Source: Methanolobus sp. ZRKC5
GTDB lineage: Archaea; Halobacteriota; Methanosarcinia; Methanosarcinales; Methanosarcinaceae
NCBI RefSeq assembly: GCF_038446525.1
Contig: NZ_CP151792.1
Location: forward strand, 2,108,001-2,172,000
Length of the DNA: 64,000 bases
Reading direction: 5' to 3'
Part shown: in pieces, positions 1-64,000 of the stretch
How the letters are laid out: each line of letters begins with the position of its first letter
Position numbering within the stretch: the stretch's first letter is position 1
Notes under the pieces: generated by a model
Told to the model about the DNA's origin: nothing
Databases searched by the model: none
Seen by the model: the letters and a program-made list of their open reading frames with translations, nothing else
Program-made: the position numbers and the translations under genes

Positions 1-83
1 TTATCATGGAAATATCAGGAATCTCAGCTAATAGGGTATTTGATCCGAAAAGAGGTTTTGCCCCTGTAACATTTTCGGATTAA
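1..83 (+). CDS. C-terminal end of an unidentified protein (partial)
   Basis: An open frame enters from the left edge and ends with TAA at 81-83. The last 27 codons read IMEISGISANRVFD followed by PKRGFAPVTFSD, a sensible protein tail without low complexity. I do not recognise the family from this fragment. It runs convergently towards the minus-strand regulator that ends at 96, leaving only 12 bases between them. Confidence 0.45.
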   Translation, partial: IMEISGISANRVFDPKRGFAPVTFSD

Positions 84-95
84 GAATAAACCCAA

Positions 96-479
96 TTAAC
101 CATTATTACTAAGTCCCTTGAGTTGCTCAAGGGCATCAACCATTTCCAGATTCTTCTTTAGGGCTTTAGACTCGAATGTCTTCACAATCTCTTCAAATGG
201 TACGACAAGTTTGTAATATTTTACAGGTCTTCCTTTGTCTGTATTCTTTTTTTCGTTCCTTTCATTTATCCATCCTCTTTCTCTCAATGGACGCATAGCA
301 ATACTTACTTCCGGCTGTCTTAGTCCTGATGCCTGTTCAATGTTCTGGGATGTCAATTCATCTCCGCATACCAGGCAGGCAATAGATATTGCTTCGGTTC
401 TGGGTACCTCCAGACCTTGCAAAAGTTCAATAATTTCATAACCTTTCCCATCTAAAAGGTCAATATCTCCAGTTTTCAT
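96..479 (-). CDS. Winged-helix transcriptional regulator
   Basis: This is a 127-residue cytoplasmic DNA-binding protein. Residues 25-75 read as a winged helix of the ArsR/TrmB kind: TEAISIACLVC, then LTSQNIEQASGLRQPEVSIA as helix-turn-helix, then the wing RERGWINER. The C-terminal part (KALKKNLEMVDALEQLKGL) is helical and probably dimerises. Similar short predicted regulators are common in Methanosarcinales. It is divergent from enolase across a TATA-rich spacer, so it may control itself or eno, but this is only positional inference. The ligand is unknown. Confidence 0.8.
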   Translation of the reverse strand: MKTGDIDLLDGKGYEIIELLQGLEVPRTEAISIACLVCGDELTSQNIEQASGLRQPEVSIAMRPLRERGWINERNEKKNTDKGRPVKYYKLVVPFEEIVKTFESKALKKNLEMVDALEQLKGLSNNG

Positions 480-498
480 TTGATACTAATAATACTTT

Positions 499-530
499 TA
501 AGTTTATATAATTTATGTGTATATAAATGT
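499..530. promoter_or_regulatory. TATA-rich divergent promoter region
   Basis: Two TATA-like runs (503-512 and 520-529) lie between the divergent regulator and enolase. They are the best candidates for the two archaeal core promoters. For enolase this gives a leader of roughly 80-90 nucleotides. Confidence 0.45.
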
Positions 531-635
531 GCTCGAATTTAATTTGACCAATTTATGTGAATAAAAGAAGTGAACGGTAACAATATATACGGTAATTGCA
601 AAGTAGGTGTTATAATAAGACGAAGGTGGAATAGG

Positions 636-1910
636 ATGCCGTATATTGATGATGACAGCAATTACAAAATAAGAAAGATTCATGCACGTGAGATTCTGGA
701 CTCCCGAGGAAACCCTACAGTCGAAGTAGATGTCTATACTTCATGTGGATTCGGCAGGGCTAGTGTTCCTTCCGGTGCATCTACAGGAAGCAATGAAGCA
801 CTAGAGTTGCGCGACAAAGAAGACCGTTACAGGGGAAAGGGTGTTCTTGATGCAGTCGACAATGTGAACACGACTATAGAGGCCGAAATATTGGGCATGG
901 ACGTCAGAAAGCAGCGTGAGATCGATGGTCTGATGCTGGCATTGGATGGTACTGAGAACAAGATGGAACTTGGTGCAAACTCTATTCTTGGTGTTTCCAT
1001 GGCAGTTGCAAGAGCAGCTGCTGACTCCATGAACATGCCATTGTACCGCTACCTCGGTGGAATTAATGCCTACACACTTCCTGTTCCGACAATGAACGTG
1101 CTTAACGGTGGAAAACATGCAGGTAACGATCTTTCCATTCAGGAATTCATGATCCAGCCAAAAGGCGCAGAATCATATTCTGAGGCTCTGCGAATGGGTA
1201 CTGAAACATATCATGCACTTGCCAAGATACTTGAATCAAAGTACGGTGCTTCAGCAACAAATGTAGGTTATGAAGGTGGTTATGCACCGTCCATTGAAAT
1301 GACTGCTGATGCCCTTGATGCTCTTGTGAGTGCAATTGAAGAAGCAGGATATACGGAATCTGAGATAAGCATTGGCCTTGATGCAGCAGCATCAGAATTT
1401 TTCGATGGAACTAATTATTCCATTGACGGGAAAATGCTAAAACCTGCTGAACTCGTTGACTATTATCTTGAGCTTATAGAAACATATCCTATCATCCTTA
1501 TCGAGGATCCATTCCACGAGGAGTCATTTGAAGACTTTGCAGCTCTTACAAATGATGCATGGGATACTTTCATTGTAGGCGATGACCTTTTTGTGACAAA
1601 TGTCGAACGTTTGGCAAGAGGTGTGGAAATGGGTGCTGCAAATTCACTGCTTTTGAAAGTGAATCAGATAGGCTCCCTGTCCGAGTCATTCGATGCAGCT
1701 AACATGGCAAACCGCAATGGATACAGTGTTGTAGTGAGCCATCGTTCCGCAGAGACAGAGGACACAACCATTGCCGATATCTCAGTAGCAATCGGTGCAG
1801 ACCTCATCAAGACCGGAGCACCTGCAAGAAGTGAGCGTACTGCAAAATACAACCAGCTTCTCAGAATTGAAGAAGATCTGGGTGAAGCAGCACGTTACAT
1901 GCAAATTTGA
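636..1910 (+). CDS. eno: Enolase (phosphopyruvate hydratase)
   Basis: Interconverts 2-phosphoglycerate and phosphoenolpyruvate in glycolysis/gluconeogenesis, in the cytoplasm with Mg2+. The enolase signatures are present in order: REILDSRGNPTVEV at the N-terminus, the mobile loop ASTGSNEALELRD, NVLNGGKHAGN, and the metal ligands in IGLDAAASEF, ILIEDPF and VGDDLFVTN. The catalytic lysine region LLKVNQIGS and the substrate-binding VVSHRSAETED are also there. The start is set at ATG 636 because an AAGGTGGA ribosome site sits 5 bases upstream and the next codons begin the family N-terminus. An in-frame extension to 570 has no such support. The product is 424 residues, the normal family length. 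Confidence 0.97.
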   Translation: MPYIDDDSNYKIRKIHAREILDSRGNPTVEVDVYTSCGFGRASVPSGASTGSNEALELRDKEDRYRGKGVLDAVDNVNTTIEAEILGMDVRKQREIDGLMLALDGTENKMELGANSILGVSMAVARAAADSMNMPLYRYLGGINAYTLPVPTMNVLNGGKHAGNDLSIQEFMIQPKGAESYSEALRMGTETYHALAKILESKYGASATNVGYEGGYAPSIEMTADALDALVSAIEEAGYTESEISIGLDAAASEFFDGTNYSIDGKMLKPAELVDYYLELIETYPIILIEDPFHEESFEDFAALTNDAWDTFIVGDDLFVTNVERLARGVEMGAANSLLLKVNQIGSLSESFDAANMANRNGYSVVVSHRSAETEDTTIADISVAIGADLIKTGAPARSERTAKYNQLLRIEEDLGEAARYMQI

Positions 1911-1954
1911 ACTAGAACTTAGTTCAAACTTGCTCTATTCTTTTTTTATTTTGA
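1909..1954 (+). terminator. Possible terminator after enolase
   Basis: A short inverted repeat (GAACTA at 1909-1914 with TAGTTC at 1920-1925) is followed by the T-rich stretch 1938-1954 directly behind the eno stop codon. Archaeal termination mainly needs the oligo-T part. It also separates eno from the convergent LarA-like gene. Confidence 0.4.
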
Positions 1955-1969
1955 GTTATATTTCGCTTT

Positions 1970-3175
1970 TCATTCGAGCAAGGGGACAGTGAGGCTTCCC
2001 TGTGGTAGAATTACCGCATAAGGCTCCTTTCCCTGCTCTTTTACTTTTTCTATTGCCCTGTCAAAGGTTTCCTGTATATCCATGCATGGCTCCAGCTTAG
2101 CCATTTTGATTGTATCATGGTGCAGGTCCGATATCGCCCACATTTCTGCATAAACACCTATCTGTGCCATCTTGGCTGCTTTATGATACCCCAGTTTGTA
2201 TCCTTCATCTATCTTGCACATTACATCTTCGCATGTATTTGCAGAACAGAGCAGGTTCAGGAATGTGTCATCTCCCACGCCATCCCTGCATTTGGATACA
2301 AGGATGATGATTCCTCCTTCCTTAAGTGCAAGTTTTCCATTCTCAAGTGCTTTTTGGGATTGGTAAAGGTCAATATCCATAGGGTAGGGTGCAGCGGTGA
2401 GCACGATGTTTCCTTTACGGGTGCACTTTGAACAGAACACCTCATTTGCTTTTTCAACTGCAATGTCAAAGGACTCAAAAAGATCGCCTGAAATCATGGC
2501 ATACAATCCGTGGTCTGCTGTCAGGACGGTCTGTATGGAGAATACGTTCAGGTCCTTTAGTACTTTCATTGCATCTTCCATATCTTCTGCAACAGGATTT
2601 CCTTTGATTGCAAGGGGTTGTGCAGCATCAGATAGTGCATGTTTGTGATTCATTTCGATGGTCTTGTATGCTGCAACACCTGGAAGGAATGCTTTTCTTC
2701 CACCGGTATAACCTGCAAAATAATGAGGCTCCACACTTCCGATAACTATGATGTTCTTGCTCTCGTTCACCATCTTGTTGAGGTACATCTCAGTGCCATT
2801 GGATGATACTCCCAGGTATTCCATGTCCTCATCCCTGCGTGCATCATGGACGAATATCCTGTCCTTGAACTCATCGTATATTTCCCCGAAAATATACCTG
2901 AACTCATCTTCAGTTGGTCCTCTGTGTGCACCGGTGGCAACAAGGAACCTTACATCATCATGGTTCCTGAGGGCATCACGCATCTCAGCAAGCACCTTTG
3001 CTGTGGGTGTCGGTCTGGTTGCATCGTTAACCAGTATCAGTATCTTGTCACTTTTCTTTACAAAATCCCCAAGAGACTTCATTCCAACAGGATTGTTCAA
3101 AGACTCAGTGATAATGTCAGATTCATCTCCAACTTCTACATGGTTAGGTGCAATGACCTCATGAGGAATTTCCAC
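1970..3175 (-). CDS. LarA-family (DUF2088) nickel-pincer racemase-like enzyme
   Basis: Resembles nickel-dependent lactate racemase LarA, which moves a hydride on 2-hydroxy acids using the pyridinium thioamide nickel pincer cofactor. Family residues are visible: the arginine of NDATRPTPT, His in ATGAHRGPTEDE, His and the cofactor lysine in EPHYFAGYTGGRKAF, and His in MNHKHA. Many homologues act on other hydroxy acids, so the substrate is open, and no cofactor maturation genes (larB/C/E) lie in this window. The coordinates use GTG 3175. The typical LarA N-terminus (IKIQIPYGKEFVDLDV) is encoded in frame upstream to about 3220, behind a GGAGG site at 3228-3232, but no ATG, GTG or TTG is found there. 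Confidence 0.85.
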   Translation of the reverse strand: MEIPHEVIAPNHVEVGDESDIITESLNNPVGMKSLGDFVKKSDKILILVNDATRPTPTAKVLAEMRDALRNHDDVRFLVATGAHRGPTEDEFRYIFGEIYDEFKDRIFVHDARRDEDMEYLGVSSNGTEMYLNKMVNESKNIIVIGSVEPHYFAGYTGGRKAFLPGVAAYKTIEMNHKHALSDAAQPLAIKGNPVAEDMEDAMKVLKDLNVFSIQTVLTADHGLYAMISGDLFESFDIAVEKANEVFCSKCTRKGNIVLTAAPYPMDIDLYQSQKALENGKLALKEGGIIILVSKCRDGVGDDTFLNLLCSANTCEDVMCKIDEGYKLGYHKAAKMAQIGVYAEMWAISDLHHDTIKMAKLEPCMDIQETFDRAIEKVKEQGKEPYAVILPQGSLTVPLLE

Positions 3176-3355
3176 ATCAAGGTCTACGAATTCTTTTCCA
3201 TAAGGTATCTGTATTTTGATAAAAACTCCTCCGCGGATATTGTTGTATCTGGATAGTTCATAATAGGAAGATTTATTTATAGAATTCTGTCTTCATATAT
3301 GCAGGCATCAGAAATTTAATGTTCTATTCCTGATTTCCCGGAAATAGGTGAGTAA

Positions 3356-3982
3356 TTGATAGAACCCACACAGCTCCTGTACTTTCTTGCAGCATCAATA
3401 GCTCTGACTTTGTTACCTGGTCCTGATATCATCTTTGTTCTCACAATGAGCATATCTCAGGGAAAGGCAGCCGGAATGTCAACTGCATCAGGTCTGTGTA
3501 CAGGATTATTGTTCCACACAACAGCAGCAGCATTGGGTGTTTCTGCTATATTGTATAGTTCGGCAGTTGCTTTTTCAATACTGAAATATGCAGGAGCAAT
3601 CTATCTTCTTTATCTTGCTTACAAAGCAATTCGCGAAGAAGGCGGTTTTGCATCCATGGAGAGCGTAAAAAAGACCGATCATTCCCTCCTTTACAGGAGA
3701 GGTATCTTTATGAACCTGCTGAATCCCAAAGTTTCCTTATTCTTCCTGGCATTCCTGCCCCAGTTCGTGAATACAAATGCCGGAAGTGTTCCAACACAGA
3801 TGATCTTCCTTGGGGCTGTATTCCTTGTCCAGGCTTTAGTTGTCTTTTTCATTGTATCTTTCTTTGCAGGTTTTATTGGCATCAAAATTATGGAAAGGCC
3901 GAATATGGGTAAACATATCAACAGGGCTAAAGCAGGAATATACTCATTCATCGCTGTGGAGCTTGCGCTTTCAAATCAGTAA
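3356..3982 (+). CDS. LysE/RhtB-family amino-acid exporter
   Basis: A 208-residue inner-membrane protein with about six hydrophobic segments, the usual length for LysE/RhtB exporters. The family N-terminal signature LLPGPDIIFVLTMSISQGKA, followed by an AGMSTASGLCTG stretch, is clear, and GAIYLLYLAYKAIRE and the LNPKVSLFFLAFLPQFV segment also fit. It probably exports amino acids or related metabolites; the substrate cannot be told from sequence. The start is TTG 3356, supported by GGTGA five bases upstream. It is a single gene between the LarA-like enzyme and an ABC permease. Confidence 0.9.
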   Translation: MIEPTQLLYFLAASIALTLLPGPDIIFVLTMSISQGKAAGMSTASGLCTGLLFHTTAAALGVSAILYSSAVAFSILKYAGAIYLLYLAYKAIREEGGFASMESVKKTDHSLLYRRGIFMNLLNPKVSLFFLAFLPQFVNTNAGSVPTQMIFLGAVFLVQALVVFFIVSFFAGFIGIKIMERPNMGKHINRAKAGIYSFIAVELALSNQ

Positions 3983-4062
3983 ATGAAATTCGGGTTATTC
4001 TTTTGTATATTCACGGAATAGTTATATTGTAACAGTCAAATCTCTTCCTAGGTAGCTGGTCC

Positions 4063-5232
4063 ATGTATGAGTTGAGAATAGCCCTGAGGCACATAAGTGC
4101 ACGCAAGCGTCTTACTTTCTTTGCAGTGTTTGCGGTAGCTCTGGCTATTGCAGTTATTGTTGTTCTTATGTCCATGATGACCGGGTTCACTGAAGAGCTG
4201 ATCTCCACCACAGTGGAGAATTCTCCGCATATTGTTGTGAGCTCAGCAGATCAGAAAGAGGATTATGTTCATTTCTACAATTATTACTCTGGGCAGATAG
4301 CTGCTATGGATGGAGTCGAGGCTGTGTCTCCTGTATTCATTGGGCAGGCGGCTATAAGCCATAAGGATAATGCAGAGGGCATTAATCTCAATGGAATTGA
4401 CCCAATTGCAGAAGATGCTGTTATGCGCATATCTGATGACATTGTTTCAGGTGATCTCTTTGCTCTTGGTAGGAGTAACAATGGTATCGTTATTGGTGAC
4501 AAGCTTGCAGAGGATCTTGAAGTTGTCACAGGACAAAATGTTGACATTGTCATGCCGGGGTTTGGAGCTTCATCCTACAAAATAATAGGCATATTCAGCA
4601 GCGGAACTCCGAACGATGAAAGCATTGCTTACATTCGGTTTGACTCTGCCCTGGATTTCTTTGATGAGAATGGTGTTGCAAGCAAGATCAATATAAGGGT
4701 TGTCGATCCTTTCCAGGCGGATATTATTGCGAATTCAATTGAGCGGGACACAGGGCTTGATGCTTTAAGCTGGATAGAGACTAACAAAGAGATTCTTGAT
4801 CTGCTCAATACGCAGGTATTGATCGTGTGGCTGTATTATGGTCTGATATACATGATAGCAGGTTTTGGTATTGCTAATACTCTTTTTACAGTTGTCATGG
4901 ATAAGAAAAGTGAGATTGGAATGTTAATAGCAATGGGTGCTTCTAAGAGAAATATCACGATGATATTCCTTCTTGAGTCGCTCATACTGGGCACAATGGG
5001 TGTATTACTTGGATGCGTGATGGGTTATTTAGGTTCAACTGCGCTGTCCTCATATCAAATAGACCTTCCTCAGGAGATGTACTTCGGTCTGACAACTCTT
5101 CCGCTTAAAACTGATATCATGAACTATGCTTATGCAATTGTATTTTCTTTCATTATCAACATAGTTGCAGGTGTTTATCCTGCAAGGCGTGCGGCTGAAC
5201 TTGATCCTGTGGAAGCCATCGAAAGTGCATGA
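4063..5232 (+). CDS. FtsX/MacB-type ABC transporter permease (no ATPase alongside)
   Basis: A 389-residue permease of the LolC/DevC/MacB kind. TM1 follows the basic start ALRHISARKRLTFFAV, an extracytoplasmic domain spans about residues 40-265, and three more membrane segments follow (about 268-290, 315-340, 355-375). The cytoplasmic motif KSEIGMLIAMGASKRNITMIF and the C-terminal AGVYPARRAAELDPVEAI are the family hallmarks. Such permeases do not move substrate through a channel but couple ATP use to extraction or signalling at the outer membrane face. No ATP-binding gene is next to it; the nearest is at 9510-10187. It is a paralogue of 5897-7054, which faces it. Confidence 0.88.
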   Translation: MYELRIALRHISARKRLTFFAVFAVALAIAVIVVLMSMMTGFTEELISTTVENSPHIVVSSADQKEDYVHFYNYYSGQIAAMDGVEAVSPVFIGQAAISHKDNAEGINLNGIDPIAEDAVMRISDDIVSGDLFALGRSNNGIVIGDKLAEDLEVVTGQNVDIVMPGFGASSYKIIGIFSSGTPNDESIAYIRFDSALDFFDENGVASKINIRVVDPFQADIIANSIERDTGLDALSWIETNKEILDLLNTQVLIVWLYYGLIYMIAGFGIANTLFTVVMDKKSEIGMLIAMGASKRNITMIFLLESLILGTMGVLLGCVMGYLGSTALSSYQIDLPQEMYFGLTTLPLKTDIMNYAYAIVFSFIINIVAGVYPARRAAELDPVEAIESA

Positions 5233-5280
5233 TCGTTCTTGTCTTTCTAACTAAAGCATAAAAGTTTGTTCGTATATGGA

Positions 5281-5297
5281 CGAAAGGTATATATATA
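5281..5297 (+). promoter_or_regulatory. Strong BRE/TATA promoter element
   Basis: CGAAAGG at 5281-5287 is a good BRE, directly followed by an alternating TATATATATA at 5288-5297. An archaeal start site would be expected about 25 bases downstream, near 5317. No coding region begins there, which points to a non-coding transcript. Confidence 0.6.
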
Positions 5298-5317
5298 CAA
5301 AAGACGTTTGTGTAATT

Positions 5318-5426
5318 GCGAACGGGTTTATTTTTAGGTCTATTTATTAGTACCTCTCCAATACACTCCAACCACCATACCTGTACATTCAACCCCCCCT
5401 TTGCCCGTTCGCATCCCTATGTTTTT
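5318..5426 (+). ncRNA. Candidate small RNA closed by a 9-bp stem
   Basis: GCGAACGGG at 5318-5326 pairs perfectly with CCCGTTCGC at 5404-5412. The 5' arm starts just where transcription from the 5281-5297 promoter should begin, and a seven-T run follows at 5419-5425. The enclosed loop is strikingly C-rich (CCTCTCC, CCAACCACC, a seven-C run), which could expose anti-Shine-Dalgarno sequence. The T-run also overlaps the TATA-like region of the next gene, so its role as terminator is ambiguous. Expression is inferred only. Confidence 0.45.
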
Positions 5427-5451
5427 TTATAAAGCGTACCAATAACGTTTC

Positions 5452-5868
5452 ATGAAGATTGTGATCGAGACGCCGAAATACAGTTTTTTTAAATATAATA
5501 AAAAAGGATCACAGTTCGTCAAAGAATTCCTGTCACCTATACCGACAATATTCAATTATGGTTTTATTGAAGGGAGCATTGCCGATGATGGCATGGAAAA
5601 AGATGTGATGGTGATAGGTCCCCGAATGCCACAAGGTGCAGTTTTCGAAGTGATGAAAACAGATGGTCTTGTCCGTTTCATTGATGATTCTCTTGTGGAT
5701 AACAAAGAGATAGTCTATTTAGAAGGTTCCTTCTCAAAACCAGTCTTTTACTTTTACTTTCATCTCTATGCAACATTCAAGATAATGTACTATCTTATTC
5801 TCAAAAAAAAGATGTCAGTTTGCAGATTCGAGGGAATTGTCTGGTACAACGGGGAGCCGGAAAAATAA
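5452..5868 (+). CDS. Inorganic pyrophosphatase-like protein with altered active site
   Basis: A 138-residue protein whose first half follows family I soluble pyrophosphatases: IETPKYSFFKYNKKG (compare the E-P-K-x-S-x-x-K-Y start of the family), then SPIPTIFNYGFIEGSIADDG and KDVMVIG. In true pyrophosphatases the metal site reads D-G-D-P-x-D-V-L-V. Here it reads D-G-M-E-K-D-V-M-V, so the second aspartate, which activates the nucleophilic water, is replaced by methionine. The C-terminal region (FYFYFHLYATFKIMYYLIL) is hydrophobic and does not match. It may be a binding or regulatory relative rather than an enzyme. Family assignment is from memory of motifs. Confidence 0.55.
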   Translation: MKIVIETPKYSFFKYNKKGSQFVKEFLSPIPTIFNYGFIEGSIADDGMEKDVMVIGPRMPQGAVFEVMKTDGLVRFIDDSLVDNKEIVYLEGSFSKPVFYFYFHLYATFKIMYYLILKKKMSVCRFEGIVWYNGEPEK

Positions 5869-5896
5869 CATTAAGCTGGGACAGTGTTTGTTCTAT

Positions 5897-7054
5897 TTAT
5901 CTTGTAGATATAGCTTCAACCGGGTCAAGACTGGCCGCCCTTTGTGCAGGATAAATGCCTGCGATGAGGTTCAGTAAAAATACAATTGTGATTATTGTCA
6001 GTACATCTTTGATCCTTACAACCACCGGTATGGAGTCCAGGCCGTATACGCCTTCAGGAAGCGGGTAACTTCCGATCGATAGTGCCAGTGCAACTCCTGC
6101 CAGTGTTCCAAAAACTGCACCTGCAAGGCCAAGTATTCCGCTTTCAATCAGGAATATGAATCTGATATTTGATTTCGTGGCACCCATTGCCAGCAGTATT
6201 CCAATCTCTTTCACTTTTCCCATTACTACCATATTCAGTGTGCTTACAACCCCGAAGGAGGCTATAAGGAGAATGAATCCAAGTGTCACATTGTTCGATA
6301 CGGTCTCAATGGCAATGGTTCTCAATATTTCCGGGTTGTTCACAGTCCATCCTGCAGCATTGTAACCATTATCTTCGATTATCTGTGCTATCTCCCTGTC
6401 CCGGTTGAAATCCTCTAACCTCAGGGATATGCCGTTTATGACATCCTGAATATCGTAAAAATCCTGTGCTGCTTTAAGTGAAATATATGTCAGGCTTTCA
6501 TCCAGTGACGTTCCGGTATCGTAGATTGCTATAACTCTCAGTGAAACCGGGTTTGAATTGGGGAATGATACTTCCACGCTGTCTCCAATGTCCAGCTCCA
6601 TATCCTCTGCAAAGGTGTCTCCTATAACGATACTCGTATCGGAATATGTAAGTTCATCGAAGTTCCCTTTTATAATATCTTTTTTTGTATGGGCAACCGC
6701 ATCTTCCTGCGATGGAATTATTCCCTTCATGGCAGCGTTTTTGGTATTGTCCTTGAATTTGAAAGAAGCCTCACCTATGAGGTAGGGTGATGAGGCAACA
6801 ACACCATCGATACCATTGATCTTTTCGACAATGTTCTTGTAGAGATGGATGTAGTCTTCTCCATCCTGGGGTGAAACCACAACGTGGGGAAGGTTATTAA
6901 CAGTCTTACTGTAAAGTTCCTGTGTAAATCCTGCCATGAATGACTGGGATACCATCAGGATCATAACAGCTATTCCGATGGCTGCAACTGAGAGAATTGT
7001 CTGTCTTTTTCTTGCTTTTATATGGCGCAGCGCAATGAATAATTCATATCGCAT
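5897..7054 (-). CDS. FtsX/MacB-type ABC transporter permease
   Basis: 385 residues, four membrane segments with a large extracytoplasmic loop after TM1 (residues about 45-265). The cytoplasmic KEIGILLAMGATKSNIRFIFLIESG and the ending AGIYPAQRAASLDPVEAI are diagnostic. The N-terminus ELFIALRHIKARKRQTILSVAAIG matches the permease at 4063-5232, and the two genes are convergent paralogues. It lies 18 bases downstream of the secreted protein gene 7073-8176 and probably shares its transcript. As with its paralogue, no ATPase gene is adjacent. Confidence 0.88.
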   Translation of the reverse strand: MRYELFIALRHIKARKRQTILSVAAIGIAVMILMVSQSFMAGFTQELYSKTVNNLPHVVVSPQDGEDYIHLYKNIVEKINGIDGVVASSPYLIGEASFKFKDNTKNAAMKGIIPSQEDAVAHTKKDIIKGNFDELTYSDTSIVIGDTFAEDMELDIGDSVEVSFPNSNPVSLRVIAIYDTGTSLDESLTYISLKAAQDFYDIQDVINGISLRLEDFNRDREIAQIIEDNGYNAAGWTVNNPEILRTIAIETVSNNVTLGFILLIASFGVVSTLNMVVMGKVKEIGILLAMGATKSNIRFIFLIESGILGLAGAVFGTLAGVALALSIGSYPLPEGVYGLDSIPVVVRIKDVLTIITIVFLLNLIAGIYPAQRAASLDPVEAISTR

Positions 7055-7072
7055 CGGTCACAACCTTCGATG

Positions 7073-8176
7073 TTATTCTCGCCTGAATACTGCTGCAGTA
7101 ATTACAATGATGGCCAGGGTGGCAGGAATCATGAACCCGGGAGATTGCTCTGCATCTTCAGTAGTTGTGTTAGTCGGTTCAGCTGAAGGTTCATAGTCCG
7201 ATTCGATGATGCTTTCTTCAACATCAAGTGTGTCCCCGTCATTGCCGATAACTTCAATCACAAGTGCATATACCCCGCTGGTGAGACGCTCGTCCCATAT
7301 TGTTTCAACAGTTTCATCGTCTCCATTGAGAAGGACGGGTGACTTCTTTATAACGGATTCAATTACAGTTTCACTATTGTCTTCCTGCTTTGATACTGTA
7401 AATCTAACTGTGCCAGTAAAAGGGACCTGCGATATACCGTCAATGGTTGCACTGGCTCCAATATCATCTTCATATGTGTCACTGATAAAGACATCATCTG
7501 TTGCCATGAAATCCTCGGTAAGGGCAATATAATTCACAGAAGGTGAGTACATTTTGACTTTGACCCTTCCGATGTACTCCTTATTGTTCTCAAGCAGCAC
7601 GTTCCAGTCCTTACTTACTTCCATTGGCTGCGTGTGTACAGATATCTTTTTCTCAGTACCCGAATAGATCACATCAGAACCGTCCATAAGCATGTATTCT
7701 ACATCAACGAGCACAGCTTTCTGCGGTGTTATCATTACACTGAAACCCTGCGAGTTGGGTACCAGATCATCAACTGTGATCCTTGGTATGGTCTGCCTTC
7801 CGTTAACAAAATGATGTATATTCTCATGGATGGTGCATCCATCTTTTGAGATAATGCTCTTTACAGTGTATTTTCCATCACCTTTGTTGTCGGTGTTCCA
7901 CTCAAATGCTTTAATTATATCTGAGCCGGGTGAGATACTGTCTATGGTAAAAGATTTCCTGTCCAGCATGCTGCCTTCATGTTCAATGTAGACCTCAAGT
8001 TCCATCCCGCTGACCTGTTCAGAGCTGTGCAATGTTATGTCACATGTCTCAAGATCCGAGTAGATGTCGATGATGCCAATATCGTAGGTATCTGATGCAC
8101 AATCTATTGCAAAAGAAGGGCTTGTAAGGGTTATTATCAGTAGGATAGCTGTCAGGGACAAAAAAGCAGATCTCAT
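7073..8176 (-). CDS. Secreted surface protein with PGF-CTERM-like tail
   Basis: A 367-residue exported protein. Residues 1-23 form a signal peptide (RSAFLSLTAILLIITLTSPSFA). The mature part is beta-rich and shows repeated Ig-like patterns. The end has a Thr/Glu-rich linker, then SPGFMIPATLAIIVITAAVF and a basic RRE, the layout of a PGF-CTERM archaeosortase signal. It would thus be anchored to the cell surface, facing the outside. It is the first gene before an FtsX-type permease (5897-7054) and probably works with it as the extracytoplasmic partner. No enzyme motif is visible. Confidence 0.75.
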   Translation of the reverse strand: MRSAFLSLTAILLIITLTSPSFAIDCASDTYDIGIIDIYSDLETCDITLHSSEQVSGMELEVYIEHEGSMLDRKSFTIDSISPGSDIIKAFEWNTDNKGDGKYTVKSIISKDGCTIHENIHHFVNGRQTIPRITVDDLVPNSQGFSVMITPQKAVLVDVEYMLMDGSDVIYSGTEKKISVHTQPMEVSKDWNVLLENNKEYIGRVKVKMYSPSVNYIALTEDFMATDDVFISDTYEDDIGASATIDGISQVPFTGTVRFTVSKQEDNSETVIESVIKKSPVLLNGDDETVETIWDERLTSGVYALVIEVIGNDGDTLDVEESIIESDYEPSAEPTNTTTEDAEQSPGFMIPATLAIIVITAAVFRRE

Positions 8177-8331
8177 ATCATGGCTCCTGTATTTAAATAA
8201 AGTTATTTTTGATACTATTTATAGCAATCTGTGAACTCAATTGATATCTTTTTCGAACTTGCTTTTTTGAGGCTGGAAAATGACAGTATTATCAGGACGT
8301 GAAATGATGAATGCACACCTGCATATGTGCA

Positions 8332-9513
8332 TCATTCATATCTCAATGCGTCCAGTGGCTTCATTCTTGAAGCCTTCAATGCAGGGTACATGCCGCCTAC
8401 AAGGCTTGTTGCAATACCGAAGAAGAAACCTTCCATTACGTATAGCATGCTGGAAAATGTGAACAGGTATGAAGTGTCCTTCACTACCAGTAGCATTACC
8501 AGATAGCTGCCGCCAACTGTGAGCATTGCTCCTGCTGTGCTGGCGATTACTCCAAGGAACAATGCCTCAAGCAGGAACATCTTCAGTATGTCTTTCCTTG
8601 AAGCACCCACGGCTTTCATGATACCTATCTCTTTTGTGCGCTCCATGGTTGACATGAGCATAACATTAAGTATGCTCACACCTGCTACGAGCAGTGATAT
8701 TGAACCTATGCCCATGAGGAAAAGTGAAATGGACCTGAAAACATCATCAAGGCTTTCAGTTATTACATTTGTAGCAAATACCGTGACAAGTTCGTCTTTC
8801 TTGTTGATACGCTCTTCAATTTCATCTGAAACAGCATCGATCTCGTCTATATCTTTTACAATTACAATGGCCTGATCATAACCTTCATCGGCATTAGGAT
8901 ATAATTTATCATACATTTCCGAGGAAGTGAAAACACCACTATCTGTGTTGATGTCGAATCCAAGTCCTCTTTCCTTGAGTATTCCGACAACTCTTAACTT
9001 CGAGTCGTCTATCTCTATTTTCTGCCCGGGGCTAAGTTCCAGGTTACTGGCCACACTTGAGCCGACAACACAATCTGTTGACCCTGATTTGAAATAACGT
9101 CCTTCTTCCAGCTCAACAAGTTTTTCAAGATCATCTCTTTCAATATTGTAAACTGCAACGAACGACTGTACAGTGCTTCCACCGTTTCTATACTCGACCA
9201 GCTCTCCACTGGATGCCACGGGGATTATACTTTCAATGTTCCCTACCTTTTGCATCTGGTCGATCTGCTTGTCAGTGATAGAATCCTCTCCCGGAGCAGG
9301 GGAAACTACGAGTTTGTCTCCGATATCTGCAAATGAATCAGTGACCGAGAGTTTCAGGCTGTTACCAAGGATTCCCATTGAAGATATTGCAATAACCCCT
9401 ATTATGATGCCGATAGCTGCGAGTATTGTACGTACTGACTGCCGTTTGAGGTTCCTTTTTGCCAGTTCGGCATACATGTTGTTTTTGAGCACGTTGGGAT
9501 GCTTTATTTTCAT
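8332..9513 (-). CDS. MacB-type ABC transporter permease
   Basis: A 393-residue permease: N-terminal ELAKRNLKRQSVRTILAAIGIIIGVIAISSMG, an extracytoplasmic domain of the MacB_PCD kind (about residues 55-270), then three C-terminal membrane helices. Hallmarks are ERTKEIGIMKAVGASRKDILKMFLLEA and GGMYPALKASRMKPLDALRYE. Its start overlaps the stop of the ATPase gene 9510-10187 by four bases (ATGA type), indicating translational coupling. It and the ATPase probably form one exporter, with the COG1361 protein (10199-11479) and the Yip1 protein (11476-12108) in the same operon. Confidence 0.92.
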   Translation of the reverse strand: MKIKHPNVLKNNMYAELAKRNLKRQSVRTILAAIGIIIGVIAISSMGILGNSLKLSVTDSFADIGDKLVVSPAPGEDSITDKQIDQMQKVGNIESIIPVASSGELVEYRNGGSTVQSFVAVYNIERDDLEKLVELEEGRYFKSGSTDCVVGSSVASNLELSPGQKIEIDDSKLRVVGILKERGLGFDINTDSGVFTSSEMYDKLYPNADEGYDQAIVIVKDIDEIDAVSDEIEERINKKDELVTVFATNVITESLDDVFRSISLFLMGIGSISLLVAGVSILNVMLMSTMERTKEIGIMKAVGASRKDILKMFLLEALFLGVIASTAGAMLTVGGSYLVMLLVVKDTSYLFTFSSMLYVMEGFFFGIATSLVGGMYPALKASRMKPLDALRYE

Positions 9514-10187
9514 TCCAAAACCTCCCCATCCTGTATATTTATGGTTGTGTGGGAATATTCTTCCAGTTTAGGGTCGTGCGTGACTACGATAACAGTCGTT
9601 CCTGTACCATTGAGTTCCTTTAACAATTCCATTATGTTGTGTCCGGTCTTAGTATCCAGGTTTCCTGTAGGCTCGTCTGCAAGCAGTATTGGTGGGTCGT
9701 TTGCCAGTGCCCTTGCAATTGCGACCCTCTGCTGTTGTCCACCGGACATCTCATTTGGTTTGTGATCTGCAAATTCCAGTGGAAGATCTGCTTTTTTTAG
9801 TGCCTCAAGAGCTTTTTTCCTTCTTTTCTCAGTGGATGCTCCATTGAATATCATAGGAATCTCAACATTCTCCAAGGCTGTAAGGGTCGGTATGAGGTTG
9901 AATTGCTGGAAAATAAAACCTATATTGTTTCTACGGATGGCTGTAAGGCCATCATCATCCAGTTTAGACAGGTCTACATTATTGACCTTCACTTTACCGG
10001 ATGTGGGAAGATCAAGGCAGCCGATCATATTCAAAAGAGTACTTTTACCAGAGCCGGATGATCCCATAATTGTGACAAAGTCACCTTTTTCAATTGAAAA
10101 GCTGACTCCGTTAAGGGCATATATCTTGTTCTTTCCGAGAGTGTATATGCGGGCTACATCTTGCAGTTGTACTATGGGATGTTGCAT
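9510..10187 (-). CDS. ABC transporter ATP-binding protein, MacB/LolD type
   Basis: A 225-residue cytoplasmic ATPase that powers the permease at 8332-9513. The Walker A motif GSSGSGKST is at residues 42-50, the Q-loop is in FIFQQFNLIP, the signature is [15 protein letters not shown], Walker B is [12 protein letters not shown], and the switch histidine is in VIVVTHDP. The MacB/LolD subfamily is indicated by the EKRRKKALEALKKADL region and the small size. It sits 11 bases downstream of the COG1361 gene, in a four-gene minus-strand operon. Confidence 0.96.
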   Translation of the reverse strand: MQHPIVQLQDVARIYTLGKNKIYALNGVSFSIEKGDFVTIMGSSGSGKSTLLNMIGCLDLPTSGKVKVNNVDLSKLDDDGLTAIRRNNIGFIFQQFNLIPTLTALENVEIPMIFNGASTEKRRKKALEALKKADLPLEFADHKPNEMSGGQQQRVAIARALANDPPILLADEPTGNLDTKTGHNIMELLKELNGTGTTVIVVTHDPKLEEYSHTTINIQDGEVLE

Positions 10188-10198
10188 GTAAGCACCGC

Positions 10199-11479
10199 TT
10201 ATTCAAGGGAGGAATCCTCGTCGGGAATTTCGTTGTTTTCTTCCCCATCCTCTTCTTCATTTTCTTCATCCCTGCGTTTTTTCCATGAGTATCCTATAAC
10301 AGCTACAATACCAATAGCAATTAGTCCTGCAATTAACCAGGTCCCCAGTGAGCTTCCTTCATCCTCGCTGTTTGAATAGGTGTTTCCTGCTTCCATTGAT
10401 ATTTCCTGGGAAATAGCAGTGTAAGCATTGTCCGGGTCACGGAATTCGATGAGTACTGGTATAGCAGAAATGTTCCCTGACGTTACCTGAGCACTGAGGT
10501 CAAAGCTGCTGAAGTCATCTGCTTCCAGAGTACCGATGAAATAATTGGCATAGGGCTGCATGGGTTCCACACCATCGACATCATCTATTGATACCATCAC
10601 ATTCTTTGCATCCGTAATGCCAAAGTTGTTCAGGTCACCTGAGATGGTGTATTTGTTACCTGCCTTTTCGATCTCAATACCGGTGAACACAAGTGGTGAT
10701 TGTTTTATTATTCTTACATCCTTAGCTGCCGTATCGGAGTTATGTAGATTGTCCCCGTTGAAATAGGAGGCTGAGAATGAGACTTCACTGTATCCTTCTT
10801 CGCTGGTCATTGTGTTCAGGGTGAATGTGGCAGTTGACTTGTTTCCTTCCCGGATGCTGCCAACAAAATAATCTGACGGACTGAATGTCATACCTTCTGC
10901 ATATGGTGTTACAATGACACTTGTGATGTCGTTTGGTCTTCTGTTAACTACATCAACGCTTACTGTGGAAACCTCGTTCATCAGGGTTGAAGGGAAATTG
11001 GACAATATTACCTTGACATTCCTGTCGTCCACTTTTACAGGTATGCGGTAGTTAAGGTCATACATGTTGCTGCCACCAACTATTATAAGGTCCATGAAAT
11101 GCACACCGTTTGTAGCATTCTCCTTGACTTTGATATTGAATGTGAGTTTCAGAGTATCTCCCGGACCAAGTAGTCCGACATCGGTATAACTCTTATCAAG
11201 TATCTCCAGACCACTGTTGCCATCAAGACTTGCACTGGCAATATATGCATTCATATCCAGTGTCTCTTCATCCTCTTCAACATATATCTCTCCGGTTGCC
11301 ATGTTCTCAAGGGTGACTGTGATAGTTCCCATGTCACCAGGCATGAATACCTCAGGTTCGATATCGTAATCAAGGGTTAGTGTAGGTCTGATCTCTGTAG
11401 TTGCAGACCCGCTAAATGAAAAAGTGGCCAGAAGTATCATAGCCAGAACGAATATTTTGATCATATTTTTCACTATCAT
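10199..11479 (-). CDS. COG1361-type secreted S-layer-domain protein, ABC-exporter partner
   Basis: 426 residues. Signal peptide at 1-26 (IKIFVLAMILLATFSFSGSA), then CARDB/COG1361-like beta domains with PEVFMPGDMGTITVTLENMA and a RIPVKVDDRNVKVILSN segment that recurs in the paralogues at 14436 and 18990. A C-terminal membrane helix (TWLIAGLIAIGIVAVIGYSW) is followed by a basic, then very acidic cytoplasmic tail (DEENEEEDGEENNEIPDEDSS). Genes of this type accompany MacB-like transporters in methanogens and may act as the extracytoplasmic adaptor; that role is inferred. Its start overlaps the stop of the Yip1-family gene by four bases. Confidence 0.85.
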   Translation of the reverse strand: MIVKNMIKIFVLAMILLATFSFSGSATTEIRPTLTLDYDIEPEVFMPGDMGTITVTLENMATGEIYVEEDEETLDMNAYIASASLDGNSGLEILDKSYTDVGLLGPGDTLKLTFNIKVKENATNGVHFMDLIIVGGSNMYDLNYRIPVKVDDRNVKVILSNFPSTLMNEVSTVSVDVVNRRPNDITSVIVTPYAEGMTFSPSDYFVGSIREGNKSTATFTLNTMTSEEGYSEVSFSASYFNGDNLHNSDTAAKDVRIIKQSPLVFTGIEIEKAGNKYTISGDLNNFGITDAKNVMVSIDDVDGVEPMQPYANYFIGTLEADDFSSFDLSAQVTSGNISAIPVLIEFRDPDNAYTAISQEISMEAGNTYSNSEDEGSSLGTWLIAGLIAIGIVAVIGYSWKKRRDEENEEEDGEENNEIPDEDSSLE

Positions 11480-12108
11480 ACACCAAGGAGTTTTAGGTTT
11501 AACAATGTGTAAACTACATATATTAATACCGGAATTCCCACGGTCATTGCTGCATTCTTAAGGCTGAGATTTCTTGAGTACAGGAGTCCGAATACCCAGA
11601 TATTAGCACTCCATAGCAAAAAGATGACTCCGAGTATCCCCGCAATTCTCATGGAGGGGTCTGATAATATCGCTTCCTGCAACAACTCAGGGTCTGTCAT
11701 ACTAAAATCAATATTTGAAAAGACCTTGTTCGTGAAATAGAGGTTTATTATGCCACCAGCTATACTTGGAATCAGTCCATAGGAAACGAATTCCATCACT
11801 CTTTTGAAATCACCTTCACCGTGGAAGATCAACGAGACAATATAGAACACTGCACTGTATAATATCCATGTGATGATAGTACCAATTATGGCTCCTATTA
11901 CTGCAACTACCGCTCCAATACCTGCAAAAGCTGCCGCTTCATTCGGGAGGAATTCCATTACTTTCATCACTGCTACATAAGCACTAATGGCTCCTACCAC
12001 TGCCAATAAGCCTACTATAATTAGTGGATTCTTCCACTCGATATCCTGATTGATCTTTCTATTGAAAAACCTGTTTGGGTTAGTTAATACTTCCAACATC
12101 CTTTCCAC
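11476..12108 (-). CDS. Yip1-family membrane protein
   Basis: A 210-residue integral membrane protein with about five helices. It opens with EVLTNPNRFFNRKINQDIEWKNPL, the typical cytoplasmic lead-in of prokaryotic Yip1-domain proteins, and has a conserved-looking GLIPSIAGGIINLYF motif. It is the promoter-proximal gene of the operon Yip1-COG1361-ATPase-permease. The molecular function of prokaryotic Yip1 proteins is not established; the operon suggests a role in the exporter or in envelope stress. Confidence 0.8.
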   Translation of the reverse strand: MERMLEVLTNPNRFFNRKINQDIEWKNPLIIVGLLAVVGAISAYVAVMKVMEFLPNEAAAFAGIGAVVAVIGAIIGTIITWILYSAVFYIVSLIFHGEGDFKRVMEFVSYGLIPSIAGGIINLYFTNKVFSNIDFSMTDPELLQEAILSDPSMRIAGILGVIFLLWSANIWVFGLLYSRNLSLKNAAMTVGIPVLIYVVYTLLNLKLLGV

Positions 12109-12208
12109 ATCCTATGAAGTCGTAAATCTGCAAGTCGTTTTGTAAATAATCGAATCTGTCGATATTTAGTCAAGTACATTATGCATTCTGGAATATTTAT
12201 AGTTTATT

Positions 12209-12352
12209 CTAATTGATTTTATTCAGCACATTCCAGGCGTGTTTGTAAGATATGTCCATCTTCGCACAGGCTTTTCGAAGTGCAACCTTGTCTTCGTCGA
12301 TGATAGGTTTCCCATCTTCTGCAAGCCATATTTTTGTTTTTGCTTCCATCAT
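12209..12352 (-). CDS. Shortened ModE-like helix-turn-helix protein
   Basis: A 47-residue product beginning MMEAKTKIWLAEDGKPIIDE and ending ISYKHAWNVLNKIN. This matches the N-terminal winged helix of ModE/LysR-type molybdate regulators (KxWLxxDGKxxxGEG...MSYRHAWxxLKxxN), but the segment that normally carries the first recognition-helix turn (about 10 residues, ETGSISxAA type) is missing. The start is ATG 12352 or 12349, behind GGGAG. It is the third gene of the operon DUF2178-XRE-this. It may be a degenerate DNA-binding remnant or a small accessory protein. Confidence 0.55.
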   Translation of the reverse strand: MMEAKTKIWLAEDGKPIIDEDKVALRKACAKMDISYKHAWNVLNKIN

Positions 12353-12362
12353 TGTCTCCCGC

Positions 12363-12569
12363 TTACTCAAGATCCGATTCGTCAAAGATGAACAACTCAT
12401 CAATTGTTGTTTCAAGGACTTCTGAAACCTTATATGCCAGTTTTAGTGAGGGATTGTATTTCCCTTTTTCCAGAAAACCAATGGTTTCGCGCCTGACACC
12501 AACTTTGTTAGCAAGGTCCTCCTGGGTCAGGTCATATCTGGCTCTGAGTTCCTTGATCCTCGTTTTCAT
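12363..12569 (-). CDS. XRE-family transcriptional regulator
   Basis: A 68-residue Cro/C1-type helix-turn-helix protein that is almost only the DNA-binding domain: [20 protein letters not shown] then [20 protein letters not shown]. Small regulators of this kind are regularly paired with a small membrane protein in archaea, as here with the DUF2178-like gene directly upstream (24-base gap). It probably represses its own operon through the repeats at 13001-13051. The ligand or signal may come from the membrane partner; that is inference. Confidence 0.9.
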
Positions 12570-12593
12570 TCAATCAGCCCTGCATATTGTTAT

Positions 12594-12980
12594 TTATTCA
12601 ATGTATCCTTTCCTGAAGAGGTACCACTGGATGCCCTTTGCGGTGACAATCATTGTGAACATAAGTATTGCCAGTATCTGCTTGACCGTCATTTGGGCTA
12701 TCCCAAATTCCTCTACCCAGAAAAGCAGAGTTATTAAAATAAATGTTATCAACCATGAGTATGACAGTCCGTAAGCTCCGATTTTGATTGTTCTTTCATC
12801 TTTTACAGGTCCATTACGATATCGTTTTGCTCCAATGAACGTGACAAAGAGGATGATAGCTCCGATATTTATCAGGCTGATACCACCCTGCTGGTAGTCC
12901 GCAAACATTGCAACTAGTATGATTCCGGCCATGATGAGTACAAAGGCTAGTGTGTAACTGAGTTTGATGTATTTTTCCAT
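12594..12980 (-). CDS. DUF2178-like four-helix membrane protein
   Basis: A 128-residue protein with four hydrophobic segments (about 8-27, 34-50, 70-92, 98-115) and a conserved-looking cytoplasmic loop RYRNGPVKDERTIKIGAYGLSYSW; the DER motif is typical of DUF2178 proteins coupled to XRE regulators. ATG 12980 has GGAGTGAT upstream. It leads the operon with the XRE regulator and the ModE-like fragment. The function is unknown; a membrane sensor or modulator of the regulator is plausible. Confidence 0.75.
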   Translation of the reverse strand: MEKYIKLSYTLAFVLIMAGIILVAMFADYQQGGISLINIGAIILFVTFIGAKRYRNGPVKDERTIKIGAYGLSYSWLITFILITLLFWVEEFGIAQMTVKQILAILMFTMIVTAKGIQWYLFRKGYIE

Positions 12981-13000
12981 AAAATCACTCCAAATTTAAT

Positions 13001-13051
13001 TCTAACATTATATTAGATATTAAGCTTATTATGTGATGTATATCTAACATC
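13001..13051. promoter_or_regulatory. Candidate operator of the XRE operon
   Basis: Two overlapping symmetries lie upstream of 12980: TCTAACATTATATTAGA (13001-13017) and GATGTATATCTAACATC (13035-13051). Both contain TCTAACAT in direct orientation 42 bases apart. This arrangement suits a dimeric XRE repressor flanking the core promoter. No binding data; inferred from symmetry. Confidence 0.4.
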
Positions 13052-13164
13052 AAGTATTTAAAATTATGTTTCATCCGGACAACTGGGAAATTATTTAGTC
13101 TGTAGTTTCCTCATATAACAGGTTGTTAGTTTTCTCAGCATAGACATTCAAACAAGTGGGGATT

Positions 13165-13551
13165 ATGAAAATAAATGTTATTTTTTACAGTTTGTAAGGT
13201 CACAACTACAAGATGGCTAAAGCAGTGTTTGAAGTTGCAAGGGAAGTGGACGGTGCAGATGTAGGCTTATACCAAATACAGGAAACCTTTACTTCTGACG
13301 TCCTTGAAAAGATGGGAGCAACAGAATCCAAAAAGAGTTTTGAGCATATTCCTGTTGCAACTGTCGAGAATCTCAGCGAAGCAGATGCCATTATTTTTGG
13401 CACACCAACAAGGTTCGGAATGATGGCTGCACAAATGCGTGCTTTTCTTGACAGGGCCGGAGGCATCTGGTCAAAGAGCGAAGTTGCAGTGGATGGTGTT
13501 TTCTTTGCAGGTGGGGTGGTGAATCATTTTATAAAAAACAAACATTTCTGA
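13165..13551 (+). pseudogene. wrbA: wrbA-like flavodoxin quinone reductase, broken
   Basis: Family WrbA proteins are about 200-residue NAD(P)H:quinone oxidoreductases. The frame starting at ATG 13165 reads MKINVIFYSL, then TAA at 13195-13197, then GHNYKMAKAVFEVAREVDGA in the same frame. Intact WrbA has a tyrosine-glycine-histidine stretch exactly there, so a single codon became a stop inside the FMN-binding loop. After FGTPTRFGMMAAQMRAFLDR and AGGIWSKSEV the match is lost and the frame ends at 13551 with an unrelated GVVNHFIKNKHF, about half the normal length. Both lesions make a working enzyme very unlikely. Confidence 0.85.
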
Positions 13552-13670
13552 ATTAAGAACCCGGCAAATGTAATGAAAACATCAGTCTGTAAATAACCTT
13601 TTTATAAGTTCAGCCTAAAGTTAGTTTGAATTGATAAATCCGCTATTGCTATCAATATTATGTGCTGGTT

Positions 13671-13688
13671 GTTTAAGAACGCTTAAAC
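13671..13688. promoter_or_regulatory. Palindrome upstream of ABC module 2
   Basis: GTTTAAG and CTTAAAC form a perfect 7-4-7 inverted repeat 15 bases before the ATPase start at 13703. A TATA-like TTTTTATAAG lies at 13599-13608. It could be an operator or an mRNA leader hairpin controlling the operon. Confidence 0.35.
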
Positions 13689-13702
13689 TCGGGGAATGAA
13701 TT

Positions 13703-14416
13703 ATGGTTGGGAATAATGACAATAGTCCACCGATACGGGATGCTGTCCCCGTAATTGAACTCGTTGATCTTTGTAAGAGTTATCATGTAGGGGACATGGA
13801 TGTGCCCATACTCAAAAGTATAGATCTTAGTGTCAAGCAGGGTGAGTTCGTTGCTATAATGGGTCCTTCCGGTTCGGGTAAAAGCACATTGATGAATATG
13901 ATAGGTTGTCTGGACAGGCCAAACTGTGGTAAGGTAGTTGTCATGGGGAAGGATGTGAACACACTCTCAGACCCTGACCTTGCAAAACTGCGGGGTCTTG
14001 AGATAGGTTTTGTTTTCCAGAATTTCAACCTTGTTCCACGACTTACAACTCTCCAGAATGTCGAACTTCCAACTTACGCTAACAAAAAAGCAGGCATTGA
14101 TGCCAGAAAAAAGGCAAAGGAGCTTGTTGAACTAGTAGGGCTTACTGATCGCATTAACTATAAACCATCTGAAATGTCCGGTGGACAACAGCAGAGGATT
14201 GCAATAGCAAGGGCATTAATTAATGATCCCTCTCTCATTCTTGCAGATGAACCTACAGGTAATCTGGATTCGAAGACCGGTGAAGAGGTAATGGGAATAT
14301 TCTCTGATCTTCATAAAAAGGGAAGGACAATAGTTATGATCACACACGACCCTGACCTGGCAGAATATGCAGACAGGGTCGTCTATCTGAAAGACGGAGT
14401 TATTGGTAATAATTGA
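13703..14416 (+). CDS. ABC transporter ATP-binding protein, MacB/LolD type
   Basis: A 237-residue ATPase. Walker [10 protein letters not shown] at residues 54-62, Q-loop in [10 protein letters not shown], signature [15 protein letters not shown], Walker [14 protein letters not shown], switch histidine in VMITHDP. First gene of the module ATPase-COG1361-permease-permease (13703-18115). Its closest visible relative is the ATPase at 18276, which shares the GDMxVPIL lead-in and the DRVVYxKDGxIGNN tail, showing a tandem module duplication. Confidence 0.96.
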
Positions 14417-14435
14417 GGAAAACGGAGGATAGGTT

Positions 14436-15668
14436 ATGTTTGGGAAAAAGAAACCGCTTTTAATTATGTTAATATTATTAATTGTATCATTTATGATGCC
14501 ATTGAATGCATCTGCCGCAGATGGTGCAGACCTTAGAGTGAGCATTCTTAAGTACGACCCGATTCCTGCAGAGATTGGGGAATATGTGAGTGTATGGGTC
14601 AAAGTGGAGAACTTGGGATATGCAAAAGCCGAAGGTCTCTCCGTAAGAATGGTTCCTGATTATCCGTTTTCCATAGACAGTAGCACAAATTCACAGGTCA
14701 ATATAGGGATACTGACTCCTGACAATGCTGCTGTTGAAGAATTCAGGCTCTTTACTGACACAGCAGCAAAACAGGGCATCGGTACTTTTGAAGTATGGTA
14801 TCAGGAAGATAACAGTGGTACCTGGTTCAAGAAGGAATTTGAGATAAGGGTCGGTTCTGACAGTTTCGACAGTAAGGGTACCATACAGCTATCAGGAGAT
14901 CCTGTGAAAGAACCTGAGGTTTTCATGCCTGGTGATACCGGTACAATTTCATTCACACTTCAGAACAGTGCCACTGATTACTCCATAACTATTGACGGAG
15001 AGCAGTATGACACCAATGCAAGAATACAATCTGCATCTCTTGATGGTGTTGAAGGAATCAAAGTTACTACAAGTACTTATTATGGAAATGGTGTCATCGG
15101 TCCGGGTGAATCAGTGGACCTGACATACAACGTGGAAGTCGATGAAGGCACTCCGGATGGAACGTACTATCTCGATTTTTCCATTGTAGGCAGTTCCCAT
15201 TCATACAATAACAACTGGAGAATTCCCGTAAAGGTCGATTCGTCATCTGTCAGGGTCATCCCTTCAAAGCCACTGGTACTTGAGAATGGTGAAGGAGTAC
15301 TCGAATTCGATGTTGCTAACATCCATCCGAATATGCTCTCATCTGTGAGTGTTCAACTGGAAGCGGAAGGTATTGAATTTTCTCCGGCAGAGTATTTTAT
15401 TGGTTCCATGGACCCTGATGAACTCTTTACTATTGAGCTCAACGCAAAAGCTGTGGCAGAAGACTTGTCGTTCCCTGCTGACCTTGTCATTTATGCAGAG
15501 TTCAGGAATGGTCTGAATGAACATACTCAACAGATCGATACTCGGCAATTGAAACACAACGTAGTTGAAAACGACAGTGGTTCCGGTATCTACATAGTAG
15601 TGCTCCTACTGATCGTTGTGGGCGCAGGTGCTTACATCCTTTACAAGCGCAGGATGAAAAAAGAGTAA
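14436..15668 (+). CDS. COG1361-type secreted protein, ABC-exporter partner
   Basis: 410 residues. Signal peptide (KPLLIMLILLIVSFMMPLNASA), three beta domains of the COG1361/CARDB kind, and a C-terminal membrane anchor (GIYIVVLLLIVVGAGAYILY) with a basic end. Motifs shared with the proteins at 10199 and 18990 include EVFMPGDTGTISFTLQN, NNNWRIPVKVDSSSVRVIPS and GVLEFDVANIHPNMLSSVSV. It lies 19 bases after the ATPase and 15 bases before the first permease, and is probably the extracytoplasmic component of this exporter. No enzyme motif is seen. Confidence 0.87.
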   Translation: MFGKKKPLLIMLILLIVSFMMPLNASAADGADLRVSILKYDPIPAEIGEYVSVWVKVENLGYAKAEGLSVRMVPDYPFSIDSSTNSQVNIGILTPDNAAVEEFRLFTDTAAKQGIGTFEVWYQEDNSGTWFKKEFEIRVGSDSFDSKGTIQLSGDPVKEPEVFMPGDTGTISFTLQNSATDYSITIDGEQYDTNARIQSASLDGVEGIKVTTSTYYGNGVIGPGESVDLTYNVEVDEGTPDGTYYLDFSIVGSSHSYNNNWRIPVKVDSSSVRVIPSKPLVLENGEGVLEFDVANIHPNMLSSVSVQLEAEGIEFSPAEYFIGSMDPDELFTIELNAKAVAEDLSFPADLVIYAEFRNGLNEHTQQIDTRQLKHNVVENDSGSGIYIVVLLLIVVGAGAYILYKRRMKKE

Positions 15669-15683
15669 CTGGATGCACTTTAT

Positions 15684-16898
15684 ATGTTAAGTCTGGCTCA
15701 GGCTATAAGGATCTCACTGGGTAGCATCGGCAGTTCCAAACTTAGGTCTGCTCTCACTACCCTTGGAATTATCATAGGTGTAGCAGCAGTGATAGCTAAT
15801 GTTTCACTGGGAGCCAGTTTCAATCAGTATTTCAATGATGAGATAGGAGCAGTAGGCTCGAATTTTATTGTAATTTACAGTCAGAACATCGATGTATTCT
15901 TTGATAAAGAGCTGGAAATTATCCGTACCACTCCAGGGGTGGATGGTGTTTCTCCTATAAACCAGCAGATGGCAAAGGTTACTTACATGTCTGTCTCAAG
16001 GCAGATCGATATCCAGGGGGTTACGGAGGACTATGATGAAGTGGCGAACTTCAATCTGGATTCGGGAACATTTCTCACAGATAAGGACCGCTATGTTGCA
16101 GTAATAGGTGCTGATGTCGCCTATGAAAAGTTTGATAAGAATATATCTATCAAGAATCCTATCGATATTACGTTCAGAAGAGAAGACGGTGGTGTTGTTA
16201 CTCAGTCCTTCATTGTCAAAGGGGTAATTCAGGACCCTGAAACAACTTTTGCACAAACAGGGGTGGAATCGGAAGTTCGTATCTTCATCCCAATAGACAC
16301 GATGAATGAGATACTTGACAGGGATGATTACGGAGGTTTTTTCGTAAAGGCCCAAAGTCTGGAGATCGTTCGGGAGACTGGTGATGAGATAGACAGACGT
16401 CTTGCACGCAGTTTAGGAGTTCCGGGCAGGGACTTGGACAATGATGATGCAAAACCCTACGTTGTCTTTGACCAGATCGAAATTTTAGAACAGACCAACC
16501 AGCTTTCTACAGCCCTCACATCGCTCCTGACATCAGTTGCTCTCATATCATTGCTAGTGGGTTCAATTGGAATAATGAATATCATGCTTGTGACAGTTGC
16601 GGAAAGGACCCGGGAGATCGGTCTGTTGAAATCTCTTGGATTCAGTGAAAAGGATGTTCTTTCTCTCTTTATAATTGAATCAATGATAGTAGGTCTCATA
16701 GGTGGAATCTTCGGTACTGCTCTTGGGATGGGTACAGCTACGATAGCAAATAGTTTTCTTGACCTTCCAAACATATTTCCTCTAAGTCTTATATTCCTTG
16801 GTTTTTTTGTTTCTCTTCTCGTAGGACTCGTAGCAGGTGTTTATCCTGCGAGGAAGGCTGCACGTATGGATCCGGTTGAAGCTTTGAGGAAGGAGTGA
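15684..16898 (+). CDS. MacB-type ABC transporter permease
   Basis: A 404-residue permease with N-terminal KLRSALTTLGIIIGVAAVIANVSLG (TM1), a MacB_PCD extracytoplasmic domain, and three C-terminal helices with ERTREIGLLKSLGFSEKDVLSLF and AGVYPARKAARMDPVEALRKE. It is followed after two bases by a second permease that is its clear paralogue. The two may form a heterodimer on a single ATPase type. It overlaps neither neighbour. Confidence 0.93.
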   Translation: MLSLAQAIRISLGSIGSSKLRSALTTLGIIIGVAAVIANVSLGASFNQYFNDEIGAVGSNFIVIYSQNIDVFFDKELEIIRTTPGVDGVSPINQQMAKVTYMSVSRQIDIQGVTEDYDEVANFNLDSGTFLTDKDRYVAVIGADVAYEKFDKNISIKNPIDITFRREDGGVVTQSFIVKGVIQDPETTFAQTGVESEVRIFIPIDTMNEILDRDDYGGFFVKAQSLEIVRETGDEIDRRLARSLGVPGRDLDNDDAKPYVVFDQIEILEQTNQLSTALTSLLTSVALISLLVGSIGIMNIMLVTVAERTREIGLLKSLGFSEKDVLSLFIIESMIVGLIGGIFGTALGMGTATIANSFLDLPNIFPLSLIFLGFFVSLLVGLVAGVYPARKAARMDPVEALRKE

Positions 16899-16900
16899 TC

Positions 16901-18115
16901 ATGATCGATCTAAGGCATGCATTCACAATTGCTCTTGGCAGTATAAGCAGTGCGAAACTGCGTTCAACCCTTACAGCCCTTGGTATCATAATAGGTGTCG
17001 CTGCAGTTGTGGCTAATGTTTCCCTTGGTGCAAGTTTCAACCAGTATTTTACAGATGAGCTGGGTTCTCTTGGTTCTAATTTTATAATCATATACAGTCA
17101 GGATGTTAATATTTTCTATGATAGTGAACTGGAACTTATCCGAAATACTCCTGGAATAGATGGAGTTTCTCCATTCAACCAACAAACAGCAGCCGTTACA
17201 TACCGATCAGCTACGAGGCAGGTTGATGTACAGGGTGTGTCTGAGGATGCACAGTATATATCCAATCTGCTGGTGGAAGAGGGTAATTTCTTCACAGATA
17301 AAGACAAATTTGTAGCGATTCTTGGCAAAGATGTTGCAGAGGATAAATTTGAAAAGGATATCTCCATCAAAAATTATGTGGATATAACTATCAAACGGCA
17401 GGATGGAACAAGTGTGACCCGCAAATTCCGGGTAAAAGGCATACTTGAAAGTGAGGATAATACCTTTGTAACGGGTGGTCCTGATCGTGATGCCACTATA
17501 TTCATCCCTATAGCTACATTGAACGAAATGCTCAATGTCACTGATTATGGTGGTTTTTCTGCGAATACAGGAAGTGCCGAATCTGTGAGGGAAGTCTCTG
17601 ATGAGGTTGACAAGCGTCTGGCAAGATCATTGGGTGTATCTTCCAGAGATCTGGATAACGATGATGCAAAACCCTACCGCATTTTCAACCAGGCGGAGAT
17701 AATTGAGCAACTGGATACTCTTTCAGATTCGCTGACCATATTGATTACACTTGTAGCGGTTGTAGCTCTTATTGTAGGGTCTATAGGCATAATGAACATC
17801 ATGCTTGTTACTGTTACTGAAAGAACCCGGGAGATCGGTCTGCTGAAATCACTGGGATTTACAAGGTCCGGTATTCTTATGCTTTTCATTGTAGAGTCAA
17901 TTATAGTCGGGGTGATCGGGGGTATACTTGGAACACTTCTGGGCCTGGTCGGATCTTATGTTGTGGAAGTGTCTTTGAATATTCCTCCAGTATTCCCGTT
18001 CTATCTTATATTCCTGGGTTTCTTTGTATCTGTGCTTGTTGGACTGGTGGCTGGTGTGTATCCTGCTAACAAAGCTGCAAACCTAGATCCTGTGGAAGCT
18101 CTTCGGCACGGATGA
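16901..18115 (+). CDS. MacB-type ABC transporter permease, paralogue
   Basis: A 404-residue permease very similar to the gene before it: KLRSTLTALGIIIGVAAVVANVS, the LARSLGVSSRDLDNDDAKPYR element also seen in its neighbour, then ERTREIGLLKSLGFTRSGI and AGVYPANKAANLDPVEAL. ATG 16901 is chosen because an AAGGAG site lies at 16890-16895; an upstream GTG at 16895 would overlap that site. The pair probably arose by duplication inside the operon. Confidence 0.93.
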   Translation: MIDLRHAFTIALGSISSAKLRSTLTALGIIIGVAAVVANVSLGASFNQYFTDELGSLGSNFIIIYSQDVNIFYDSELELIRNTPGIDGVSPFNQQTAAVTYRSATRQVDVQGVSEDAQYISNLLVEEGNFFTDKDKFVAILGKDVAEDKFEKDISIKNYVDITIKRQDGTSVTRKFRVKGILESEDNTFVTGGPDRDATIFIPIATLNEMLNVTDYGGFSANTGSAESVREVSDEVDKRLARSLGVSSRDLDNDDAKPYRIFNQAEIIEQLDTLSDSLTILITLVAVVALIVGSIGIMNIMLVTVTERTREIGLLKSLGFTRSGILMLFIVESIIVGVIGGILGTLLGLVGSYVVEVSLNIPPVFPFYLIFLGFFVSVLVGLVAGVYPANKAANLDPVEALRHG

Positions 18116-18196
18116 ATCGTGTGCTGAATTTTCCGATATCTTTTTTAGTTGTTTATAGTCAGTAAACATTTTTGATATACAAACCAGACTATATAT

Positions 18197-18250
18197 CGAA
18201 AGGTTTAAGTATTTGCTTCGCATTGTCTGACTTGACGATAAATAGTCAAG
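18197..18250 (+). promoter_or_regulatory. Promoter and inverted repeat before ABC module 3
   Basis: CGAAAGG then TTTAAGTA (18197-18211) is a good BRE/TATA pair. CTTGAC (18231-18236) and GTCAAG (18245-18250) form a 6-8-6 inverted repeat at about the predicted start of transcription, a position where a repressor would block initiation. Confidence 0.5.
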
Positions 18251-18275
18251 TTGGTACAATTAGAGGTGAGCTCAA

Positions 18276-18977
18276 GTGGTTGATTACAATAATGGTTCAG
18301 ATGAGGTTAATGTCATTAATATCTCTGATTTGAAAAAGAGTTATTTCCTTGGCGATATGGAAGTACCTATCCTGCATGGGATAGATCTGTGTATCAAAAA
18401 AGGAGAATTTGTTGCGATTATGGGTCCTTCCGGTTCTGGAAAAAGTACCCTGATGAATATGATTGGCTGTCTTGACAGGCCCACCGGGGGCAAGGTCGTA
18501 CTTATGGGGAATGATATAAGTTCCATTTCCGATAACGAACTTGCAGAACTTCGGGGTTTTGAGATTGGTTTTGTTTTCCAGAATTTTAATCTGATCCCAC
18601 GTTTGAGTGCCTATGAGAATGTAATGCTGCCCACTTATTCCAATGCAAAGAATGGAGTGGATACAGTCCAGCGGGGCAAAGACCTGCTAAAACTCGTAGG
18701 TCTTGATGATCGTATGGGCCACCGACCGCCGGAATTGTCTGGAGGGCAAAGGCAGAGGGTTGCAATCGCCCGGTCATTGGTAAATGATCCTTCATTGATA
18801 CTTGCCGATGAGCCCACAGGAAACCTGGATTCAAAGACAAGTGCAGAGATCATGAATATATTTTCAGACCTTCACAAAAAAGGGCGTACCATAGTGATGA
18901 TCACACATGATCCTGAAATGGAGCAGTATGTAGACAGGGTGGTCTACGTCAAAGATGGCTATATCGGGAATAATTGA
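18276..18977 (+). CDS. ABC transporter ATP-binding protein, MacB/LolD type
   Basis: A 233-residue ATPase: Walker [10 protein letters not shown] at 50-58, Q-loop in [10 protein letters not shown], signature [15 protein letters not shown], Walker [14 protein letters not shown], histidine in VMITHDP. GTG 18276 is the start, with GAGGTGAG five bases upstream. First gene of a second module ATPase-COG1361-permease (18276-21450) that duplicates the preceding one, except that it has only one permease. Confidence 0.96.
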
Positions 18978-18989
18978 GGGTGGTTTTGA

Positions 18990-20225
18990 ATGAAAATTAA
19001 TAGTGTTGTCCAGAAAAATTTTTACATTTTACTTTGTGTTGCTATGTTGAGTACTTCTTTCATAGCACCTGTTTCAGCAGCATCTGCTGCTACAATGAAG
19101 GTTAATATAATTGAGTACGATCCATTCCCGGCACAGATCGGTGAATATGTTGATGTGAGCGTGAAAATAGAGAATGTCGGCTATGGTCGTGCAGATGCAG
19201 TTTCCTTAAAGATGGAGCCTGAATACCCATTTTCACTTGATTCGCAGAACAATGCAGTGGAATTTATAGGTATACTCTCTCCTGAGGATGCAGCAGTCCA
19301 TGAATATCGCCTGTATGTGGATGAGAATTCAAAGGTAGGCACCGGTACGGTTGATGTCTATTATCAGATATACACAGGAGGCTCATGGTACAAGTCCTCC
19401 TTTGATCTGAAAGTAGGTTCAAATACATTTGACAGTAAAGGAACTATAGAGCTTAGAGGGATATCCTGTGATCCGGTTGTGTTTATGCCGGGGGATGTTG
19501 GCACTGTAAGCTTCACTCTCGCAAACACGGCAACTGAAAGTTCGGTGACCATTGATGATGTGGACTATGATACCAACGCACGTGTTCAGTCCGGTGTTCT
19601 CAAAGGTGTCGAAGGTATCGATGTAACAAGTGACAGTTATGTAGGTTCCGGCGTTATTGGTCCGGGTGATTCCATAACTCTAAGTTACAATATTGAGCTG
19701 ACAGATGATGCAAAGGATGGTACCTACTATCTGGATTTCGCAATGGTAGGCAATTCCCATACCTACAACAATAACTGGAGAATTCCTGTAAAGGTTGATT
19801 CCGCATCTGTGAAGGTTATACCTTCAAAACCAATGGAACTTCTAAATGGTGAGGGTACTCTTGAATTCGACGTTGCCAATATGCATCCCAATACCCTCAG
19901 TTCTGTAAGTGTGAAACTGAGTGCAGATGGAATTGATTTCTCTCCGGAGGAATACTTTGTCGGTTCAATGGATTCTGATGAACTCTTTACCATAGAGGTG
20001 GATGCAAAATCTGACATTCAGGAATCATCAGTTCCGGTAACCATCACGGTCGATTACAGGAATGGTATAAATGAGCACAATACCGAAGTTGCTGTCCGTG
20101 AATTGAAACTCGTAAATGAAGCAGAGGGAAATAGTGGAAACCTTGCAACGGTAGGTATCGGACTTGCAGTATTGCTTGGAATTCCTGCAGTTATATTCAT
20201 GAAGCGCAGGAAGCAGAACAACTAA
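18990..20225 (+). CDS. COG1361-type secreted protein, ABC-exporter partner
   Basis: 411 residues, close paralogue of 14436-15668: signal peptide with FYILLCVAMLSTSFIAPVSA, then IIEYDPFPAQIGEYVDVSVK, VVFMPGDVGTVSFTLANTA, NNNWRIPVKVDSASVKVIPS, and a C-terminal helix (VGIGLAVLLGIPAVIFM) ending KRRKQNN. It is 12 bases after the ATPase and 10 before the permease. A membrane-anchored extracytoplasmic partner of the exporter is the likely role. Confidence 0.87.
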   Translation: MKINSVVQKNFYILLCVAMLSTSFIAPVSAASAATMKVNIIEYDPFPAQIGEYVDVSVKIENVGYGRADAVSLKMEPEYPFSLDSQNNAVEFIGILSPEDAAVHEYRLYVDENSKVGTGTVDVYYQIYTGGSWYKSSFDLKVGSNTFDSKGTIELRGISCDPVVFMPGDVGTVSFTLANTATESSVTIDDVDYDTNARVQSGVLKGVEGIDVTSDSYVGSGVIGPGDSITLSYNIELTDDAKDGTYYLDFAMVGNSHTYNNNWRIPVKVDSASVKVIPSKPMELLNGEGTLEFDVANMHPNTLSSVSVKLSADGIDFSPEEYFVGSMDSDELFTIEVDAKSDIQESSVPVTITVDYRNGINEHNTEVAVRELKLVNEAEGNSGNLATVGIGLAVLLGIPAVIFMKRRKQNN

Positions 20226-20235
20226 GGTGAACATT

Positions 20236-21450
20236 ATGCTGAGTCTGAAACATTCCTTCAGGATGGCAATAGCAAGCATTAGCAGCTCAAAAATGAGATC
20301 TGCATTGACAACACTTGGTATTGTCATAGGTGTGGCTGCGGTCATTGCCAATGTATCACTGGGTGCCAGTTTCAACCAGTACTTTACCGAAGAGATAGGT
20401 TCAGTAGGAAACAATTTCATTATAGTCGAAGGCAAGACCTCTAATTTATTTCATGATGACGAAATGGAGCTTGTGAAAAATACACCGGGTATCGTGGGTG
20501 TATCTCCTTTGAGTCAGGAAGTAGCCCAGGTAAAGTATATTTCCACCATGCGGCAAATTACTATCCAGGGTGTTTCAGAGGATTATGAGGAAGTAGGCAA
20601 TATCCAGATGGAAAGTGGAACATTCATCGACGATAAGGACAAGTATGTGGCAGTTATCGGTCATGATGTTGCTTATGACAAGTTCGACCGCAAGATATCT
20701 AACAAGAATACTATTGAACTTACATTTACAAGACCGGATGGCGAGACCATTACAAAGCAGTTCAAAGTGAAGGGTATCGTGGACAGCCCTGAAACAACAT
20801 TCGTGCAAAGTGGTATAGAACCGGACGAAAGGATCTTCATTCCGATCTCAACTATGAATGAGATTATGGATCAGGACTATTACTGGGGATTCTTTGCAGC
20901 GGCCACGAGCCTGGAGTCTATAGGGGATGTCACAAATGAGCTTGATAAGAGACTTGCCAGGGATCTTGGTGTTCCTTTCAGAGACCTTGATAATGAAGAT
21001 GCCAAACCATATTCTCTTATGGACCAAGGTGAAATACTGGAGGAGGTTGGCCAGTTATCAACTGCTCTGAGCTCACTGCTCACGTCAGTTGCTTTAATAT
21101 CTCTTATCGTGGGCTCTATCGGAATAATGAATATCATGCTGGTGACAGTTACTGAAAGGACAGGTGAGATCGGTATTATGAAGTCCCTCGGGTATAAGAA
21201 CTATGAAATACTGTCCCTTTTCATGGTGGAATCCATAGTTGTAGGGCTGTTTGGTGGTGTACTGGGAATTGGCCTTGGTGTGGCTGGTGCCTATCTTGCA
21301 GACAATGCAATGGGTCTTCCTTATGTATTTCCGGTGGATATGATCCTGATAGGTATGCTGGTGTCGTTGGTGGTTGGTTTGCTTGCAGGTATATATCCCG
21401 CCAACAAAGCTGCCAGGATGAATCCGGTAGAGGCTCTTCGACATGAGTAA
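20236..21450 (+). CDS. MacB-type ABC transporter permease
   Basis: 404 residues, same architecture as 15684 and 16901: KMRSALTTLGIVIGVAAVIANVS at TM1, extracytoplasmic domain, ERTGEIGIMKSLGYKNYEIL and AGIYPANKAARMNPVEALRHE at the end. ATG 20236 is preferred, since AAGGTG at 20224-20229 is its ribosome site; a GTG at 20227 lies inside that site. It closes the third exporter module. Confidence 0.93.
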   Translation: MLSLKHSFRMAIASISSSKMRSALTTLGIVIGVAAVIANVSLGASFNQYFTEEIGSVGNNFIIVEGKTSNLFHDDEMELVKNTPGIVGVSPLSQEVAQVKYISTMRQITIQGVSEDYEEVGNIQMESGTFIDDKDKYVAVIGHDVAYDKFDRKISNKNTIELTFTRPDGETITKQFKVKGIVDSPETTFVQSGIEPDERIFIPISTMNEIMDQDYYWGFFAAATSLESIGDVTNELDKRLARDLGVPFRDLDNEDAKPYSLMDQGEILEEVGQLSTALSSLLTSVALISLIVGSIGIMNIMLVTVTERTGEIGIMKSLGYKNYEILSLFMVESIVVGLFGGVLGIGLGVAGAYLADNAMGLPYVFPVDMILIGMLVSLVVGLLAGIYPANKAARMNPVEALRHE

Positions 21451-21508
21451 ATTAAAGAGGTATTGGAATAATCAATAGGAATAACAGGATAATGGAGGAT
21501 AAAATAAG

Positions 21509-21748
21509 ATGTTTGATGAATTTGTATTTGTGATAATTCCATTTATCATGTTCTTCCTTTTCTTTGGAATAGGGATACTTGGAACTTTGTTCTGGCTGTG
21601 GATGCTTATTGATTGCGCTATGAAAGAACCCTCTGAGGGAAACGATAAGCTGATTTGGGTAATTGTTATTATCTTTACTAATCTGTTAGGTGCACTTGTC
21701 TACTTCTTTGTAAGAAGGCCAAAACGAATAGAAGAATATGGCAGGTAA
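21509..21748 (+). CDS. PLDc_N-like small membrane protein
   Basis: 79 residues with two membrane helices. The second half of helix 1, GTLFWLWMLIDCAMKEPSEG, then NDKLIWVIVIIFTNLLGALV and a C-terminal YFFVRRPKR follow the phospholipase D N-terminal (PLDc_N) membrane domain, without any phospholipase domain. Such stand-alone domains are frequent and of unknown function. It follows the third ABC module and may share its transcript. Confidence 0.75.
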   Translation: MFDEFVFVIIPFIMFFLFFGIGILGTLFWLWMLIDCAMKEPSEGNDKLIWVIVIIFTNLLGALVYFFVRRPKRIEEYGR

Positions 21749-21834
21749 ATCTCAGTATGCAGTACACATCAGATAATATCAAAGCACTTCAGGGCATATA
21801 AGGTATCTACCTATGATAAAAACGAGGCAAACAA

Positions 21835-22479
21835 ATGGCTGAAATAGAGACCGCTCTTAGGGAATTTGTAATGGTTGCTTATAAGAAGCAGACCTACATG
21901 AATATTCTATATCTGCTATTCTCATTCCCATTGGGAACTGCTTATTTCGTATTTCTGGTGACCGGTCTGTCACTGGGCTTCGGGCTTTTACTTGTCTGGA
22001 TAGGCATTCCTGTACTTGTGCTTGTTTTTCTTGCATGGTGGGAGATCGCATCATTTGAACGCCAGATGGCAATATGGTTATTGGGTATTGATATTCCTTC
22101 CATGTCGCTGAAACCTGTTAATGAAAAAAGTATTCTTGGCAGAGCTTTATACAGGGTAAAGAGTCCGGTTACCTGGAAGGCTCTCTTATTTCTGTTAGTA
22201 AAGTTCCCATTGGGGATATTCTCGCTTGTAGTTATGGCATTTTTGGTATCTTTGACATTAGGGATGTTAATTAATCCAATTCTTTATCTTGTGGGTGAGA
22301 GCTTTGCCAGTAGCTTACAGGAAGCCATTCTTGTTTCTATTTCCGGGATATTTGTGGGGCTGGCATCCATGCATGTGCTGAATCTGCTGGCGCATATCTC
22401 AGGAAGCTTTGCTAAAAGGATGTTAAGTGGCTATGAAAAACAGGCAGACGTTAGTTTGGTCGAAGAAATGAACTCTTAA
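21835..22479 (+). CDS. Putative sensor-domain (PF13796-like) membrane protein
   Basis: A 214-residue membrane protein with at least four hydrophobic segments. The pattern FPLGTAYFVFLVTGLSLGFGLLLVWIGIP followed by WEIASFERQMAIWLLG, then a second half KFPLGIFSLVVMAFLVSLTLGMLINP, is that of the Sensor domain found alone or fused to kinases in archaea and actinobacteria. Its stop overlaps the convergent regulator gene by four bases. Function unknown; a membrane sensor role is only by family name. Confidence 0.7.
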   Translation: MAEIETALREFVMVAYKKQTYMNILYLLFSFPLGTAYFVFLVTGLSLGFGLLLVWIGIPVLVLVFLAWWEIASFERQMAIWLLGIDIPSMSLKPVNEKSILGRALYRVKSPVTWKALLFLLVKFPLGIFSLVVMAFLVSLTLGMLINPILYLVGESFASSLQEAILVSISGIFVGLASMHVLNLLAHISGSFAKRMLSGYEKQADVSLVEEMNS

Positions 22480-22757
22480 TCTTTTATCTTGTTGAGGTTG
22501 CTATAAAACTCAAGTATAAGGCTTGTTTTTTCATTATCAAGATTCAACCGGAATGTCCTTATCTGTTTACCAAGGGGTTTTTCGATAACAATACCACTCC
22601 TTATGAGTGGTGTTATAACCCTTGCAACACTGGAGTGTGACAATCCTGTCTCGTCTGCAATCCCTGAAAGATATGTTGATTCTTCCTTGTGTGCAATAAG
22701 GTTCTTCAGAACTGTCATCTGGGCCGTCTTTCCAAAAATCTCTTCCAGCGTATCCAT
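22476..22757 (-). CDS. Small winged-helix regulator
   Basis: A 93-residue MarR/ArsR-type winged helix: LEEIFGKTAQMTVLKNLIAH, the HTH YLSGIADETGLSHSSVARVI and the wing IVIEKPLGKQIRTFRLN. There is no extra ligand domain. It converges on the membrane sensor gene (four-base overlap) and is divergent from the response regulator gene at 22909, whose promoter it could share. Target unknown. Confidence 0.82.
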   Translation of the reverse strand: MDTLEEIFGKTAQMTVLKNLIAHKEESTYLSGIADETGLSHSSVARVITPLIRSGIVIEKPLGKQIRTFRLNLDNEKTSLILEFYSNLNKIKD

Positions 22758-22847
22758 TTATTATCTTATTCAACTATTCTGTTATGGCTTATAAGATTTT
22801 CTTTTATTGGACAAGTTGTTTACAAAAACAGAAACTCTTTCATATTT

Positions 22848-22867
22848 GGAAAGGTTTTAATAATATA
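22848..22867 (+). promoter_or_regulatory. BRE/TATA promoter of the response regulator gene
   Basis: GGAAAGG followed by TTTTAATAATA gives a plausible archaeal BRE/TATA element about 45-60 bases before the start codon at 22909. Confidence 0.5.
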
Positions 22868-22908
22868 ATTCTTCTATATTTTATGAGCTTGTTTCAGGTA
22901 GAATTATC

Positions 22909-23424
22909 ATGCATTCAGAAAACATTAACGAGAAGATTCTTTCACTTCTGGAAGAGATCCCTGGGATAACTACCGGGGAAATCTCAGACCAATTGTCAGT
23001 TTCCATGTCGCTTGTTGAGGATACGTTAAGAACCATGTCGGATATACGGCAAAAGATCCTCATCGTGGATGATGAGATGGATGCACTGTTGGCTCTGAAA
23101 GTAGCATTAGAAGCCGAAGGATATAACATTGTAGAGGCAAAAGACGGGTATGAGGCTATAGAGAAGGTACATTCTGAAATACCTGATGTTATATTGCTTG
23201 ATCTTATGATTCCTGGAATTGATGGTTTTGAAGTCTGCAGACAACTGAAATCCGATGCAACATATAATCACATTCCTGTCATAATGCTCACAGCACGTGG
23301 AGAGGTCGATGACAAGGTTGAAGGAATTGAACTTGGTGCAGATGACTATGTGACCAAGCCATTCAACCTTAAAGAATTGAAAGCACGCATAAAAATGATC
23401 CTGAGAAGAAATCAGGATATATAA
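22909..23424 (+). CDS. Response regulator with N-terminal HTH-like extension
   Basis: 171 residues. The receiver domain occupies residues 48-168: acidic pair in ILIVDDEMD, phospho-acceptor Asp98 in LLDLMIPG, Thr in MLTARG and the conserved lysine in TKPF. The first 43 residues (EKILSLLEEIPGITTGEISD then QLSVSMSLVEDTL) look like a small helix-turn-helix placed before, not after, the receiver. GGTAG precedes ATG 22909; a second ATG at 23035 would give the receiver alone. It is 17 bases before a histidine kinase gene, its probable partner. Confidence 0.92.
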   Translation: MHSENINEKILSLLEEIPGITTGEISDQLSVSMSLVEDTLRTMSDIRQKILIVDDEMDALLALKVALEAEGYNIVEAKDGYEAIEKVHSEIPDVILLDLMIPGIDGFEVCRQLKSDATYNHIPVIMLTARGEVDDKVEGIELGADDYVTKPFNLKELKARIKMILRRNQDI

Positions 23425-23441
23425 TTATTTTTAATTGATCT

Positions 23442-25184
23442 ATGTGGAACGGAAAAAGCAGATGGAATCTAATTCTCTTTGCTGTAGTAGTCTTGCTTTT
23501 GATAAGTTCCATAGTCTTCCTCTGGATGAAGACCAATCTGGAGGTAAGATCAGTTGTTGAGGAACAACACCAGAACCAGCAACTGTTGTTAACCCAGCAG
23601 ATATCTGACAATATAGAAAGATCCCTCAATGAGAAGGTTTTGTTACTAGAGGTTATTGCAAAAAAGGACACTGGTGTGCCGCCTGATAATTTTGCATCAG
23701 ATCTTAAAAGTGTCTATGATGTTGCAGGAATGTTCTACGTGGTGGAATATGTCTCAGAGAACGGGACAATCGTTTCAGGTTATCCTGAAGAACATGTACC
23801 CATTGGTTTCAATCTTTACGAGGATGACCAGGCTCGTGCCTTTGAACGCATAAAGGAAAGCAAAGAGGTCTATATTACAGTCCCCTTAAAGCTTATGGAA
23901 GGCAATTATGGTTCTTTTATATGGGTCCCTATTTATGAAGGAGATGATTTCAGAGGAGCTTTCATTGCTATTATACGGGAATCTGACCTTAAGGACCAGT
24001 ATGTGGTAGAGTCCAATTCATCAAGTTATGCATATCTTCTTGATGACCGGGGAAGGTTGCTCTATGATGAGTCAGGGAAACATGAAAGAGGTACCATCTA
24101 TGCTGAAATTTTAGGTTCGGATTCTTCGGGATTACTTGATATTATTTCAGAACAGGTGAATGGGACGGATGGAAGTGGTAAGTATCTTGTTTTCGATAAT
24201 CATAGTGTAGTTGAGGAACGGCTTGTATCCTATTCTCCCATAAACTGGTATAATCAGAAATGGTCACTGGCGCTTACCAGTCCCTCTTCTGAAGTAGACC
24301 GGCTAATTGTATCGGTTTACCTGAAATTGTTCATTGTGGTTGCTGTTTCAGTTTTTTTTATCATCTTTGTTAGCTCATTCGTTGTTATCATTTTATTCAA
24401 CTGGAGTAAGAGTCTTGAAAAGGAGGTTGATGACAAGACCCAGGAACTCAAGGAGTCAAATGATTCACTACGTGGAGCAAACAAAAAGCTCAAGGAGCTT
24501 GACAGGTTAAAGACTGAATTCCTATCAATTGTTTCTCATGAGCTTAAAACTCCGCTGACTGCAATGCGAACATCAAGTGAATTCCTGCGAGAGGACGATG
24601 TATGTGATGTTTCTCTAAGGCGTCAAATGCTTGATATTATCATAAGGAACATCGATCGTCAATCCCGGATGGTTGATGACCTTCTTGATGTTTCCCGAAT
24701 TGAATCCAACCGCATGAAATTTCTCAGGGAACCGGTTGATATTGAGGATGCTATAAACGTTTCTCTTGAGGTGCTTGACACTATCATCAGGGAGAAAGAC
24801 ATGAGTATCATAGTAAATGTTCCTGATAATCTTTCTCTAATCAATACTGATAAAGACAAACTTGTTCAGGTATTTGTGAATCTTTTGAACAACGCTGTAA
24901 AATTCAGTAATAATAATAGTATAGTCACAATTGATGTTGATGATGCTGATGACGGTGTAAAAATAACCGTAAGTGACAACGGCATTGGAATGGGTCCTGA
25001 GGAGCTTGAAAGGATATTCGATAAATTTTACCAGATAGACAGTACGTCCACTCGTAAGGTTGGAGGAACTGGCCTTGGCCTGTCAATTGTCAAAGGAATT
25101 ATAGAAGGCCAAGGTGGAACGATAACGGTACAGAGTGAATTAGGTAAAGGAAGTGTTTTTGTTTTCACATTGAAAAAACAATAA
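23442..25184 (+). CDS. Membrane sensor histidine kinase with dCache-like domain
   Basis: 580 residues. TM1 at about 7-28, an extracytoplasmic Cache-like sensor region (30-285), TM2 at about 290-320 and a coiled coil (325-350). Then HisKA with His366 in SIVSHELKTPLTAMR, and HATPase_c with an N box FVNLLNNAVKFSNN, VSDNGIGMGPEEL and the G2 loop GGTGLGLSIVKGI. It senses an external small molecule through the Cache domain (ligand unknown) and probably phosphorylates the response regulator encoded just upstream. Confidence 0.94.
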   Translation: MWNGKSRWNLILFAVVVLLLISSIVFLWMKTNLEVRSVVEEQHQNQQLLLTQQISDNIERSLNEKVLLLEVIAKKDTGVPPDNFASDLKSVYDVAGMFYVVEYVSENGTIVSGYPEEHVPIGFNLYEDDQARAFERIKESKEVYITVPLKLMEGNYGSFIWVPIYEGDDFRGAFIAIIRESDLKDQYVVESNSSSYAYLLDDRGRLLYDESGKHERGTIYAEILGSDSSGLLDIISEQVNGTDGSGKYLVFDNHSVVEERLVSYSPINWYNQKWSLALTSPSSEVDRLIVSVYLKLFIVVAVSVFFIIFVSSFVVIILFNWSKSLEKEVDDKTQELKESNDSLRGANKKLKELDRLKTEFLSIVSHELKTPLTAMRTSSEFLREDDVCDVSLRRQMLDIIIRNIDRQSRMVDDLLDVSRIESNRMKFLREPVDIEDAINVSLEVLDTIIREKDMSIIVNVPDNLSLINTDKDKLVQVFVNLLNNAVKFSNNNSIVTIDVDDADDGVKITVSDNGIGMGPEELERIFDKFYQIDSTSTRKVGGTGLGLSIVKGIIEGQGGTITVQSELGKGSVFVFTLKKQ

Positions 25185-25193
25185 TAATGGTAC

Positions 25194-25509
25194 ATGAATA
25201 ATCGTAGCAACAACCGATTGTATCGGTAAAAAAGAACTTGAGATTATCGATGTGGTGTTCGGTAACACTACACATTCTAAATATATCATAAGTAGGATTG
25301 CAACTGGCCTGTAAAAATCGTTGGTGGGGAGTTTAAAGCTTATTCTGCCATGCTCGCAGGCAAGAAAAGAGGCATTTGATCGCGTGATAAAGAACGCAAA
25401 GAAAATGGTGCTGATGTAGTTGTCAATGTGAGGTTCACAACTTCCCAGAATAGCCGGTGCAGCTGAGTTACTTGCTTACGGAACTGCAGTTAAGTTCAAG
25501 GTTATTTGA
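25194..25509 (+). pseudogene. YbjQ/UPF0145-family pseudogene with several frameshifts
   Basis: Reading across frames recovers nearly the whole family protein (about 105 residues): IIVATTDCIGKKELEIIDVV, FGNTTHSKYI, VGGEFKAYSAMLAG, RKEAFDRVIKNAK, ENGADVVVNVRFTTSQ, IAGAAELLAYGTAVKFKVI and TGA at 25507-25509. At least five one-base shifts are needed, spread from the start codon to the end, plus an in-frame stop. UPF0145 proteins are putative heavy-metal-binding pentamers. The even spread of lesions with intact codon sense between them implies a fairly recent loss, or poor base calling here. Confidence 0.85.
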
Positions 25510-25520
25510 CCAAAGGATAT

Positions 25521-27149
25521 TTACTGTTCTCCCGGGAACATCGGGATCATTAAAGTAAAATTACTTCCATTGTTAATCTCGCTTTCAACCTGAATGCTTC
25601 CACCATGCATTTCCACGAATTCTTTCACAATTATGAGTCCAAGACCCGCTCCTTCAAATTTCCGGGTGAGTGAGGAATCAATTTGTGAGAATGGCTGGAA
25701 CAATTTATCCATATCATATCTTTCCATGCCAATACCTGTGTCTTTAATAGACGCTTTTAACATTTGCTTATCCTTTGACACACTGACTTTGATATCTCCG
25801 GATTCGGGGGTAAACTTTATTGCGTTGCTTATAAGGTTATAAAGAACTGTTTTTATTTTATTTTCATCAGCATTTATGGTCTTTATATCTTCTTCAAGCT
25901 TGAATTCCAGGTTTATTTTCTTCTTTTTTGCCATTGGCAATGTTGAGTTCTTTACATCTTCGATTATCGCAGGAATAGAAAACTCTTTTACTTCAAGTTC
26001 CTTGTTTCCTTCTTCAACAGCAGATAGCTCTATCATGGAGTTGACTAGAAGGAGTAAGCGGTTACCGCTTTGTTTGATAACATCGATGTATTGTTTCTGC
26101 CCTTCATTTGTGGGCCCGGCATACTCTTCGTAAAGAAGGTCAGAATATCCGATTATAAGGTTCAGGGGTGTCCTTAGTTCATGGCTGACATTGGCAAGGA
26201 ATTGTCTTTTAGTACGATATGCGTTGTCGGATATCAATTTAGCAAAAACAAGTGCTTCTTCGGCATTTCTTCGATCAGTGATGTCTTCCCCAGATGCCAG
26301 TACTCCTGCAATGTTCCCATCTTCATCTTTTAGCAGGATGTTATGCCATGCAAAGATTTTCGTTTGGTTTTTGATGTAGCTGGGAGCCTCAAAATAAGGG
26401 CGAAGTTTTATTTTTCCGTCCATCATTTTTGAATAGTCACTTTTAGCTTTTTCCTGAAGCTTTTCAGGAACTGACATCTCAAACCAGTTCTTCGAAATAA
26501 GATCTAATTCGGAACATCCAAACAGTTCCCCGCCCTTTTTGTTAACTAGTTTGATCTTACCTTCTCTATCCATGGCAAAAATGATAACTCCCACAATGTC
26601 AAGATATTTTTGCGCCCTGTCTCTCTCTTCTTTGAGTTTGAATTCTATTTGTTTCAATCTGGCTATATCGACCATAAGTCCGTTAATGCCTATGAACTCT
26701 CCATTTTTGATTATGGGGCGGGATGTTGTATGTACGTAACTTATTGAGCCATCTTTTTTGACTATCCTGAACATATAAGGTTTATGCTCTCCAGAAACTG
26801 TTTTTTCAATATCTTCAAGCAGTCCGCGGATATCGTCAGGATGAACATGTTTTGTAAAATGAGTCCCAAGGACATCTTCTATTTCATAGCCGGTTATATT
26901 TTTGATTACAGGGTTAATATATGTGAAATAGCCATCTGTATCCACAGAAAAAAGTACGTCATTAAGGTTATTGAGTCTTTCAGTGTAAAACTCTTCTATT
27001 TCTTTTGCTTTAGATTCGGCTGTTTCTAATCTGGCACATAGCTCTTTTGTTTTTTCTTTAAGTTCCCTTATTTCCTTCTGACATTCGTCATTATAAGGTT
27101 CTTTTTTTGAGCTATGGTCTTCTGCTTTCATTTTTTGACTAACCGCCAC
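25521..27149 (-). CDS. PAS-PAS sensor histidine kinase (cytoplasmic)
   Basis: 542 residues without membrane segments. A coiled coil (20-50) is followed by PAS 1 (about 55-170, with DGYFTYINPVIKNITGYE), PAS 2 (about 175-295) and HisKA with His323 in FLANVSHELRTPLNLIIGYS. HATPase_c ends the protein (N box LYNLISNAIKFTPES, IKDTGIGMERYDM, GAGLGLIIVKEF). There is no receiver and no adjacent partner on this strand. It is convergent with the YbjQ pseudogene region. The signal may be redox or an internal ligand bound by the PAS domains; this cannot be told. Confidence 0.94.
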   Translation of the reverse strand: MAVSQKMKAEDHSSKKEPYNDECQKEIRELKEKTKELCARLETAESKAKEIEEFYTERLNNLNDVLFSVDTDGYFTYINPVIKNITGYEIEDVLGTHFTKHVHPDDIRGLLEDIEKTVSGEHKPYMFRIVKKDGSISYVHTTSRPIIKNGEFIGINGLMVDIARLKQIEFKLKEERDRAQKYLDIVGVIIFAMDREGKIKLVNKKGGELFGCSELDLISKNWFEMSVPEKLQEKAKSDYSKMMDGKIKLRPYFEAPSYIKNQTKIFAWHNILLKDEDGNIAGVLASGEDITDRRNAEEALVFAKLISDNAYRTKRQFLANVSHELRTPLNLIIGYSDLLYEEYAGPTNEGQKQYIDVIKQSGNRLLLLVNSMIELSAVEEGNKELEVKEFSIPAIIEDVKNSTLPMAKKKKINLEFKLEEDIKTINADENKIKTVLYNLISNAIKFTPESGDIKVSVSKDKQMLKASIKDTGIGMERYDMDKLFQPFSQIDSSLTRKFEGAGLGLIIVKEFVEMHGGSIQVESEINNGSNFTLMIPMFPGEQ

Positions 27150-27307
27150 GCATTATTATATTTATGTGTTATATTATATTCCGTACCTTTGCTTTATTGT
27201 TAATGAGATTTGTGGTCGGAATGGTCTAAACAGCGACCAAATATGAGGGTAGATGAACTTCCATGTGTTCTTAATCTCCTGCACATAAAGACAATGAATT
27301 ATAGTTA

Positions 27308-27865
27308 CTAACTTAACATTTTTAACTTATCATCCAGAAATGTCTCAATCCATTTTCTTGCGAAGCTAATCTTTGATGAACAATCAATAAACGCCTCAGC
27401 AATCAGATTTTTCATATGATCCAGATCTTTCACAAAATTGCGAGAAATAATTCTTTTGACACTTTTCCAGATGAATTCGATTGGATTCAAGTCGGGTGAA
27501 TATGGAGGTAAATAGACCAATTCAATATCATTTGCCTGTGCAAATTCCACTGTATATTTTGCTCGATGTGATCTAAAATTGTCGAGAATAATTACGATTC
27601 TCTCTCCCATGTTATTGTTTTTAACAGCTGATAAAAACGAACATACATCCTCCTTGGTTGAATGTTCTTTGAAATCAATAACAGAATTACCATTCAATGC
27701 ATAAAAACCGAAGGAGTTTGCTTTTATCCTGGTTGTGTTTTTGAAGATGGCAGGTTTATTGAAAGACCATAAACGAACCGTATTTGATGTTGTTTGGGGA
27801 GATGATTCATCAAGAAATCCGATAACGCAATCATCATCGATTAACGGTAAGTTTTTTTTAAACAA
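27308..27865 (-). CDS. IS630 transposase, C-terminal DDE part (orfB)
   Basis: 185 residues holding the catalytic DDE domain: Asp in VIGFLDESSPQ, Asp in IVIILDNFRSH, and Glu in LPPYSPDLNPIEFIWKSVK. It lacks the DNA-binding N-terminus, which is encoded by the upstream frame 27841-28329. The two frames overlap at a run of eight A residues on the coding strand (complement of 27852-27859), a slippery sequence that would fuse them by frameshifting. Its stop codon lies inside the left inverted repeat. Confidence 0.9.
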   Translation of the reverse strand: MFKKNLPLIDDDCVIGFLDESSPQTTSNTVRLWSFNKPAIFKNTTRIKANSFGFYALNGNSVIDFKEHSTKEDVCSFLSAVKNNNMGERIVIILDNFRSHRAKYTVEFAQANDIELVYLPPYSPDLNPIEFIWKSVKRIISRNFVKDLDHMKNLIAEAFIDCSSKISFARKWIETFLDDKLKMLS

Positions 27866-28329
27866 TCTTCTGCATTTTGTGGTCTTCGATAATCATGCGC
27901 ATATGGTTTGGCATGATGCATGCCAAACTTCTTCAAGATCACTAGTATTTGCTTAATGGTGTATTGAACCTTAAATTCATTATAAATGAGTTCCTGAACT
28001 TCTTTTGTAGACCAATCATCTCTTTCATGTAACATGTCCCTTAGTTTTTCTTTTTGATCATCAGTGAGTTTGGAAGGACATCCTCCTGAAAACCTAGGCT
28101 TTAATCCTTCATATCCGTCTTGATTCCACCGCTCTTGCCATTGATATGCAACGGGTTTTGATATCCCTACAAGTTTAGCTGCTTCATTAACAGAAGCTCC
28201 TTCATAACGATGTTTAACAAAATATAAACGTTGTAGAACTCGTGTGTCTTTCTCTAATGACTTAATATGTTTAAGCAATTCTTCTGATGAAAGATGATGC
28301 TTTATCGGAATTTGTTCGGGTTTAGCCAT
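27841..28329 (-). CDS. IS630 transposase, N-terminal HTH part (orfA)
   Basis: 162 residues with two helix-turn-helix segments: NEAAKLVGISKPVAYQWQER and the Winged HTH_33-like STKEVQELIYNEFKVQYTIK. It ends EDCLKKTYR just after the A8 slippery run. Frameshifting there would join it to the DDE part to give a standard IS630 transposase of about 340 residues. It starts at ATG 28329, about 30 bases inside the right inverted repeat. Confidence 0.88.
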   Translation of the reverse strand: MAKPEQIPIKHHLSSEELLKHIKSLEKDTRVLQRLYFVKHRYEGASVNEAAKLVGISKPVAYQWQERWNQDGYEGLKPRFSGGCPSKLTDDQKEKLRDMLHERDDWSTKEVQELIYNEFKVQYTIKQILVILKKFGMHHAKPYAHDYRRPQNAEDCLKKTYR

Positions 28330-28527
28330 ACAGTATTGTTATACTCAATTAGTATTAATAGTTTGGTTAATAACTATAAATATGGGGATGTCTGTAGCCC
28401 AATGAAACCAGTCTTTAATTTAGTAAAATTCCCCGTTATAATATTTCGGGGGCTGATATATAAATATTTATGCGGCAGTGAATATTCATGTAATATGTAT
28501 TTGTTTACATATTTTATTGATATTTGA

Positions 28528-28683
28528 AAAAAACAGTACGCCGAGGTTGGGAGACGAAAATACAAGTATACGCCTATACATTCACTGCAGTATAATATAG
28601 GACAGGTTGAATATCAAGTTTCTGATGATTTACTAGTCAAAGATCAGGCCAAAATCGATGTATCTTTTATTCTGAGAGTGTGA
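28528..28683 (+). pseudogene. Start-less gene fragment, faintly SPFH-like
   Basis: An open stretch of 51 codons without a start reads KQYAEVGRRKYKYTPIHSLQ, YNIGQVEYQV and KDQAKIDVSFILRV. The last part recalls the beta strand of SPFH/flotillin-type proteins (KDxxxVxVxxxxxxRV), but the similarity is weak and from memory. It lies between the IS630 element and the large surface protein and looks like the remains of a longer gene. Confidence 0.25.
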
Positions 28684-28841
28684 TTTGTAAACGCAGTCCA
28701 ATATTTACCTTCTTCAAGAGCTACATTTTCTAGGTTAATTAGGATACTATTTAATGTTTCCCATATCCCTCTAGAAAAGGATGAAAAAGGCACGTGCATC
28801 TCTCTTCAGCAAAATGTGGGGTCGGGGGTGAATCCTGGTCG

Positions 28842-29042
28842 CTACATGGATGTAGTTGCTGTTTTCAGCCCTTCCCCGAAGAAAAGAATCGATGCAACCA
28901 AGGCTTGCACTCCGATTATAAAATGTAACCCGAATTGCAGTTCGTTTCCTGATAGTTTTGTAGAATATCATGCAGCTATTGCAAACTGGGCAATAGCCAG
29001 CATCAGGAACATTAACTCCGCAGTCTTGTTATTATTCATCAT
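28842..29042 (-). pseudogene. Small two-helix membrane protein gene with internal TGA
   Basis: Starting at ATG 29042 the frame reads MMNNNKTAELMFLMLAIAQF AIAA, stops at TGA (28970-28968), then continues in the same frame as YSTKLSGNELQFGLHFIIGV, QALVASILFFGEGLKTA and ends TAG at 28842. Together the two halves would make a 65-residue protein with two hydrophobic helices. The clean continuation suggests one substitution killed the gene. The family is not recognised. Confidence 0.4.
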
Positions 29043-29081
29043 GCTGCCGTATTCTTCTCTTTTTGAGTAATTTCTTCATGT

Positions 29082-32000
29082 TCAGATTCTTTTTCTTAAT
29101 ACATATGCAGCTCCTAATCCAGTCATTAAGATCAGTATGGATACTGCCAGATAGAACCATATCGATTCTTTTTCAGGGTTTGTATCTGTTTCTGTTGCCA
29201 TAGAGGTATTTGGAACACTGGTTTTCGGGTTTTGGAGAGGGGACTGAACTTCTTCATCCGTGATTATCGGGATTCTGCGATGCCCGTCCGGGGGTGTAGG
29301 ATCGAGCACATGCTGCGTTATTTCATTGCCAGAAAGCCCGTACATGCTGAGATGGGATACATTTGCCCAGATGTATCCCTCGTATTCCTTGTCGTAAATG
29401 ACATCATTTGTGGTATTTACTCCAACATCGTTTACCCAGTCCACATCATTTGACAGTTTCTCCCATATTCCGGACAATTCATTGAACCAGTAAACACCTA
29501 TGGATTTTTCATCGATATCTCCGGGATCATTCGCATCACCATCACCGGTTCTGTCAAGGTCTTCAACAGTATAGTAAATAACGATCGTTGCCCAGTCTAT
29601 ATTGTTTACCGTAGCGTTCAGGACATTTTCAGTTACATTTATGTCCAGATATTTCCCAACATCCTTTTCATTCACCTGGGTCAATACGTGAGGAACATCT
29701 GTTGAGTTATAGGTAGCCAGTCCGATAGTGGGTTTTCCAGGTTTTCCAAGTTCGATCCAGATAAACACGTCCATCTCTTTGATAGCATCAACAGTTATCG
29801 AACTTACAAGTGTCTGATATTCTATAGTCTGATTAAGGGTCTTGAAAGAATCCAATACCGCGTAGTGGTCGAAAACATAGGGATGGGATAGCATCACAAC
29901 TGTCTGGGGTGAAGTCCAGATATCATAAGCGGTATAGAACCTGTCATAGTCCGATTCCTGCATCTTTGCCAGATCATCCGGTGAGGAGCTATTCAGGATG
30001 CCGTAGCTTATATTGCCTGCAGTATTGTTCTCAAGACCTGGTCTTCCAACGATCAGGATGTACGGTTTGCTTGAATAATTGGCTAGTTCTTCAGGCTGGA
30101 AAATTGTGACATTGCTGTATTTATTAAGATTTTCTATGAACTTCTCGGTATCTTCATCCGTGTCATAGGTCATCCAGATCTCTTCCACGTTGGGAGCCAG
30201 TGAATAGGGGTCTTTTGAATCGTTGATACCATTACCCCTCGTATCGCCGAATACCGGGTTCGTACCGTTCAGAAGTTCGGAATAATCATCGAGACCGTCG
30301 CCATCCGTGTCGTTGTTCAGGGGGTCCATCCAGTTTTCAATTTCCTCATTGTCACCAACACCGTCACCATCTGTATCATTAAGCAGCAAATTGGTATTAT
30401 ACAGGCTCTCATTGCCATCGTCCAAGCCGTCCCCGTCGGTATCAGGATTTCGGGGGTCGCTACTCTGGTTATATTCCTCCCCGTCAGGCAGCATATCCCC
30501 GTCAGAATCCGGATTAAGCATGCTCGAGTTAAATGCAAGCTCTTCGGAGTCATTGAGCCCGTCGCCATCCGTGTCGTCATCTCTTGGATTGGAGTAATTC
30601 AGGTACTCATAATAATCCGAGACTCCATCTCCATCGGTATCATATAGCCAGGGGTCGGTTCCAAATATCATTTCAAGGTTATCATCCAGACCATCGACAT
30701 CACTATCATAACCTTTAATGTTCGTCCCGAGCACCCATTCAACGTAATCTGTCAGCCCATCATCGTCTGTATCCACATCTCTGGGATTTGTAAAGAAGTT
30801 GAACTCCTGATAATCAGTGAGTCCATCATAATCGGTGTCATTGATCAAAGGCTCACTCGTCACGTTTACATAGAAGACACCGGTTGAATTTACAAAGGAC
30901 ACAGCCCAGCCGTTCATCTCCTCAATATTCCTCAGACCTTCCCCATCTGTGTCACTATCGGGATCAAATATATCCGGAGGGTAGTAGACCTGTGTTTCAT
31001 TGAACTTCTGGATGATATTATTCTCCTCATCTGCAACATAGACACAACCATCCGGACTGACACCAATTCCCCACGGCCTTTCAAATTGCCCATCGGATGA
31101 ACCTTCACTACCCCATGCCAATTCATGCAAACCATTGGTGTCAAATCTTAAAATCCGATGATTATCACGGTCCGATACAAAAACATTTCCTTCAGAATCC
31201 GCATTCATTCCATATGGGGTGGAAAAAGTCCATGGGGGATATCCGGGGATGGACCTGATAAAAGTACCACTGCCACTGAACTTCTGAATGCGATTGTTAC
31301 CCATGTCGGCAACATATACATATCCATTGGAATCTGTTGCAATCCCACTCGGATGATCGAATTTTCCAGCCACGGTTCCCAAACCTCCCCATTGTGTGCC
31401 AGTGTAGACACAGTTAATATTGTACTTTTTCACTAAATGGTTCACACTATCAGTGAGATATAAATAGCCATTTTGATCGGTTGCAACGTCGTATATTGGA
31501 GTAGCAAAACTAGCAGTGTTCGATAGTTGGTTACCATTCAGATCGTACACAATAACTCCGTTATATGCGCCATACGGGTCGGCCATGGCAACAGCAACGA
31601 CGTTATAGATATCATCTGCAATTCCATACCCATAATAAGGTATTGACCAGCTTGTTATAAAGGTTCCACCGGAATCGAATTTTTGAACACGATTTCTGTC
31701 AAGGACATACACGTTTCCGTTTTGGTCAACTCCAACGTCACGGCAGTAATCAAATTCTCCATTCCCTGTTCCTTCACTGCCCCATTTTGTAACAAACTCC
31801 ATGGCAGGAACAAGTTTTGGATTTGCCACATCGTTATTTCCATCACCGTTAGTATCCTTTGACCGTGGGTTTAGATTGCTGTAGTATTCCGTCTGGTCAT
31901 CCAGGCCATCGCCGTCCGTATCGTTCAAAAGTGGATTTGAGCGCACCGGTATGTTTATCGTCTTGCCATCAAAGTTGAAGGTGATCGCCCATCCGGTTTG

Positions 32001-34898
32001 TTCCATGTAGTCTGACAGTCCATCGTCATCGGAATCCCAGTTCAAGGTATTGGTGCCGTAGAAAAGCTCCATTTTGTCATTCAATCCGTCCTGGTCAGCA
32101 TCCCAATTATTTGGATCTGTCCCGATGTCCAGTTCGTATTTATCGCTCAACCCGTCCCCGTCGGTATCCCATTTCATCATGTTGGTGACCGTTTCTTCCG
32201 AGTCGTTCAACCCGTCGCCATCACTATCCACAGGATACGGGTTGGGAGGCATATCCATGGTAAAACACCAGTCTTCATTACCAAGTATACAGACCTTATA
32301 GATCATATGAGCCCAGTCCTTGAAATCTTCAATATTTTCGGGCAACACGTCAAAATAAACAGTAGGGATATTAAGGATCTGGAAACCTGTTTTTTCCCTG
32401 TCGTATGTATGCCATCTCATATCCCATTCTATTTTTTCTTCGATGTAATAGTATTTGTAGTCAACTTTAAAGAAGGCTCCCTGCCCGAAATTGATGGTCG
32501 GTCTAACAGGCTCCAGCCATGCCTTGGCAGCGTAGGTTGTATTTGTTGAGTTCGGATACTTCGAATCGTATGCGACAATATCAGTAGACTCATTGTATGA
32601 AGCGAAATACGAATTCTTCCACAGTAACGTGTATGACGGGATAACATAACTCTTCTCAACGTGTCTGTACCAGTCGCCATATTCTGTTTTTGTTACCGTG
32701 GAATTCACGAGGCTTTCAAATTCCACACGATCCCCCACGTCCAGCCCGTTATCGTCATAATCCAGAATGTTTATTGAGTTCTCCAATATTTGCATATCGA
32801 CTGTAGTTGCCTGATGTACTTCCATGAACTGCCCCACAAGCCAACCTATCAGATCTGCAAAACCAGATCCAAATATGCTGGCTATAGCATCAGCTATCAT
32901 TATTATGGCAGCAATTACCTCTCCTATGGGTCCTGATAGCAAAAGAAGTGCAAGGATCACAAGATAGATGGTCATTGCAGTAAGATATACGGTTGCCTGT
33001 AAGGTTGAACCACTATCCAGAAATATTATGAAACCAACAACAGCAAAAGCGGCTTCAAGTGCAATTGCTGCAAAAGTAATGACCTTTCCTGCAACTTTCA
33101 GGACTTTTATTGCTTTAGTGGCTGCCTGTGCGGCTGCTTTTACACTAATTCCAATTGTAACTTTGATAGCACCCCATAGAGCTTTTCCAAATCCGACCAA
33201 CTTGATCGAGGTGAACAAATATACGCCAAAAATGGCGAGTTTTATCGTGGGTGTAAGATACCTGAATCCATCTGCTTTAATTTGAGCTTTCACATCCATT
33301 GCATTCTGGAAACTAGTGTATACCCCGTTTAGTCTGGTCACCGCTGATTCACCGAAATTCCATAAAAGCGCCATGCTCATCATGGAATTAATTGTGTTTT
33401 CATCAAGCCCGTTGATCTGTCCCCAATTATCCACTTCAGTTAAAAAGGACTCCACATCAACACTTTCGTCTGTGGTTGTGTCATACCAGCTCATCTTGAT
33501 GGTTTTCATGACAATGGCAGGAGATGGGGAGGTAGTCAGGTCGAAATCAAATGCATTTCCGTTGACGCACACGTCGCCAGAAACAAGATCATCGATGCCC
33601 TCACTGGTAAAGCTGAATTGATATGCGGCAATTAGTGGAAGTATCTTGTTTTCAGGCAATGATCCGAGTGCTTGCTCTTTCATTTCGGACGTTGTGTTAA
33701 ACACTGCCATATCCCGATGCGAGACCGATCCGATCTCAGAATTGATGGTCAAATTCGCATCTATAAGCTCGTCAGGCATATCATATAATGTCGTCTGGTT
33801 ATCCCTGAGATACGAAAAGGCCATTAAAAAACCTGCCAGCAATGTCTGGTTCACACTGTCACCGTAGAACATGCCAACATCAGTACCATAGTTCTCTTCA
33901 ACGTCAAATCCAGTGAGCATGAACCCTTCTTTATATTTGGCAAGAGTGACGATTTCAGATTCTATTTCCCCGGCGTTCTCATTATCGGTCTTTCCTTGCA
34001 CCAACCAGACCAGACTTGTGTTAATAGAAATATCCAAAGGACTTGATGCTGGGAAGAACATCCTGCCCCCAAAAGCAACGTTGGTACCATAATCCTTCAC
34101 GACAGTCAGGGGAATGTACAGCCTGTCAGAGGAAACCACAATACCATATTCCAGCAGGTCAGACTGGTCAGGGATCACGTTTGATTTTAATTCGAGCATG
34201 GGAATGAGCTTGATATCATCAGTTGAATTATCTAGGTCCTTCATCTGGCCCTTTTCGTCATACGGCCAATCCCAATTCTGCAATGCTAACCTCAAATTGT
34301 CAGGATTCTGAGGCTTTATCTGGAATGTGAGATATGTCGGGTTTCCATTTGTTCTTATATCAAAAAGGAAGTTGTCATTAAGACTGGAATGTGAGTAGGG
34401 GGACAGGTCTATTGAATCCATCACTCCATCATCATCGTTGTCAAGGTCCCATATATTTGGAAAACCGTCACCATCAGCATCAAGGGACTCGATGTCTGTC
34501 ACTTCAAAGTAATCCGACAGCCCGTCATGATTTGAATCCGGTTCAAGCGGGTCCGACTTATAGAAAATCGATTCATTATAGTCGTCCAGCATGTCAAAAT
34601 CAGAATCTGTGTTATTAAAATCAGTTCCAAGAACCGCCTCAACAGAATCGGGCAGTCCGTCGCTATCCGTATCCGTTATGTTTGTTGAAGCGTCTATAAG
34701 TCCGACCACGTCCATATTGGTGTTGATCTGGTTCTGAGAACTGAGTTGAGACATCATTTCCAGAGCAGCAGCAGTACCTGTTGAAATGTAAGAAGGTTCT
34801 TGAAGTGATTCCTGTCTGCTTGATGCAGCTGCTGGGTAGAACTGGGCAGCTAATAAGATAACAATAATCATCAACTTACAAGTTCCACTAATTTGCAA
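29082..34898 (-). CDS. Giant surface protein: Ca-binding repeats, NHL propeller, hydrophobic core
   Basis: 1938 residues. TTG 34898 is the start, with GGTGG seven bases before it; signal peptide about 1-26. Three blocks of thrombospondin-3/dockerin-like DxDxDGLxD repeats (about 70-165, 885-1030, 1315-1565) would bind many Ca2+ ions. A six-unit NHL-type beta-propeller lies at about 1033-1304 (units such as VGVDQNGNVYVLDRN and IATDSNGYVYVADMGNNRIQ). A C-terminal beta domain ends near 1890, then a membrane anchor (FYLAVSILILMTGLGAAYVL) and RKRI. Unusually, residues about 545-690 form a long Gly/Ala/Ile-rich hydrophobic region of several helices. It is probably a large surface adhesin or envelope protein; the function is unproven. 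Confidence 0.85.
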   Translation of the reverse strand: MQISGTCKLMIIVILLAAQFYPAAASSRQESLQEPSYISTGTAAALEMMSQLSSQNQINTNMDVVGLIDASTNITDTDSDGLPDSVEAVLGTDFNNTDSDFDMLDDYNESIFYKSDPLEPDSNHDGLSDYFEVTDIESLDADGDGFPNIWDLDNDDDGVMDSIDLSPYSHSSLNDNFLFDIRTNGNPTYLTFQIKPQNPDNLRLALQNWDWPYDEKGQMKDLDNSTDDIKLIPMLELKSNVIPDQSDLLEYGIVVSSDRLYIPLTVVKDYGTNVAFGGRMFFPASSPLDISINTSLVWLVQGKTDNENAGEIESEIVTLAKYKEGFMLTGFDVEENYGTDVGMFYGDSVNQTLLAGFLMAFSYLRDNQTTLYDMPDELIDANLTINSEIGSVSHRDMAVFNTTSEMKEQALGSLPENKILPLIAAYQFSFTSEGIDDLVSGDVCVNGNAFDFDLTTSPSPAIVMKTIKMSWYDTTTDESVDVESFLTEVDNWGQINGLDENTINSMMSMALLWNFGESAVTRLNGVYTSFQNAMDVKAQIKADGFRYLTPTIKLAIFGVYLFTSIKLVGFGKALWGAIKVTIGISVKAAAQAATKAIKVLKVAGKVITFAAIALEAAFAVVGFIIFLDSGSTLQATVYLTAMTIYLVILALLLLSGPIGEVIAAIIMIADAIASIFGSGFADLIGWLVGQFMEVHQATTVDMQILENSINILDYDDNGLDVGDRVEFESLVNSTVTKTEYGDWYRHVEKSYVIPSYTLLWKNSYFASYNESTDIVAYDSKYPNSTNTTYAAKAWLEPVRPTINFGQGAFFKVDYKYYYIEEKIEWDMRWHTYDREKTGFQILNIPTVYFDVLPENIEDFKDWAHMIYKVCILGNEDWCFTMDMPPNPYPVDSDGDGLNDSEETVTNMMKWDTDGDGLSDKYELDIGTDPNNWDADQDGLNDKMELFYGTNTLNWDSDDDGLSDYMEQTGWAITFNFDGKTINIPVRSNPLLNDTDGDGLDDQTEYYSNLNPRSKDTNGDGNNDVANPKLVPAMEFVTKWGSEGTGNGEFDYCRDVGVDQNGNVYVLDRNRVQKFDSGGTFITSWSIPYYGYGIADDIYNVVAVAMADPYGAYNGVIVYDLNGNQLSNTASFATPIYDVATDQNGYLYLTDSVNHLVKKYNINCVYTGTQWGGLGTVAGKFDHPSGIATDSNGYVYVADMGNNRIQKFSGSGTFIRSIPGYPPWTFSTPYGMNADSEGNVFVSDRDNHRILRFDTNGLHELAWGSEGSSDGQFERPWGIGVSPDGCVYVADEENNIIQKFNETQVYYPPDIFDPDSDTDGEGLRNIEEMNGWAVSFVNSTGVFYVNVTSEPLINDTDYDGLTDYQEFNFFTNPRDVDTDDDGLTDYVEWVLGTNIKGYDSDVDGLDDNLEMIFGTDPWLYDTDGDGVSDYYEYLNYSNPRDDDTDGDGLNDSEELAFNSSMLNPDSDGDMLPDGEEYNQSSDPRNPDTDGDGLDDGNESLYNTNLLLNDTDGDGVGDNEEIENWMDPLNNDTDGDGLDDYSELLNGTNPVFGDTRGNGINDSKDPYSLAPNVEEIWMTYDTDEDTEKFIENLNKYSNVTIFQPEELANYSSKPYILIVGRPGLENNTAGNISYGILNSSSPDDLAKMQESDYDRFYTAYDIWTSPQTVVMLSHPYVFDHYAVLDSFKTLNQTIEYQTLVSSITVDAIKEMDVFIWIELGKPGKPTIGLATYNSTDVPHVLTQVNEKDVGKYLDINVTENVLNATVNNIDWATIVIYYTVEDLDRTGDGDANDPGDIDEKSIGVYWFNELSGIWEKLSNDVDWVNDVGVNTTNDVIYDKEYEGYIWANVSHLSMYGLSGNEITQHVLDPTPPDGHRRIPIITDEEVQSPLQNPKTSVPNTSMATETDTNPEKESIWFYLAVSILILMTGLGAAYVLRKRI

Positions 34899-35696
34899 AA
34901 CTATACCACCGAACTCTAATAAATTAGAAAATGTTAATGTATAATAAAGTTGTCATTTGTTCGTAACAAAGTTGTTTTAGAAATCAATATTCTGCGAAGT
35001 TTTACACCCTTTGCTCACTGGTGCTGGATTAGAAAATGGCTCAGGACATCGATGAATGAGTACAAGGATATTTATATAAATATCTATGGAAGTCCACATT
35101 CATCCCTGCATATATTTTATCAAATAAATTACATTCTAAGTTATCACCATGTGGCATCTAAATTTTGAATGAATGATTCATAAACATGTATGTTTTCCCA
35201 AAAAAAAGCGCAGGACTGCCAATCGGTCATAGATGAATAATCTTCAATAAAAACGCTGGAATTTGTATCCATTTTGACTCTCACTATAGTATGCAGACTT
35301 TAGTTAACTCTTAACATAAGTTGGATATGCAACTACTAAGTTATAGTATAAATAAAATACTTTTTAATCCCAAATGAAAATTACTTTCACCCTACTCACA
35401 ATCTCTTTAATACTCAAAAAAGTCAATAAGTCCAAAGTACGTACAATGGGAGATGCGTGCACGGTTTGGAACAAGCACCTAGGATGACGAATCCAGGATG
35501 TGAGAAAATCGTACCAAAAGTATGTGTTACAGCACATACTACCGCACCTCATGTCGTTCTTAATCAATATACTATTTAATCTTTCGCTTATTTACAGATT
35601 TATCGTGATCAAGTAGAAATTCTTATATAGTATTTGCAATATACAACAAATTTAGCTATGTTACAGCATGGCTAAAAAATAAATGGAACAAGTATC
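34899..35696. other. AT-rich non-coding stretch with palindromes
   Basis: I see no supportable gene in these 800 bases. The region has a perfect 18-bp palindrome GATATTTATATAAATATC (35067-35084), a hairpin AGTATGTG/CACATACT with a six-base loop (35519-35540), and a TATA-like CTTATATAG (35632-35640) that probably drives the micro-gene operon starting at 35697. The part near the left end contains the promoter of the giant surface protein on the other strand. Confidence 0.5.
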
Positions 35697-35984
35697 ATGA
35701 CGAGTAAAAGCGACGACAGGATAGCTTCGGCTATTTCCAGAAGCGACCTTGCAATAGTCAAGGTAGCCAGTAAAGACCATGAAAAGATATCTAACGTACT
35801 CAACGAGCTGCAATCTGTTTTTATGCAAAAATGTAACTCTTTAGGAGTACCTATAAAACGAGGCAGGTCTAACAACCTGCCCACCATCTCACATGCCGTG
35901 AATTTCCTCATAGGTCACGCAAGTTTCAATCCCACAGACGTTGAAGCTTACACCGAGACCCTGGCAAAGGAGGCAACAGCATGA
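35697..35984 (+). CDS. Hypothetical protein, first of a micro-gene operon
   Basis: 95 residues, soluble, helical start (ISRSDLAIVKVASKDHEKIS NVLNELQSVF), a basic middle PIKRGRSNNLPTISHAVNFL and a polar end. I do not recognise it. The middle resembles a nucleic-acid-binding hairpin more than an enzyme. It heads a run of genes joined by ATGA-type overlaps (35697-38614), the style of archaeal plasmids and viruses. A TATA box is about 60 bases upstream. Confidence 0.65.
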   Translation: MTSKSDDRIASAISRSDLAIVKVASKDHEKISNVLNELQSVFMQKCNSLGVPIKRGRSNNLPTISHAVNFLIGHASFNPTDVEAYTETLAKEATA

Positions 35985-36124
35985 CCGAGGTCTCCCTGCA
36001 ATCCCGACAGAAAGCCCGTGAGATCTACGAGGAGCACAAAGAGCTCATAGAAGCCGACATAGCCTTTGGTGCCCCCCTTCACATGAGAATAGCCCGTACA
36101 GTCAAAGAAGTCGCAGGACTCTAA
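35981..36124 (+). CDS. Hypothetical 47-residue protein
   Basis: Starts at ATG 35981, overlapping the previous stop by four bases. The sequence SRQKAREIYEEHKELIEADI, then APLHMRIARTVKEVAGL is strongly helical and mixed-charge, and resembles a small DNA-binding or anti-repressor fold (AxHMRIARTVKEV looks like the second half of a helix-turn-helix). Family unknown. The coupling supports that it is translated. Confidence 0.6.
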   Translation: MTEVSLQSRQKAREIYEEHKELIEADIAFGAPLHMRIARTVKEVAGL

Positions 36125-36136
36125 AGGGTGATCTCA

Positions 36137-36517
36137 TTGAATCACAAAATTATCAGCGACAGTTCTAACTCTGCTCAACAGCAGTCTCATCCCATTTCTA
36201 AGAACGGACGCTGTCCTTCATACATCCTCTCATCAGATGATGAGTTTACAGCTACAATTGCAGAAATCAATCTGCAGGCTGTAAACCTGAATGCATACTT
36301 TTCTATCCTTCAATCTCGCTTAGATGCAGTACTTCACAATGAAACGGCGGACCCTTCTTTAATAACCCCCACTCGTACCACAATCACCACGGGGTCCGCT
36401 CTTATACCTCCTCTGATTACTCGTGGAGAGGTCGAGGATTTCAAAAGAACAGAACTTGCAAAACTCGGCCTTGATTACATCCCTCGGGTATTGGCAGAGT
36501 TTCAGGAGGGAGAGTAA
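36137..36517 (+). CDS. Hypothetical protein of the micro-gene operon
   Basis: 126 residues from TTG 36137, which has GGGTGAT five bases upstream; a GTG at 36128 lies inside that site. The N-terminus is low complexity (Ser/Gln/Asn), the middle (EFTATIAEINLQAVNLNAYF SILQSRLDAVL) is a coiled-coil-like helix, and the end (EVEDFKRTELAKLGLDYIPR) is helical. Not recognised. It is followed directly by the gene at 36518. Confidence 0.6.
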   Translation: MNHKIISDSSNSAQQQSHPISKNGRCPSYILSSDDEFTATIAEINLQAVNLNAYFSILQSRLDAVLHNETADPSLITPTRTTITTGSALIPPLITRGEVEDFKRTELAKLGLDYIPRVLAEFQEGE

Positions 36518-36802
36518 ATGAAACTCACTCCTGACGTGCGTGTTCGCTGGGTAATTGCAGACCCAGACAATGAGACTGGTTCTAATATTATCCCAGGTTT
36601 ACATCCTGACCAGATATCCAACGCCAACCTTCGCACAGATGATGACTGTGTACATGTTTCCTGGCTGGAGATTGTTCCCGGGTGGAAAGCAGAATTATAT
36701 GGCTATTCAAAGGCTGCTGTCCGTGGTGGGATAATTATTTTATCTATTTTGTACTTTTGGACATTTGGTGCAGTTGTATTTCAATCACTAGGAGTGATCT
36801 GA
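36518..36802 (+). CDS. Hypothetical single-helix membrane protein
   Basis: 94 residues. A soluble N-terminal 65 residues (RVRWVIADPDNETGSNIIPG) is followed by one membrane helix (GGIIILSILYFWTFGAVVFQ). No base separates it from the previous stop codon. It abuts the next membrane protein gene at 36803, so both may act together. Family not recognised. Confidence 0.65.
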   Translation: MKLTPDVRVRWVIADPDNETGSNIIPGLHPDQISNANLRTDDDCVHVSWLEIVPGWKAELYGYSKAAVRGGIIILSILYFWTFGAVVFQSLGVI

Positions 36803-37207
36803 ATGACCTCTGATCAACCCTGTCCTGATTGTGCTGAGATCTTCCCTGATCTTACTCCTGTAATCACAATGGAAGCACGCATTGTAAGCAAGCTTACAGG
36901 CATACCTGCAGAGAAGCTGCAGGAGATCAAGGATGCACCAAAGCCAAAAGATGGGCCACTCACTTCTGAGATTGTTAACTATCGTGAAGCTTATCATTTT
37001 TTGATTGGTGCTGTTTCCGGATCAGTTCTCGCAATAGGATATGTGTTCTATTTTCCCTTTGGTATGGCCATGCAGATCTACACAGGATTCATGCTGCTGC
37101 TCCTATTATTTGCATTGCTGGCAGGATGGAAGGCCACACGTGCCAGGTACATAGAACACTACAGCACATATCTTGCTCCAGAACACTCTGAGGGAGGTGA
37201 TGAGTAA
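36803..37207 (+). CDS. Hypothetical two-helix membrane protein with CPDC motif
   Basis: 134 residues. Near the N-terminus is a CPDC pair; residues 20-60 are soluble with a KLTGIPAEKLQEIKDA helix. Two membrane helices follow (about 68-90 and 92-115), then a polar tail with acidic end. It directly follows 36518-36802, another membrane protein. Not recognised; in viruses of archaea, pairs of small membrane proteins often serve the envelope, which is speculative here. Confidence 0.65.
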   Translation: MTSDQPCPDCAEIFPDLTPVITMEARIVSKLTGIPAEKLQEIKDAPKPKDGPLTSEIVNYREAYHFLIGAVSGSVLAIGYVFYFPFGMAMQIYTGFMLLLLLFALLAGWKATRARYIEHYSTYLAPEHSEGGDE

Positions 37208-37305
37208 TGTGCTGCTGGCAGAGATTCATAGAGATCTATTCACGTGAGAATTTCAAGGATCCAGATAATAGCCAGGATAAAGAAGCAGACGAGGCGGTGT
37301 ACTGA
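37207..37305 (+). CDS. Hypothetical 32-residue protein
   Basis: ATG 37207 overlaps the previous stop by one base, and its TGA overlaps the next start ATG 37305. Product MCCWQRFIEIYSRENFK then an acidic tail DPDNSQDKEADEAVY. The tight overlap on both sides is the main reason to accept it. Function unknown. Confidence 0.5.
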   Translation: MCCWQRFIEIYSRENFKDPDNSQDKEADEAVY

Positions 37306-37532
37306 TGTCTGGCTTCGAGCTTACTCAACAAGAGATGATCAACTGGAAAAGGTTCCAGAAGATCACAAAAAGAAAACCTGCAGAACCACTCAAAAATATA
37401 CCTGTTAAGCGCAGAGAGGAGGCTGTGGATCTGTACCTTGAAAGCAAGTCTTTAGGACATGTGTGTAGCCAGTTGAAGATGGCCAGAGGAACACTGACCA
37501 AAATACTAGACCTTTATGAGGTGGTGTACTGA
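37305..37532 (+). CDS. Small helix-turn-helix-like protein
   Basis: 75 residues. The C-terminal half RREEAVDLYLESKSLGHVCS QLKMARGTLTKILDLYEVV has the pattern of a homeodomain-like helix-turn-helix (resolvase/transposase HTH_23 type). It starts on the last base of the preceding stop (TGATG) and its own stop overlaps the next start in the same way. It probably binds DNA; it may regulate the element's operon. Confidence 0.65.
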   Translation: MSGFELTQQEMINWKRFQKITKRKPAEPLKNIPVKRREEAVDLYLESKSLGHVCSQLKMARGTLTKILDLYEVVY

Positions 37533-37684
37533 TGGCAGCTCCTAATATTCCTATCTGTGCTCGTTGTGGCTTCACTACAAAGAACGCACGTATGACTGAC
37601 GAGGGTCTGCTTTGCTCTCGTTGTTATTCTTCTTATTGCGAAGAGCGGGCAGAATACTTAGCATATGATGTGTGGTGTTACTAA
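37532..37684 (+). CDS. Zinc-ribbon micro-protein (50 residues)
   Basis: The product contains CARCGF, then CSRCYSSYC, two CxxC pairs about 20 residues apart, and a Tyr/Glu-rich tail. This is a treble-clef or zinc-ribbon fold of plasmid/virus style. TGATG overlap with the previous gene, TAATG overlap with the next. Role unknown; nucleic-acid or protein binding is likely. Confidence 0.7.
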   Translation: MAAPNIPICARCGFTTKNARMTDEGLLCSRCYSSYCEERAEYLAYDVWCY

Positions 37685-37896
37685 TGTCTGACATACTAAA
37701 TCCTGCAGACATTGGGATGAACGTTAAAGAAGACCAATCTTTACACCAAGCTGCTAAAGCTCACCGTAGGAAGATCAGAAGGGTCAAGCATCGAGGATTT
37801 AAGAGTCACATTCAAGCCTGTTCTACCTGTGGTCACTACATCTGCAGATGCCAGGATATCAAACGAAGAGAAGAGATCAAGGGGGTGATGCAATGA
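37684..37896 (+). CDS. Basic zinc-binding micro-protein
   Basis: 70 residues from ATG 37684 (overlap TAATG). A strongly basic centre (KAHRRKIRRVKHRGFKSH) is followed by ACSTCGHYICRCQD, a compact Cys cluster. Likely a small nucleic-acid-binding protein. Its stop overlaps the next start at 37893 by four bases (ATGA). Confidence 0.65.
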   Translation: MSDILNPADIGMNVKEDQSLHQAAKAHRRKIRRVKHRGFKSHIQACSTCGHYICRCQDIKRREEIKGVMQ

Positions 37897-38531
37897 CAGG
37901 ACCGCTAAAAGGATCACATCCTGCAACAGGTCTCTGCAGGAAAGTAAAATGCAAACATCTTCTACCTGAAGATATTGACACCGTAAGAGGTCCTCGTATC
38001 AGCTGGTACTGTGGCCTTACCGATAAAATCCCTGGAAACATGGTAGAATGTCCTTTGGATGCTCCGGAGGAAGTCATGAAGGTCCTTGCAGTACGTCAAC
38101 CATGGGCTTCCCTTATTGCCATGGGAATTAAGGTATTGGATATCCGGTCCACAAACTGCTACTATAGAGGACCAGTGGCAATCTATGCAACCCGGGGAAA
38201 TGTTCGAAGGAAGGATCGCAAATACTTCGAAGAAGTCCTGGGAAGGAAGATCTCCACACTTCCCCATGGAAAGATTCTGTGTGTGGTGGATATATCCGGA
38301 ACGATTCCTTTTAAGAACCCGGAGAAGTTTGCTGCATATTCAGAGTGTCACTATCTAAGTCCATTCTTTTTTGAGAAGGATATGCGTGTATATGGCTGGA
38401 TCTTCCAGAACGTAAGGCCTGTTAAGCCAGTTGTGGGCTTCAAGATGCCAAAGGGCTGTATAAACTGGTCGAAGATAAGGGCCAATGTGATTGAGTCATA
38501 TCTGCCTATAGTCCAGGAAGTGACAGCATGA
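37893..38531 (+). CDS. ASCH-domain protein with N-terminal Cys-rich extension
   Basis: 212 residues from ATG 37893. Residues 1-58 have a cysteine set (CRKVKCKHL ... WYCGL ... ECPLD) that may bind zinc. From about residue 62 an ASCH domain follows: KVLAVRQPWASLIAMGIKVL DIRS, then GPVAIYATRG and ILCVVDISGTIPF, and YGWIFQNVRPVKPV. ASCH domains bind RNA or modified nucleosides and are common in phages and plasmids. Four-base overlaps link it to both neighbours. This is the only member of the operon with a clear family. Confidence 0.85.
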   Translation: MTGPLKGSHPATGLCRKVKCKHLLPEDIDTVRGPRISWYCGLTDKIPGNMVECPLDAPEEVMKVLAVRQPWASLIAMGIKVLDIRSTNCYYRGPVAIYATRGNVRRKDRKYFEEVLGRKISTLPHGKILCVVDISGTIPFKNPEKFAAYSECHYLSPFFFEKDMRVYGWIFQNVRPVKPVVGFKMPKGCINWSKIRANVIESYLPIVQEVTA

Positions 38532-38614
38532 TAGTCTTGGATATTTTTTATGATTATTTCCAGAAAGATCTCCTAGGTTTCCACTGGAATGCTTCAACTA
38601 AGATAGGAGTGTGA
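38528..38614 (+). CDS. Hypothetical 28-residue protein
   Basis: ATG 38528 overlaps the ASCH gene stop (ATGA). Product MIVLDIFYDYFQKDLLGFHW then NASTKIGV. It closes the operon. Only the coupling supports it; the function is unknown. Confidence 0.4.
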   Translation: MIVLDIFYDYFQKDLLGFHWNASTKIGV

Positions 38615-38636
38615 TTTTCGAGAATTTGAATACGAA

Positions 38637-38767
38637 TACGTACCCATACGTACGCCAAAAATCTCCGGACCTCTAACACGTATCGCTATGCTGCGGTGTA
38701 GCCTAAGAGGTAACTGAGCCGGGGCTCTGTTGCCTTGGCATGCGTACGTACCCATACGTACGTATGC
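38637..38767. repeat. Paired TACGTA palindromes (possible origin or operator)
   Basis: The 18-mer TACGTACCCATACGTACG occurs at 38637-38654 and again at 38745-38762. Each contains TACGTA-CCCA-TACGTA. The second copy extends to a 13-4-13 inverted repeat (GCATGCGTACGTA with TACGTACGTATGC, one mismatch, 38738-38767). The 90 bases between them are GC-richer than the surroundings. The pair lies between the micro-gene operon and a ribbon-helix-helix gene, a place for a partition, replication or repressor site. Confidence 0.6.
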
Positions 38768-38834
38768 GGCTCTCGGTTTTTTCCGGGTATTAATCAATTT
38801 GAAAATCGACACGAAATGTAGGAGGTGGCATTAT

Positions 38835-39296
38835 ATGAAAATCAAAACTACAACTTCTATTGATCCTTATTTAAAATCATCATTTGAATCAACTCAATCA
38901 CTCCATAACAAAAGCTTCTCGGAAGTTTTGGAAGCAGGAATCCAGCAGGTACTGAAAGATGTATCTCCGCTAGAATATGTACAGCTTACTATTTCCCAGA
39001 GGGAGCAGGAATTATCTGAGCTCAGATCAAAGCTTGCTGAGCTTGAAGTTCTGGATAGGCAGAGGAAGACAAGCAAAAAACCGGAATCCACATATAATCC
39101 ACAAGTCCAGGAATATCTCGAAGAGTTTCGGCAGGAAAAATTTGAGAAAACAAAGGCAAGTAATATTCGTTTATGGAAGATGGGCCAGGTTAACTGGAAG
39201 AATGTTATTAGTAGCTATCAGTTTACTGATAAGAAAGAAGCTCAGGAATGGTTTGCTCAAAGGATTGCTCAAGAGAAATATGCAGTTTCAGTTTGA
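38835..39296 (+). CDS. Ribbon-helix-helix-type DNA-binding protein with coiled coil
   Basis: 153 residues from ATG 38835 (GGAGGTGG site six bases upstream). Residues 1-42 fit a ribbon-helix-helix: a beta strand IKTTTSIDPYLKSSF, then two helices with NKSFSEVLEAGIQQVLKD. Residues 50-85 form a coiled coil (QREQELSELRSKLAELEVLD) and the rest is helical and charged. It probably binds the palindromes at 38637-38767 just upstream and controls its own gene or plasmid functions. The exact family is not known to me. Confidence 0.7.
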   Translation: MKIKTTTSIDPYLKSSFESTQSLHNKSFSEVLEAGIQQVLKDVSPLEYVQLTISQREQELSELRSKLAELEVLDRQRKTSKKPESTYNPQVQEYLEEFRQEKFEKTKASNIRLWKMGQVNWKNVISSYQFTDKKEAQEWFAQRIAQEKYAVSV

Positions 39297-39428
39297 CATT
39301 TTAAAATTCATAGAACCTTATATGAGCTAAGAACAACCAGGTCAATCTAGCACATCCTTAACCAAAGGAATAAACAAAATAAGAACAGTAATCGCTTTTA
39401 AAGCTCTAATATCTATAATTGTGGAGGT

Positions 39429-39463
39429 AAATTATCATGTTTTTAAAAAACAAATGATAATTT
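39429..39463. promoter_or_regulatory. Inverted repeat before the cas operon
   Basis: AAATTATCAT (39429-39438) and ATGATAATTT (39454-39463) form a perfect 10-bp inverted repeat. The loop GTTTTTAAAAAAC is itself nearly palindromic. It lies 90 bases before cas6 in an AT-rich leader that should hold the cas promoter; it may be an operator or a TATA-overlapping site. Confidence 0.45.
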
Positions 39464-39553
39464 TAGTGCATTTTAATAGAGATATTTCTCATATTTGTTC
39501 ATATTTGGATTATTTTAGGAAGGTACAAATATTATTTGGTGGTAGTTTTATTC

Positions 39554-40279
39554 ATGCGATGTAAGGTAAGCATACAAAAAATAACAAATGTTTCAATTCA
39601 TTATGATTACCAGTACGGTCTTGCTTCTATGTTGTACAAGCGCCTCGCCAATGCAAACATTACCCTTGCAAATGAGCTGCACAGCCATCAGGGATTTAAA
39701 TTCTATACATTTTCCAACCTTATAATCGAAGACTGGATACCGGATAAACATGGGTTGAACTTTACAAAGGCCCACTTTTTCATATCTTCACCTGATTCTG
39801 AGTTTATCCGTAGTTTCACAGAAGGATTGCTTCTTCAACCAGAGTTTTTCCTTGGAAGAGAGAAAAAAGTAAATTTCATAATTGAAAGTATCGAAATACT
39901 GCCACAAACTGAGTTTACAGATACCTGTACATTCACGACGCTCTCACCATTATATGTGAAGACAATGAGAAAAAAAGATGAAAAACTTGTTGAGATTGAC
40001 CTGTATCCGAAGGATGCTAAATTCTATGAGAATCTCCATACGAACCTCACAGCCAGATATGAGGAATATCACGGACACAAGATTGAGCACGATTTTTTTG
40101 ATATACTGGATGTGAATAACTTTAAACCAAAACGAGTGTCTATAGGTAACAGTTTCAGACGATGTAGTTTGCTGACGATGACACTTGAAGCTAGTCCAGA
40201 ATTTGTGAAGTTTGCCTATGATGCAGGATTCGGAGAGAAGAATGCAATGGGATTCGGGTGTTTGGGCGTGGTGGAGTGA
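39554..40279 (+). CDS. cas6: CRISPR RNA endonuclease Cas6
   Basis: Cuts the repeat of pre-crRNA to release guides with an ATTGAAAC-type 5' handle. 241 residues from ATG 39554 (a TTG at 39536 is also in frame; GGTGGT at 39538-39543 favours the ATG). Two ferredoxin-like RRM halves are suggested. An N-terminal histidine in SIHYDYQYGLASMLYKRL is a candidate catalytic residue, and the C-terminal glycine-rich loop DAGFGEKNAMGFGCLGVVE is the RAMP hallmark. It is first in the cas operon and overlaps cas8 by four bases. Confidence 0.93.
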   Translation: MRCKVSIQKITNVSIHYDYQYGLASMLYKRLANANITLANELHSHQGFKFYTFSNLIIEDWIPDKHGLNFTKAHFFISSPDSEFIRSFTEGLLLQPEFFLGREKKVNFIIESIEILPQTEFTDTCTFTTLSPLYVKTMRKKDEKLVEIDLYPKDAKFYENLHTNLTARYEEYHGHKIEHDFFDILDVNNFKPKRVSIGNSFRRCSLLTMTLEASPEFVKFAYDAGFGEKNAMGFGCLGVVE

Positions 40280-41991
40280 ATAGTTTTATTGTGGATGGCT
40301 CGTTAGAGGGTTCTTTAGAAAACAATGGCAAATTTGAGCTCAATTTCAAGGATACAGGAAATTATTGGTTAGACTCTGGTATTGTTGCACTATTCAATGC
40401 ATTTGACAAGCATAAGAAATTAGCAACAAATCTTGGAGTTACGGTCAAAGGGCGTAGATTTGCAGTAGAAGGTCCAGATCAGCAAACAGTTGTTCAATTT
40501 ATCAGTCAGGTAATTGATAATCTTGTTAATATGAATTATATCACGCCTACACAAAACAAGGATATCTGGTACGATGAAGCTGATGGAGAGTTCAAACTTT
40601 ATCAGAAGACAAATTTCACTCCATTTCATTCTGCTCTTATCTCGGGAGTTGTTCCTTCCATAAATAATAAGTTGCTAATAAAAGATATGAATGCAGACCT
40701 AAATGAGAAGTTTGAAGCAGCGTTGGATTCTTTTAATGAAGGTACAGAGCAGAAGGCGAAGATTGGACCAAAGCAGGCAAGTAATGTCGACAAGGCATAT
40801 GTGCCAATGGATGTCCCTAAGCTCTCTCTAAAGACTGCTCTGGACTTTGAAACAGGGAAAAACAACTGTTCTTTCTGTGGTCATTCAATCAAAAAAGGAG
40901 CAAATCCGACCGGTGTGAACTATCCATGGCTTACATCTAGTAATAAACTTAAAAATTTTAATCCCATGCATAAAGGAAAACTTGTCATGTGTGGATATTG
41001 TGAAGCAGCGTCAATTGCAGTTTATGATCTCTTGCGCTATCACATCAATGGTGATCGCCTATTTGTAGCTCTTCCACATGCTGAAAGCCTCGATGAACTC
41101 AGAAGTGTTTGGAATGACATTAAATCATATGCTCCAACAGAAGGAAATGAAAGCGTTTACTGTAACTTCACTGAACAGAAGATTCCTACTTTTCATCTGA
41201 GTGAGAACTTCGTGTATCTTGCAATAGCCATGTATCAGTCAATAAAGGATTACATATCTCTAGGTGACAGAGAGGACAAAGATGCATGGCAGCGTTTCAC
41301 TTCAAAGAGATGGTATGCCACTTTAGGTGTCAAGACACAAAGTTTGCAGTTCAGGAGAAACTTTGAATTTGCAAGATTCGGAGATATGTTTCTATTTTTT
41401 GATCAAGTGACTGAAGGAGAGGATGGAGTAGATTTGTTCCAGTTATTCAGTGATCTGTTCGTTGAAAAGAAACGTGGTATCAGCATTGCTAATGTGATTC
41501 ATCGAGAAAAGATCTGTGAAAAAATGCTCAGTTTTGATGACATCTCGAGTGAGGTGGAGAGATTCACTTTTGAAAAAGGCAGGCCAGTAAGAGGCCTCCA
41601 TCATTTTGTGAAAATATACATGATAATAAGTGTAAAGGAGGGTTCCCGTGTGGATGAGAATATAGTAGAGATATGTGAAAGTATCGGTGACAGAATTGGA
41701 AAATATAGTTACTTTACCAAAGATAAAGGTGTTCTTTTTGGACTGAGAAATTCCAAGAACCTGACCGAATTCTTGGAGAATCTTAATAGTGCACAATTCA
41801 AAATGCCAAATGAGAAGTATTCAGGTCGTCTTAGAATACCAAAAGAGTTACTATTAAGTATCAATGAAAAGAACTGGAGGCAATATAAATCATTGATAAC
41901 TATTTTTGCTAAGAATCCTCCATTGAAGAAAGAGGAGAAAATTGAGGGTGAAGAAGTTCCGGACGAGACTGGAGAAGTCAAGGAGGAATGA
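40276..41991 (+). CDS. cas8b: Cascade large subunit Cas8b (Cst1/CXXC-CXXC type)
   Basis: 571 residues from GTG 40276, which overlaps the cas6 stop (GTGA); an in-frame GTG at 40258 is the alternative. It is the large subunit of the type I-B effector, expected to read the PAM. A zinc finger formed by CSFCGH (residues 198-203) and CGYCEA (239-244) is the signature of the Cst1 subgroup. The N-terminus DTGNYWLDSGIVALFNAF is also typical. The C-terminal 30 residues are a charged Glu/Lys tail. The sequence is otherwise poorly conserved, as usual for Cas8. Confidence 0.88.
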   Translation: MNSFIVDGSLEGSLENNGKFELNFKDTGNYWLDSGIVALFNAFDKHKKLATNLGVTVKGRRFAVEGPDQQTVVQFISQVIDNLVNMNYITPTQNKDIWYDEADGEFKLYQKTNFTPFHSALISGVVPSINNKLLIKDMNADLNEKFEAALDSFNEGTEQKAKIGPKQASNVDKAYVPMDVPKLSLKTALDFETGKNNCSFCGHSIKKGANPTGVNYPWLTSSNKLKNFNPMHKGKLVMCGYCEAASIAVYDLLRYHINGDRLFVALPHAESLDELRSVWNDIKSYAPTEGNESVYCNFTEQKIPTFHLSENFVYLAIAMYQSIKDYISLGDREDKDAWQRFTSKRWYATLGVKTQSLQFRRNFEFARFGDMFLFFDQVTEGEDGVDLFQLFSDLFVEKKRGISIANVIHREKICEKMLSFDDISSEVERFTFEKGRPVRGLHHFVKIYMIISVKEGSRVDENIVEICESIGDRIGKYSYFTKDKGVLFGLRNSKNLTEFLENLNSAQFKMPNEKYSGRLRIPKELLLSINEKNWRQYKSLITIFAKNPPLKKEEKIEGEEVPDETGEVKEE

Positions 41992-41993
41992 AG

Positions 41994-42938
41994 ATGGAAT
42001 CAAATTGCTTAAACATCAGTTATCTGTTCAAAATGAGTATAGGAAATGCAAACAGTGGATTTAACGAAGATAATGTTTCTACGCTTAAAAAGATTACACT
42101 ACCAGATGGTTCAACACTACCATATATATCAGGTCAGTCGATTCGTCGCAATATAAGGAACAAGTTTATGGAGTTGGGGTGCGATGTTTCCCCATTACAG
42201 GATCCTCGTAGTGATGAAGAGAAGACAAGTGAATCGAAAACCAAAAGTCCTGACTTTACAGAATGTGACCCTGTAAGCTATATTGACGATGATCTTTTTG
42301 GTTTCATGAGAGCAGTAACTGGTGATACCCGAAAACGTACCTCTCCTGTGCGGGTAAGTTCTGCAATTGGAATGTACTCCTTCCAGAATGACCGTGATCT
42401 TGGAACAAGAAGTAGTGAACAGACACGTGGGAAGGCCGATGCTGGCGGATCAATGTTCGAAACTGAAATCACGCACAATTATTTTGCAGTCAACATACTC
42501 ATCGAACTTGATCGCATAGGAAAGTTTAGTGGAATGGAACTCAACAAGGACGAAGGCTTCGAAATTGATGCAGAAGCAAAAGTTGAAAGACTGAACTCAC
42601 TGATTACAGCAATAGAATACCTATGGGGAGGTGGAAAACAGAGTAGGCTCCTTTCGGACATGTCGCCGAAGTTTGTAGTCTACACACGTCAATCTTCAAA
42701 ACTACCTCTCTTCATTGAAACTTTGCGCACGAACCCCGATGATATTGGTTCTGTGGATGTGAACTTATTGAACAGTACACTTGTAGCGAGTAAAAGCATA
42801 ATACAAAATGAATGTATTGGATATCTACCAGGTTTTTTCAGAAATGATAATGAAATCAAAGAAACATTCAAGATTGTCAACCTCAATGAATGTTTTGACC
42901 AGATACGAGATGATATAAAGAACGTTTACATCGGGTGA
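41994..42938 (+). CDS. cas7: Cascade backbone Cas7 (Cst2/DevR family)
   Basis: 314 residues from ATG 41994 (GGAGG at 41982-41986 gives the right spacing; ATG 41988 is too close). Cas7 polymerises along the crRNA. Family signs: SIGNANSGFNEDNVSTLKKI, TLPDGSTLPYISGQSIRRNI, and the thumb-like FGFMRAVTGDTRKRTSPVRV segment followed by SSAIGMYSF. The start overlaps nothing; two bases separate it from the cas8 stop. Confidence 0.92.
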   Translation: MESNCLNISYLFKMSIGNANSGFNEDNVSTLKKITLPDGSTLPYISGQSIRRNIRNKFMELGCDVSPLQDPRSDEEKTSESKTKSPDFTECDPVSYIDDDLFGFMRAVTGDTRKRTSPVRVSSAIGMYSFQNDRDLGTRSSEQTRGKADAGGSMFETEITHNYFAVNILIELDRIGKFSGMELNKDEGFEIDAEAKVERLNSLITAIEYLWGGGKQSRLLSDMSPKFVVYTRQSSKLPLFIETLRTNPDDIGSVDVNLLNSTLVASKSIIQNECIGYLPGFFRNDNEIKETFKIVNLNECFDQIRDDIKNVYIG

Positions 42939-42942
42939 GATT

Positions 42943-43650
42943 GTGGATGCTATCCGACTTCATGTGCGAGGACTTCTAAACTCTTTCAGAGACCCGAATA
43001 CACATAAAATCCATCGCACATTTCCTTTTCCTCCACGTACAACATTGATAGGACTTGCCGGAGCTGCACTTGGACTTCCTGAAGACACTATATGGCAGGA
43101 GTGCAATGACCTTAAAGTTGCAGTTGTAGACATATCCAAGAAGTCTGATATTGGTGGAATGGGAAAGGCTGAAGATCTTATAAAGTACAAGAAGTATAAG
43201 GACAGTAACATCGAAACAAGTATTTTTGTGCGTGAACTGCTTTATAAACCCGAATATCTGATATATTATACATCTGATGATGAAAATCATATAGATGAGC
43301 TTTATGGTTCTTTTCTGAATCCTGCATATGCCTTAAGTTTAGGGCGTGATGATGAAATAATCTCAATAAAGTCTGTTGAGAAAATAGATTTAAGCCCCGT
43401 AGATTCAGGTGAGTTTGGGGAAACGATCCTGCCTTTCAATCCAAAGGATGAGGGGTTTAAAATTGACATAACTAATCAAAAATACTTTGAACCATATAGT
43501 CTGGCAACGTTACCTTCTACATTTATTGTTAAGAATAATGTCAGACAACCTTCGGAGTTTAAGGTTTATGCATTTCTCAAGAACTTGAAAATACATCTTA
43601 GTAAACAAGGAGGGTTTACGGATGGCAGATATAACTTCTTCCTACTCTGA
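42943..43650 (+). CDS. cas5: Cascade subunit Cas5 (type I-B)
   Basis: 235 residues, GTG start at 42943 with GGGTGA upstream. Caps the 5' handle of the crRNA in the effector. The Cas5 N-terminus IRLHVRGLLNSFRDPNTHKI and FPFPPRTTLIGLAGAALGLP match the family well. The 3' end overlaps cas3 by 29 bases, with the cas3 ribosome site AAGGAGGG inside cas5, indicating tight coupling. Confidence 0.92.
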   Translation: MDAIRLHVRGLLNSFRDPNTHKIHRTFPFPPRTTLIGLAGAALGLPEDTIWQECNDLKVAVVDISKKSDIGGMGKAEDLIKYKKYKDSNIETSIFVRELLYKPEYLIYYTSDDENHIDELYGSFLNPAYALSLGRDDEIISIKSVEKIDLSPVDSGEFGETILPFNPKDEGFKIDITNQKYFEPYSLATLPSTFIVKNNVRQPSEFKVYAFLKNLKIHLSKQGGFTDGRYNFFLL

Positions 43651-45916
43651 TCTTAAAAATAATGAAGTGCTTGCCAAACTGAACCCTCAGCAATCTCTTC
43701 AGGAACATATTTCGGACTGTCTTTGTATCTTTAACAGATTCATAGCACATCGAAAGGAGGATGGTATAGAACTTGCAAAAAAAGCCCAGATAAGTGAAGA
43801 GCGACTTCTTAAAGGCTTATTTTATTGCGTTGCGTATCATGACCATGGGAAAGCAACACTACCTTTTCAGATGAAAATCAGGGGTAACAGTAATTCAAAT
43901 TGTTCCCATTCTCTTGATTCTTTACCATTCATTGAATCACAGGTTAAAAATAATCCATTGTATGAAGAGATCCCCAAACTTCAACTGGAAACTTTGGTAG
44001 TAGCAAGTCATCATTCTCGTTTACATCCAGATAAGTTTTCTAAATGGCGTGCTAAAATGCCACCAAAGTATTATGATGACTGCTTGTCTGGTGTAGAAGG
44101 GTTCATCTGTGAGTCTTATTCTGCCACCTTTAATGAAGAAAAAACTGCAATTTTCTATCCTAAGCTCGATAAACCGAATTATTATATAGTAAATAAACAA
44201 TTTTCACTTTTCAAAGATTTATTCCCTGATGATGGTGTGGTCCGTGATATCTTTTCATTTCTGAAAGCGGGAATGCATTACTGTGATTGGTGGGGCTCTG
44301 GCGTTCATCTCGATAAGAAATTCTATATTGATAATATCAAAGATCCTTTAAAGCAATCAACGCTTAAGAGGGTTCAGGACAAAGATAGTAAAAGTGGTTT
44401 TCTTCCTCGAAAGCAAATAATTTGGCATAATTTTCAAAAAAAATCTGGTTGTTTGAAAGGGGATGCATTTTTGGTAGCTCCTACTGGTTCAGGCAAAACA
44501 GAAGCAAGTTTATTGTGGGCACAAAATAATCTTGAAAATCACAGGCTTTTGTATCTACTTCCTACCATGACCACAACAAACAAAATGTGGGAGCGAATGG
44601 TCAACATTTTTGGATATGATAATGTTGCTCTTGTTCATGGAACTTCCAGATTCCTTTTGCATGGAGAACTGGATGATGATTACATAAACTTCAACTATAA
44701 AATGAAAGAGATGAGCTCTTTTCTTTATCCTGTCAATGTTTCCACGGTTGATCAGATGCTGTTCAGTCTATTCCATTCAAGCCAGTGGGAAACGAGGAAT
44801 GATGCACTTCAAAACAGCCTGACCATCCTAGACGAAATCCATGCTTATGATCCCTATACTTTGGGATTGATAATAGAAGCCATGAAAAGAGCAGGACAAA
44901 GAAGCAAGTTTTGTGTAATCAGTGCAACACTTCCTGATATTATAAGGGAAACAATAGAAGTCGAAACTGGGAGAAAATTCTCTCATGTAGAGGATAAGCA
45001 ATACAATAACAGAGTTAAGCTCTCCATTAACATTGAAGATGCAAAGATAGATGATTGTATTGAACAGGTCCTGTCCTCATTTAACAACGGGAAAAAGGTA
45101 CTTGTTATTGCAAATACTGTTTCAAAAAGTAGTGCCATTTATAATAAGATTGTTGAAATGCTTGACGAATCACCTTTGTTTGTTGGGGAAAAAGAAACTC
45201 TTGATCAGGTACTTCTTTTTCATTCTCAGTTCATCTTCAATCATAGAAGAATCAGAGAAAACAAGTTAGAAAATCTGCCTGATGGTTCATTCATTGCAGT
45301 TACAACCCAGGTTGTCGAAGTAAGTCTTGACATTGATTTCGATGAGCTACATACCGAAGCTGCACCAATTGATTCACTAATTCAAAGGTTTGGTCGTGTT
45401 AATCGTAATAGACCAGAAGGCGTAATCTGTCCTGCGTATGTTTATGAAGTTGATTCTCCAAGGCCTTATACTGATATTGACATAATAAAGTTCAGTCTTG
45501 CGTTACTTGAAAGTGCAGGTCAGGAACCAAGTGAAGTGGTTTTAAGGGATTTAGTTAATCAATTGTATGACGATAGTTATTATTCAAAGATTGAGATGGG
45601 CTTACAGAAGGCAGAGTCTAAAGTCTACGATGTAATTTCTCAAAGACGTTATCTTTATACAGGTAAACTGTTTGATGACGATATTGCTGCTTACACGAGA
45701 GAATCCGATTACCCAACAGAAACGTGCATTCCCATTGAGTATCAAAAAGAAGTCGAGGAACTTGTTCCCCTTGAACGCATCGGATACCACATTCGTATTC
45801 CGAAATGGATGTATGATAAGAATAAGTATGAAACGAATGGTGAAATTCGATATATTTCTTTGCACTATGATTCATTAAAAGGTATTACACACAATACGCC
45901 TTTCTTATGTATTTAA
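43622..45916 (+). CDS. cas3: CRISPR helicase-nuclease Cas3 (HD + helicase)
   Basis: 764 residues. The N-terminal HD nuclease has the metal pair His73-Asp74 in YHDHGKATLPFQ and SHHSRLHPDKF further on. The helicase has Walker A APTGSGKTEASL at about 286, the DEIH box at 404-407 (ILDEIHAYDP), motif III SATLP, VEVSLDIDFDEL and the arginine finger motif VI IQRFGRVNRNR. It degrades target DNA recruited by Cascade. A full-length fused Cas3 with all motifs suggests an active interference machine. Confidence 0.96.
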   Translation: MADITSSYSDLKNNEVLAKLNPQQSLQEHISDCLCIFNRFIAHRKEDGIELAKKAQISEERLLKGLFYCVAYHDHGKATLPFQMKIRGNSNSNCSHSLDSLPFIESQVKNNPLYEEIPKLQLETLVVASHHSRLHPDKFSKWRAKMPPKYYDDCLSGVEGFICESYSATFNEEKTAIFYPKLDKPNYYIVNKQFSLFKDLFPDDGVVRDIFSFLKAGMHYCDWWGSGVHLDKKFYIDNIKDPLKQSTLKRVQDKDSKSGFLPRKQIIWHNFQKKSGCLKGDAFLVAPTGSGKTEASLLWAQNNLENHRLLYLLPTMTTTNKMWERMVNIFGYDNVALVHGTSRFLLHGELDDDYINFNYKMKEMSSFLYPVNVSTVDQMLFSLFHSSQWETRNDALQNSLTILDEIHAYDPYTLGLIIEAMKRAGQRSKFCVISATLPDIIRETIEVETGRKFSHVEDKQYNNRVKLSINIEDAKIDDCIEQVLSSFNNGKKVLVIANTVSKSSAIYNKIVEMLDESPLFVGEKETLDQVLLFHSQFIFNHRRIRENKLENLPDGSFIAVTTQVVEVSLDIDFDELHTEAAPIDSLIQRFGRVNRNRPEGVICPAYVYEVDSPRPYTDIDIIKFSLALLESAGQEPSEVVLRDLVNQLYDDSYYSKIEMGLQKAESKVYDVISQRRYLYTGKLFDDDIAAYTRESDYPTETCIPIEYQKEVEELVPLERIGYHIRIPKWMYDKNKYETNGEIRYISLHYDSLKGITHNTPFLCI

Positions 45917-45979
45917 TTTACAAATTTCAGTAAACTCACTATAATAATTTTAAATATTAATCTCAAAAGCTCTGCACTC

Positions 45980-46570
45980 ATGACAAACAACAATCCCACC
46001 ACACCAAATACTACAAAAGCACCCAAAGATGAATATTCAACAACAGATCACCCTCTTTCCCCCACCATGAAAATAACCGGTGTCAAGATCAACTACTACC
46101 ACATCTGCCACACCAAGCTCTGGCTTTTTTCCCACAATATCACTCTTGAACATGAACACGAAAATGTCAATATCGGCAAGGTGCTCCATGAAGAAAGATA
46201 CAGCAAAAACAAAAAGGACGTTACTATTGACAACACGATCAGCATCGATTTTGTGAAGCAGCGTAATGGCATCATAGAATTACATGAGGTGAAAAAGACA
46301 AAAAAGATGGAGGATGCCCATCTACGGCAGATGCTCTACTACCTTTATTACCTCAAACGGAGAGGAATTGATGCGCAGGGTGTCATGAATTATCCTTTGC
46401 TGAACCAGACCAAAGAAGTGATATTGACATCGGATGCAGAGAAGAATATTGAAGAGGACATCAGGGGCATTGAAAGGATAGTCACTGGTAGAATGCCACA
46501 TCCTAAACGCATACGAATATGCCAGAAATGTGCCTATTCCGAGTTCTGCTTTTGTGGTGATGGCGATTGA
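45980..46570 (+). CDS. cas4: CRISPR adaptation nuclease Cas4
   Basis: 196 residues. RecB-like nuclease with a 4Fe-4S cluster: Cys in YYHICHTKLWLF and three Cys in ICQKCAYSEFCFC. Nuclease motifs are the His of GKVLHEERY, Asp of ISIDFVK, Glu-x-Lys in ELHEVKKTKK and Gln/Tyr in HLRQMLYYLYYL. It trims prespacers and selects the PAM with Cas1-Cas2. The first 29 residues (Thr/Pro/Asn-rich) precede the usual start MKITGVKINYYHIC at 46067 and may not be translated; neither start has a clear ribosome site. Confidence 0.94.
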   Translation: MTNNNPTTPNTTKAPKDEYSTTDHPLSPTMKITGVKINYYHICHTKLWLFSHNITLEHEHENVNIGKVLHEERYSKNKKDVTIDNTISIDFVKQRNGIIELHEVKKTKKMEDAHLRQMLYYLYYLKRRGIDAQGVMNYPLLNQTKEVILTSDAEKNIEEDIRGIERIVTGRMPHPKRIRICQKCAYSEFCFCGDGD

Positions 46571-46591
46571 TAAGATTTTGTCATTAAGATA

Positions 46592-47611
46592 ATGGAGAAG
46601 ATGGACACTATGCGAGCCGATTATTATATCCTGCAGGATGGTATTTTAAAGCGAAAGGAAAACACAGTTTACTTTGAAAACAAAGGCGAGAGACGCGTTT
46701 TACCTATAAACAAGATATATTCCATTTATGCATACGGAAAATTATCATTTTCATCGGGTGTTGTGTCATATCTTTCAAAGAACGGAATCCCCATACATTT
46801 TTTCAATTACTATGGTTTCTACGAAGGCAGCATGTATCCACGGGAGACGCTAATTAGTGGTGATCTTGTGATACAACAGGCAGCTCAGTATCTTGATGAC
46901 GATAAGCGGATGCAGCTTGCAGGAAAGTTCATCGAAGGTGCATGTGGAAATATTCTTAAAAACTTGAAATATTATTCAAGGAGCAGAGAGGATATTCAGA
47001 AAAACATAGATTCATACATAAGTTCGATTGAATCGGAGATTCTTCGCCTTCCAGATGCCCATTCAATAGCAGGCATGATGAATGTAGAAGGACGAATACG
47101 CAATATATATTACAGTGCCCTGGATGAGATATTTCCTGAAGAATACAGGATTGTAACACGGACACGTCGCCCGCCAGGAAATAAGATGAATACGCTTATC
47201 AGTTTTGGCAATTCCCTGATGTATACAACAGTTCTTTCTGAAATCTACAATACTCAGCTTAATCCAACCATTTCATATCTACATGAACCTTTTGAGCGTC
47301 GTTTTTCACTTGCACTTGATGTTAGTGAGATCTTCAAACCTATCATCATTGACAGGATTATATTAAAACTTGTGAATAAAAATATGCTGGATGACAACTG
47401 CTTTAGAGGAGAGATTGGGGATATGCTGCTGAGTGATAAAGGGAAGAAGATATTTTTAAAAGAGTACAATGACAAATTAGGCACTACTATCAAGCATAAA
47501 GGTTTGAAGCGTAATGTATCGTATAAGCGTCTCATTAGGCTGGAGCTTTACAAGTTATCAAAGCATGTGCTTGGTGATGAAGTGTATAAGCCACTTGTGA
47601 TGTGGTGGTGA
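46592..47611 (+). CDS. cas1: CRISPR integrase Cas1
   Basis: 339 residues from ATG 46592; in-frame ATGs at 46601 and 46610 are alternatives, the last giving the family-like [11 protein letters not shown]. Metal ligands are Glu166 in [13 protein letters not shown], His231 in [20 protein letters not shown] and an acidic residue after FKPIIID. It integrates new spacers at the leader end, together with Cas2. One base separates it from cas2. Confidence 0.96.
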
Positions 47612-47612
47612 A

Positions 47613-47876
47613 ATGTATGTAATTGTTGTCTATGATATCGGTGTGGAGCGTTTAAACAAAGTGCGAACTTTTCTAAAACAGTATCTAAACTGGGTTCAGA
47701 ATAGTGTTCTTGAAGGTGAATTAACAAAAGCAGAGTACATGAAAGTCTATTCTTATCTGAAACAGATAATCAACGAAGATGAAGATAGCATTTTCTTTTA
47801 CCGTGTGAGAGATAAAATGTATCTAGGTTTTGACGAACTAGGTAGTCGGCCAGCAGAAATTGATACCATAATATGA
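47613..47876 (+). CDS. cas2: CRISPR adaptation protein Cas2
   Basis: 87 residues, ferredoxin-like dimer forming the core of the Cas1-Cas2 integrase. MYVIVVYDIGVERLNKVRTF with Asp8 and the second strand NWVQNSVLEGELTKAEYMKV are typical. Last gene of the cas operon, 194 bases before the array. Confidence 0.96.
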   Translation: MYVIVVYDIGVERLNKVRTFLKQYLNWVQNSVLEGELTKAEYMKVYSYLKQIINEDEDSIFFYRVRDKMYLGFDELGSRPAEIDTII

Positions 47877-48070
47877 GATCATTCGTGGATATATATAAAG
47901 GGAGGGACAGATAAACGAACCACGAAAATATGTGTGATTAATTTAGTTGTAGTAAATGGTTTTTAATAGTAGCTAGTTAATTGTTAGTTATTAAAAACAC
48001 CATCAATATAGATGCAAGTTGATTTTCAATAGACAGTAACTGGTGGTTGAAATATGGACAAATCGGCTTG
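47877..48070 (+). promoter_or_regulatory. CRISPR leader
   Basis: AT-rich spacer between cas2 and the first repeat. It holds a TATATATAAAG box at 47890-47900, flanked by the inverted repeat TTCGTGG (47882-47888) and CCACGAA (47920-47926). This is the likely promoter of the pre-crRNA and the site that guides Cas1-Cas2 integration. The new-spacer end is therefore the left end of the array. Confidence 0.75.
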
Positions 48071-49562
48071 GTTAAAATCAGACCTTAGAGGGATTGAAAC
48101 GAAGACAACACCACTTATTATTTGGGATATACAAATGGTTAAAATCAGACCTTAGAGGGATTGAAACTTGGAATGCGCAGGGACATCACCACAAAGCCGT
48201 TCGTTAAAATCAGACCTTAGAGGGATTGAAACGATTTTGATACGGAAAGGATCACATTCCATCTTGAGTTAAAATCAGACCTTAGAGGGATTGAAACGAA
48301 GATAGCAGCAGATAAAAAGAACTTGCTTGATATGTTAAAATCAGACCTTAGAGGGATTGAAACATTTACAGGGACCATTGCAGACATTCACATTGACACC
48401 GTTAAAATCAGACCTTAGAGGGATTGAAACCGACGATTGGATATATAGTCAGATGTCCGCAGCAGGGTTAAAATCAGACCTTAGAGGGATTGAAACCCTG
48501 TTATGTTGGAGCCACCGACACCCACCTTGAAACGGTTAAAATCAGACCTTAGAGGGATTGAAACACCGTTCAGGAAGAGGAAGAAGAAACAGATACAGAA
48601 GGTTAAAATCAGACCTTAGAGGGATTGAAACGACAATCTCCGGCTAGGCTCAGATTCGCGCTGTAATGTTAAAATCAGACCTTAGAGGGATTGAAACACT
48701 TCTACATTTATTGTATATGGGGCTACTGAAATATCGTTAAAATCAGACCTTAGAGGGATTGAAACTTATCAATTATAATATAATTTTCAAACCGGATATC
48801 AGTTAAAATCAGACCTTAGAGGGATTGAAACATTATTCTAGTATTATCAGCAAAATCAACAGTGCCATGTTAAAATCAGACCTTAGAGGGATTGAAACTA
48901 GAATCAGCAATGGCACTCGGTGGAACGATGCTTCGTTAAAATCAGACCTTAGAGGGATTGAAACTACTCATCAGCATGGTAGACATCATTAATCCACAAT
49001 GTTAAAATCAGACCTTAGAGGGATTGAAACATTCGTGTGAAGTGTACCGTCGGCGGTGCTTGCAATATGTTAAAATCAGACCTTAGAGGGATTGAAACAT
49101 TGAATTATTAATATACCCTTCTTTGCTTGCATGGGTTAAAATCAGACCTTAGAGGGATTGAAACCACGGATGCCCGGGTCCATTTGCTTAAGGTCGTTCA
49201 GGTTAAAATCAGACCTTAGAGGGATTGAAACGATTGAACACAAAGATATTGATTATCCTGGTCTTATGGTTAAAATCAGACCTTAGAGGGATTGAAACTA
49301 TCTAACAACTTCCTGGTTGGCGGTGTCATTAATGGTTAAAATCAGACCTTAGAGGGATTGAAACTTTTATAAAATTAATAATGTGTTCTCCGTTCGTCTG
49401 TTAAAATCAGACCTTAGAGGGATTGAAATGAATAAGATACCACTATAGGATAATTGTAATCCTCAGTTAAAATCAGACCTTAGAGGGATTGAAATGCATA
49501 CAAATGTCAGTGATGTTCTGATTGAAAACAATGTTAAAATCAGACCTTAGAGGGATTGAAAC
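48071..49562 (+). CRISPR. Type I-B CRISPR array, 23 repeats and 22 spacers
   Basis: A 30-bp repeat starts GTTAAAATCAG and ends AGAGGGATTGAAAC. It occurs 23 times, first at 48071-48100 and last at 49533-49562; spacers are 35-38 bases. All repeats are identical except numbers 21 and 22 (49400-49429 and 49466-49495), whose last base is T instead of C. Unusually, the final repeat is again canonical. The end ATTGAAAC gives the usual I-B 5' handle. I noticed no spacer that copies the window elsewhere, but that was a by-eye check. Confidence 0.99.
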
Positions 49563-49592
49563 AACGATGTGCCTTCGTTTTGCCTCCCCTAG

Positions 49593-50774
49593 ATGATATA
49601 TTATCCTTTGATTCTTTCTCTAGGAATCCAATTGTTCTTACTATTTAAACAACATAAAAAATATCTGTCATTAAAAAAACATACATTTTCCATGCCTAAA
49701 AGGAGAAGGAAATCTAAAAAGGATGTGTCACTGGATAGTGTAATGTTTAAGCATTCCATGAGGTCACCAAAGTCTAAAGAAATGGATCTGTCTTTGACCG
49801 CTGTAAATACGTTTAGTCCTGATAATGAAGATGGACTAAATAAATGGTATGCACAACCAAACAGATATGATATCATAGGAATTGATGACAATCCTAAAAG
49901 AAAGTCCCATCCATCAAAGAAGGCAAAAAAATCTCTGAAACAAAAAGTATCATCTACTATCCATAAATCCACACCATTAAAGAAAAAAGAACCTGGTAAT
50001 GATTGGAGTGTAGTATCTCCTAACCGTAAATTGCCAAAAGAACTGAATAATGCATCCGATAATTTCAGTCCCTATGAGCACAATATTCTACGAGATAAAG
50101 TGACATATGGAGTAGAAACTAAAAGAGGAGCAGCAGGTTTTCACATATATGATGCGCGTACAAATACCAGTCAAATCAGGATTTCAGGTAGATCTTTGCG
50201 GGATAAACACGAAGCAAACGATGTTCTAACTCATGAGATGGTCCATGCTCTAAGAGCAATGGATACGCGCAGAAAGGGGATGTTGCAGCGATATCAGTAC
50301 ATAGGGGCAGACATTGATTTAGAGGAAGCAGCAACTCACAGTGAAACGACAGCCAGACTCAAAAAAGATACAATTCCGCTTGTAAAAAATCCAGCTTATT
50401 ATGCTGCTGTCAGAGATCCAAAATACCCACAAAGCAGAATTGAAGACAAAAAAACATTAACAGGCAATAAACAGCATGTAATTGGAGAACCTGTCTTTAA
50501 AGTAATGGACGATAACTTCTGGGACACTCATTTAAGCAAGATGGCTAATCGCTGGCGTGGTCATGGATTTAGAGGCAGAGAAGAGCTTGTAGATCAATAC
50601 TTTAAAGTCCAGGATAAGAAAACAAAGAGAATACAATATGTCCATGCATATAACCCCGATATGAGTATGTCTGAAAGACAAACAGCTCAAGAAGTTGAGC
50701 AATTGGACGGAGTAAAAGGGGATGATACTGTTTGGGCATACAACGATGGTAAAATAAAGAAGGTGATAAAATGA
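49593..50774 (+). CDS. HExxH metalloprotease-like protein of a mobile element
   Basis: 393 residues from ATG 49593; an internal ATG at 49692 (MPKRRRKSKKDVS) is an alternative and neither has a clear ribosome site. The long form begins with a possible membrane segment (YYPLILSLGIQLFLLF). Residues 45-160 are basic and disordered. A zincin motif THEMVHALRAMD (His214, Glu215, His218) is followed by a candidate third ligand in DLEEAATHSETTARL. It is coupled by a four-base overlap to a zinc-ribbon micro-gene. It lies 30 bases behind the CRISPR array and resembles plasmid or virus proteins; the family is not recognised. Confidence 0.65.
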   Translation: MIYYPLILSLGIQLFLLFKQHKKYLSLKKHTFSMPKRRRKSKKDVSLDSVMFKHSMRSPKSKEMDLSLTAVNTFSPDNEDGLNKWYAQPNRYDIIGIDDNPKRKSHPSKKAKKSLKQKVSSTIHKSTPLKKKEPGNDWSVVSPNRKLPKELNNASDNFSPYEHNILRDKVTYGVETKRGAAGFHIYDARTNTSQIRISGRSLRDKHEANDVLTHEMVHALRAMDTRRKGMLQRYQYIGADIDLEEAATHSETTARLKKDTIPLVKNPAYYAAVRDPKYPQSRIEDKKTLTGNKQHVIGEPVFKVMDDNFWDTHLSKMANRWRGHGFRGREELVDQYFKVQDKKTKRIQYVHAYNPDMSMSERQTAQEVEQLDGVKGDDTVWAYNDGKIKKVIK

Positions 50775-50941
50775 ATAGAGTTTGTACTACCTGCAGTCAC
50801 ATTGTTGATCAGGAATGGGTTGAAAAATGCCCCAAATGTGGTGGAATATTAGAACCATACAATCCTGATGTACATGTCAATTATGCTGAAATTGATATAG
50901 ATCCAGACTATGAAACTGCGAAATCATGGAGATCAGATTAA
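50771..50941 (+). CDS. Zinc-ribbon micro-protein (56 residues)
   Basis: ATG 50771 overlaps the protease-like gene stop (ATGA). CTTCSHIVDQEWVEKCPKCG forms a classical short zinc ribbon; the rest is acidic (YAEIDIDPDYETAKSW). It is too short for most gene finders, but the coupling and the two CxxC pairs make it credible. Partner or regulator of the protease-like protein is a guess. Confidence 0.7.
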   Translation: MNRVCTTCSHIVDQEWVEKCPKCGGILEPYNPDVHVNYAEIDIDPDYETAKSWRSD

Positions 50942-50962
50942 AATTCATAATTGTACTATCTA

Positions 50963-51082
50963 TTAGTTCCACCCTGCCAATCTTCTCCGGATCTCCATCT
51001 TCTCACCATCCGTGAAAGGCAAGCCCTGGTAATGCATCATTGATGTCAAACAATCATGTTCCTAGCGTAGACAGATTACATT
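50963..51082 (-). pseudogene. 3' fragment of a tyrosine integrase gene
   Basis: The minus strand reads NVICLR, a TAG stop, EHDCLTSMMHYQGLPFTDGE, KMEIRRRLAGWN and TAA. It matches the last 39 residues of the intact integrase at 57241-57807 (NVICLRQGHDSLTSMLHY and so on). The fragment contains the catalytic Tyr but has a nonsense change at the Gln before it and has lost Gly. It marks an earlier integration or recombination by a related element. Confidence 0.85.
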
Positions 51083-51102
51083 AAGTGTGATAATTCCTAC
51101 AA

Positions 51103-51118
51103 CCCATAATAAAGGAAG
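51103..51118 (+). repeat. TAAAGGAA box, type A
   Basis: CCCATAATAAAGGAAG. One of eleven copies found at 51-58 kb. The next gene start is 50 bases downstream (51171), further than for the other type A copies. Confidence 0.6.
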
Positions 51119-51170
51119 AAGTTGAACATAAAAAAGATTTAAATGTAGGCATATATAATATATTATTGCT

Positions 51171-51629
51171 ATGGAAAAGAAGATACGAAAATATAACTAC
51201 TACCCAATCACCTCAATTGATTATTATTCTAGTTTATCAATATCTTTAACCATAGTTTTGTGGGCATTTTATATTGTTTTTTATTATGTAGAATTTGGAC
51301 CGCAAGAATTTCTGTGGAGGTGGAGAATGGGCTCAATCTCTGTAAGCATTATTACAATTATCTTTCTGATTTGGAGATGGCATTTCTTCCATGCTCTATG
51401 TACACGAAGCGTTGATGTCATTGGATATATTTATTCAGCAAATGCATTCGTGAGTGGTGGTTCAAGAGTTGAGTACAAGTATGAATTTCAGGGTGTGAAG
51501 TACTTGAGAGGAAATGCATTAACACAGAAGGTATTTTTTAATCATGAATTTCATGAAGGCGATGAAGTAGTCCTCCGAGTTGATCCAAAGAATCCCAAAA
51601 GAGCAGTAATAAAAGAACTCTATTTTTGA
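51171..51629 (+). CDS. DUF3592-like membrane protein
   Basis: 152 residues: two membrane helices (about 22-42 and 55-75) and a C-terminal beta domain. The sequence VDVIGYIYSANAFVSGGSRV EYKYEFQGVKYLRG, then FHEGDEVVLRVDPKNPKRAV, is the pattern of DUF3592 proteins (variable SH3-like extracytoplasmic domain). Function unknown. A TATATATAATATATT stretch lies directly upstream. A type B box follows 45 bases after the stop. Confidence 0.65.
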   Translation: MEKKIRKYNYYPITSIDYYSSLSISLTIVLWAFYIVFYYVEFGPQEFLWRWRMGSISVSIITIIFLIWRWHFFHALCTRSVDVIGYIYSANAFVSGGSRVEYKYEFQGVKYLRGNALTQKVFFNHEFHEGDEVVLRVDPKNPKRAVIKELYF

Positions 51630-51673
51630 TTTGTTATTTCAGTACAATTCATAATATGACAGAGTTTCCCAAA

Positions 51674-51689
51674 CCGCCAAGTAAAGGAA
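51674..51689 (+). repeat. TAAAGGAA box, type B
   Basis: CCGCCAAGTAAAGGAA, preceded by TTTCCCAAA. No intact gene follows; only a four-codon frame. Probably a box whose gene has been lost. Confidence 0.55.
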
Positions 51690-51965
51690 TAATGTGAATA
51701 AACCATAATCAAGAAAAGTGGTCACAACATAACATTATTTAATTTTTTCCCATAAATTAAAATGAGAAACTATTAATATTAGAGTAACTTGTGAGAGAGT
51801 GAGGCATGTGAGCTATTTATGTATTTAATACGTACCACTCCCCCAATAACCCCATACTACATGCCTCTAATAACGTCTTTTCTTGTTTTATTATCTAATC
51901 AGGAATAAATCATATTAATTTCGGCTTTTCTGTCTATGAAAACACTGTGCAATAAAAAATAAATG

Positions 51966-52159
51966 GTAACTATTCAGCCTACCACAATTAGCCTATTGAT
52001 ACTGATTTAATCAAAACGGAGATGTTTGCTCACTAACAACCTAAGAATCAAAAAAGCAATCAATGGCAACAATCAAAATTAATGATCCTAATAAAATGTA
52101 GGTCTCAACTTTTTGTCAAGATTGCTATTGATAGTGTTTTTATCAGGCTGAATAGTTAC
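51966..52159. mobile_element. MITE, copy 1 (194 bp)
   Basis: Ends are perfect 15-bp inverted repeats: GTAACTATTCAGCCT (51966-51980) and AGGCTGAATAGTTAC (52145-52159). It carries no gene. The whole element is repeated in inverted orientation at 57038-57231 with only scattered differences. Flanks AATAAATG (51958-51965) and AAGAAATG (52160-52167) look like an 8-bp target duplication with one change. GTAA ends with 8-bp duplications recall IS66-type transposition; no matching transposase is in this window. Confidence 0.88.
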
Positions 52160-52210
52160 AAGAAATGATTATATGCAAGGAGTGTAAACAATTGATATGG
52201 GTTAGGGAGT

Positions 52211-52301
52211 GACTCATCAGGTTTAGAGAAGAGGGATCAATGAGGGTGAGAAATAAGATGTCTCTTCCCTAAACTACTTTTTCTTTTCCGTGTAATGAGT
52301 C
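52211..52301. other. Nested inverted repeats (possible structured RNA)
   Basis: GACTCAT (52211-52217) pairs with ATGAGTC (52295-52301). Inside it, GTTTAGAGAAGAG (52221-52233) pairs with CTCTTCCCTAAAC (52262-52274) with one mismatch. No coding frame fits. A TTTTTCTTTT run follows the inner stem. It could be a small structured RNA, a terminator or the remains of another small element. Confidence 0.45.
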
Positions 52302-52388
52302 GTCGCTCAGTCGTGGCTTCATTCTAAGCATGTCAGTCCAAAGGTAACTAGCACTTTGTGAAAAAGCGATTTCACTTCAGGCCGAATT

Positions 52389-52404
52389 TGCCAAGTAAAG
52401 GAAG
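52389..52404 (+). repeat. TAAAGGAA box, type B
   Basis: TGCCAAGTAAAGGAAG. Only 45 bases before the next box (52434), with no gene between. Confidence 0.5.
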
Positions 52405-52433
52405 CTATTTTCCTTGCAATTGAAATTCCTAAA

Positions 52434-52450
52434 CCGCCAAGAATAGGAAG
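52434..52450 (+). repeat. TAAAGGAA box, type B, degenerate
   Basis: CCGCCAAGAATAGGAAG, with TTCCTAAA before it as in the copy at 51674. A 24-codon frame starts at GTG 52454. Confidence 0.5.
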
Positions 52451-52453
52451 TAA

Positions 52454-52528
52454 GTGGTGAGGATAAGCATAAACAACATCAGGCGGCACTTACCGTTCAC
52501 ACATATTGAGACAGGTATTGCACTGTAG
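52454..52528 (+). CDS. Possible 24-residue micro-ORF behind a box
   Basis: GTG start, product VVRISINNIRRHLPFTHIET GIAL. It is at the same distance from the box as the better supported micro-genes at 53430-54075. Very weak on its own; may be a truncated remnant. Confidence 0.25.
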   Translation: MVRISINNIRRHLPFTHIETGIAL

Positions 52529-52551
52529 GTGACAGGTGTTGTTGCCTAATT

Positions 52552-52568
52552 CCCATAATTAGGGAAAC
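52552..52568 (+). repeat. TAAAGGAA box, degenerate type A
   Basis: CCCATAATTAGGGAAAC. The preceding GTTGCCTAATT also occurs inside the micro-gene at 57968-58126, so this spot may be a remnant of a related unit. Confidence 0.4.
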
Positions 52569-52725
52569 ATTTCCATTAGCATTTCAAAAAACGTTTTTTC
52601 CTTTTTAAGCACATTCATCCAAAATATTTTATTATCCAGGTTTGTGTTATTGAAAAGATGAGAATATGATAATAGATAAAACATGAATTTAACAAAAAAA
52701 GTAAAAAAAGAACCTTGATCTTCAC

Positions 52726-53178
52726 TTAATCTCTTCTGCGTTGGAACATAAATGCCAGTCCGAGTACTGCAATTACTGGAAGTGCAATTGTTGGGAACTC
52801 TGGGATATCTCCACCTTCTGGAATCCAAGTTTTGGATACTGTTGTACTACCTATAAGTGCTCCACTTGAATCTGCTACACTTACTAAAATAGTATCTTCT
52901 CCAACGGCTGTTCCAGTGTAGCTAAACGCGACTACCTTAGTTGAATCGGCGACTTTAACAGCACCATCTGTGTTTGCACCTTGTACATCAAACGTCACGA
53001 TGTTGCCCGGATCAACATCCTTCACTGTAATCGTATGCACAGTGTTCACAGGATTTATGTCGCTTAGCGGTTCTACTACAGGAACATACTGTGGTGGTGC
53101 AATTGCAGTACCCCCTGCGAACATTAGCATAAATATCAAAAATATTCCAATACAAATTATCGAATTATGTTTACTCAT
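52726..53178 (-). CDS. PEF-CTERM secreted protein
   Basis: 150 residues. Signal peptide (IICIGIFLIFMLMFAGGTAIA), a single beta domain with the cadherin/Ig-like pattern NTVHTITVKDVDPGNIVTFD, and a C-terminal IPEFPTIALPVIAVLGLAFM followed by FQRRRD. The last part is a PEF-CTERM signal (Pro-Glu-Phe, hydrophobic helix, basic end), known from Methanosarcina-type archaea and linked to archaeosortase C. The protein should be cut and anchored on the outer face. No archaeosortase gene is present in this window. A single-gene unit in an accessory region; ligand unknown. Confidence 0.88.
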   Translation of the reverse strand: MSKHNSIICIGIFLIFMLMFAGGTAIAPPQYVPVVEPLSDINPVNTVHTITVKDVDPGNIVTFDVQGANTDGAVKVADSTKVVAFSYTGTAVGEDTILVSVADSSGALIGSTTVSKTWIPEGGDIPEFPTIALPVIAVLGLAFMFQRRRD

Positions 53179-53410
53179 TTAGATTCCCCACAGATTCATA
53201 CAAAATCTGAGTTTATATATGTGGTTTATATTTGCTTTATAATGCAATATGCTCTTTGTGAAACTATAATTCTAAACATTGCTACTTACAAAGTTGCCAC
53301 TTTTAGCTATTGCCCATTGAATAAACTACAGATATTCATCTATCATTTTGTATGAAATCCTATTGAAATTAACACCATAATAATGGCTAATTTTTGCTGG
53401 GTTTCCAGCT

Positions 53411-53426
53411 ACGCCAATTAAAGGAA
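53411..53426 (+). repeat. TAAAGGAA box, type B
   Basis: ACGCCAATTAAAGGAA; a GTG-started micro-gene begins four bases later (53430). First of four consecutive box-plus-gene units. Confidence 0.6.
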
Positions 53427-53429
53427 ATC

Positions 53430-53525
53430 GTGATTAAAAGGCACTGGTTTTCTTTTATTCTAGACATGGGTGGTCACCTACATTTCCAATTCTTTAAACA
53501 TGTGGGTGCTTCCTCTGTCCCATAA
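53430..53525 (+). CDS. Micro-gene unit 1 (31 residues)
   Basis: GTG start. Product MIKRHWFSFILDMGGHLHFQ then FFKHVGASSVP. Its TAA stop lies inside the next box (CCATAATAA). Function unknown. The support is the regular spacing to the boxes. Confidence 0.4.
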   Translation: MIKRHWFSFILDMGGHLHFQFFKHVGASSVP

Positions 53526-53534
53526 TAAAGGAAG
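53519..53534 (+). repeat. TAAAGGAA box, type A
   Basis: CCCATAATAAAGGAAG, carrying the stop codon of unit 1 and the ribosome site of unit 2. Confidence 0.7.
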
Positions 53535-53543
53535 GTGTAAACG

Positions 53544-53723
53544 ATGGAATTTGAAGAAATTAAAACGGATGATATTAAACTGAAAATGACACTCTCATCA
53601 TCTGAACTGAGAGAAATTCAAAATTGGAGGGATGAGCTTATGGAATCAATTCCTCCTGAAAATAAGTTCGGCGGACTAGTAAATATGCTGACTAATATAT
53701 TGATTGCAACTGATGCAGAGTGA
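53544..53723 (+). CDS. Micro-gene unit 2 (59 residues)
   Basis: ATG 53544, ten bases behind the box. MEFEEIKTDDIKLKMTLSSS, ELREIQNWRDELMESIPPEN, KFGGLVNMLTNILIATDAE. The composition (alternating charged helices) is that of a real soluble protein, perhaps ribbon-helix-helix-like (a strand IKLKMTLSSSELREIQNW then helices). Not recognised. Confidence 0.65.
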   Translation: MEFEEIKTDDIKLKMTLSSSELREIQNWRDELMESIPPENKFGGLVNMLTNILIATDAE

Positions 53724-53729
53724 CTAAAC

Positions 53730-53744
53730 CCCATAATAAAGGAA
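53730..53744 (+). repeat. TAAAGGAA box, type A
   Basis: CCCATAATAAAGGAA, seven bases after the stop of unit 2 and eight before ATG 53753 of unit 3. Confidence 0.7.
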
Positions 53745-53752
53745 ATGTAAGT

Positions 53753-53959
53753 ATGGTAGTTCTGGATCCCAAATCCAAGTGTGGGTATAGATTAACAGAA
53801 AGAGATCTCCGCAAATGCTCCACATGTGGTAGGCTGAGATATTGGTATATCACGGTTGATAATTGGGATCCATTCTCCTATCATTATGATAAGTGCATGG
53901 AATGTGGATCCCATTACAAAGCTGTAGTAGCACAATCTATGCTTTTGCAGTTTGCCTAG
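53753..53959 (+). CDS. Micro-gene unit 3: zinc-ribbon protein (68 residues)
   Basis: ATG 53753. LRKCSTCGRLRYWYITVDNW then DPFSYHYDKCMECGSHYKAV: two CxxC pairs about 30 residues apart, so a zinc ribbon. The Trp/Tyr-rich centre and basic N-terminus suggest nucleic-acid or protein contact. Family not recognised. Confidence 0.7.
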   Translation: MVVLDPKSKCGYRLTERDLRKCSTCGRLRYWYITVDNWDPFSYHYDKCMECGSHYKAVVAQSMLLQFA

Positions 53960-53961
53960 AT

Positions 53962-53977
53962 CCCATAATAAAGGAAG
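53962..53977 (+). repeat. TAAAGGAA box, type A
   Basis: CCCATAATAAAGGAAG, two bases behind the TAG stop of unit 3 and two before GTG 53980 of unit 4. Confidence 0.7.
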
Positions 53978-53979
53978 TT

Positions 53980-54075
53980 GTGAGAAGTGGAAATAATAGA
54001 AGAAGCTACATAAAATTGAAATCTTGTTGTGCTTATTGGAATAATTATGATTTAAAAGGGGACAGACACCGATAA
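53980..54075 (+). CDS. Micro-gene unit 4 (31 residues)
   Basis: GTG start, product MRSGNNRRSYIKLKSCCAYW then NNYDLKGDRHR. Basic, with a Cys pair. It runs into a hairpin at 54065-54089. Function unknown; support is positional. Confidence 0.4.
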   Translation: MRSGNNRRSYIKLKSCCAYWNNYDLKGDRHR

Positions 54076-54089
54076 CCATTGTCGGTGCC
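54065..54089. terminator. Hairpin at the end of the micro-gene array
   Basis: GACACCGA (54065-54072) pairs with TCGGTGCC (54082-54089) with one mismatch. It overlaps the end of unit 4 and may end its transcript, although no T-run follows at once. The preceding GGGGACAG is typical of dispersed repeats in Methanosarcina genomes (from memory). Confidence 0.35.
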
Positions 54090-54502
54090 TGGTGGTACAG
54101 TATCCTAAGCTAGTTAAGAATACATTTAATTCTTTTTTGTTCATGGCTTATAGAATATGCGAAACATTGTTTCTTAGAAATCATTAGAAGTAAAAAGGAT
54201 AACACCAACTAAAGTGTGGTAGATTGAATAAATAATCCGACTTAGTATGCTACTATTTGCATTTTTGAGTGAGGCTTGTTTTGCTCATATTTCCAAGTTC
54301 AATACTTCGTTAAATTTAACTTCATAAGACCACCAAATCAGAAAGAAGAAAATTATGATCTCAGCAGATGGCCTCCAAATACATGATTCATTTCCGAGTA
54401 GTTTATTTATATACTATTACGCATATATATATAGCATGTGCATTTTCCACACATTACTAAACAAGGTTTTAAGCCCAACACATTTCCTGTCGGAGTAGTT
54501 GT
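54076..54502. other. Non-coding spacer with TATA box
   Basis: Apart from the hairpin, I see no gene in these 430 bases. GCATATATATATAG at 54421-54434 is a strong TATA element about 70 bases before the kinase pseudogene start at 54503. Confidence 0.5.
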
Positions 54503-56559
54503 ATGGATAATAATATCAATTCACATATAGGCCTATTTGAAGAGGTAATATCGCATAGTCCTTCTGTTCTTTTTTTGTGGAGAGCTGAAGAGGGGTAGCC
54601 TATCGAATTTGTTTTGGATAATGTCTCTATGTTTGGATATTCTGCGGATGATTTTCTCACAGGGAATGTGAGATATGCAGATATTATACATCCTGGTGAC
54701 CTGGAGCGTGTTTCACAAGAGGTTGAACTTAATTCCGAAAAAGGACTGGACAATTTTAACCAAGAATATAGGATAATATCTGATAACGGTGATATCACAT
54801 GGATAACAATATATCGATAGTGAAGCGAAATACCGATGGCGAAATAACTCATTATCAAGGTATCATTCCGGACATATCTGATAGGAAAAAAATGGAGAAA
54901 TTATTGAGTGACTCTGAGCAAAGGTATCATTCAATGCTCGAGAACATCAATGATGGTGTAGTGGTTATTCAGGATGGGACCGTTATAATTGTGAATCCTC
55001 AGTTTGCAGGAATGATTGGATATAAGGCTGACGAGGTGATTGGAATGTTCTACCTTGATCTGGTCGCTCCTTCCCATATGGAGCTTGTGCGCAGCAGACA
55101 CAACAAACGTCTGGAAAAAAATACAACGTGTCCTTCCAGTTATAAACTGGTTTTGATAAGTAAACATGGTGATGAAGTACCTGTTGATATAAATGCTTCA
55201 TATATTGAACATGCGGGCAAGTCTGCTACCATCAGTATAATAAGAGATATTACCCAGAGAAAAAGGGATGAAGAAAAGATAAATCGTAGTCTTGAGATCC
55301 AAAAGGCACTTGCTTTGGTCTCATCTACGCTTTTAACCTCATCAGATATTGAAAAGGCAATAAATATCTCTCTTTCCTGCATCGGCAATTTATGTGGTGC
55401 AAGTCGAGCATACATTTTTTTATACGATGAAAATGGCAAGCACATGTCAAACACCCATGAATGGTGTGCCGATGGTGTAGTTCCCCATAAGGTCGATCTT
55501 CAGGAATTGCCAATGCATACCTTTCCATGGTGGATGCAACAACTTTCCAGCGGGGAAATGATACATATCACCAATGTCGATGATATGCCTCTTGAAGCAT
55601 CTGCAGAAAAAGAGATCCTTGAAATGCAGAATATCAGTTCTTTATTGGTACTTCCTCTTTTAATTGGCAAAAGAACAAGCGGTTTCATTGGTCTGGACAA
55701 TATCATAAATGTCGGTTCCTGGAGTCGGGAGGATATAGCTATCATGGGCACTGTTTCCCATTTGTTATCTAATTCCATTGAGAATGATATGAAAGAGGTC
55801 CAGCTTGCTGAAAATGCTCGCGAACTATGGAACGCAAATGTGGAGCTAAAGAGGACAGCAAAGGTGAAAGATGCATTTTTAGCTAACATGAGTCATGAAC
55901 TGAGAACACCTTTAAATTCGATTATAGGTTTTTCAAGTGTACTTCTATCCGGAATTGCCGGAGTGATGAATGATAAAGAGGTTCGCTATCTCAATCATAT
56001 ATCCAATTCTGGCAAACACCTACTTGAGATCATTAATGATATTCTTGACATATCAAAGGTTGAATCTGGAAAAATGGAACTCATTTATGAGAAGGTATTT
56101 GTTTCAGACATTATTGGATCGGTAATTAATATTGTATCCCCTATGGCGGATAAAAAACAGATAAATTTAAATTGCGACATCAACCCGATTGGAATATCGG
56201 TCGAAGCTGATCATGTTCGTTTTAAGCAGATCGTTTCTAATCTGGTAATCAATGCTATTAAATTTTCCGATGAAAGAAACGATGTATCAATTATTGCGAA
56301 AAGGGAAGGAGACCTGCTCAATATTTCGGTAGCTGACACTGGCATCGGAATTACTCAGGAGGACCAGCCTAAACTTTTCAAGCCATTCCAGCAACTGGAC
56401 TCTTCAAACTCCCGCAAATATGAGGGCACGGGCCTTGGTCTTGCACTTGTTAAGGATCTTGTGGAATCACATGGCGGGCATATATGGGTTGAAAGTGAAC
56501 CGGGCAAAGGAAGTATCTTCACTTTCAGTATTCCCATAAAGAGGAAGTGTGATGCATAG
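54503..56559 (+). pseudogene. PAS-PAS-GAF histidine kinase with amber codon and frameshift
   Basis: From ATG 54503 the frame reads SHSPSVLFLWRAEEG, TAG (54596-54598), PIEFVLDNVSMFGYSADDFL and so on: a PAS domain whose Trp codon seems changed to TAG. Near 54800-54810 the frame shifts by one base; the sense continues in another frame as VKRNTDGEITHYQGIIPDIS. From 54799 a 586-residue frame holds PAS (about 30-150), GAF (165-335), HisKA with His in NMSHELRTPLNSIIGFSSVL and HATPase_c with GTGLGLALVKDL. Without the lesions it would be about 685 residues. The long downstream frame could still yield a PAS-GAF kinase from ATG 54799. Confidence 0.8.
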
Positions 56560-56575
56560 TAGCTCCTGATATACG

Positions 56576-56701
56576 TTAGTTTTTGAGCCATTTATATATC
56601 AATAGTATTATGATTGCGATAAAAAGAAATCCACTACTCGCTGCCATTACAACTTTAATTATGTAATCTGGATTATTTAGTGCCATGCTTTGCCAAGTCA
56701 T
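56576..56701 (-). CDS. Single-helix membrane micro-protein (41 residues)
   Basis: ATG 56701 to TAA 56576: MTWQSMALNNPDYIIKVVMA then ASSGFLFIAIIILLIYKWLK. It has a short amphipathic start and one well-formed membrane helix ending in basic residues. No strong ribosome site. It is convergent with the kinase pseudogene. Not recognised; plausible but unproven. Confidence 0.45.
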   Translation of the reverse strand: MTWQSMALNNPDYIIKVVMAASSGFLFIAIIILLIYKWLKN

Positions 56702-56753
56702 AATTTGCAGATGGTTGTATACTTTTTTAAGGGAATCGTGTCTTTAACCTAAA

Positions 56754-56769
56754 CTGCCAAGTAAAGGAA
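56754..56769 (+). repeat. TAAAGGAA box, type B
   Basis: CTGCCAAGTAAAGGAA, directly before ATG 56770. CCTAAA precedes it, as in other type B copies. Confidence 0.6.
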
Positions 56770-56874
56770 ATGAGTGTCGTGTGGTGCAAAATCTTAGGCC
56801 ATAAATGGATTAAGCAACCTAATAATGATGATGCATATTATAGATGTGTAAGATGTGGAAAAGGGATTTTATAG
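56770..56874 (+). CDS. Micro-gene: short zinc-finger protein (34 residues)
   Basis: ATG 56770 (or GTG 56779). MSVVWCKILGHKWIKQPNND then DAYYRCVRCGKGIL. One Cys-His pair (CKILGHKW) plus CVRCG forms a likely CHCC zinc knuckle, a pattern seen in many small archaeal proteins. Preceded by a type B box. Function unknown. Confidence 0.6.
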   Translation: MSVVWCKILGHKWIKQPNNDDAYYRCVRCGKGIL

Positions 56875-56902
56875 AGCCATGGAAGTCCTGAACTGTTAAG
56901 TT

Positions 56903-57109
56903 ATGCAATTAGTAACACTTTTGCGATTTCCAAGGACATACTGCAAAAGTGCTATTTTCCTTTTATACTATCTCGGTTTTTGTGTTATCTGTAAGAGGTG
57001 CGGAAAAATATTTCCTATTAGTTTGACTAATCGGAAGGTAACTATTCAGCCTGATAAAAACGCTATCAATAACAATCTTGACAAAAAGTTGAAACGTAAA
57101 TTTCATTAG
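56903..57109 (+). pseudogene. Micro-ORF interrupted by the MITE
   Basis: A frame from ATG 56903 includes YYLGFCVICKRCGKIFPISL and TNRK, then runs into MITE copy 2 at 57038, from which the last 24 codons derive. CKRCGKIF resembles the end of the micro-protein at 56770 (CVRCGKGIL), so it may be a decayed paralogue. Whether it was ever expressed is uncertain. Confidence 0.3.
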
Positions 57110-57231
57110 GATCATTTATTTTGATTGTTGCTATTGATTGCTTTTTTGATTGTTAGATTGTTAGTGAGCAGACATCTCTATTTCGATGAAATCAGTACCA
57201 ATAGGCAAATCGTGCCAGGCTGAATAGTTAC
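57038..57231. mobile_element. MITE, copy 2 (194 bp), inverted relative to copy 1
   Basis: Same 15-bp perfect terminal inverted repeats (57038-57052 and 57217-57231). It is flanked by a perfect 8-bp target duplication ATCGGAAG at 57030-57037 and 57232-57239. Its reverse complement aligns over the full length with 51966-52159, for example both contain CTCAACTTTTT-like and CAATCAAAAAAG-like internal stretches. The intact duplication suggests a recent insertion, just behind the integrase gene. Confidence 0.92.
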
Positions 57232-57240
57232 ATCGGAAGC

Positions 57241-57807
57241 TTAATTCCACCCTGCTAACCGTCTCTTTATTTCCACCTTCTCACCATTCGTGAAAGGTAA
57301 GCCCTGGTAATGAAGCATAGATGTCAAACTATCATGTCCCTGACGTAGACAGATTACGTTAATTGGAATCTCTGCAGTGATCATCCAGGACTCTATACTT
57401 TTCCTGGTGGTTTTGCTACTCAACCCTAACGAGTTCAGTCCGGATTTATCAGCCCATCTCAAAAGGTTCTCATTCCAGGCAGATCTTGAAGGAGGTTTTT
57501 TATTCTTGAAGAAATAGTCCAGGACATTCTCCAGCTGGCCAGGGATGGGATGCACATACCTTTCAAGCTGTTTTCGTTTGGCCTTCTTCTGGGCTTCCTC
57601 TGGAAGATGGATTGTCTTGCGGATTTTCCACCACCACTCAGGATGATTGTGCAACCTCTGGACTTCCACGTATCTCATTCCAGACCAGAAGCAGACATCA
57701 AAGATAGTTTTAAGATACATCTGAGGGATATTATCCCTTAGTTGATCTATCTCATAAGGTCCTAGGACTCTTACACCATTGACCAGGATAGGTTCTGTTT
57801 TTATCAT
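57241..57807 (-). CDS. Tyrosine integrase, catalytic domain only
   Basis: 188 residues. Catalytic residues visible: Arg45 in SGMRYVEVQRL, Arg135 in SSKTTRKSIESW, His158 in CLRQGHDSLTS and the nucleophile Tyr167 in MLHYQGLPF. There is no N-terminal arm-binding or core-binding domain (usual integrases have over 300 residues), so it belongs to the small archaeal recombinases or is the C-terminal part of a split gene. A dead 3' copy sits at 50963-51082. It may have mobilised the surrounding accessory region. Confidence 0.88.
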   Translation of the reverse strand: MIKTEPILVNGVRVLGPYEIDQLRDNIPQMYLKTIFDVCFWSGMRYVEVQRLHNHPEWWWKIRKTIHLPEEAQKKAKRKQLERYVHPIPGQLENVLDYFFKNKKPPSRSAWNENLLRWADKSGLNSLGLSSKTTRKSIESWMITAEIPINVICLRQGHDSLTSMLHYQGLPFTNGEKVEIKRRLAGWN

Positions 57808-57884
57808 GCTGTTTTATTAAAACAACAAGATTCTATTAATTTTTATGGTTCTAACCGGGGAGATATCTCTGGATCCTGCAGTAA

Positions 57885-57910
57885 AATCTTGTCGTTATAG
57901 GATAAAATAG
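57885..57910. repeat. Dispersed sequence shared with 60483-60506
   Basis: CTTGTCGTTATAGGATAAAA and six more bases here resemble CCTGTCGTTATAGAATAAAA at 60485-60504. At the second place it is linked to GGCTCTGTAGAAA (60439), which also occurs at 62806. These look like worn ends of one insertion sequence family. No transposase remains. Confidence 0.4.
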
Positions 57911-57944
57911 CAAGGTAAAAGATGATTGTCTGAAGTTTTTAATT

Positions 57945-57960
57945 CCCATAATAAAGGAAA
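57945..57960 (+). repeat. TAAAGGAA box, type A
   Basis: CCCATAATAAAGGAAA, eight bases before GTG 57968. Confidence 0.65.
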
Positions 57961-57967
57961 TGGTGCC

Positions 57968-58126
57968 GTGATTGATTGGGCTAAAGCAAATTATTATGAT
58001 AAAGATTGTTATCCATATTGTGATAATTTTCCTGTAGAGTCACACCGAAAGTTGCCTAATTTCCACAGTAATAGACAAAAGGCGATGTTTAAAACTGCGC
58101 TCTTTCTTCTTCGACAATTTCAGTAG
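57968..58126 (+). pseudogene. Micro-gene truncated by the ISH3-type element
   Basis: GTG start. MIDWAKANYYDKDCYPYCDN, FPVESHRKLPNFHSNRQKAM, FKTALFLLRQF, then CAG TAG comes from the first bases of the insertion sequence. If the element and one AATTT copy are removed, the frame continues as GFNHYTKDTTYRD and TAA at 59444-59446, giving 64 residues. So this was an intact box-led micro-gene until the insertion. Confidence 0.75.
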
Positions 58127-59399
58127 TTCGCTAGTTTTCCCTCCCTATTGCTTTTATCGCAATCATTCTACCTCAAACACTGCACAACTAACTGAATCTT
58201 CAACTTTCTTCTAAGCCATTCCTCAACAAACAGGATAAACCTATCAAACCTAAATTTGTCCTCATCAATAGTTATTGGACCTGGTTTTACTATAGTGAAA
58301 TGCTTTTTCTGAAGGCAGAGCCATGCATTTCTGAGCAGGAACGATATTAACGCAAAGAAGTACCTGAAAGTAACGTTTCTTGTTGACGTTTTTGGTTTTA
58401 CGATATTTCGCATCCTGTACGATGATTCGATAGCAAACCGTCTTCTGTAGACTGTGCTAACCTTTCTGGGATCCCACTTAATACCATAAACTACAAAACC
58501 AAGGTCCTCACATCTATTTTTGCCTCTTTTACCTTTCAGATACTTGACGTCAATAACAATATCTAACCGAACTTTTTTCTTCTGAGCATTCTTCATAACA
58601 TATTCAGCATATCTCGCCTTTCTCCCGATCAGTAATTGCTTGATCTCTTTTCCCTTTCGTACTACAGGTGTGATATGAGGAATTTCGTTGTTCTGTAAGA
58701 ATTCAAACACATCAACTGAATAGAACTCTCTATCTAAACAAAGGACTTTGATGTTGAAGTTTAGATACCTGATTATATCTGTGAAATAGGTGAGATAATC
58801 GACTTTTGTTTTGTTCTTTTCAACAGGAAGGATAGCGATAGTGTATCTTTCGTTCTTGTTTATGATAGACAGGGAAACATACGAATAAAAAGAGTTTGTT
58901 GACTTTTTGGCCTGACTGCGTATCACATAGTTTTCATTGGACGAGTCTATTGTTCCGTAATAAGGATCATTGGTAAAATCAATAGCGAATTCATACTTTT
59001 TCTCAGGTCTCAGATTACTTATTGGACCTTGAAGTAGGATACTTTCATTTACCCGGATAAGCTCTTCAAGATTTATTTTTTTAAGATGATGTCTTAAAGA
59101 TGTTTCACAAGGAATCTCTTGGTAGTGTTTTGATGCGGAATGAACTGAACTATTATCCACTGCCATGCATATGGCAGTGTAAAACAGGTCTTTACGGTCA
59201 AGTGAACCATTGATCTTGATGTTGATATGATCAGCAAGAGGTTTTAGAACAGTTTCAATACATTGTTTTGGTCTTAATTCAACTCCAGAATTGGTCCTTG
59301 AATTGGATGGTAGAAATGACATAGGGCGGCGTTTTCGCCGCATATAAAACTATCGCAGAGCATTGGTGAGGTTTAGTAGTAAAAATTAGCGAACTACTG
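58121..59399. mobile_element. IS4-family (ISH3-type) insertion sequence
   Basis: Terminal inverted repeats CAGTAGTTCGCTA (58121-58133, and in reverse complement 59387-59399), followed on both sides by RTTTT. A 5-bp target duplication AATTT lies at 58116-58120 and 59400-59404. Size 1279 bp with one intact transposase gene. Because the duplication is perfect and the interrupted frame can be restored, the insertion is recent. Confidence 0.93.
58168..59343 (-). CDS. Transposase, IS4 family (ISH3 group)
   Basis: 391 residues with a DDE triad: Asp in EFAIDFTNDPYYG, Asp in IKVLCLDREFYSVD and Glu in YRRRFAIESSYRMRN, the YREK-like region of IS4 elements. The ISH3 group of haloarchaea and methanogens has the same layout and length. 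The gene is open from ATG 59343 to the stop near the left inverted repeat, so the transposase is probably functional. Confidence 0.93.
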   Translation of the reverse strand: MRRKRRPMSFLPSNSRTNSGVELRPKQCIETVLKPLADHINIKINGSLDRKDLFYTAICMAVDNSSVHSASKHYQEIPCETSLRHHLKKINLEELIRVNESILLQGPISNLRPEKKYEFAIDFTNDPYYGTIDSSNENYVIRSQAKKSTNSFYSYVSLSIINKNERYTIAILPVEKNKTKVDYLTYFTDIIRYLNFNIKVLCLDREFYSVDVFEFLQNNEIPHITPVVRKGKEIKQLLIGRKARYAEYVMKNAQKKKVRLDIVIDVKYLKGKRGKNRCEDLGFVVYGIKWDPRKVSTVYRRRFAIESSYRMRNIVKPKTSTRNVTFRYFFALISFLLRNAWLCLQKKHFTIVKPGPITIDEDKFRFDRFILFVEEWLRRKLKIQLVVQCLR

Positions 59400-59463
59400 A
59401 ATTTGGCTTCAATCACTATACAAAAGATACTACCTACCGGGATTAAAGTATTGTACTAAAAAG

Positions 59464-59781
59464 TCATTTTCCAGAAAATATGTAAGAGCCATCACCACAA
59501 TTCACAAACCCTAATTTTTCCCAGAAACCAATGGCCTTTGGTCTTACTCTGTCAGCAATGATGATGTTAAAATTATTTTTGAATACCTCTATCGTTTTTC
59601 TTCCATAGTGATTACCTTCAAACTCCGGAAATATTGTTATTGAGTGAATAGTCAGAACATCATTATTGACACTACCCCGGACCTTTCCCACTCTAATCCC
59701 TTTGCGATCGATGTTCAACCAACTGTGTTTAGAGCCTCTAACAGGTGGAAGCAAATTAAATGAAAGGTCATCAGGCATCAT
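59464..59781 (-). CDS. GNAT-like acetyltransferase
   Basis: 105 residues from ATG 59781, chosen because AAAGGA lies seven bases upstream; the frame is open to 59796. A small GNAT fold is suggested by the strand ITIFPEFEGNHYGRKTIEVF (the R/Q-x-x-G-x-G/A acetyl-CoA loop seen as EGNHYGRKT) and PKAIGFWEKLGFVNCGDGSY, the typical C-terminal GFWEKLGF motif. The substrate is unknown. It lies 24 bases behind cheR, perhaps in one transcript. Confidence 0.82.
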   Translation of the reverse strand: MMPDDLSFNLLPPVRGSKHSWLNIDRKGIRVGKVRGSVNNDVLTIHSITIFPEFEGNHYGRKTIEVFKNNFNIIIADRVRPKAIGFWEKLGFVNCGDGSYIFSGK

Positions 59782-59805
59782 TAAACATCCTTTCAATTAC
59801 TGGCT

Positions 59806-60405
59806 TCACTGAACTTTGCGATACAATTGTGCGTTAGCAACAACTGGTTCGAAATAGTCCTGAAGCTCAGTTGGTATCTTCTGAGTTTGTTCAGTTGCTA
59901 AATAACCCTCATCTAAAGAATCGTAGAACATCTTAAGAACGTCCATCCTCTCCTTTTCGTTGAAATGCAAAAGAACATTCTTACACAAAATAAGATTGAG
60001 GCTAGTTCTTATAGGTTTCAGGTCCAGAAGGTCATTTTTGGTGAATTCCACACTTTTTCTGATCTCTTCTGAAATTATGAAATGATCTGGTTCATCTGAC
60101 GGTGAAAAATATTTGTTGAATAAAGGTTCGGGTATTCTCTGCACCATTTCCCTGGGATATATTCCTTTTTTAATTATATCTCCAAAAAGATTACTATTAT
60201 CTATATCTGTGGCGTGTATCCTGACATTTCTGAAGATTATACCCATATTCTCTCTCAATATGATTGCCAGGGAATAGGGCTCCGGACCCATGGCACAGCC
60301 TGCATCCCATATATGTATGTATCTTCTGCTCCTGAGTTCTGGAATTACATAATCTTTTACCATTTCTAGTGTTTGCATATCCCTGAAAAAGTAAGTAAAA
60401 GCCAT
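59806..60405 (-). CDS. cheR: CheR-type protein-glutamate methyltransferase, short form
   Basis: 199 residues. Methylates glutamates of chemoreceptors with S-adenosylmethionine. TYFFRDMQTLEMVKDYVIPE, DAGCAMGPEPYSLAIILRE (motif I), HATDIDNSNL and NLILCKNVLLHFNEKER are the CheR catalytic-domain signatures. The usual N-terminal helical domain (about 70 residues) is absent, and GGAGATGA before ATG 60405 shows that this is the true start. Short CheR forms are known in methanogens. It lies near cheW and a receptor gene. Confidence 0.9.
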   Translation of the reverse strand: MAFTYFFRDMQTLEMVKDYVIPELRSRRYIHIWDAGCAMGPEPYSLAIILRENMGIIFRNVRIHATDIDNSNLFGDIIKKGIYPREMVQRIPEPLFNKYFSPSDEPDHFIISEEIRKSVEFTKNDLLDLKPIRTSLNLILCKNVLLHFNEKERMDVLKMFYDSLDEGYLATEQTQKIPTELQDYFEPVVANAQLYRKVQ

Positions 60406-60438
60406 GATTTCATCTCCTATAAATAAACATAATATATC

Positions 60439-60506
60439 GGCTCTGTAGAAAACCTAATTAAATCGACATCAATCGAGCAAAAACCTGTCGTTATAGAATA
60501 AAATAA
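60439..60506. repeat. Insertion-sequence end relic
   Basis: GGCTCTGTAGAAA (60439-60451) also occurs at 62806-62818, and the following CTGTCGTTATAG stretch recurs at 57885. The combination looks like the end of a transposable element common in Methanosarcina-type genomes (recalled, not checked). It is located in the spacer between the cheR and kinase genes. Confidence 0.4.
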
Positions 60507-60623
60507 CACTCCTTTCTTGGAAGCTTTTGTTAAGATTATACGTGTGTGCTTGTTTAGACTGTCTTCAATAATCAACACATGTATCATGATCCCCATTATT
60601 ATATACCGTTTTTTATAATTCAC

Positions 60624-62711
60624 TCATTCATCACATTTTTGATTCGGAATACTAAATGTAAAAGTACTTCCTTTTCCTTCTTCACTTTCCACCTTAATCT
60701 TTCCACCGTGCATTTTCACAAATTCATTTGCAAGTGTGATTCCCACACCTATACCCCTGTATTTTCTTTTATTCGATGCATCAAGCTGTTTAAAAAGAGT
60801 AAATATCTCTTCTTGTTTATTTTTAGGAATTCCAATTCCTGTATCTGAAACTGATACTTGAAAAACATTACCAATCTGTTCGGTAACAACTGAGACATTG
60901 CCATTATCGGGAGTAAACTTTATGGCATTGCTGAGTAATTTACACATGATTTGTTTGAACTTTGACCTATCAGCAAATATTACCCCATCATGTATCTTTA
61001 TATTAAGATTAATGTTTTTCTCGATTGCCCGTGGAAACATCAATGTTTGGATTTCATCAAATATTTCCAGAATGAGCAATTCTTCACAGTCAAGTTCCAT
61101 TTTGCCGGCTTCAACTTGTGATATATCCAAAAGATCATCAATCAGTTTGCAAAGCTGGTTGCCACTTTTGTTGATGTAGTTGACAAATTCAAGCTGCTTT
61201 TCGCTCAATCCGTCGGACATCTCCATGCTCAATAAATCTGAAAAACCGATTACGGCTGTAAGAGGAGTATGCAGTTCATGGCTCATATTTGCTAAGAACT
61301 CTGATTTAGTGCGAATTGCTTCATCAACAAAGATTTTGGCTTGAACAATAGCCATTTCAGCCTCCCTGCGCTCGGTGATGTTGGTCAAATTCCATATAAG
61401 TCCAATAATTTCACCGGAGTGACTCGTGTAAGGAACGGAATTCACTATGCAGGAGATTTCTAATCCATCATCCAATTTTTTATCTATCGTATATTCATAT
61501 TTGTACTGCGGCTTGCCTTTGATAACCAGAGCCATAGGGCAGTTGGGTGTACGGCAGAAAGGCCCCTTACATATGTCGTAGCACTTCTTGCCTATCAAAT
61601 TTTCCATTTCCATGTGGATGTAATCACAAAATATGTCGTTAACCATAAGTATGTTGTAATCTTTGTCACACATGCACAATGGCGCAGTAGCATTGAATAT
61701 CTGCTTGAAATCAGCGCGTGCTTCGCGAAGCGCTTTCTCTAAACTATCCTGCGTGGAAATGTCTCTGAATTCTGCAACCCTTACTTTATTTCCCATGTAT
61801 GTCATCTGTTTTGCTCCTACTATGAGTGGATGTTCTGTGCCATTTTTGTGAAGTCCATTTACTTTATAAGATTTTTCATAACCGGAGCGTATGTTTTGTA
61901 TTACTATATTACGGTACTCTTCTGCTATCAGCAACATTACATCCATTCCGATTAATTCTTCAATCGTATACCCCGATATTTTGGAAAGAGCTTGATTGCA
62001 GTCCACAATAATTCCCTTGTCGTGAATAACAATTCCGTTCGAAAATGCAATATTGAATGCTTTAAATCGATCATCTTTCTCTTTCAGCATCTTTACCATC
62101 TGCTGGCGAAGAATTGTTTCACCAATAGCATCAGCTACAACCCTGAGAAGATCGATATCCTTCTTAAACCATTGCCGAACTTCTACACAATCATCAAACC
62201 CTATAAAACCCCAAAGAGATGACCCACAGAAAATTGGCAGGATCATGGTCGAAAGAATACTCTGCTCTGCCAAAATCATTCTATCTTGATCATCGAGCTC
62301 CGATGTAGCATGTGCATAATGCTGTCTTGACTGTAAAGTAGGAAGAAGTGTTGTCAATCCGTGACTATAAGGTAGATGTTTCAGAACAGGGTTATCTATT
62401 TGCGGCATGATTCCTTCAGTAACGACTTCACATATCTGTGACATGCAAATACCCAATCTATTGTCTTCTTCGTTTTGAAAAATATACGACCTGCTATTCC
62501 CCATAGCATGATGCATTATCTCCAGAAGCTCGGGGAAAATTGCATCTATGTTCGTGGACTCAAGTAAAATACGCATACATTGTATTGTCGTTAGCTCATA
62601 CTCTTCCCTTCTTATTTTAGCACACTGATGATCGGTGGTATTGTGACTAATACTCCCCAATGCAACATGATTCCCAACTTCACCACAAATCGGGTAATTT
62701 CTTTGTAGCAT
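60624..62711 (-). CDS. GAF-PAS-PAS sensor histidine kinase
   Basis: 695 residues from ATG 62711, which has GAGTTGAT four bases upstream; an open frame reaches TTG 62753. Order: GAF (about 45-205), PAS 1 (215-335), PAS 2 (340-455, with a Cys-rich insert CYDICKGPFCRTPNCPMALV), HisKA with His478 in NMSHELHTPLTAVIGFSDLL, and HATPase_c (GIGVGITLANEF). The residue after HEL is His where most kinases have Arg or Lys. The Cys-rich PAS might bind haem or a metal. It is soluble and close to chemotaxis genes. Confidence 0.93.
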   Translation of the reverse strand: MLQRNYPICGEVGNHVALGSISHNTTDHQCAKIRREEYELTTIQCMRILLESTNIDAIFPELLEIMHHAMGNSRSYIFQNEEDNRLGICMSQICEVVTEGIMPQIDNPVLKHLPYSHGLTTLLPTLQSRQHYAHATSELDDQDRMILAEQSILSTMILPIFCGSSLWGFIGFDDCVEVRQWFKKDIDLLRVVADAIGETILRQQMVKMLKEKDDRFKAFNIAFSNGIVIHDKGIIVDCNQALSKISGYTIEELIGMDVMLLIAEEYRNIVIQNIRSGYEKSYKVNGLHKNGTEHPLIVGAKQMTYMGNKVRVAEFRDISTQDSLEKALREARADFKQIFNATAPLCMCDKDYNILMVNDIFCDYIHMEMENLIGKKCYDICKGPFCRTPNCPMALVIKGKPQYKYEYTIDKKLDDGLEISCIVNSVPYTSHSGEIIGLIWNLTNITERREAEMAIVQAKIFVDEAIRTKSEFLANMSHELHTPLTAVIGFSDLLSMEMSDGLSEKQLEFVNYINKSGNQLCKLIDDLLDISQVEAGKMELDCEELLILEIFDEIQTLMFPRAIEKNINLNIKIHDGVIFADRSKFKQIMCKLLSNAIKFTPDNGNVSVVTEQIGNVFQVSVSDTGIGIPKNKQEEIFTLFKQLDASNKRKYRGIGVGITLANEFVKMHGGKIKVESEEGKGSTFTFSIPNQKCDE

Positions 62712-62805
62712 ATTTATCAACTCATTTTGAATAAGTAAATATGTAAATAGCAAATGATTTTTTGAACAATTTCGATGTCATACCAAGTTTAAATACTAAA
62801 AAAAA

Positions 62806-62818
62806 GGCTCTGTAGAAA
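62806..62818. repeat. Second copy of the GGCTCTGTAGAAA relic
   Basis: Identical 13 bases to 60439-60451, in the same orientation, in the spacer upstream of the kinase gene. The two flank that gene at 2.4 kb distance. Confidence 0.35.
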
Positions 62819-62948
62819 TCTTCAATATCGGATACTAATTCAATGAAATATACTATGGGATGCGTTATTCAACATTGAAATCTAATCTCAGTTTCAATCT
62901 ACACATGTTGATTTTGATAAGTCTTCGACATCGTCACAAAAAATAAGA

Positions 62949-63461
62949 TTATGCAGGAACTGATCCCGCATTTTCTAAATGACTAATTTGTACTTTTTGT
63001 TCTTCAGTGAATACTTTATTAATGTCAAGCAATATTAACAATCTTTCATCGAGTTTGCCAACACCATCTATGTATTTTTCACTAATCATTGATGTGATTA
63101 TTTCCGGTGCAGGTTCGATGTTCGCAGTAGAAATCCTCAACACTTCAGTCACAGCATCTACTACTATCCCGGTGACGATATCTCCAATTTCTACAACTAC
63201 TACACGAGATTGATTATTGATTTCTTCATGTGAAAGATTGAATCTGGTTGCAAGATTAATTACCGGAAGTACATTACTTCGGAGATTTATGATACCTTCT
63301 ACATAATCAGGTGCCCGAGGGATTTTGATAATATTTGGTATTCGAATAATTTCCTTGACATTTGATATAGGTATACCATATTCTTCTTTTGAAAGTTGAC
63401 AAATAACAAGTTGAAGCAGCTCTCCTGTAGAGCTGCCGCCATTTATTGTTGATTCTGACAT
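62949..63461 (-). CDS. cheW: Chemotaxis coupling protein CheW
   Basis: 170 residues. Links chemoreceptors to CheA. LLQLVICQLSKEEYGIPISN VKEIIRIPNIIKIPRAPDYV, EGIINLRSNVLPVINLATRF, and VVVVEIGDIVTGIVVDAVTE VLRI are the CheW signatures. It follows the receptor gene by 18 bases on the same strand, so the two are probably co-transcribed. No cheA lies in this window. Confidence 0.95.
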   Translation of the reverse strand: MSESTINGGSSTGELLQLVICQLSKEEYGIPISNVKEIIRIPNIIKIPRAPDYVEGIINLRSNVLPVINLATRFNLSHEEINNQSRVVVVEIGDIVTGIVVDAVTEVLRISTANIEPAPEIITSMISEKYIDGVGKLDERLLILLDINKVFTEEQKVQISHLENAGSVPA

Positions 63462-63478
63462 TTAGAAACCTCATTCAA

Positions 63479-64000
63479 TTATACAAGTAATTTATTCAAA
63501 TCACCGAAATAAACATCCTCGTTTTCATTACCCTGCTTTCTTTTTATGTCATTTCCTCCTTCTTGATCAAGTTTGAATTTAACAACTACAGATTGCATAT
63601 CGGCTGCAACACGCGATAATTCTTGCGAAGACGTTGCAAGCTCCTGCATTGCTGCGGTCTGTTCTTCCACTGTTGCTGAAGCCTCCTGAGTTCCTGCTGC
63701 CGATTGCTCGGAGATTGAAGATACTTCTTCGACAGATGAAGTAACCTCTTCAATGGAAGCTGACTGCTCTTCAGCTGCCGCAGCAATATCCTGGACCATT
63801 TTCACAACCTCACTATTAGCTTCTACAACTTTATTGATTGAATCGACTGCTTCTTCCAAGGATTTAGCACCAATTGCAACATCTCCTGTAGCTTGATCCA
63901 TGGAGGTAACTGCGTTATTCGTGCCTGCCTGCATTGTATGTATGAGTCCAGCAATCTGTTTAGCAGCATTGCCAGAATCCTCTGCAAGCTTTCTCACCTC
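63479..64000 (-). CDS. Methyl-accepting chemotaxis protein, C-terminal part (partial)
   Basis: The gene runs off the right edge; the last 173 codons are present. The signalling domain continues EVRKLAEDSGNAAKQIAGLI, then AAAAEEQSASIEEVTSSVEE VSSISEQSAAGTQEASATVE, EQTAAMQELATSSQELSRVA. The Glu/Gln pairs are the usual methylation sites. The tail beyond the coiled coil (about 45 residues, Lys/Asn/Glu-rich) may tether CheR or CheB. The sensor domain is outside the window. Confidence 0.93.
   Translation of the reverse strand, partial: EVRKLAEDSGNAAKQIAGLIHTMQAGTNNAVTSMDQATGDVAIGAKSLEEAVDSINKVVEANSEVVKMVQDIAAAAEEQSASIEEVTSSVEEVSSISEQSAAGTQEASATVEEQTAAMQELATSSQELSRVAADMQSVVVKFKLDQEGGNDIKRKQGNENEDVYFGDLNKLLV

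Follow-up and report, generated by a model that had tools for sequence, protein, structure and literature searches.

In the genome of Methanolobus sp. ZRKC5, which is 3.05 Mb on one contig, the window (the whole stretch of DNA that was analysed, 64,000 nucleotides) holds a spacer of 219 bases between the end of an FtsX gene at 5232 and the start of the next gene at 5452, the length that the initial annotation had given. That annotation had read the spacer as a likely small RNA, and a sequence scan found CGAAAGG, the TATA box, both stem arms, the T-run and the loop motifs where it had placed them, base for base. Two palindromes, at 5269-5284 and 5307-5322, are features that it did not contain. 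The predicted transcription start, near 5317-5320, follows from the usual spacing between a TATA box and the start. The features of the locus are as follows.

5269-5284, plus strand: palindrome 1, TTCGTATATGGACGAA, operator-like, differing from TTCGTA-N4-TACGAA at one position and reaching into the BRE at its 3′ end
5281-5287, plus strand: BRE-like element CGAAAGG, from the sequence
5288-5297, plus strand: TATA box TATATATATA
5307-5322, plus strand: palindrome 2, TTTGTGTAATTGCGAA, imperfect and operator-like, covering the predicted start, with the 5′ stem arm as its right half
5317-5428, plus strand: sRNA-A, predicted transcript of about 105-112 nt, from conservation and fold
5317-5327, plus strand: 5′ arm of the closing stem, core GCGAACGGG at 5318-5326, from fold and alignment
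5328-5402, plus strand: loop, open, C-rich and G-poor, with CCTCTCC at 5353-5359, CCACC at 5372-5376 and C7 at 5393-5399
5403-5413, plus strand: 3′ arm of the closing stem, core CCCGTTCGC at 5404-5412, from fold and alignment
5422-5428, plus strand: T-run (T7), likely terminator, from the sequence
5426-5433, plus strand: TTTATAAA, which may serve the next gene as a TATA box of its own, about 22 nt ahead of the ATG
5452-5868, plus strand: downstream gene, 138 aa, inorganic-pyrophosphatase-like (PF00719), a neighbour outside the RNA

The 9-bp stem with its T-run is the single perfect inverted repeat of its kind on both strands of the window, where the kind is defined by at least 9 bp, at least 5 G/C, a loop of 40-110 and six T within 22 nt. 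Under the same definition, 20 first-order Markov versions of one strand contained none. Once the T-run is dropped from the definition such repeats are not rare, with four on the plus strand and 2.05 expected. The predicted fold has 11 pairs (5317-5327 with 5403-5413) and an energy of -22.6 kcal/mol, with a z score of -4.7 against 200 shuffles, none of which folded as well. The opposite strand folds too (z = -3.1), so the strand is not set by folding alone. The mean composition of the loop is 34% C and 7% G across 70 distinct sequences, and its mean unpaired probability is 0.74. The RNA reads as non-coding: on inspection of the alignment, an ATG-led frame in the loops of relatives is missing from the window copy, and insertions and deletions (e.g. 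in L004) shift the frame. Searches with Rfam 15 returned no family in the window at gathering score and none in 5200-5500 at E ≤ 5, and the RNA was likewise unmatched in 12 related loci, where one RNase P was found elsewhere. ARAGORN reported nothing in the window.

Relatives carry the same unit. With a 202-bp spacer query, BLAST gave a match at E ≤ 1 in 55 of 60 relatives and at E ≤ 3.4e-6 in 26 of 60, and many of the matches weaker than the latter value are at chance level. Alignment from the 5′ arm recovered the same stem in 29 of 30 loci (L028, which has no anchor, was left out), and CCGTTCG occurs once in the 3′ range searched in all 29 aligned loci, given that this alignment was anchored on the 5′ arm alone. 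A search for the stem pair CGAACGGG...CCGTTCG gave matches in 77 of 111 Methanosarcinaceae genomes, comprising 27/27 within the genus Methanolobus and 50/84 outside it; a reversed control pattern gave 0-1 matches per strand in each genome listed. The 34 genomes with no match include all eight of genus g8, and as the pattern is exact, a missing match does not prove absence. A promoter-plus-stem pattern run against 84,980 species genomes returned 39 stretches, 38 from Methanosarcinaceae, two of which are labelled Euryarchaeota only and were placed in the family by sequence, and one bacterial chance match (L115). Conservation of the stem in close relatives, on which the initial annotation had made its reading depend, is thus what was found. 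Stem and promoter are nearly invariant and equally conserved; the loop is conserved within a genus, differs between genera and is C-rich throughout. Within Methanolobus, conservation of the loop is strong around AGTACCTCTCCA and ACCTGTGCATTCAA. The end signal is more variable, since in the 45 nt that follow the stem the longest run of T reaches at least 5 in 55 of 75 members and just 3-4 in the other 20. Many of these 70-75 sequences were chosen by stem or promoter pattern, which partly guarantees stem pairing and palindrome 2 in the set; L229, one of 20 fetched, was left out as its stem failed the exact pattern.

All 27 Methanolobus genomes have both sRNA-A and a paralogue, sRNA-B. In 26 of them the stem-pair pattern finds the two members; in G003 it finds sRNA-B, and sRNA-A, with a loop longer than the pattern allows, was recovered by BLAST. 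The sRNA-B of the window genome lies at C1:2482084-2482159 on the minus strand, between genes that we take, from reading their translations, to be HflX-like and PHP-domain genes, and most sRNA-B loops contain CCACCAATCCTATCCAACCACCC. In the loci read from Methanosarcina, Methanococcoides, Methanohalobium and ANME-3, a member sits in the same HflX-like/PHP place, for which reason the sRNA-B site looks like the ancestral one and sRNA-A like a Methanolobus duplicate. Further copies occur elsewhere: in one genome of genus g3 (G074, L243) a tandem pair is separated by about 230 bp, each member having palindromes and stem, and two members with the box (L079, L304) stand about 300 bp from each other in a Methanosarcina record, where the loop of the second is very different and less C-rich. 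The family is multi-copy, extends across Methanosarcinaceae including Methanosarcina, and has no entry in Rfam 15. Five family strings, looked for in the text of papers, matched 80 of them; the ten listed, on Streptococcus suis, have in common with the family generic strings of the stem arm alone.

From its sequence and distribution, the unit is very probably a real, independent RNA gene. It is intergenic and carries, at the level of sequence, a promoter and end signal of its own, with BRE/TATA, T-run and fixed spacing. An alternative account makes it a 5′ leader, attenuator or riboswitch-like, on one transcript with the downstream gene. Such a leader would fit the pyrophosphatase-like gene that comes next on the same strand in 24 of 26 genus loci, starting 39-72 nt after the stem, as well as the PHP-domain gene that follows instead, again on the same strand, at sRNA-B and in other genera; in the loci read, the RNA directly precedes a same-strand gene. 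However, the very change in the identity of the downstream gene between copies argues against a cis leader, and the RNA is intact where no partner was detected, the pyrophosphatase-like gene being missing from L016 and, with a degenerate start, not detected in L022. The T-run after the stem and the TATA-like sequence about 22 nt before the ATG of the window's downstream gene also speak against a shared transcript; as a TATA box, TTTATAAA would possibly give that gene a leaderless mRNA. A leader is accordingly to be regarded as distinctly unlikely.

The stem itself poses a different question. The initial annotation had proposed covariation as a check, and among 29 sequences none of the nine core pairs covaries and no double change occurs, because the stem hardly varies. 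Such invariance in distant genera calls for some other reason. Since the 5′ arm lies partly in palindrome 2, this overlap may account for the invariance of GCGAAC, but not for that of GGG, and one sequence serving both as DNA switch and as RNA clamp would explain a stem that lacks covariation. A rival reading makes the locus a DNA element only, an operator cluster whose inverted repeat is an accident of operator half-sites: the 5′ arm contains the half-site GCGAAC, the 3′ arm contains its complement, and the stem does not covary. This is very improbable, as the GGG/CCC outside the palindrome is equally invariant, the loop motifs are conserved, and stem and loop persist in paralogue B, where palindrome 1 is gone. 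The small RNA of the initial annotation, with a start at the stem base directed by BRE/TATA and an end in the T-run, is thus strengthened by conservation of the whole unit and by its persistence without the downstream gene, whereas the covariation that it had named as a check is absent, and pairing with Shine-Dalgarno sites goes no further than C-richness by itself would.

The promoter palindromes point to the control of the gene. Of 75 members, 56 have palindrome 1 (TTCG-N8-CGAA) at a fixed place, -50 or -49 relative to the stem, and the 19 members without it are mainly sRNA-B copies; in Methanolobus, sRNA-B has lost palindrome 1 and kept palindrome 2, stem and loop. Exact copies of TTCGTA-N4-TACGAA are rare in the genus (0-3 per genome); most of those in the genus loci read accompany the sRNA, a HesB/IscA-type gene (PF01521) or a single intergenic site that has no explanation. 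A box with at most two mismatches was found within 200 nt upstream of the HesB/IscA-type Fe-S gene at 28 of 30 loci, including all 26 in the genus (loci L256-L283; one match without a locus, in G036, was left out), and in none of 386 control windows of 200 nt. The box is followed by a TATA box, as in the sRNA promoter, and in the window genome lies at C1:1522456-1522471. The two HesB genes among the 30 from which it is missing belong to Methanosarcina G106 and to G030 (genus g5). In Methanosarcina the exact box occurs in 20 of 30 genomes; of 20 exact-box stretches fetched, 15 hold the sRNA promoter and five do not.

Palindrome 1 is probably an operator, and the pattern of sites points to a small shared regulon of the sRNA and the HesB/IscA-type gene. 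Control of the sRNA by the TTCGTA-N4-TACGAA box is considered highly likely on these grounds. The same box before an Fe-S carrier gene makes iron, Fe-S or redox state the probable kind of signal, a reading that is held here with about even confidence.

Related palindromes were seen in other settings. In at least four genus genomes, a long AT-rich region without clear genes (L032, L061, L073, L076; G000:C1:189044-189059) contains repeats together with a conserved palindrome like TTCGTA-N4-TACGAA; it might represent an origin of replication or a further RNA gene. Within the window, TACGTACCCATACGTA occurs twice, at 38637-38652 and 38745-38760, 108 bp apart, and since the pair recurs at two other places in the genome it is probably part of a repeated element. 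Some order-level relatives (L054, L055, L058; G050, G054, G046) have 5-10 exact TTCGTA-N4-TACGAA sites, one of them between genes that, from their translations, are presumably radical-SAM/NifB-like and FprA-like.

A tentative identification of the regulator, with rather less than an even chance of being correct, is MsvR, which would make the RNA an oxygen- or redox-controlled sRNA; this proposal is compatible with control by the box and adds a name for the protein. MsvR is described in PMC3729527 as a redox-sensitive repressor whose own promoter has the partial inverted repeat TTCGTAN4TACGAA. This motif, as written there, matches the sRNA box. A search of 25 genus genomes found an orthologue in 24, and the one without it is 70% complete; that of the window genome (G000:C1:268669-269406) has a helix-turn-helix domain (PF01022) and a weak V4R domain. 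The msvR promoters of the genus nevertheless differ from the sRNA box: 22 of them read TTCG-TT/CT..AG-CGAA with no A at position 6 (22 of 30 loci were used, the start not being found in the others or the locus lying outside the genus), whereas A stands at this position in 23 of 24 sRNA-A boxes and 25 of 26 HesB boxes. In the same study, moreover, the motif by itself is insufficient for MsvR binding (PMC3729527). Either MsvR tolerates both types of box, or a second regulator uses a related site. The msvR promoter box, TTCGYT-N4-AGCGAA, stands directly before the TATA box and is related to that of the sRNA but distinct from it (L144-L167).

Other regulators were considered and set aside. The operator of NrpR is GGTA-N6-TACC, and by inspection GGTATATATATACA in the window is similar but absent from most relatives. 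Two V4R-domain proteins (L050, L051) showed no N-terminal helix-turn-helix when their translations were read by eye, and neither is encoded by the gene of the MsvR orthologue.

The initial annotation had proposed that the C-rich loop could mask Shine-Dalgarno sites. Start regions are indeed better partners for the loops of sRNA-A and sRNA-B than coding controls are, but the same is true of shuffled loops of equal composition: over 50 rough gene calls of the window, 77 of 100 and 54 of 100 shuffled loops reached the observed contrast. The starts had themselves been chosen with the anti-Shine-Dalgarno, a bias that all loops share equally. Because shuffled loops do as well, composition alone explains the pairing in the window. 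A search for targets, for which the initial annotation had also called, found no conserved start region with 14-17 nt of complementarity among the stretches read. The searches used complements of the loop-A stretch ACCTGTRCATTCAA (one mismatch, 27 genus genomes), of TAGTACCTCTCCAA (one mismatch) and of a loop-B stretch (two mismatches); twenty and twelve stretches were taken around a part of the matches, and those read lay mostly inside coding regions or were scattered, none being a conserved start region. One repeated match, TTGGAGAGGTACTG, falls in several genomes within the coding sequence of what we take from its translation to be a phosphoglycerate-mutase-like gene, and was attributed to protein conservation, not to a start site.

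By analogy with the Methanosarcina mazei RNAs sRNA154 and sRNA41, masking of Shine-Dalgarno sites by the loop is plausible, and pairing in trans with chosen mRNAs is judged somewhat more likely than not. The loop could instead bind a protein or the ribosome, as a decoy or an anti-Shine-Dalgarno sponge with no specific mRNA partners. Loops that are C-rich, G-poor and open would suit such a role, as would start-region pairing that composition alone explains and the lack of a conserved long target in the searches. Against this, loops are strongly conserved within the genus, CCACCAATCCTATCCAACCACCC in most sRNA-B copies being an example, beyond what a rule of composition would need. A decoy or sponge is thus an unlikely function, and trans pairing is the reading carried forward.

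The explanation preferred for the locus as a whole, held with moderate confidence, is a self-standing non-coding RNA gene with a box-regulated promoter and a clamp-held loop that acts in trans. The gene would occupy 5317-5428 and give a non-coding RNA of about 105-112 nt, with RNA polymerase starting at the stem base from the BRE/TATA and stopping in the T-run. A DNA-binding regulator would occupy the TTCGTA-N4-TACGAA box over the BRE and probably also palindrome 2 over the start, and from the position of these sites the bound protein would be expected to block the promoter. The box shared with the HesB/IscA-type gene suggests that in Methanolobus the regulator would probably respond to iron, Fe-S or redox state. 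The near-invariant clamp would then hold the C-rich loop open, and the loop would act in trans, most likely through short pairing with G-rich translation-start regions and possibly through protein binding. Paralogues with the same clamp and start site and with other loops (sRNA-B and the tandem copies) suggest a scaffold with a changing loop. A bolder extension, speculative and rather unlikely as a whole, is that the RNA is an archaeal counterpart of RyhB- or OxyS-type sRNAs of iron or oxygen stress, under a repressor shared with an Fe-S carrier gene and with a second operator inside its closing stem, and that the clamp scaffold has been copied with new C-rich loops for new mRNAs.

For few archaeal sRNAs are the signal, the regulator and the target all known, and a promoter palindrome common to an Fe-S gene is a concrete handle for finding the signal and the regulator in this case. 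Methanosarcina, one of the genera with the family, includes genetically tractable species, according to PMC3729527. If the link to redox or iron is true, the family would allow a direct test of post-transcriptional adjustment of Fe-S-heavy metabolism in strict anaerobes.

Several known systems work in ways that resemble the one proposed. Bacterial CcsR-type and cuckoo sRNAs have CCUCCUCC loops, C-rich and anti-Shine-Dalgarno, in repeated copies, and OxyS and RyhB are bacterial sRNAs under stress or iron control; the likeness to all of these is in working only, and no kinship with these bacterial RNAs is implied. Among archaea, a study of Methanolobus psychrophilus R15 gives 195 sRNA start sites and nine cold-induced conserved sRNAs (PMC5378194), and RNAs of the present family may already be listed, nameless, among those sites. 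The sRNA154 and sRNA41 of M. mazei are, like sRNA-A, intergenic sRNAs of the same family of organisms; both respond to nitrogen, sRNA154 covers a ribosome binding site with a loop, and for sRNA41 the masking of several such sites is proposed (PMC5867862). No nitrogen response is claimed for sRNA-A, which is likened to them by description and not by sequence. The pair sRNA162 and sRNA171 of M. mazei offers a further parallel, as a duplicated methanogen sRNA pair with conserved promoters, although sRNA162, as described in PMC3510493, differs from sRNA-A in being longer (fragments extend to nucleotide 191), in having two target domains and in its flanking genes.
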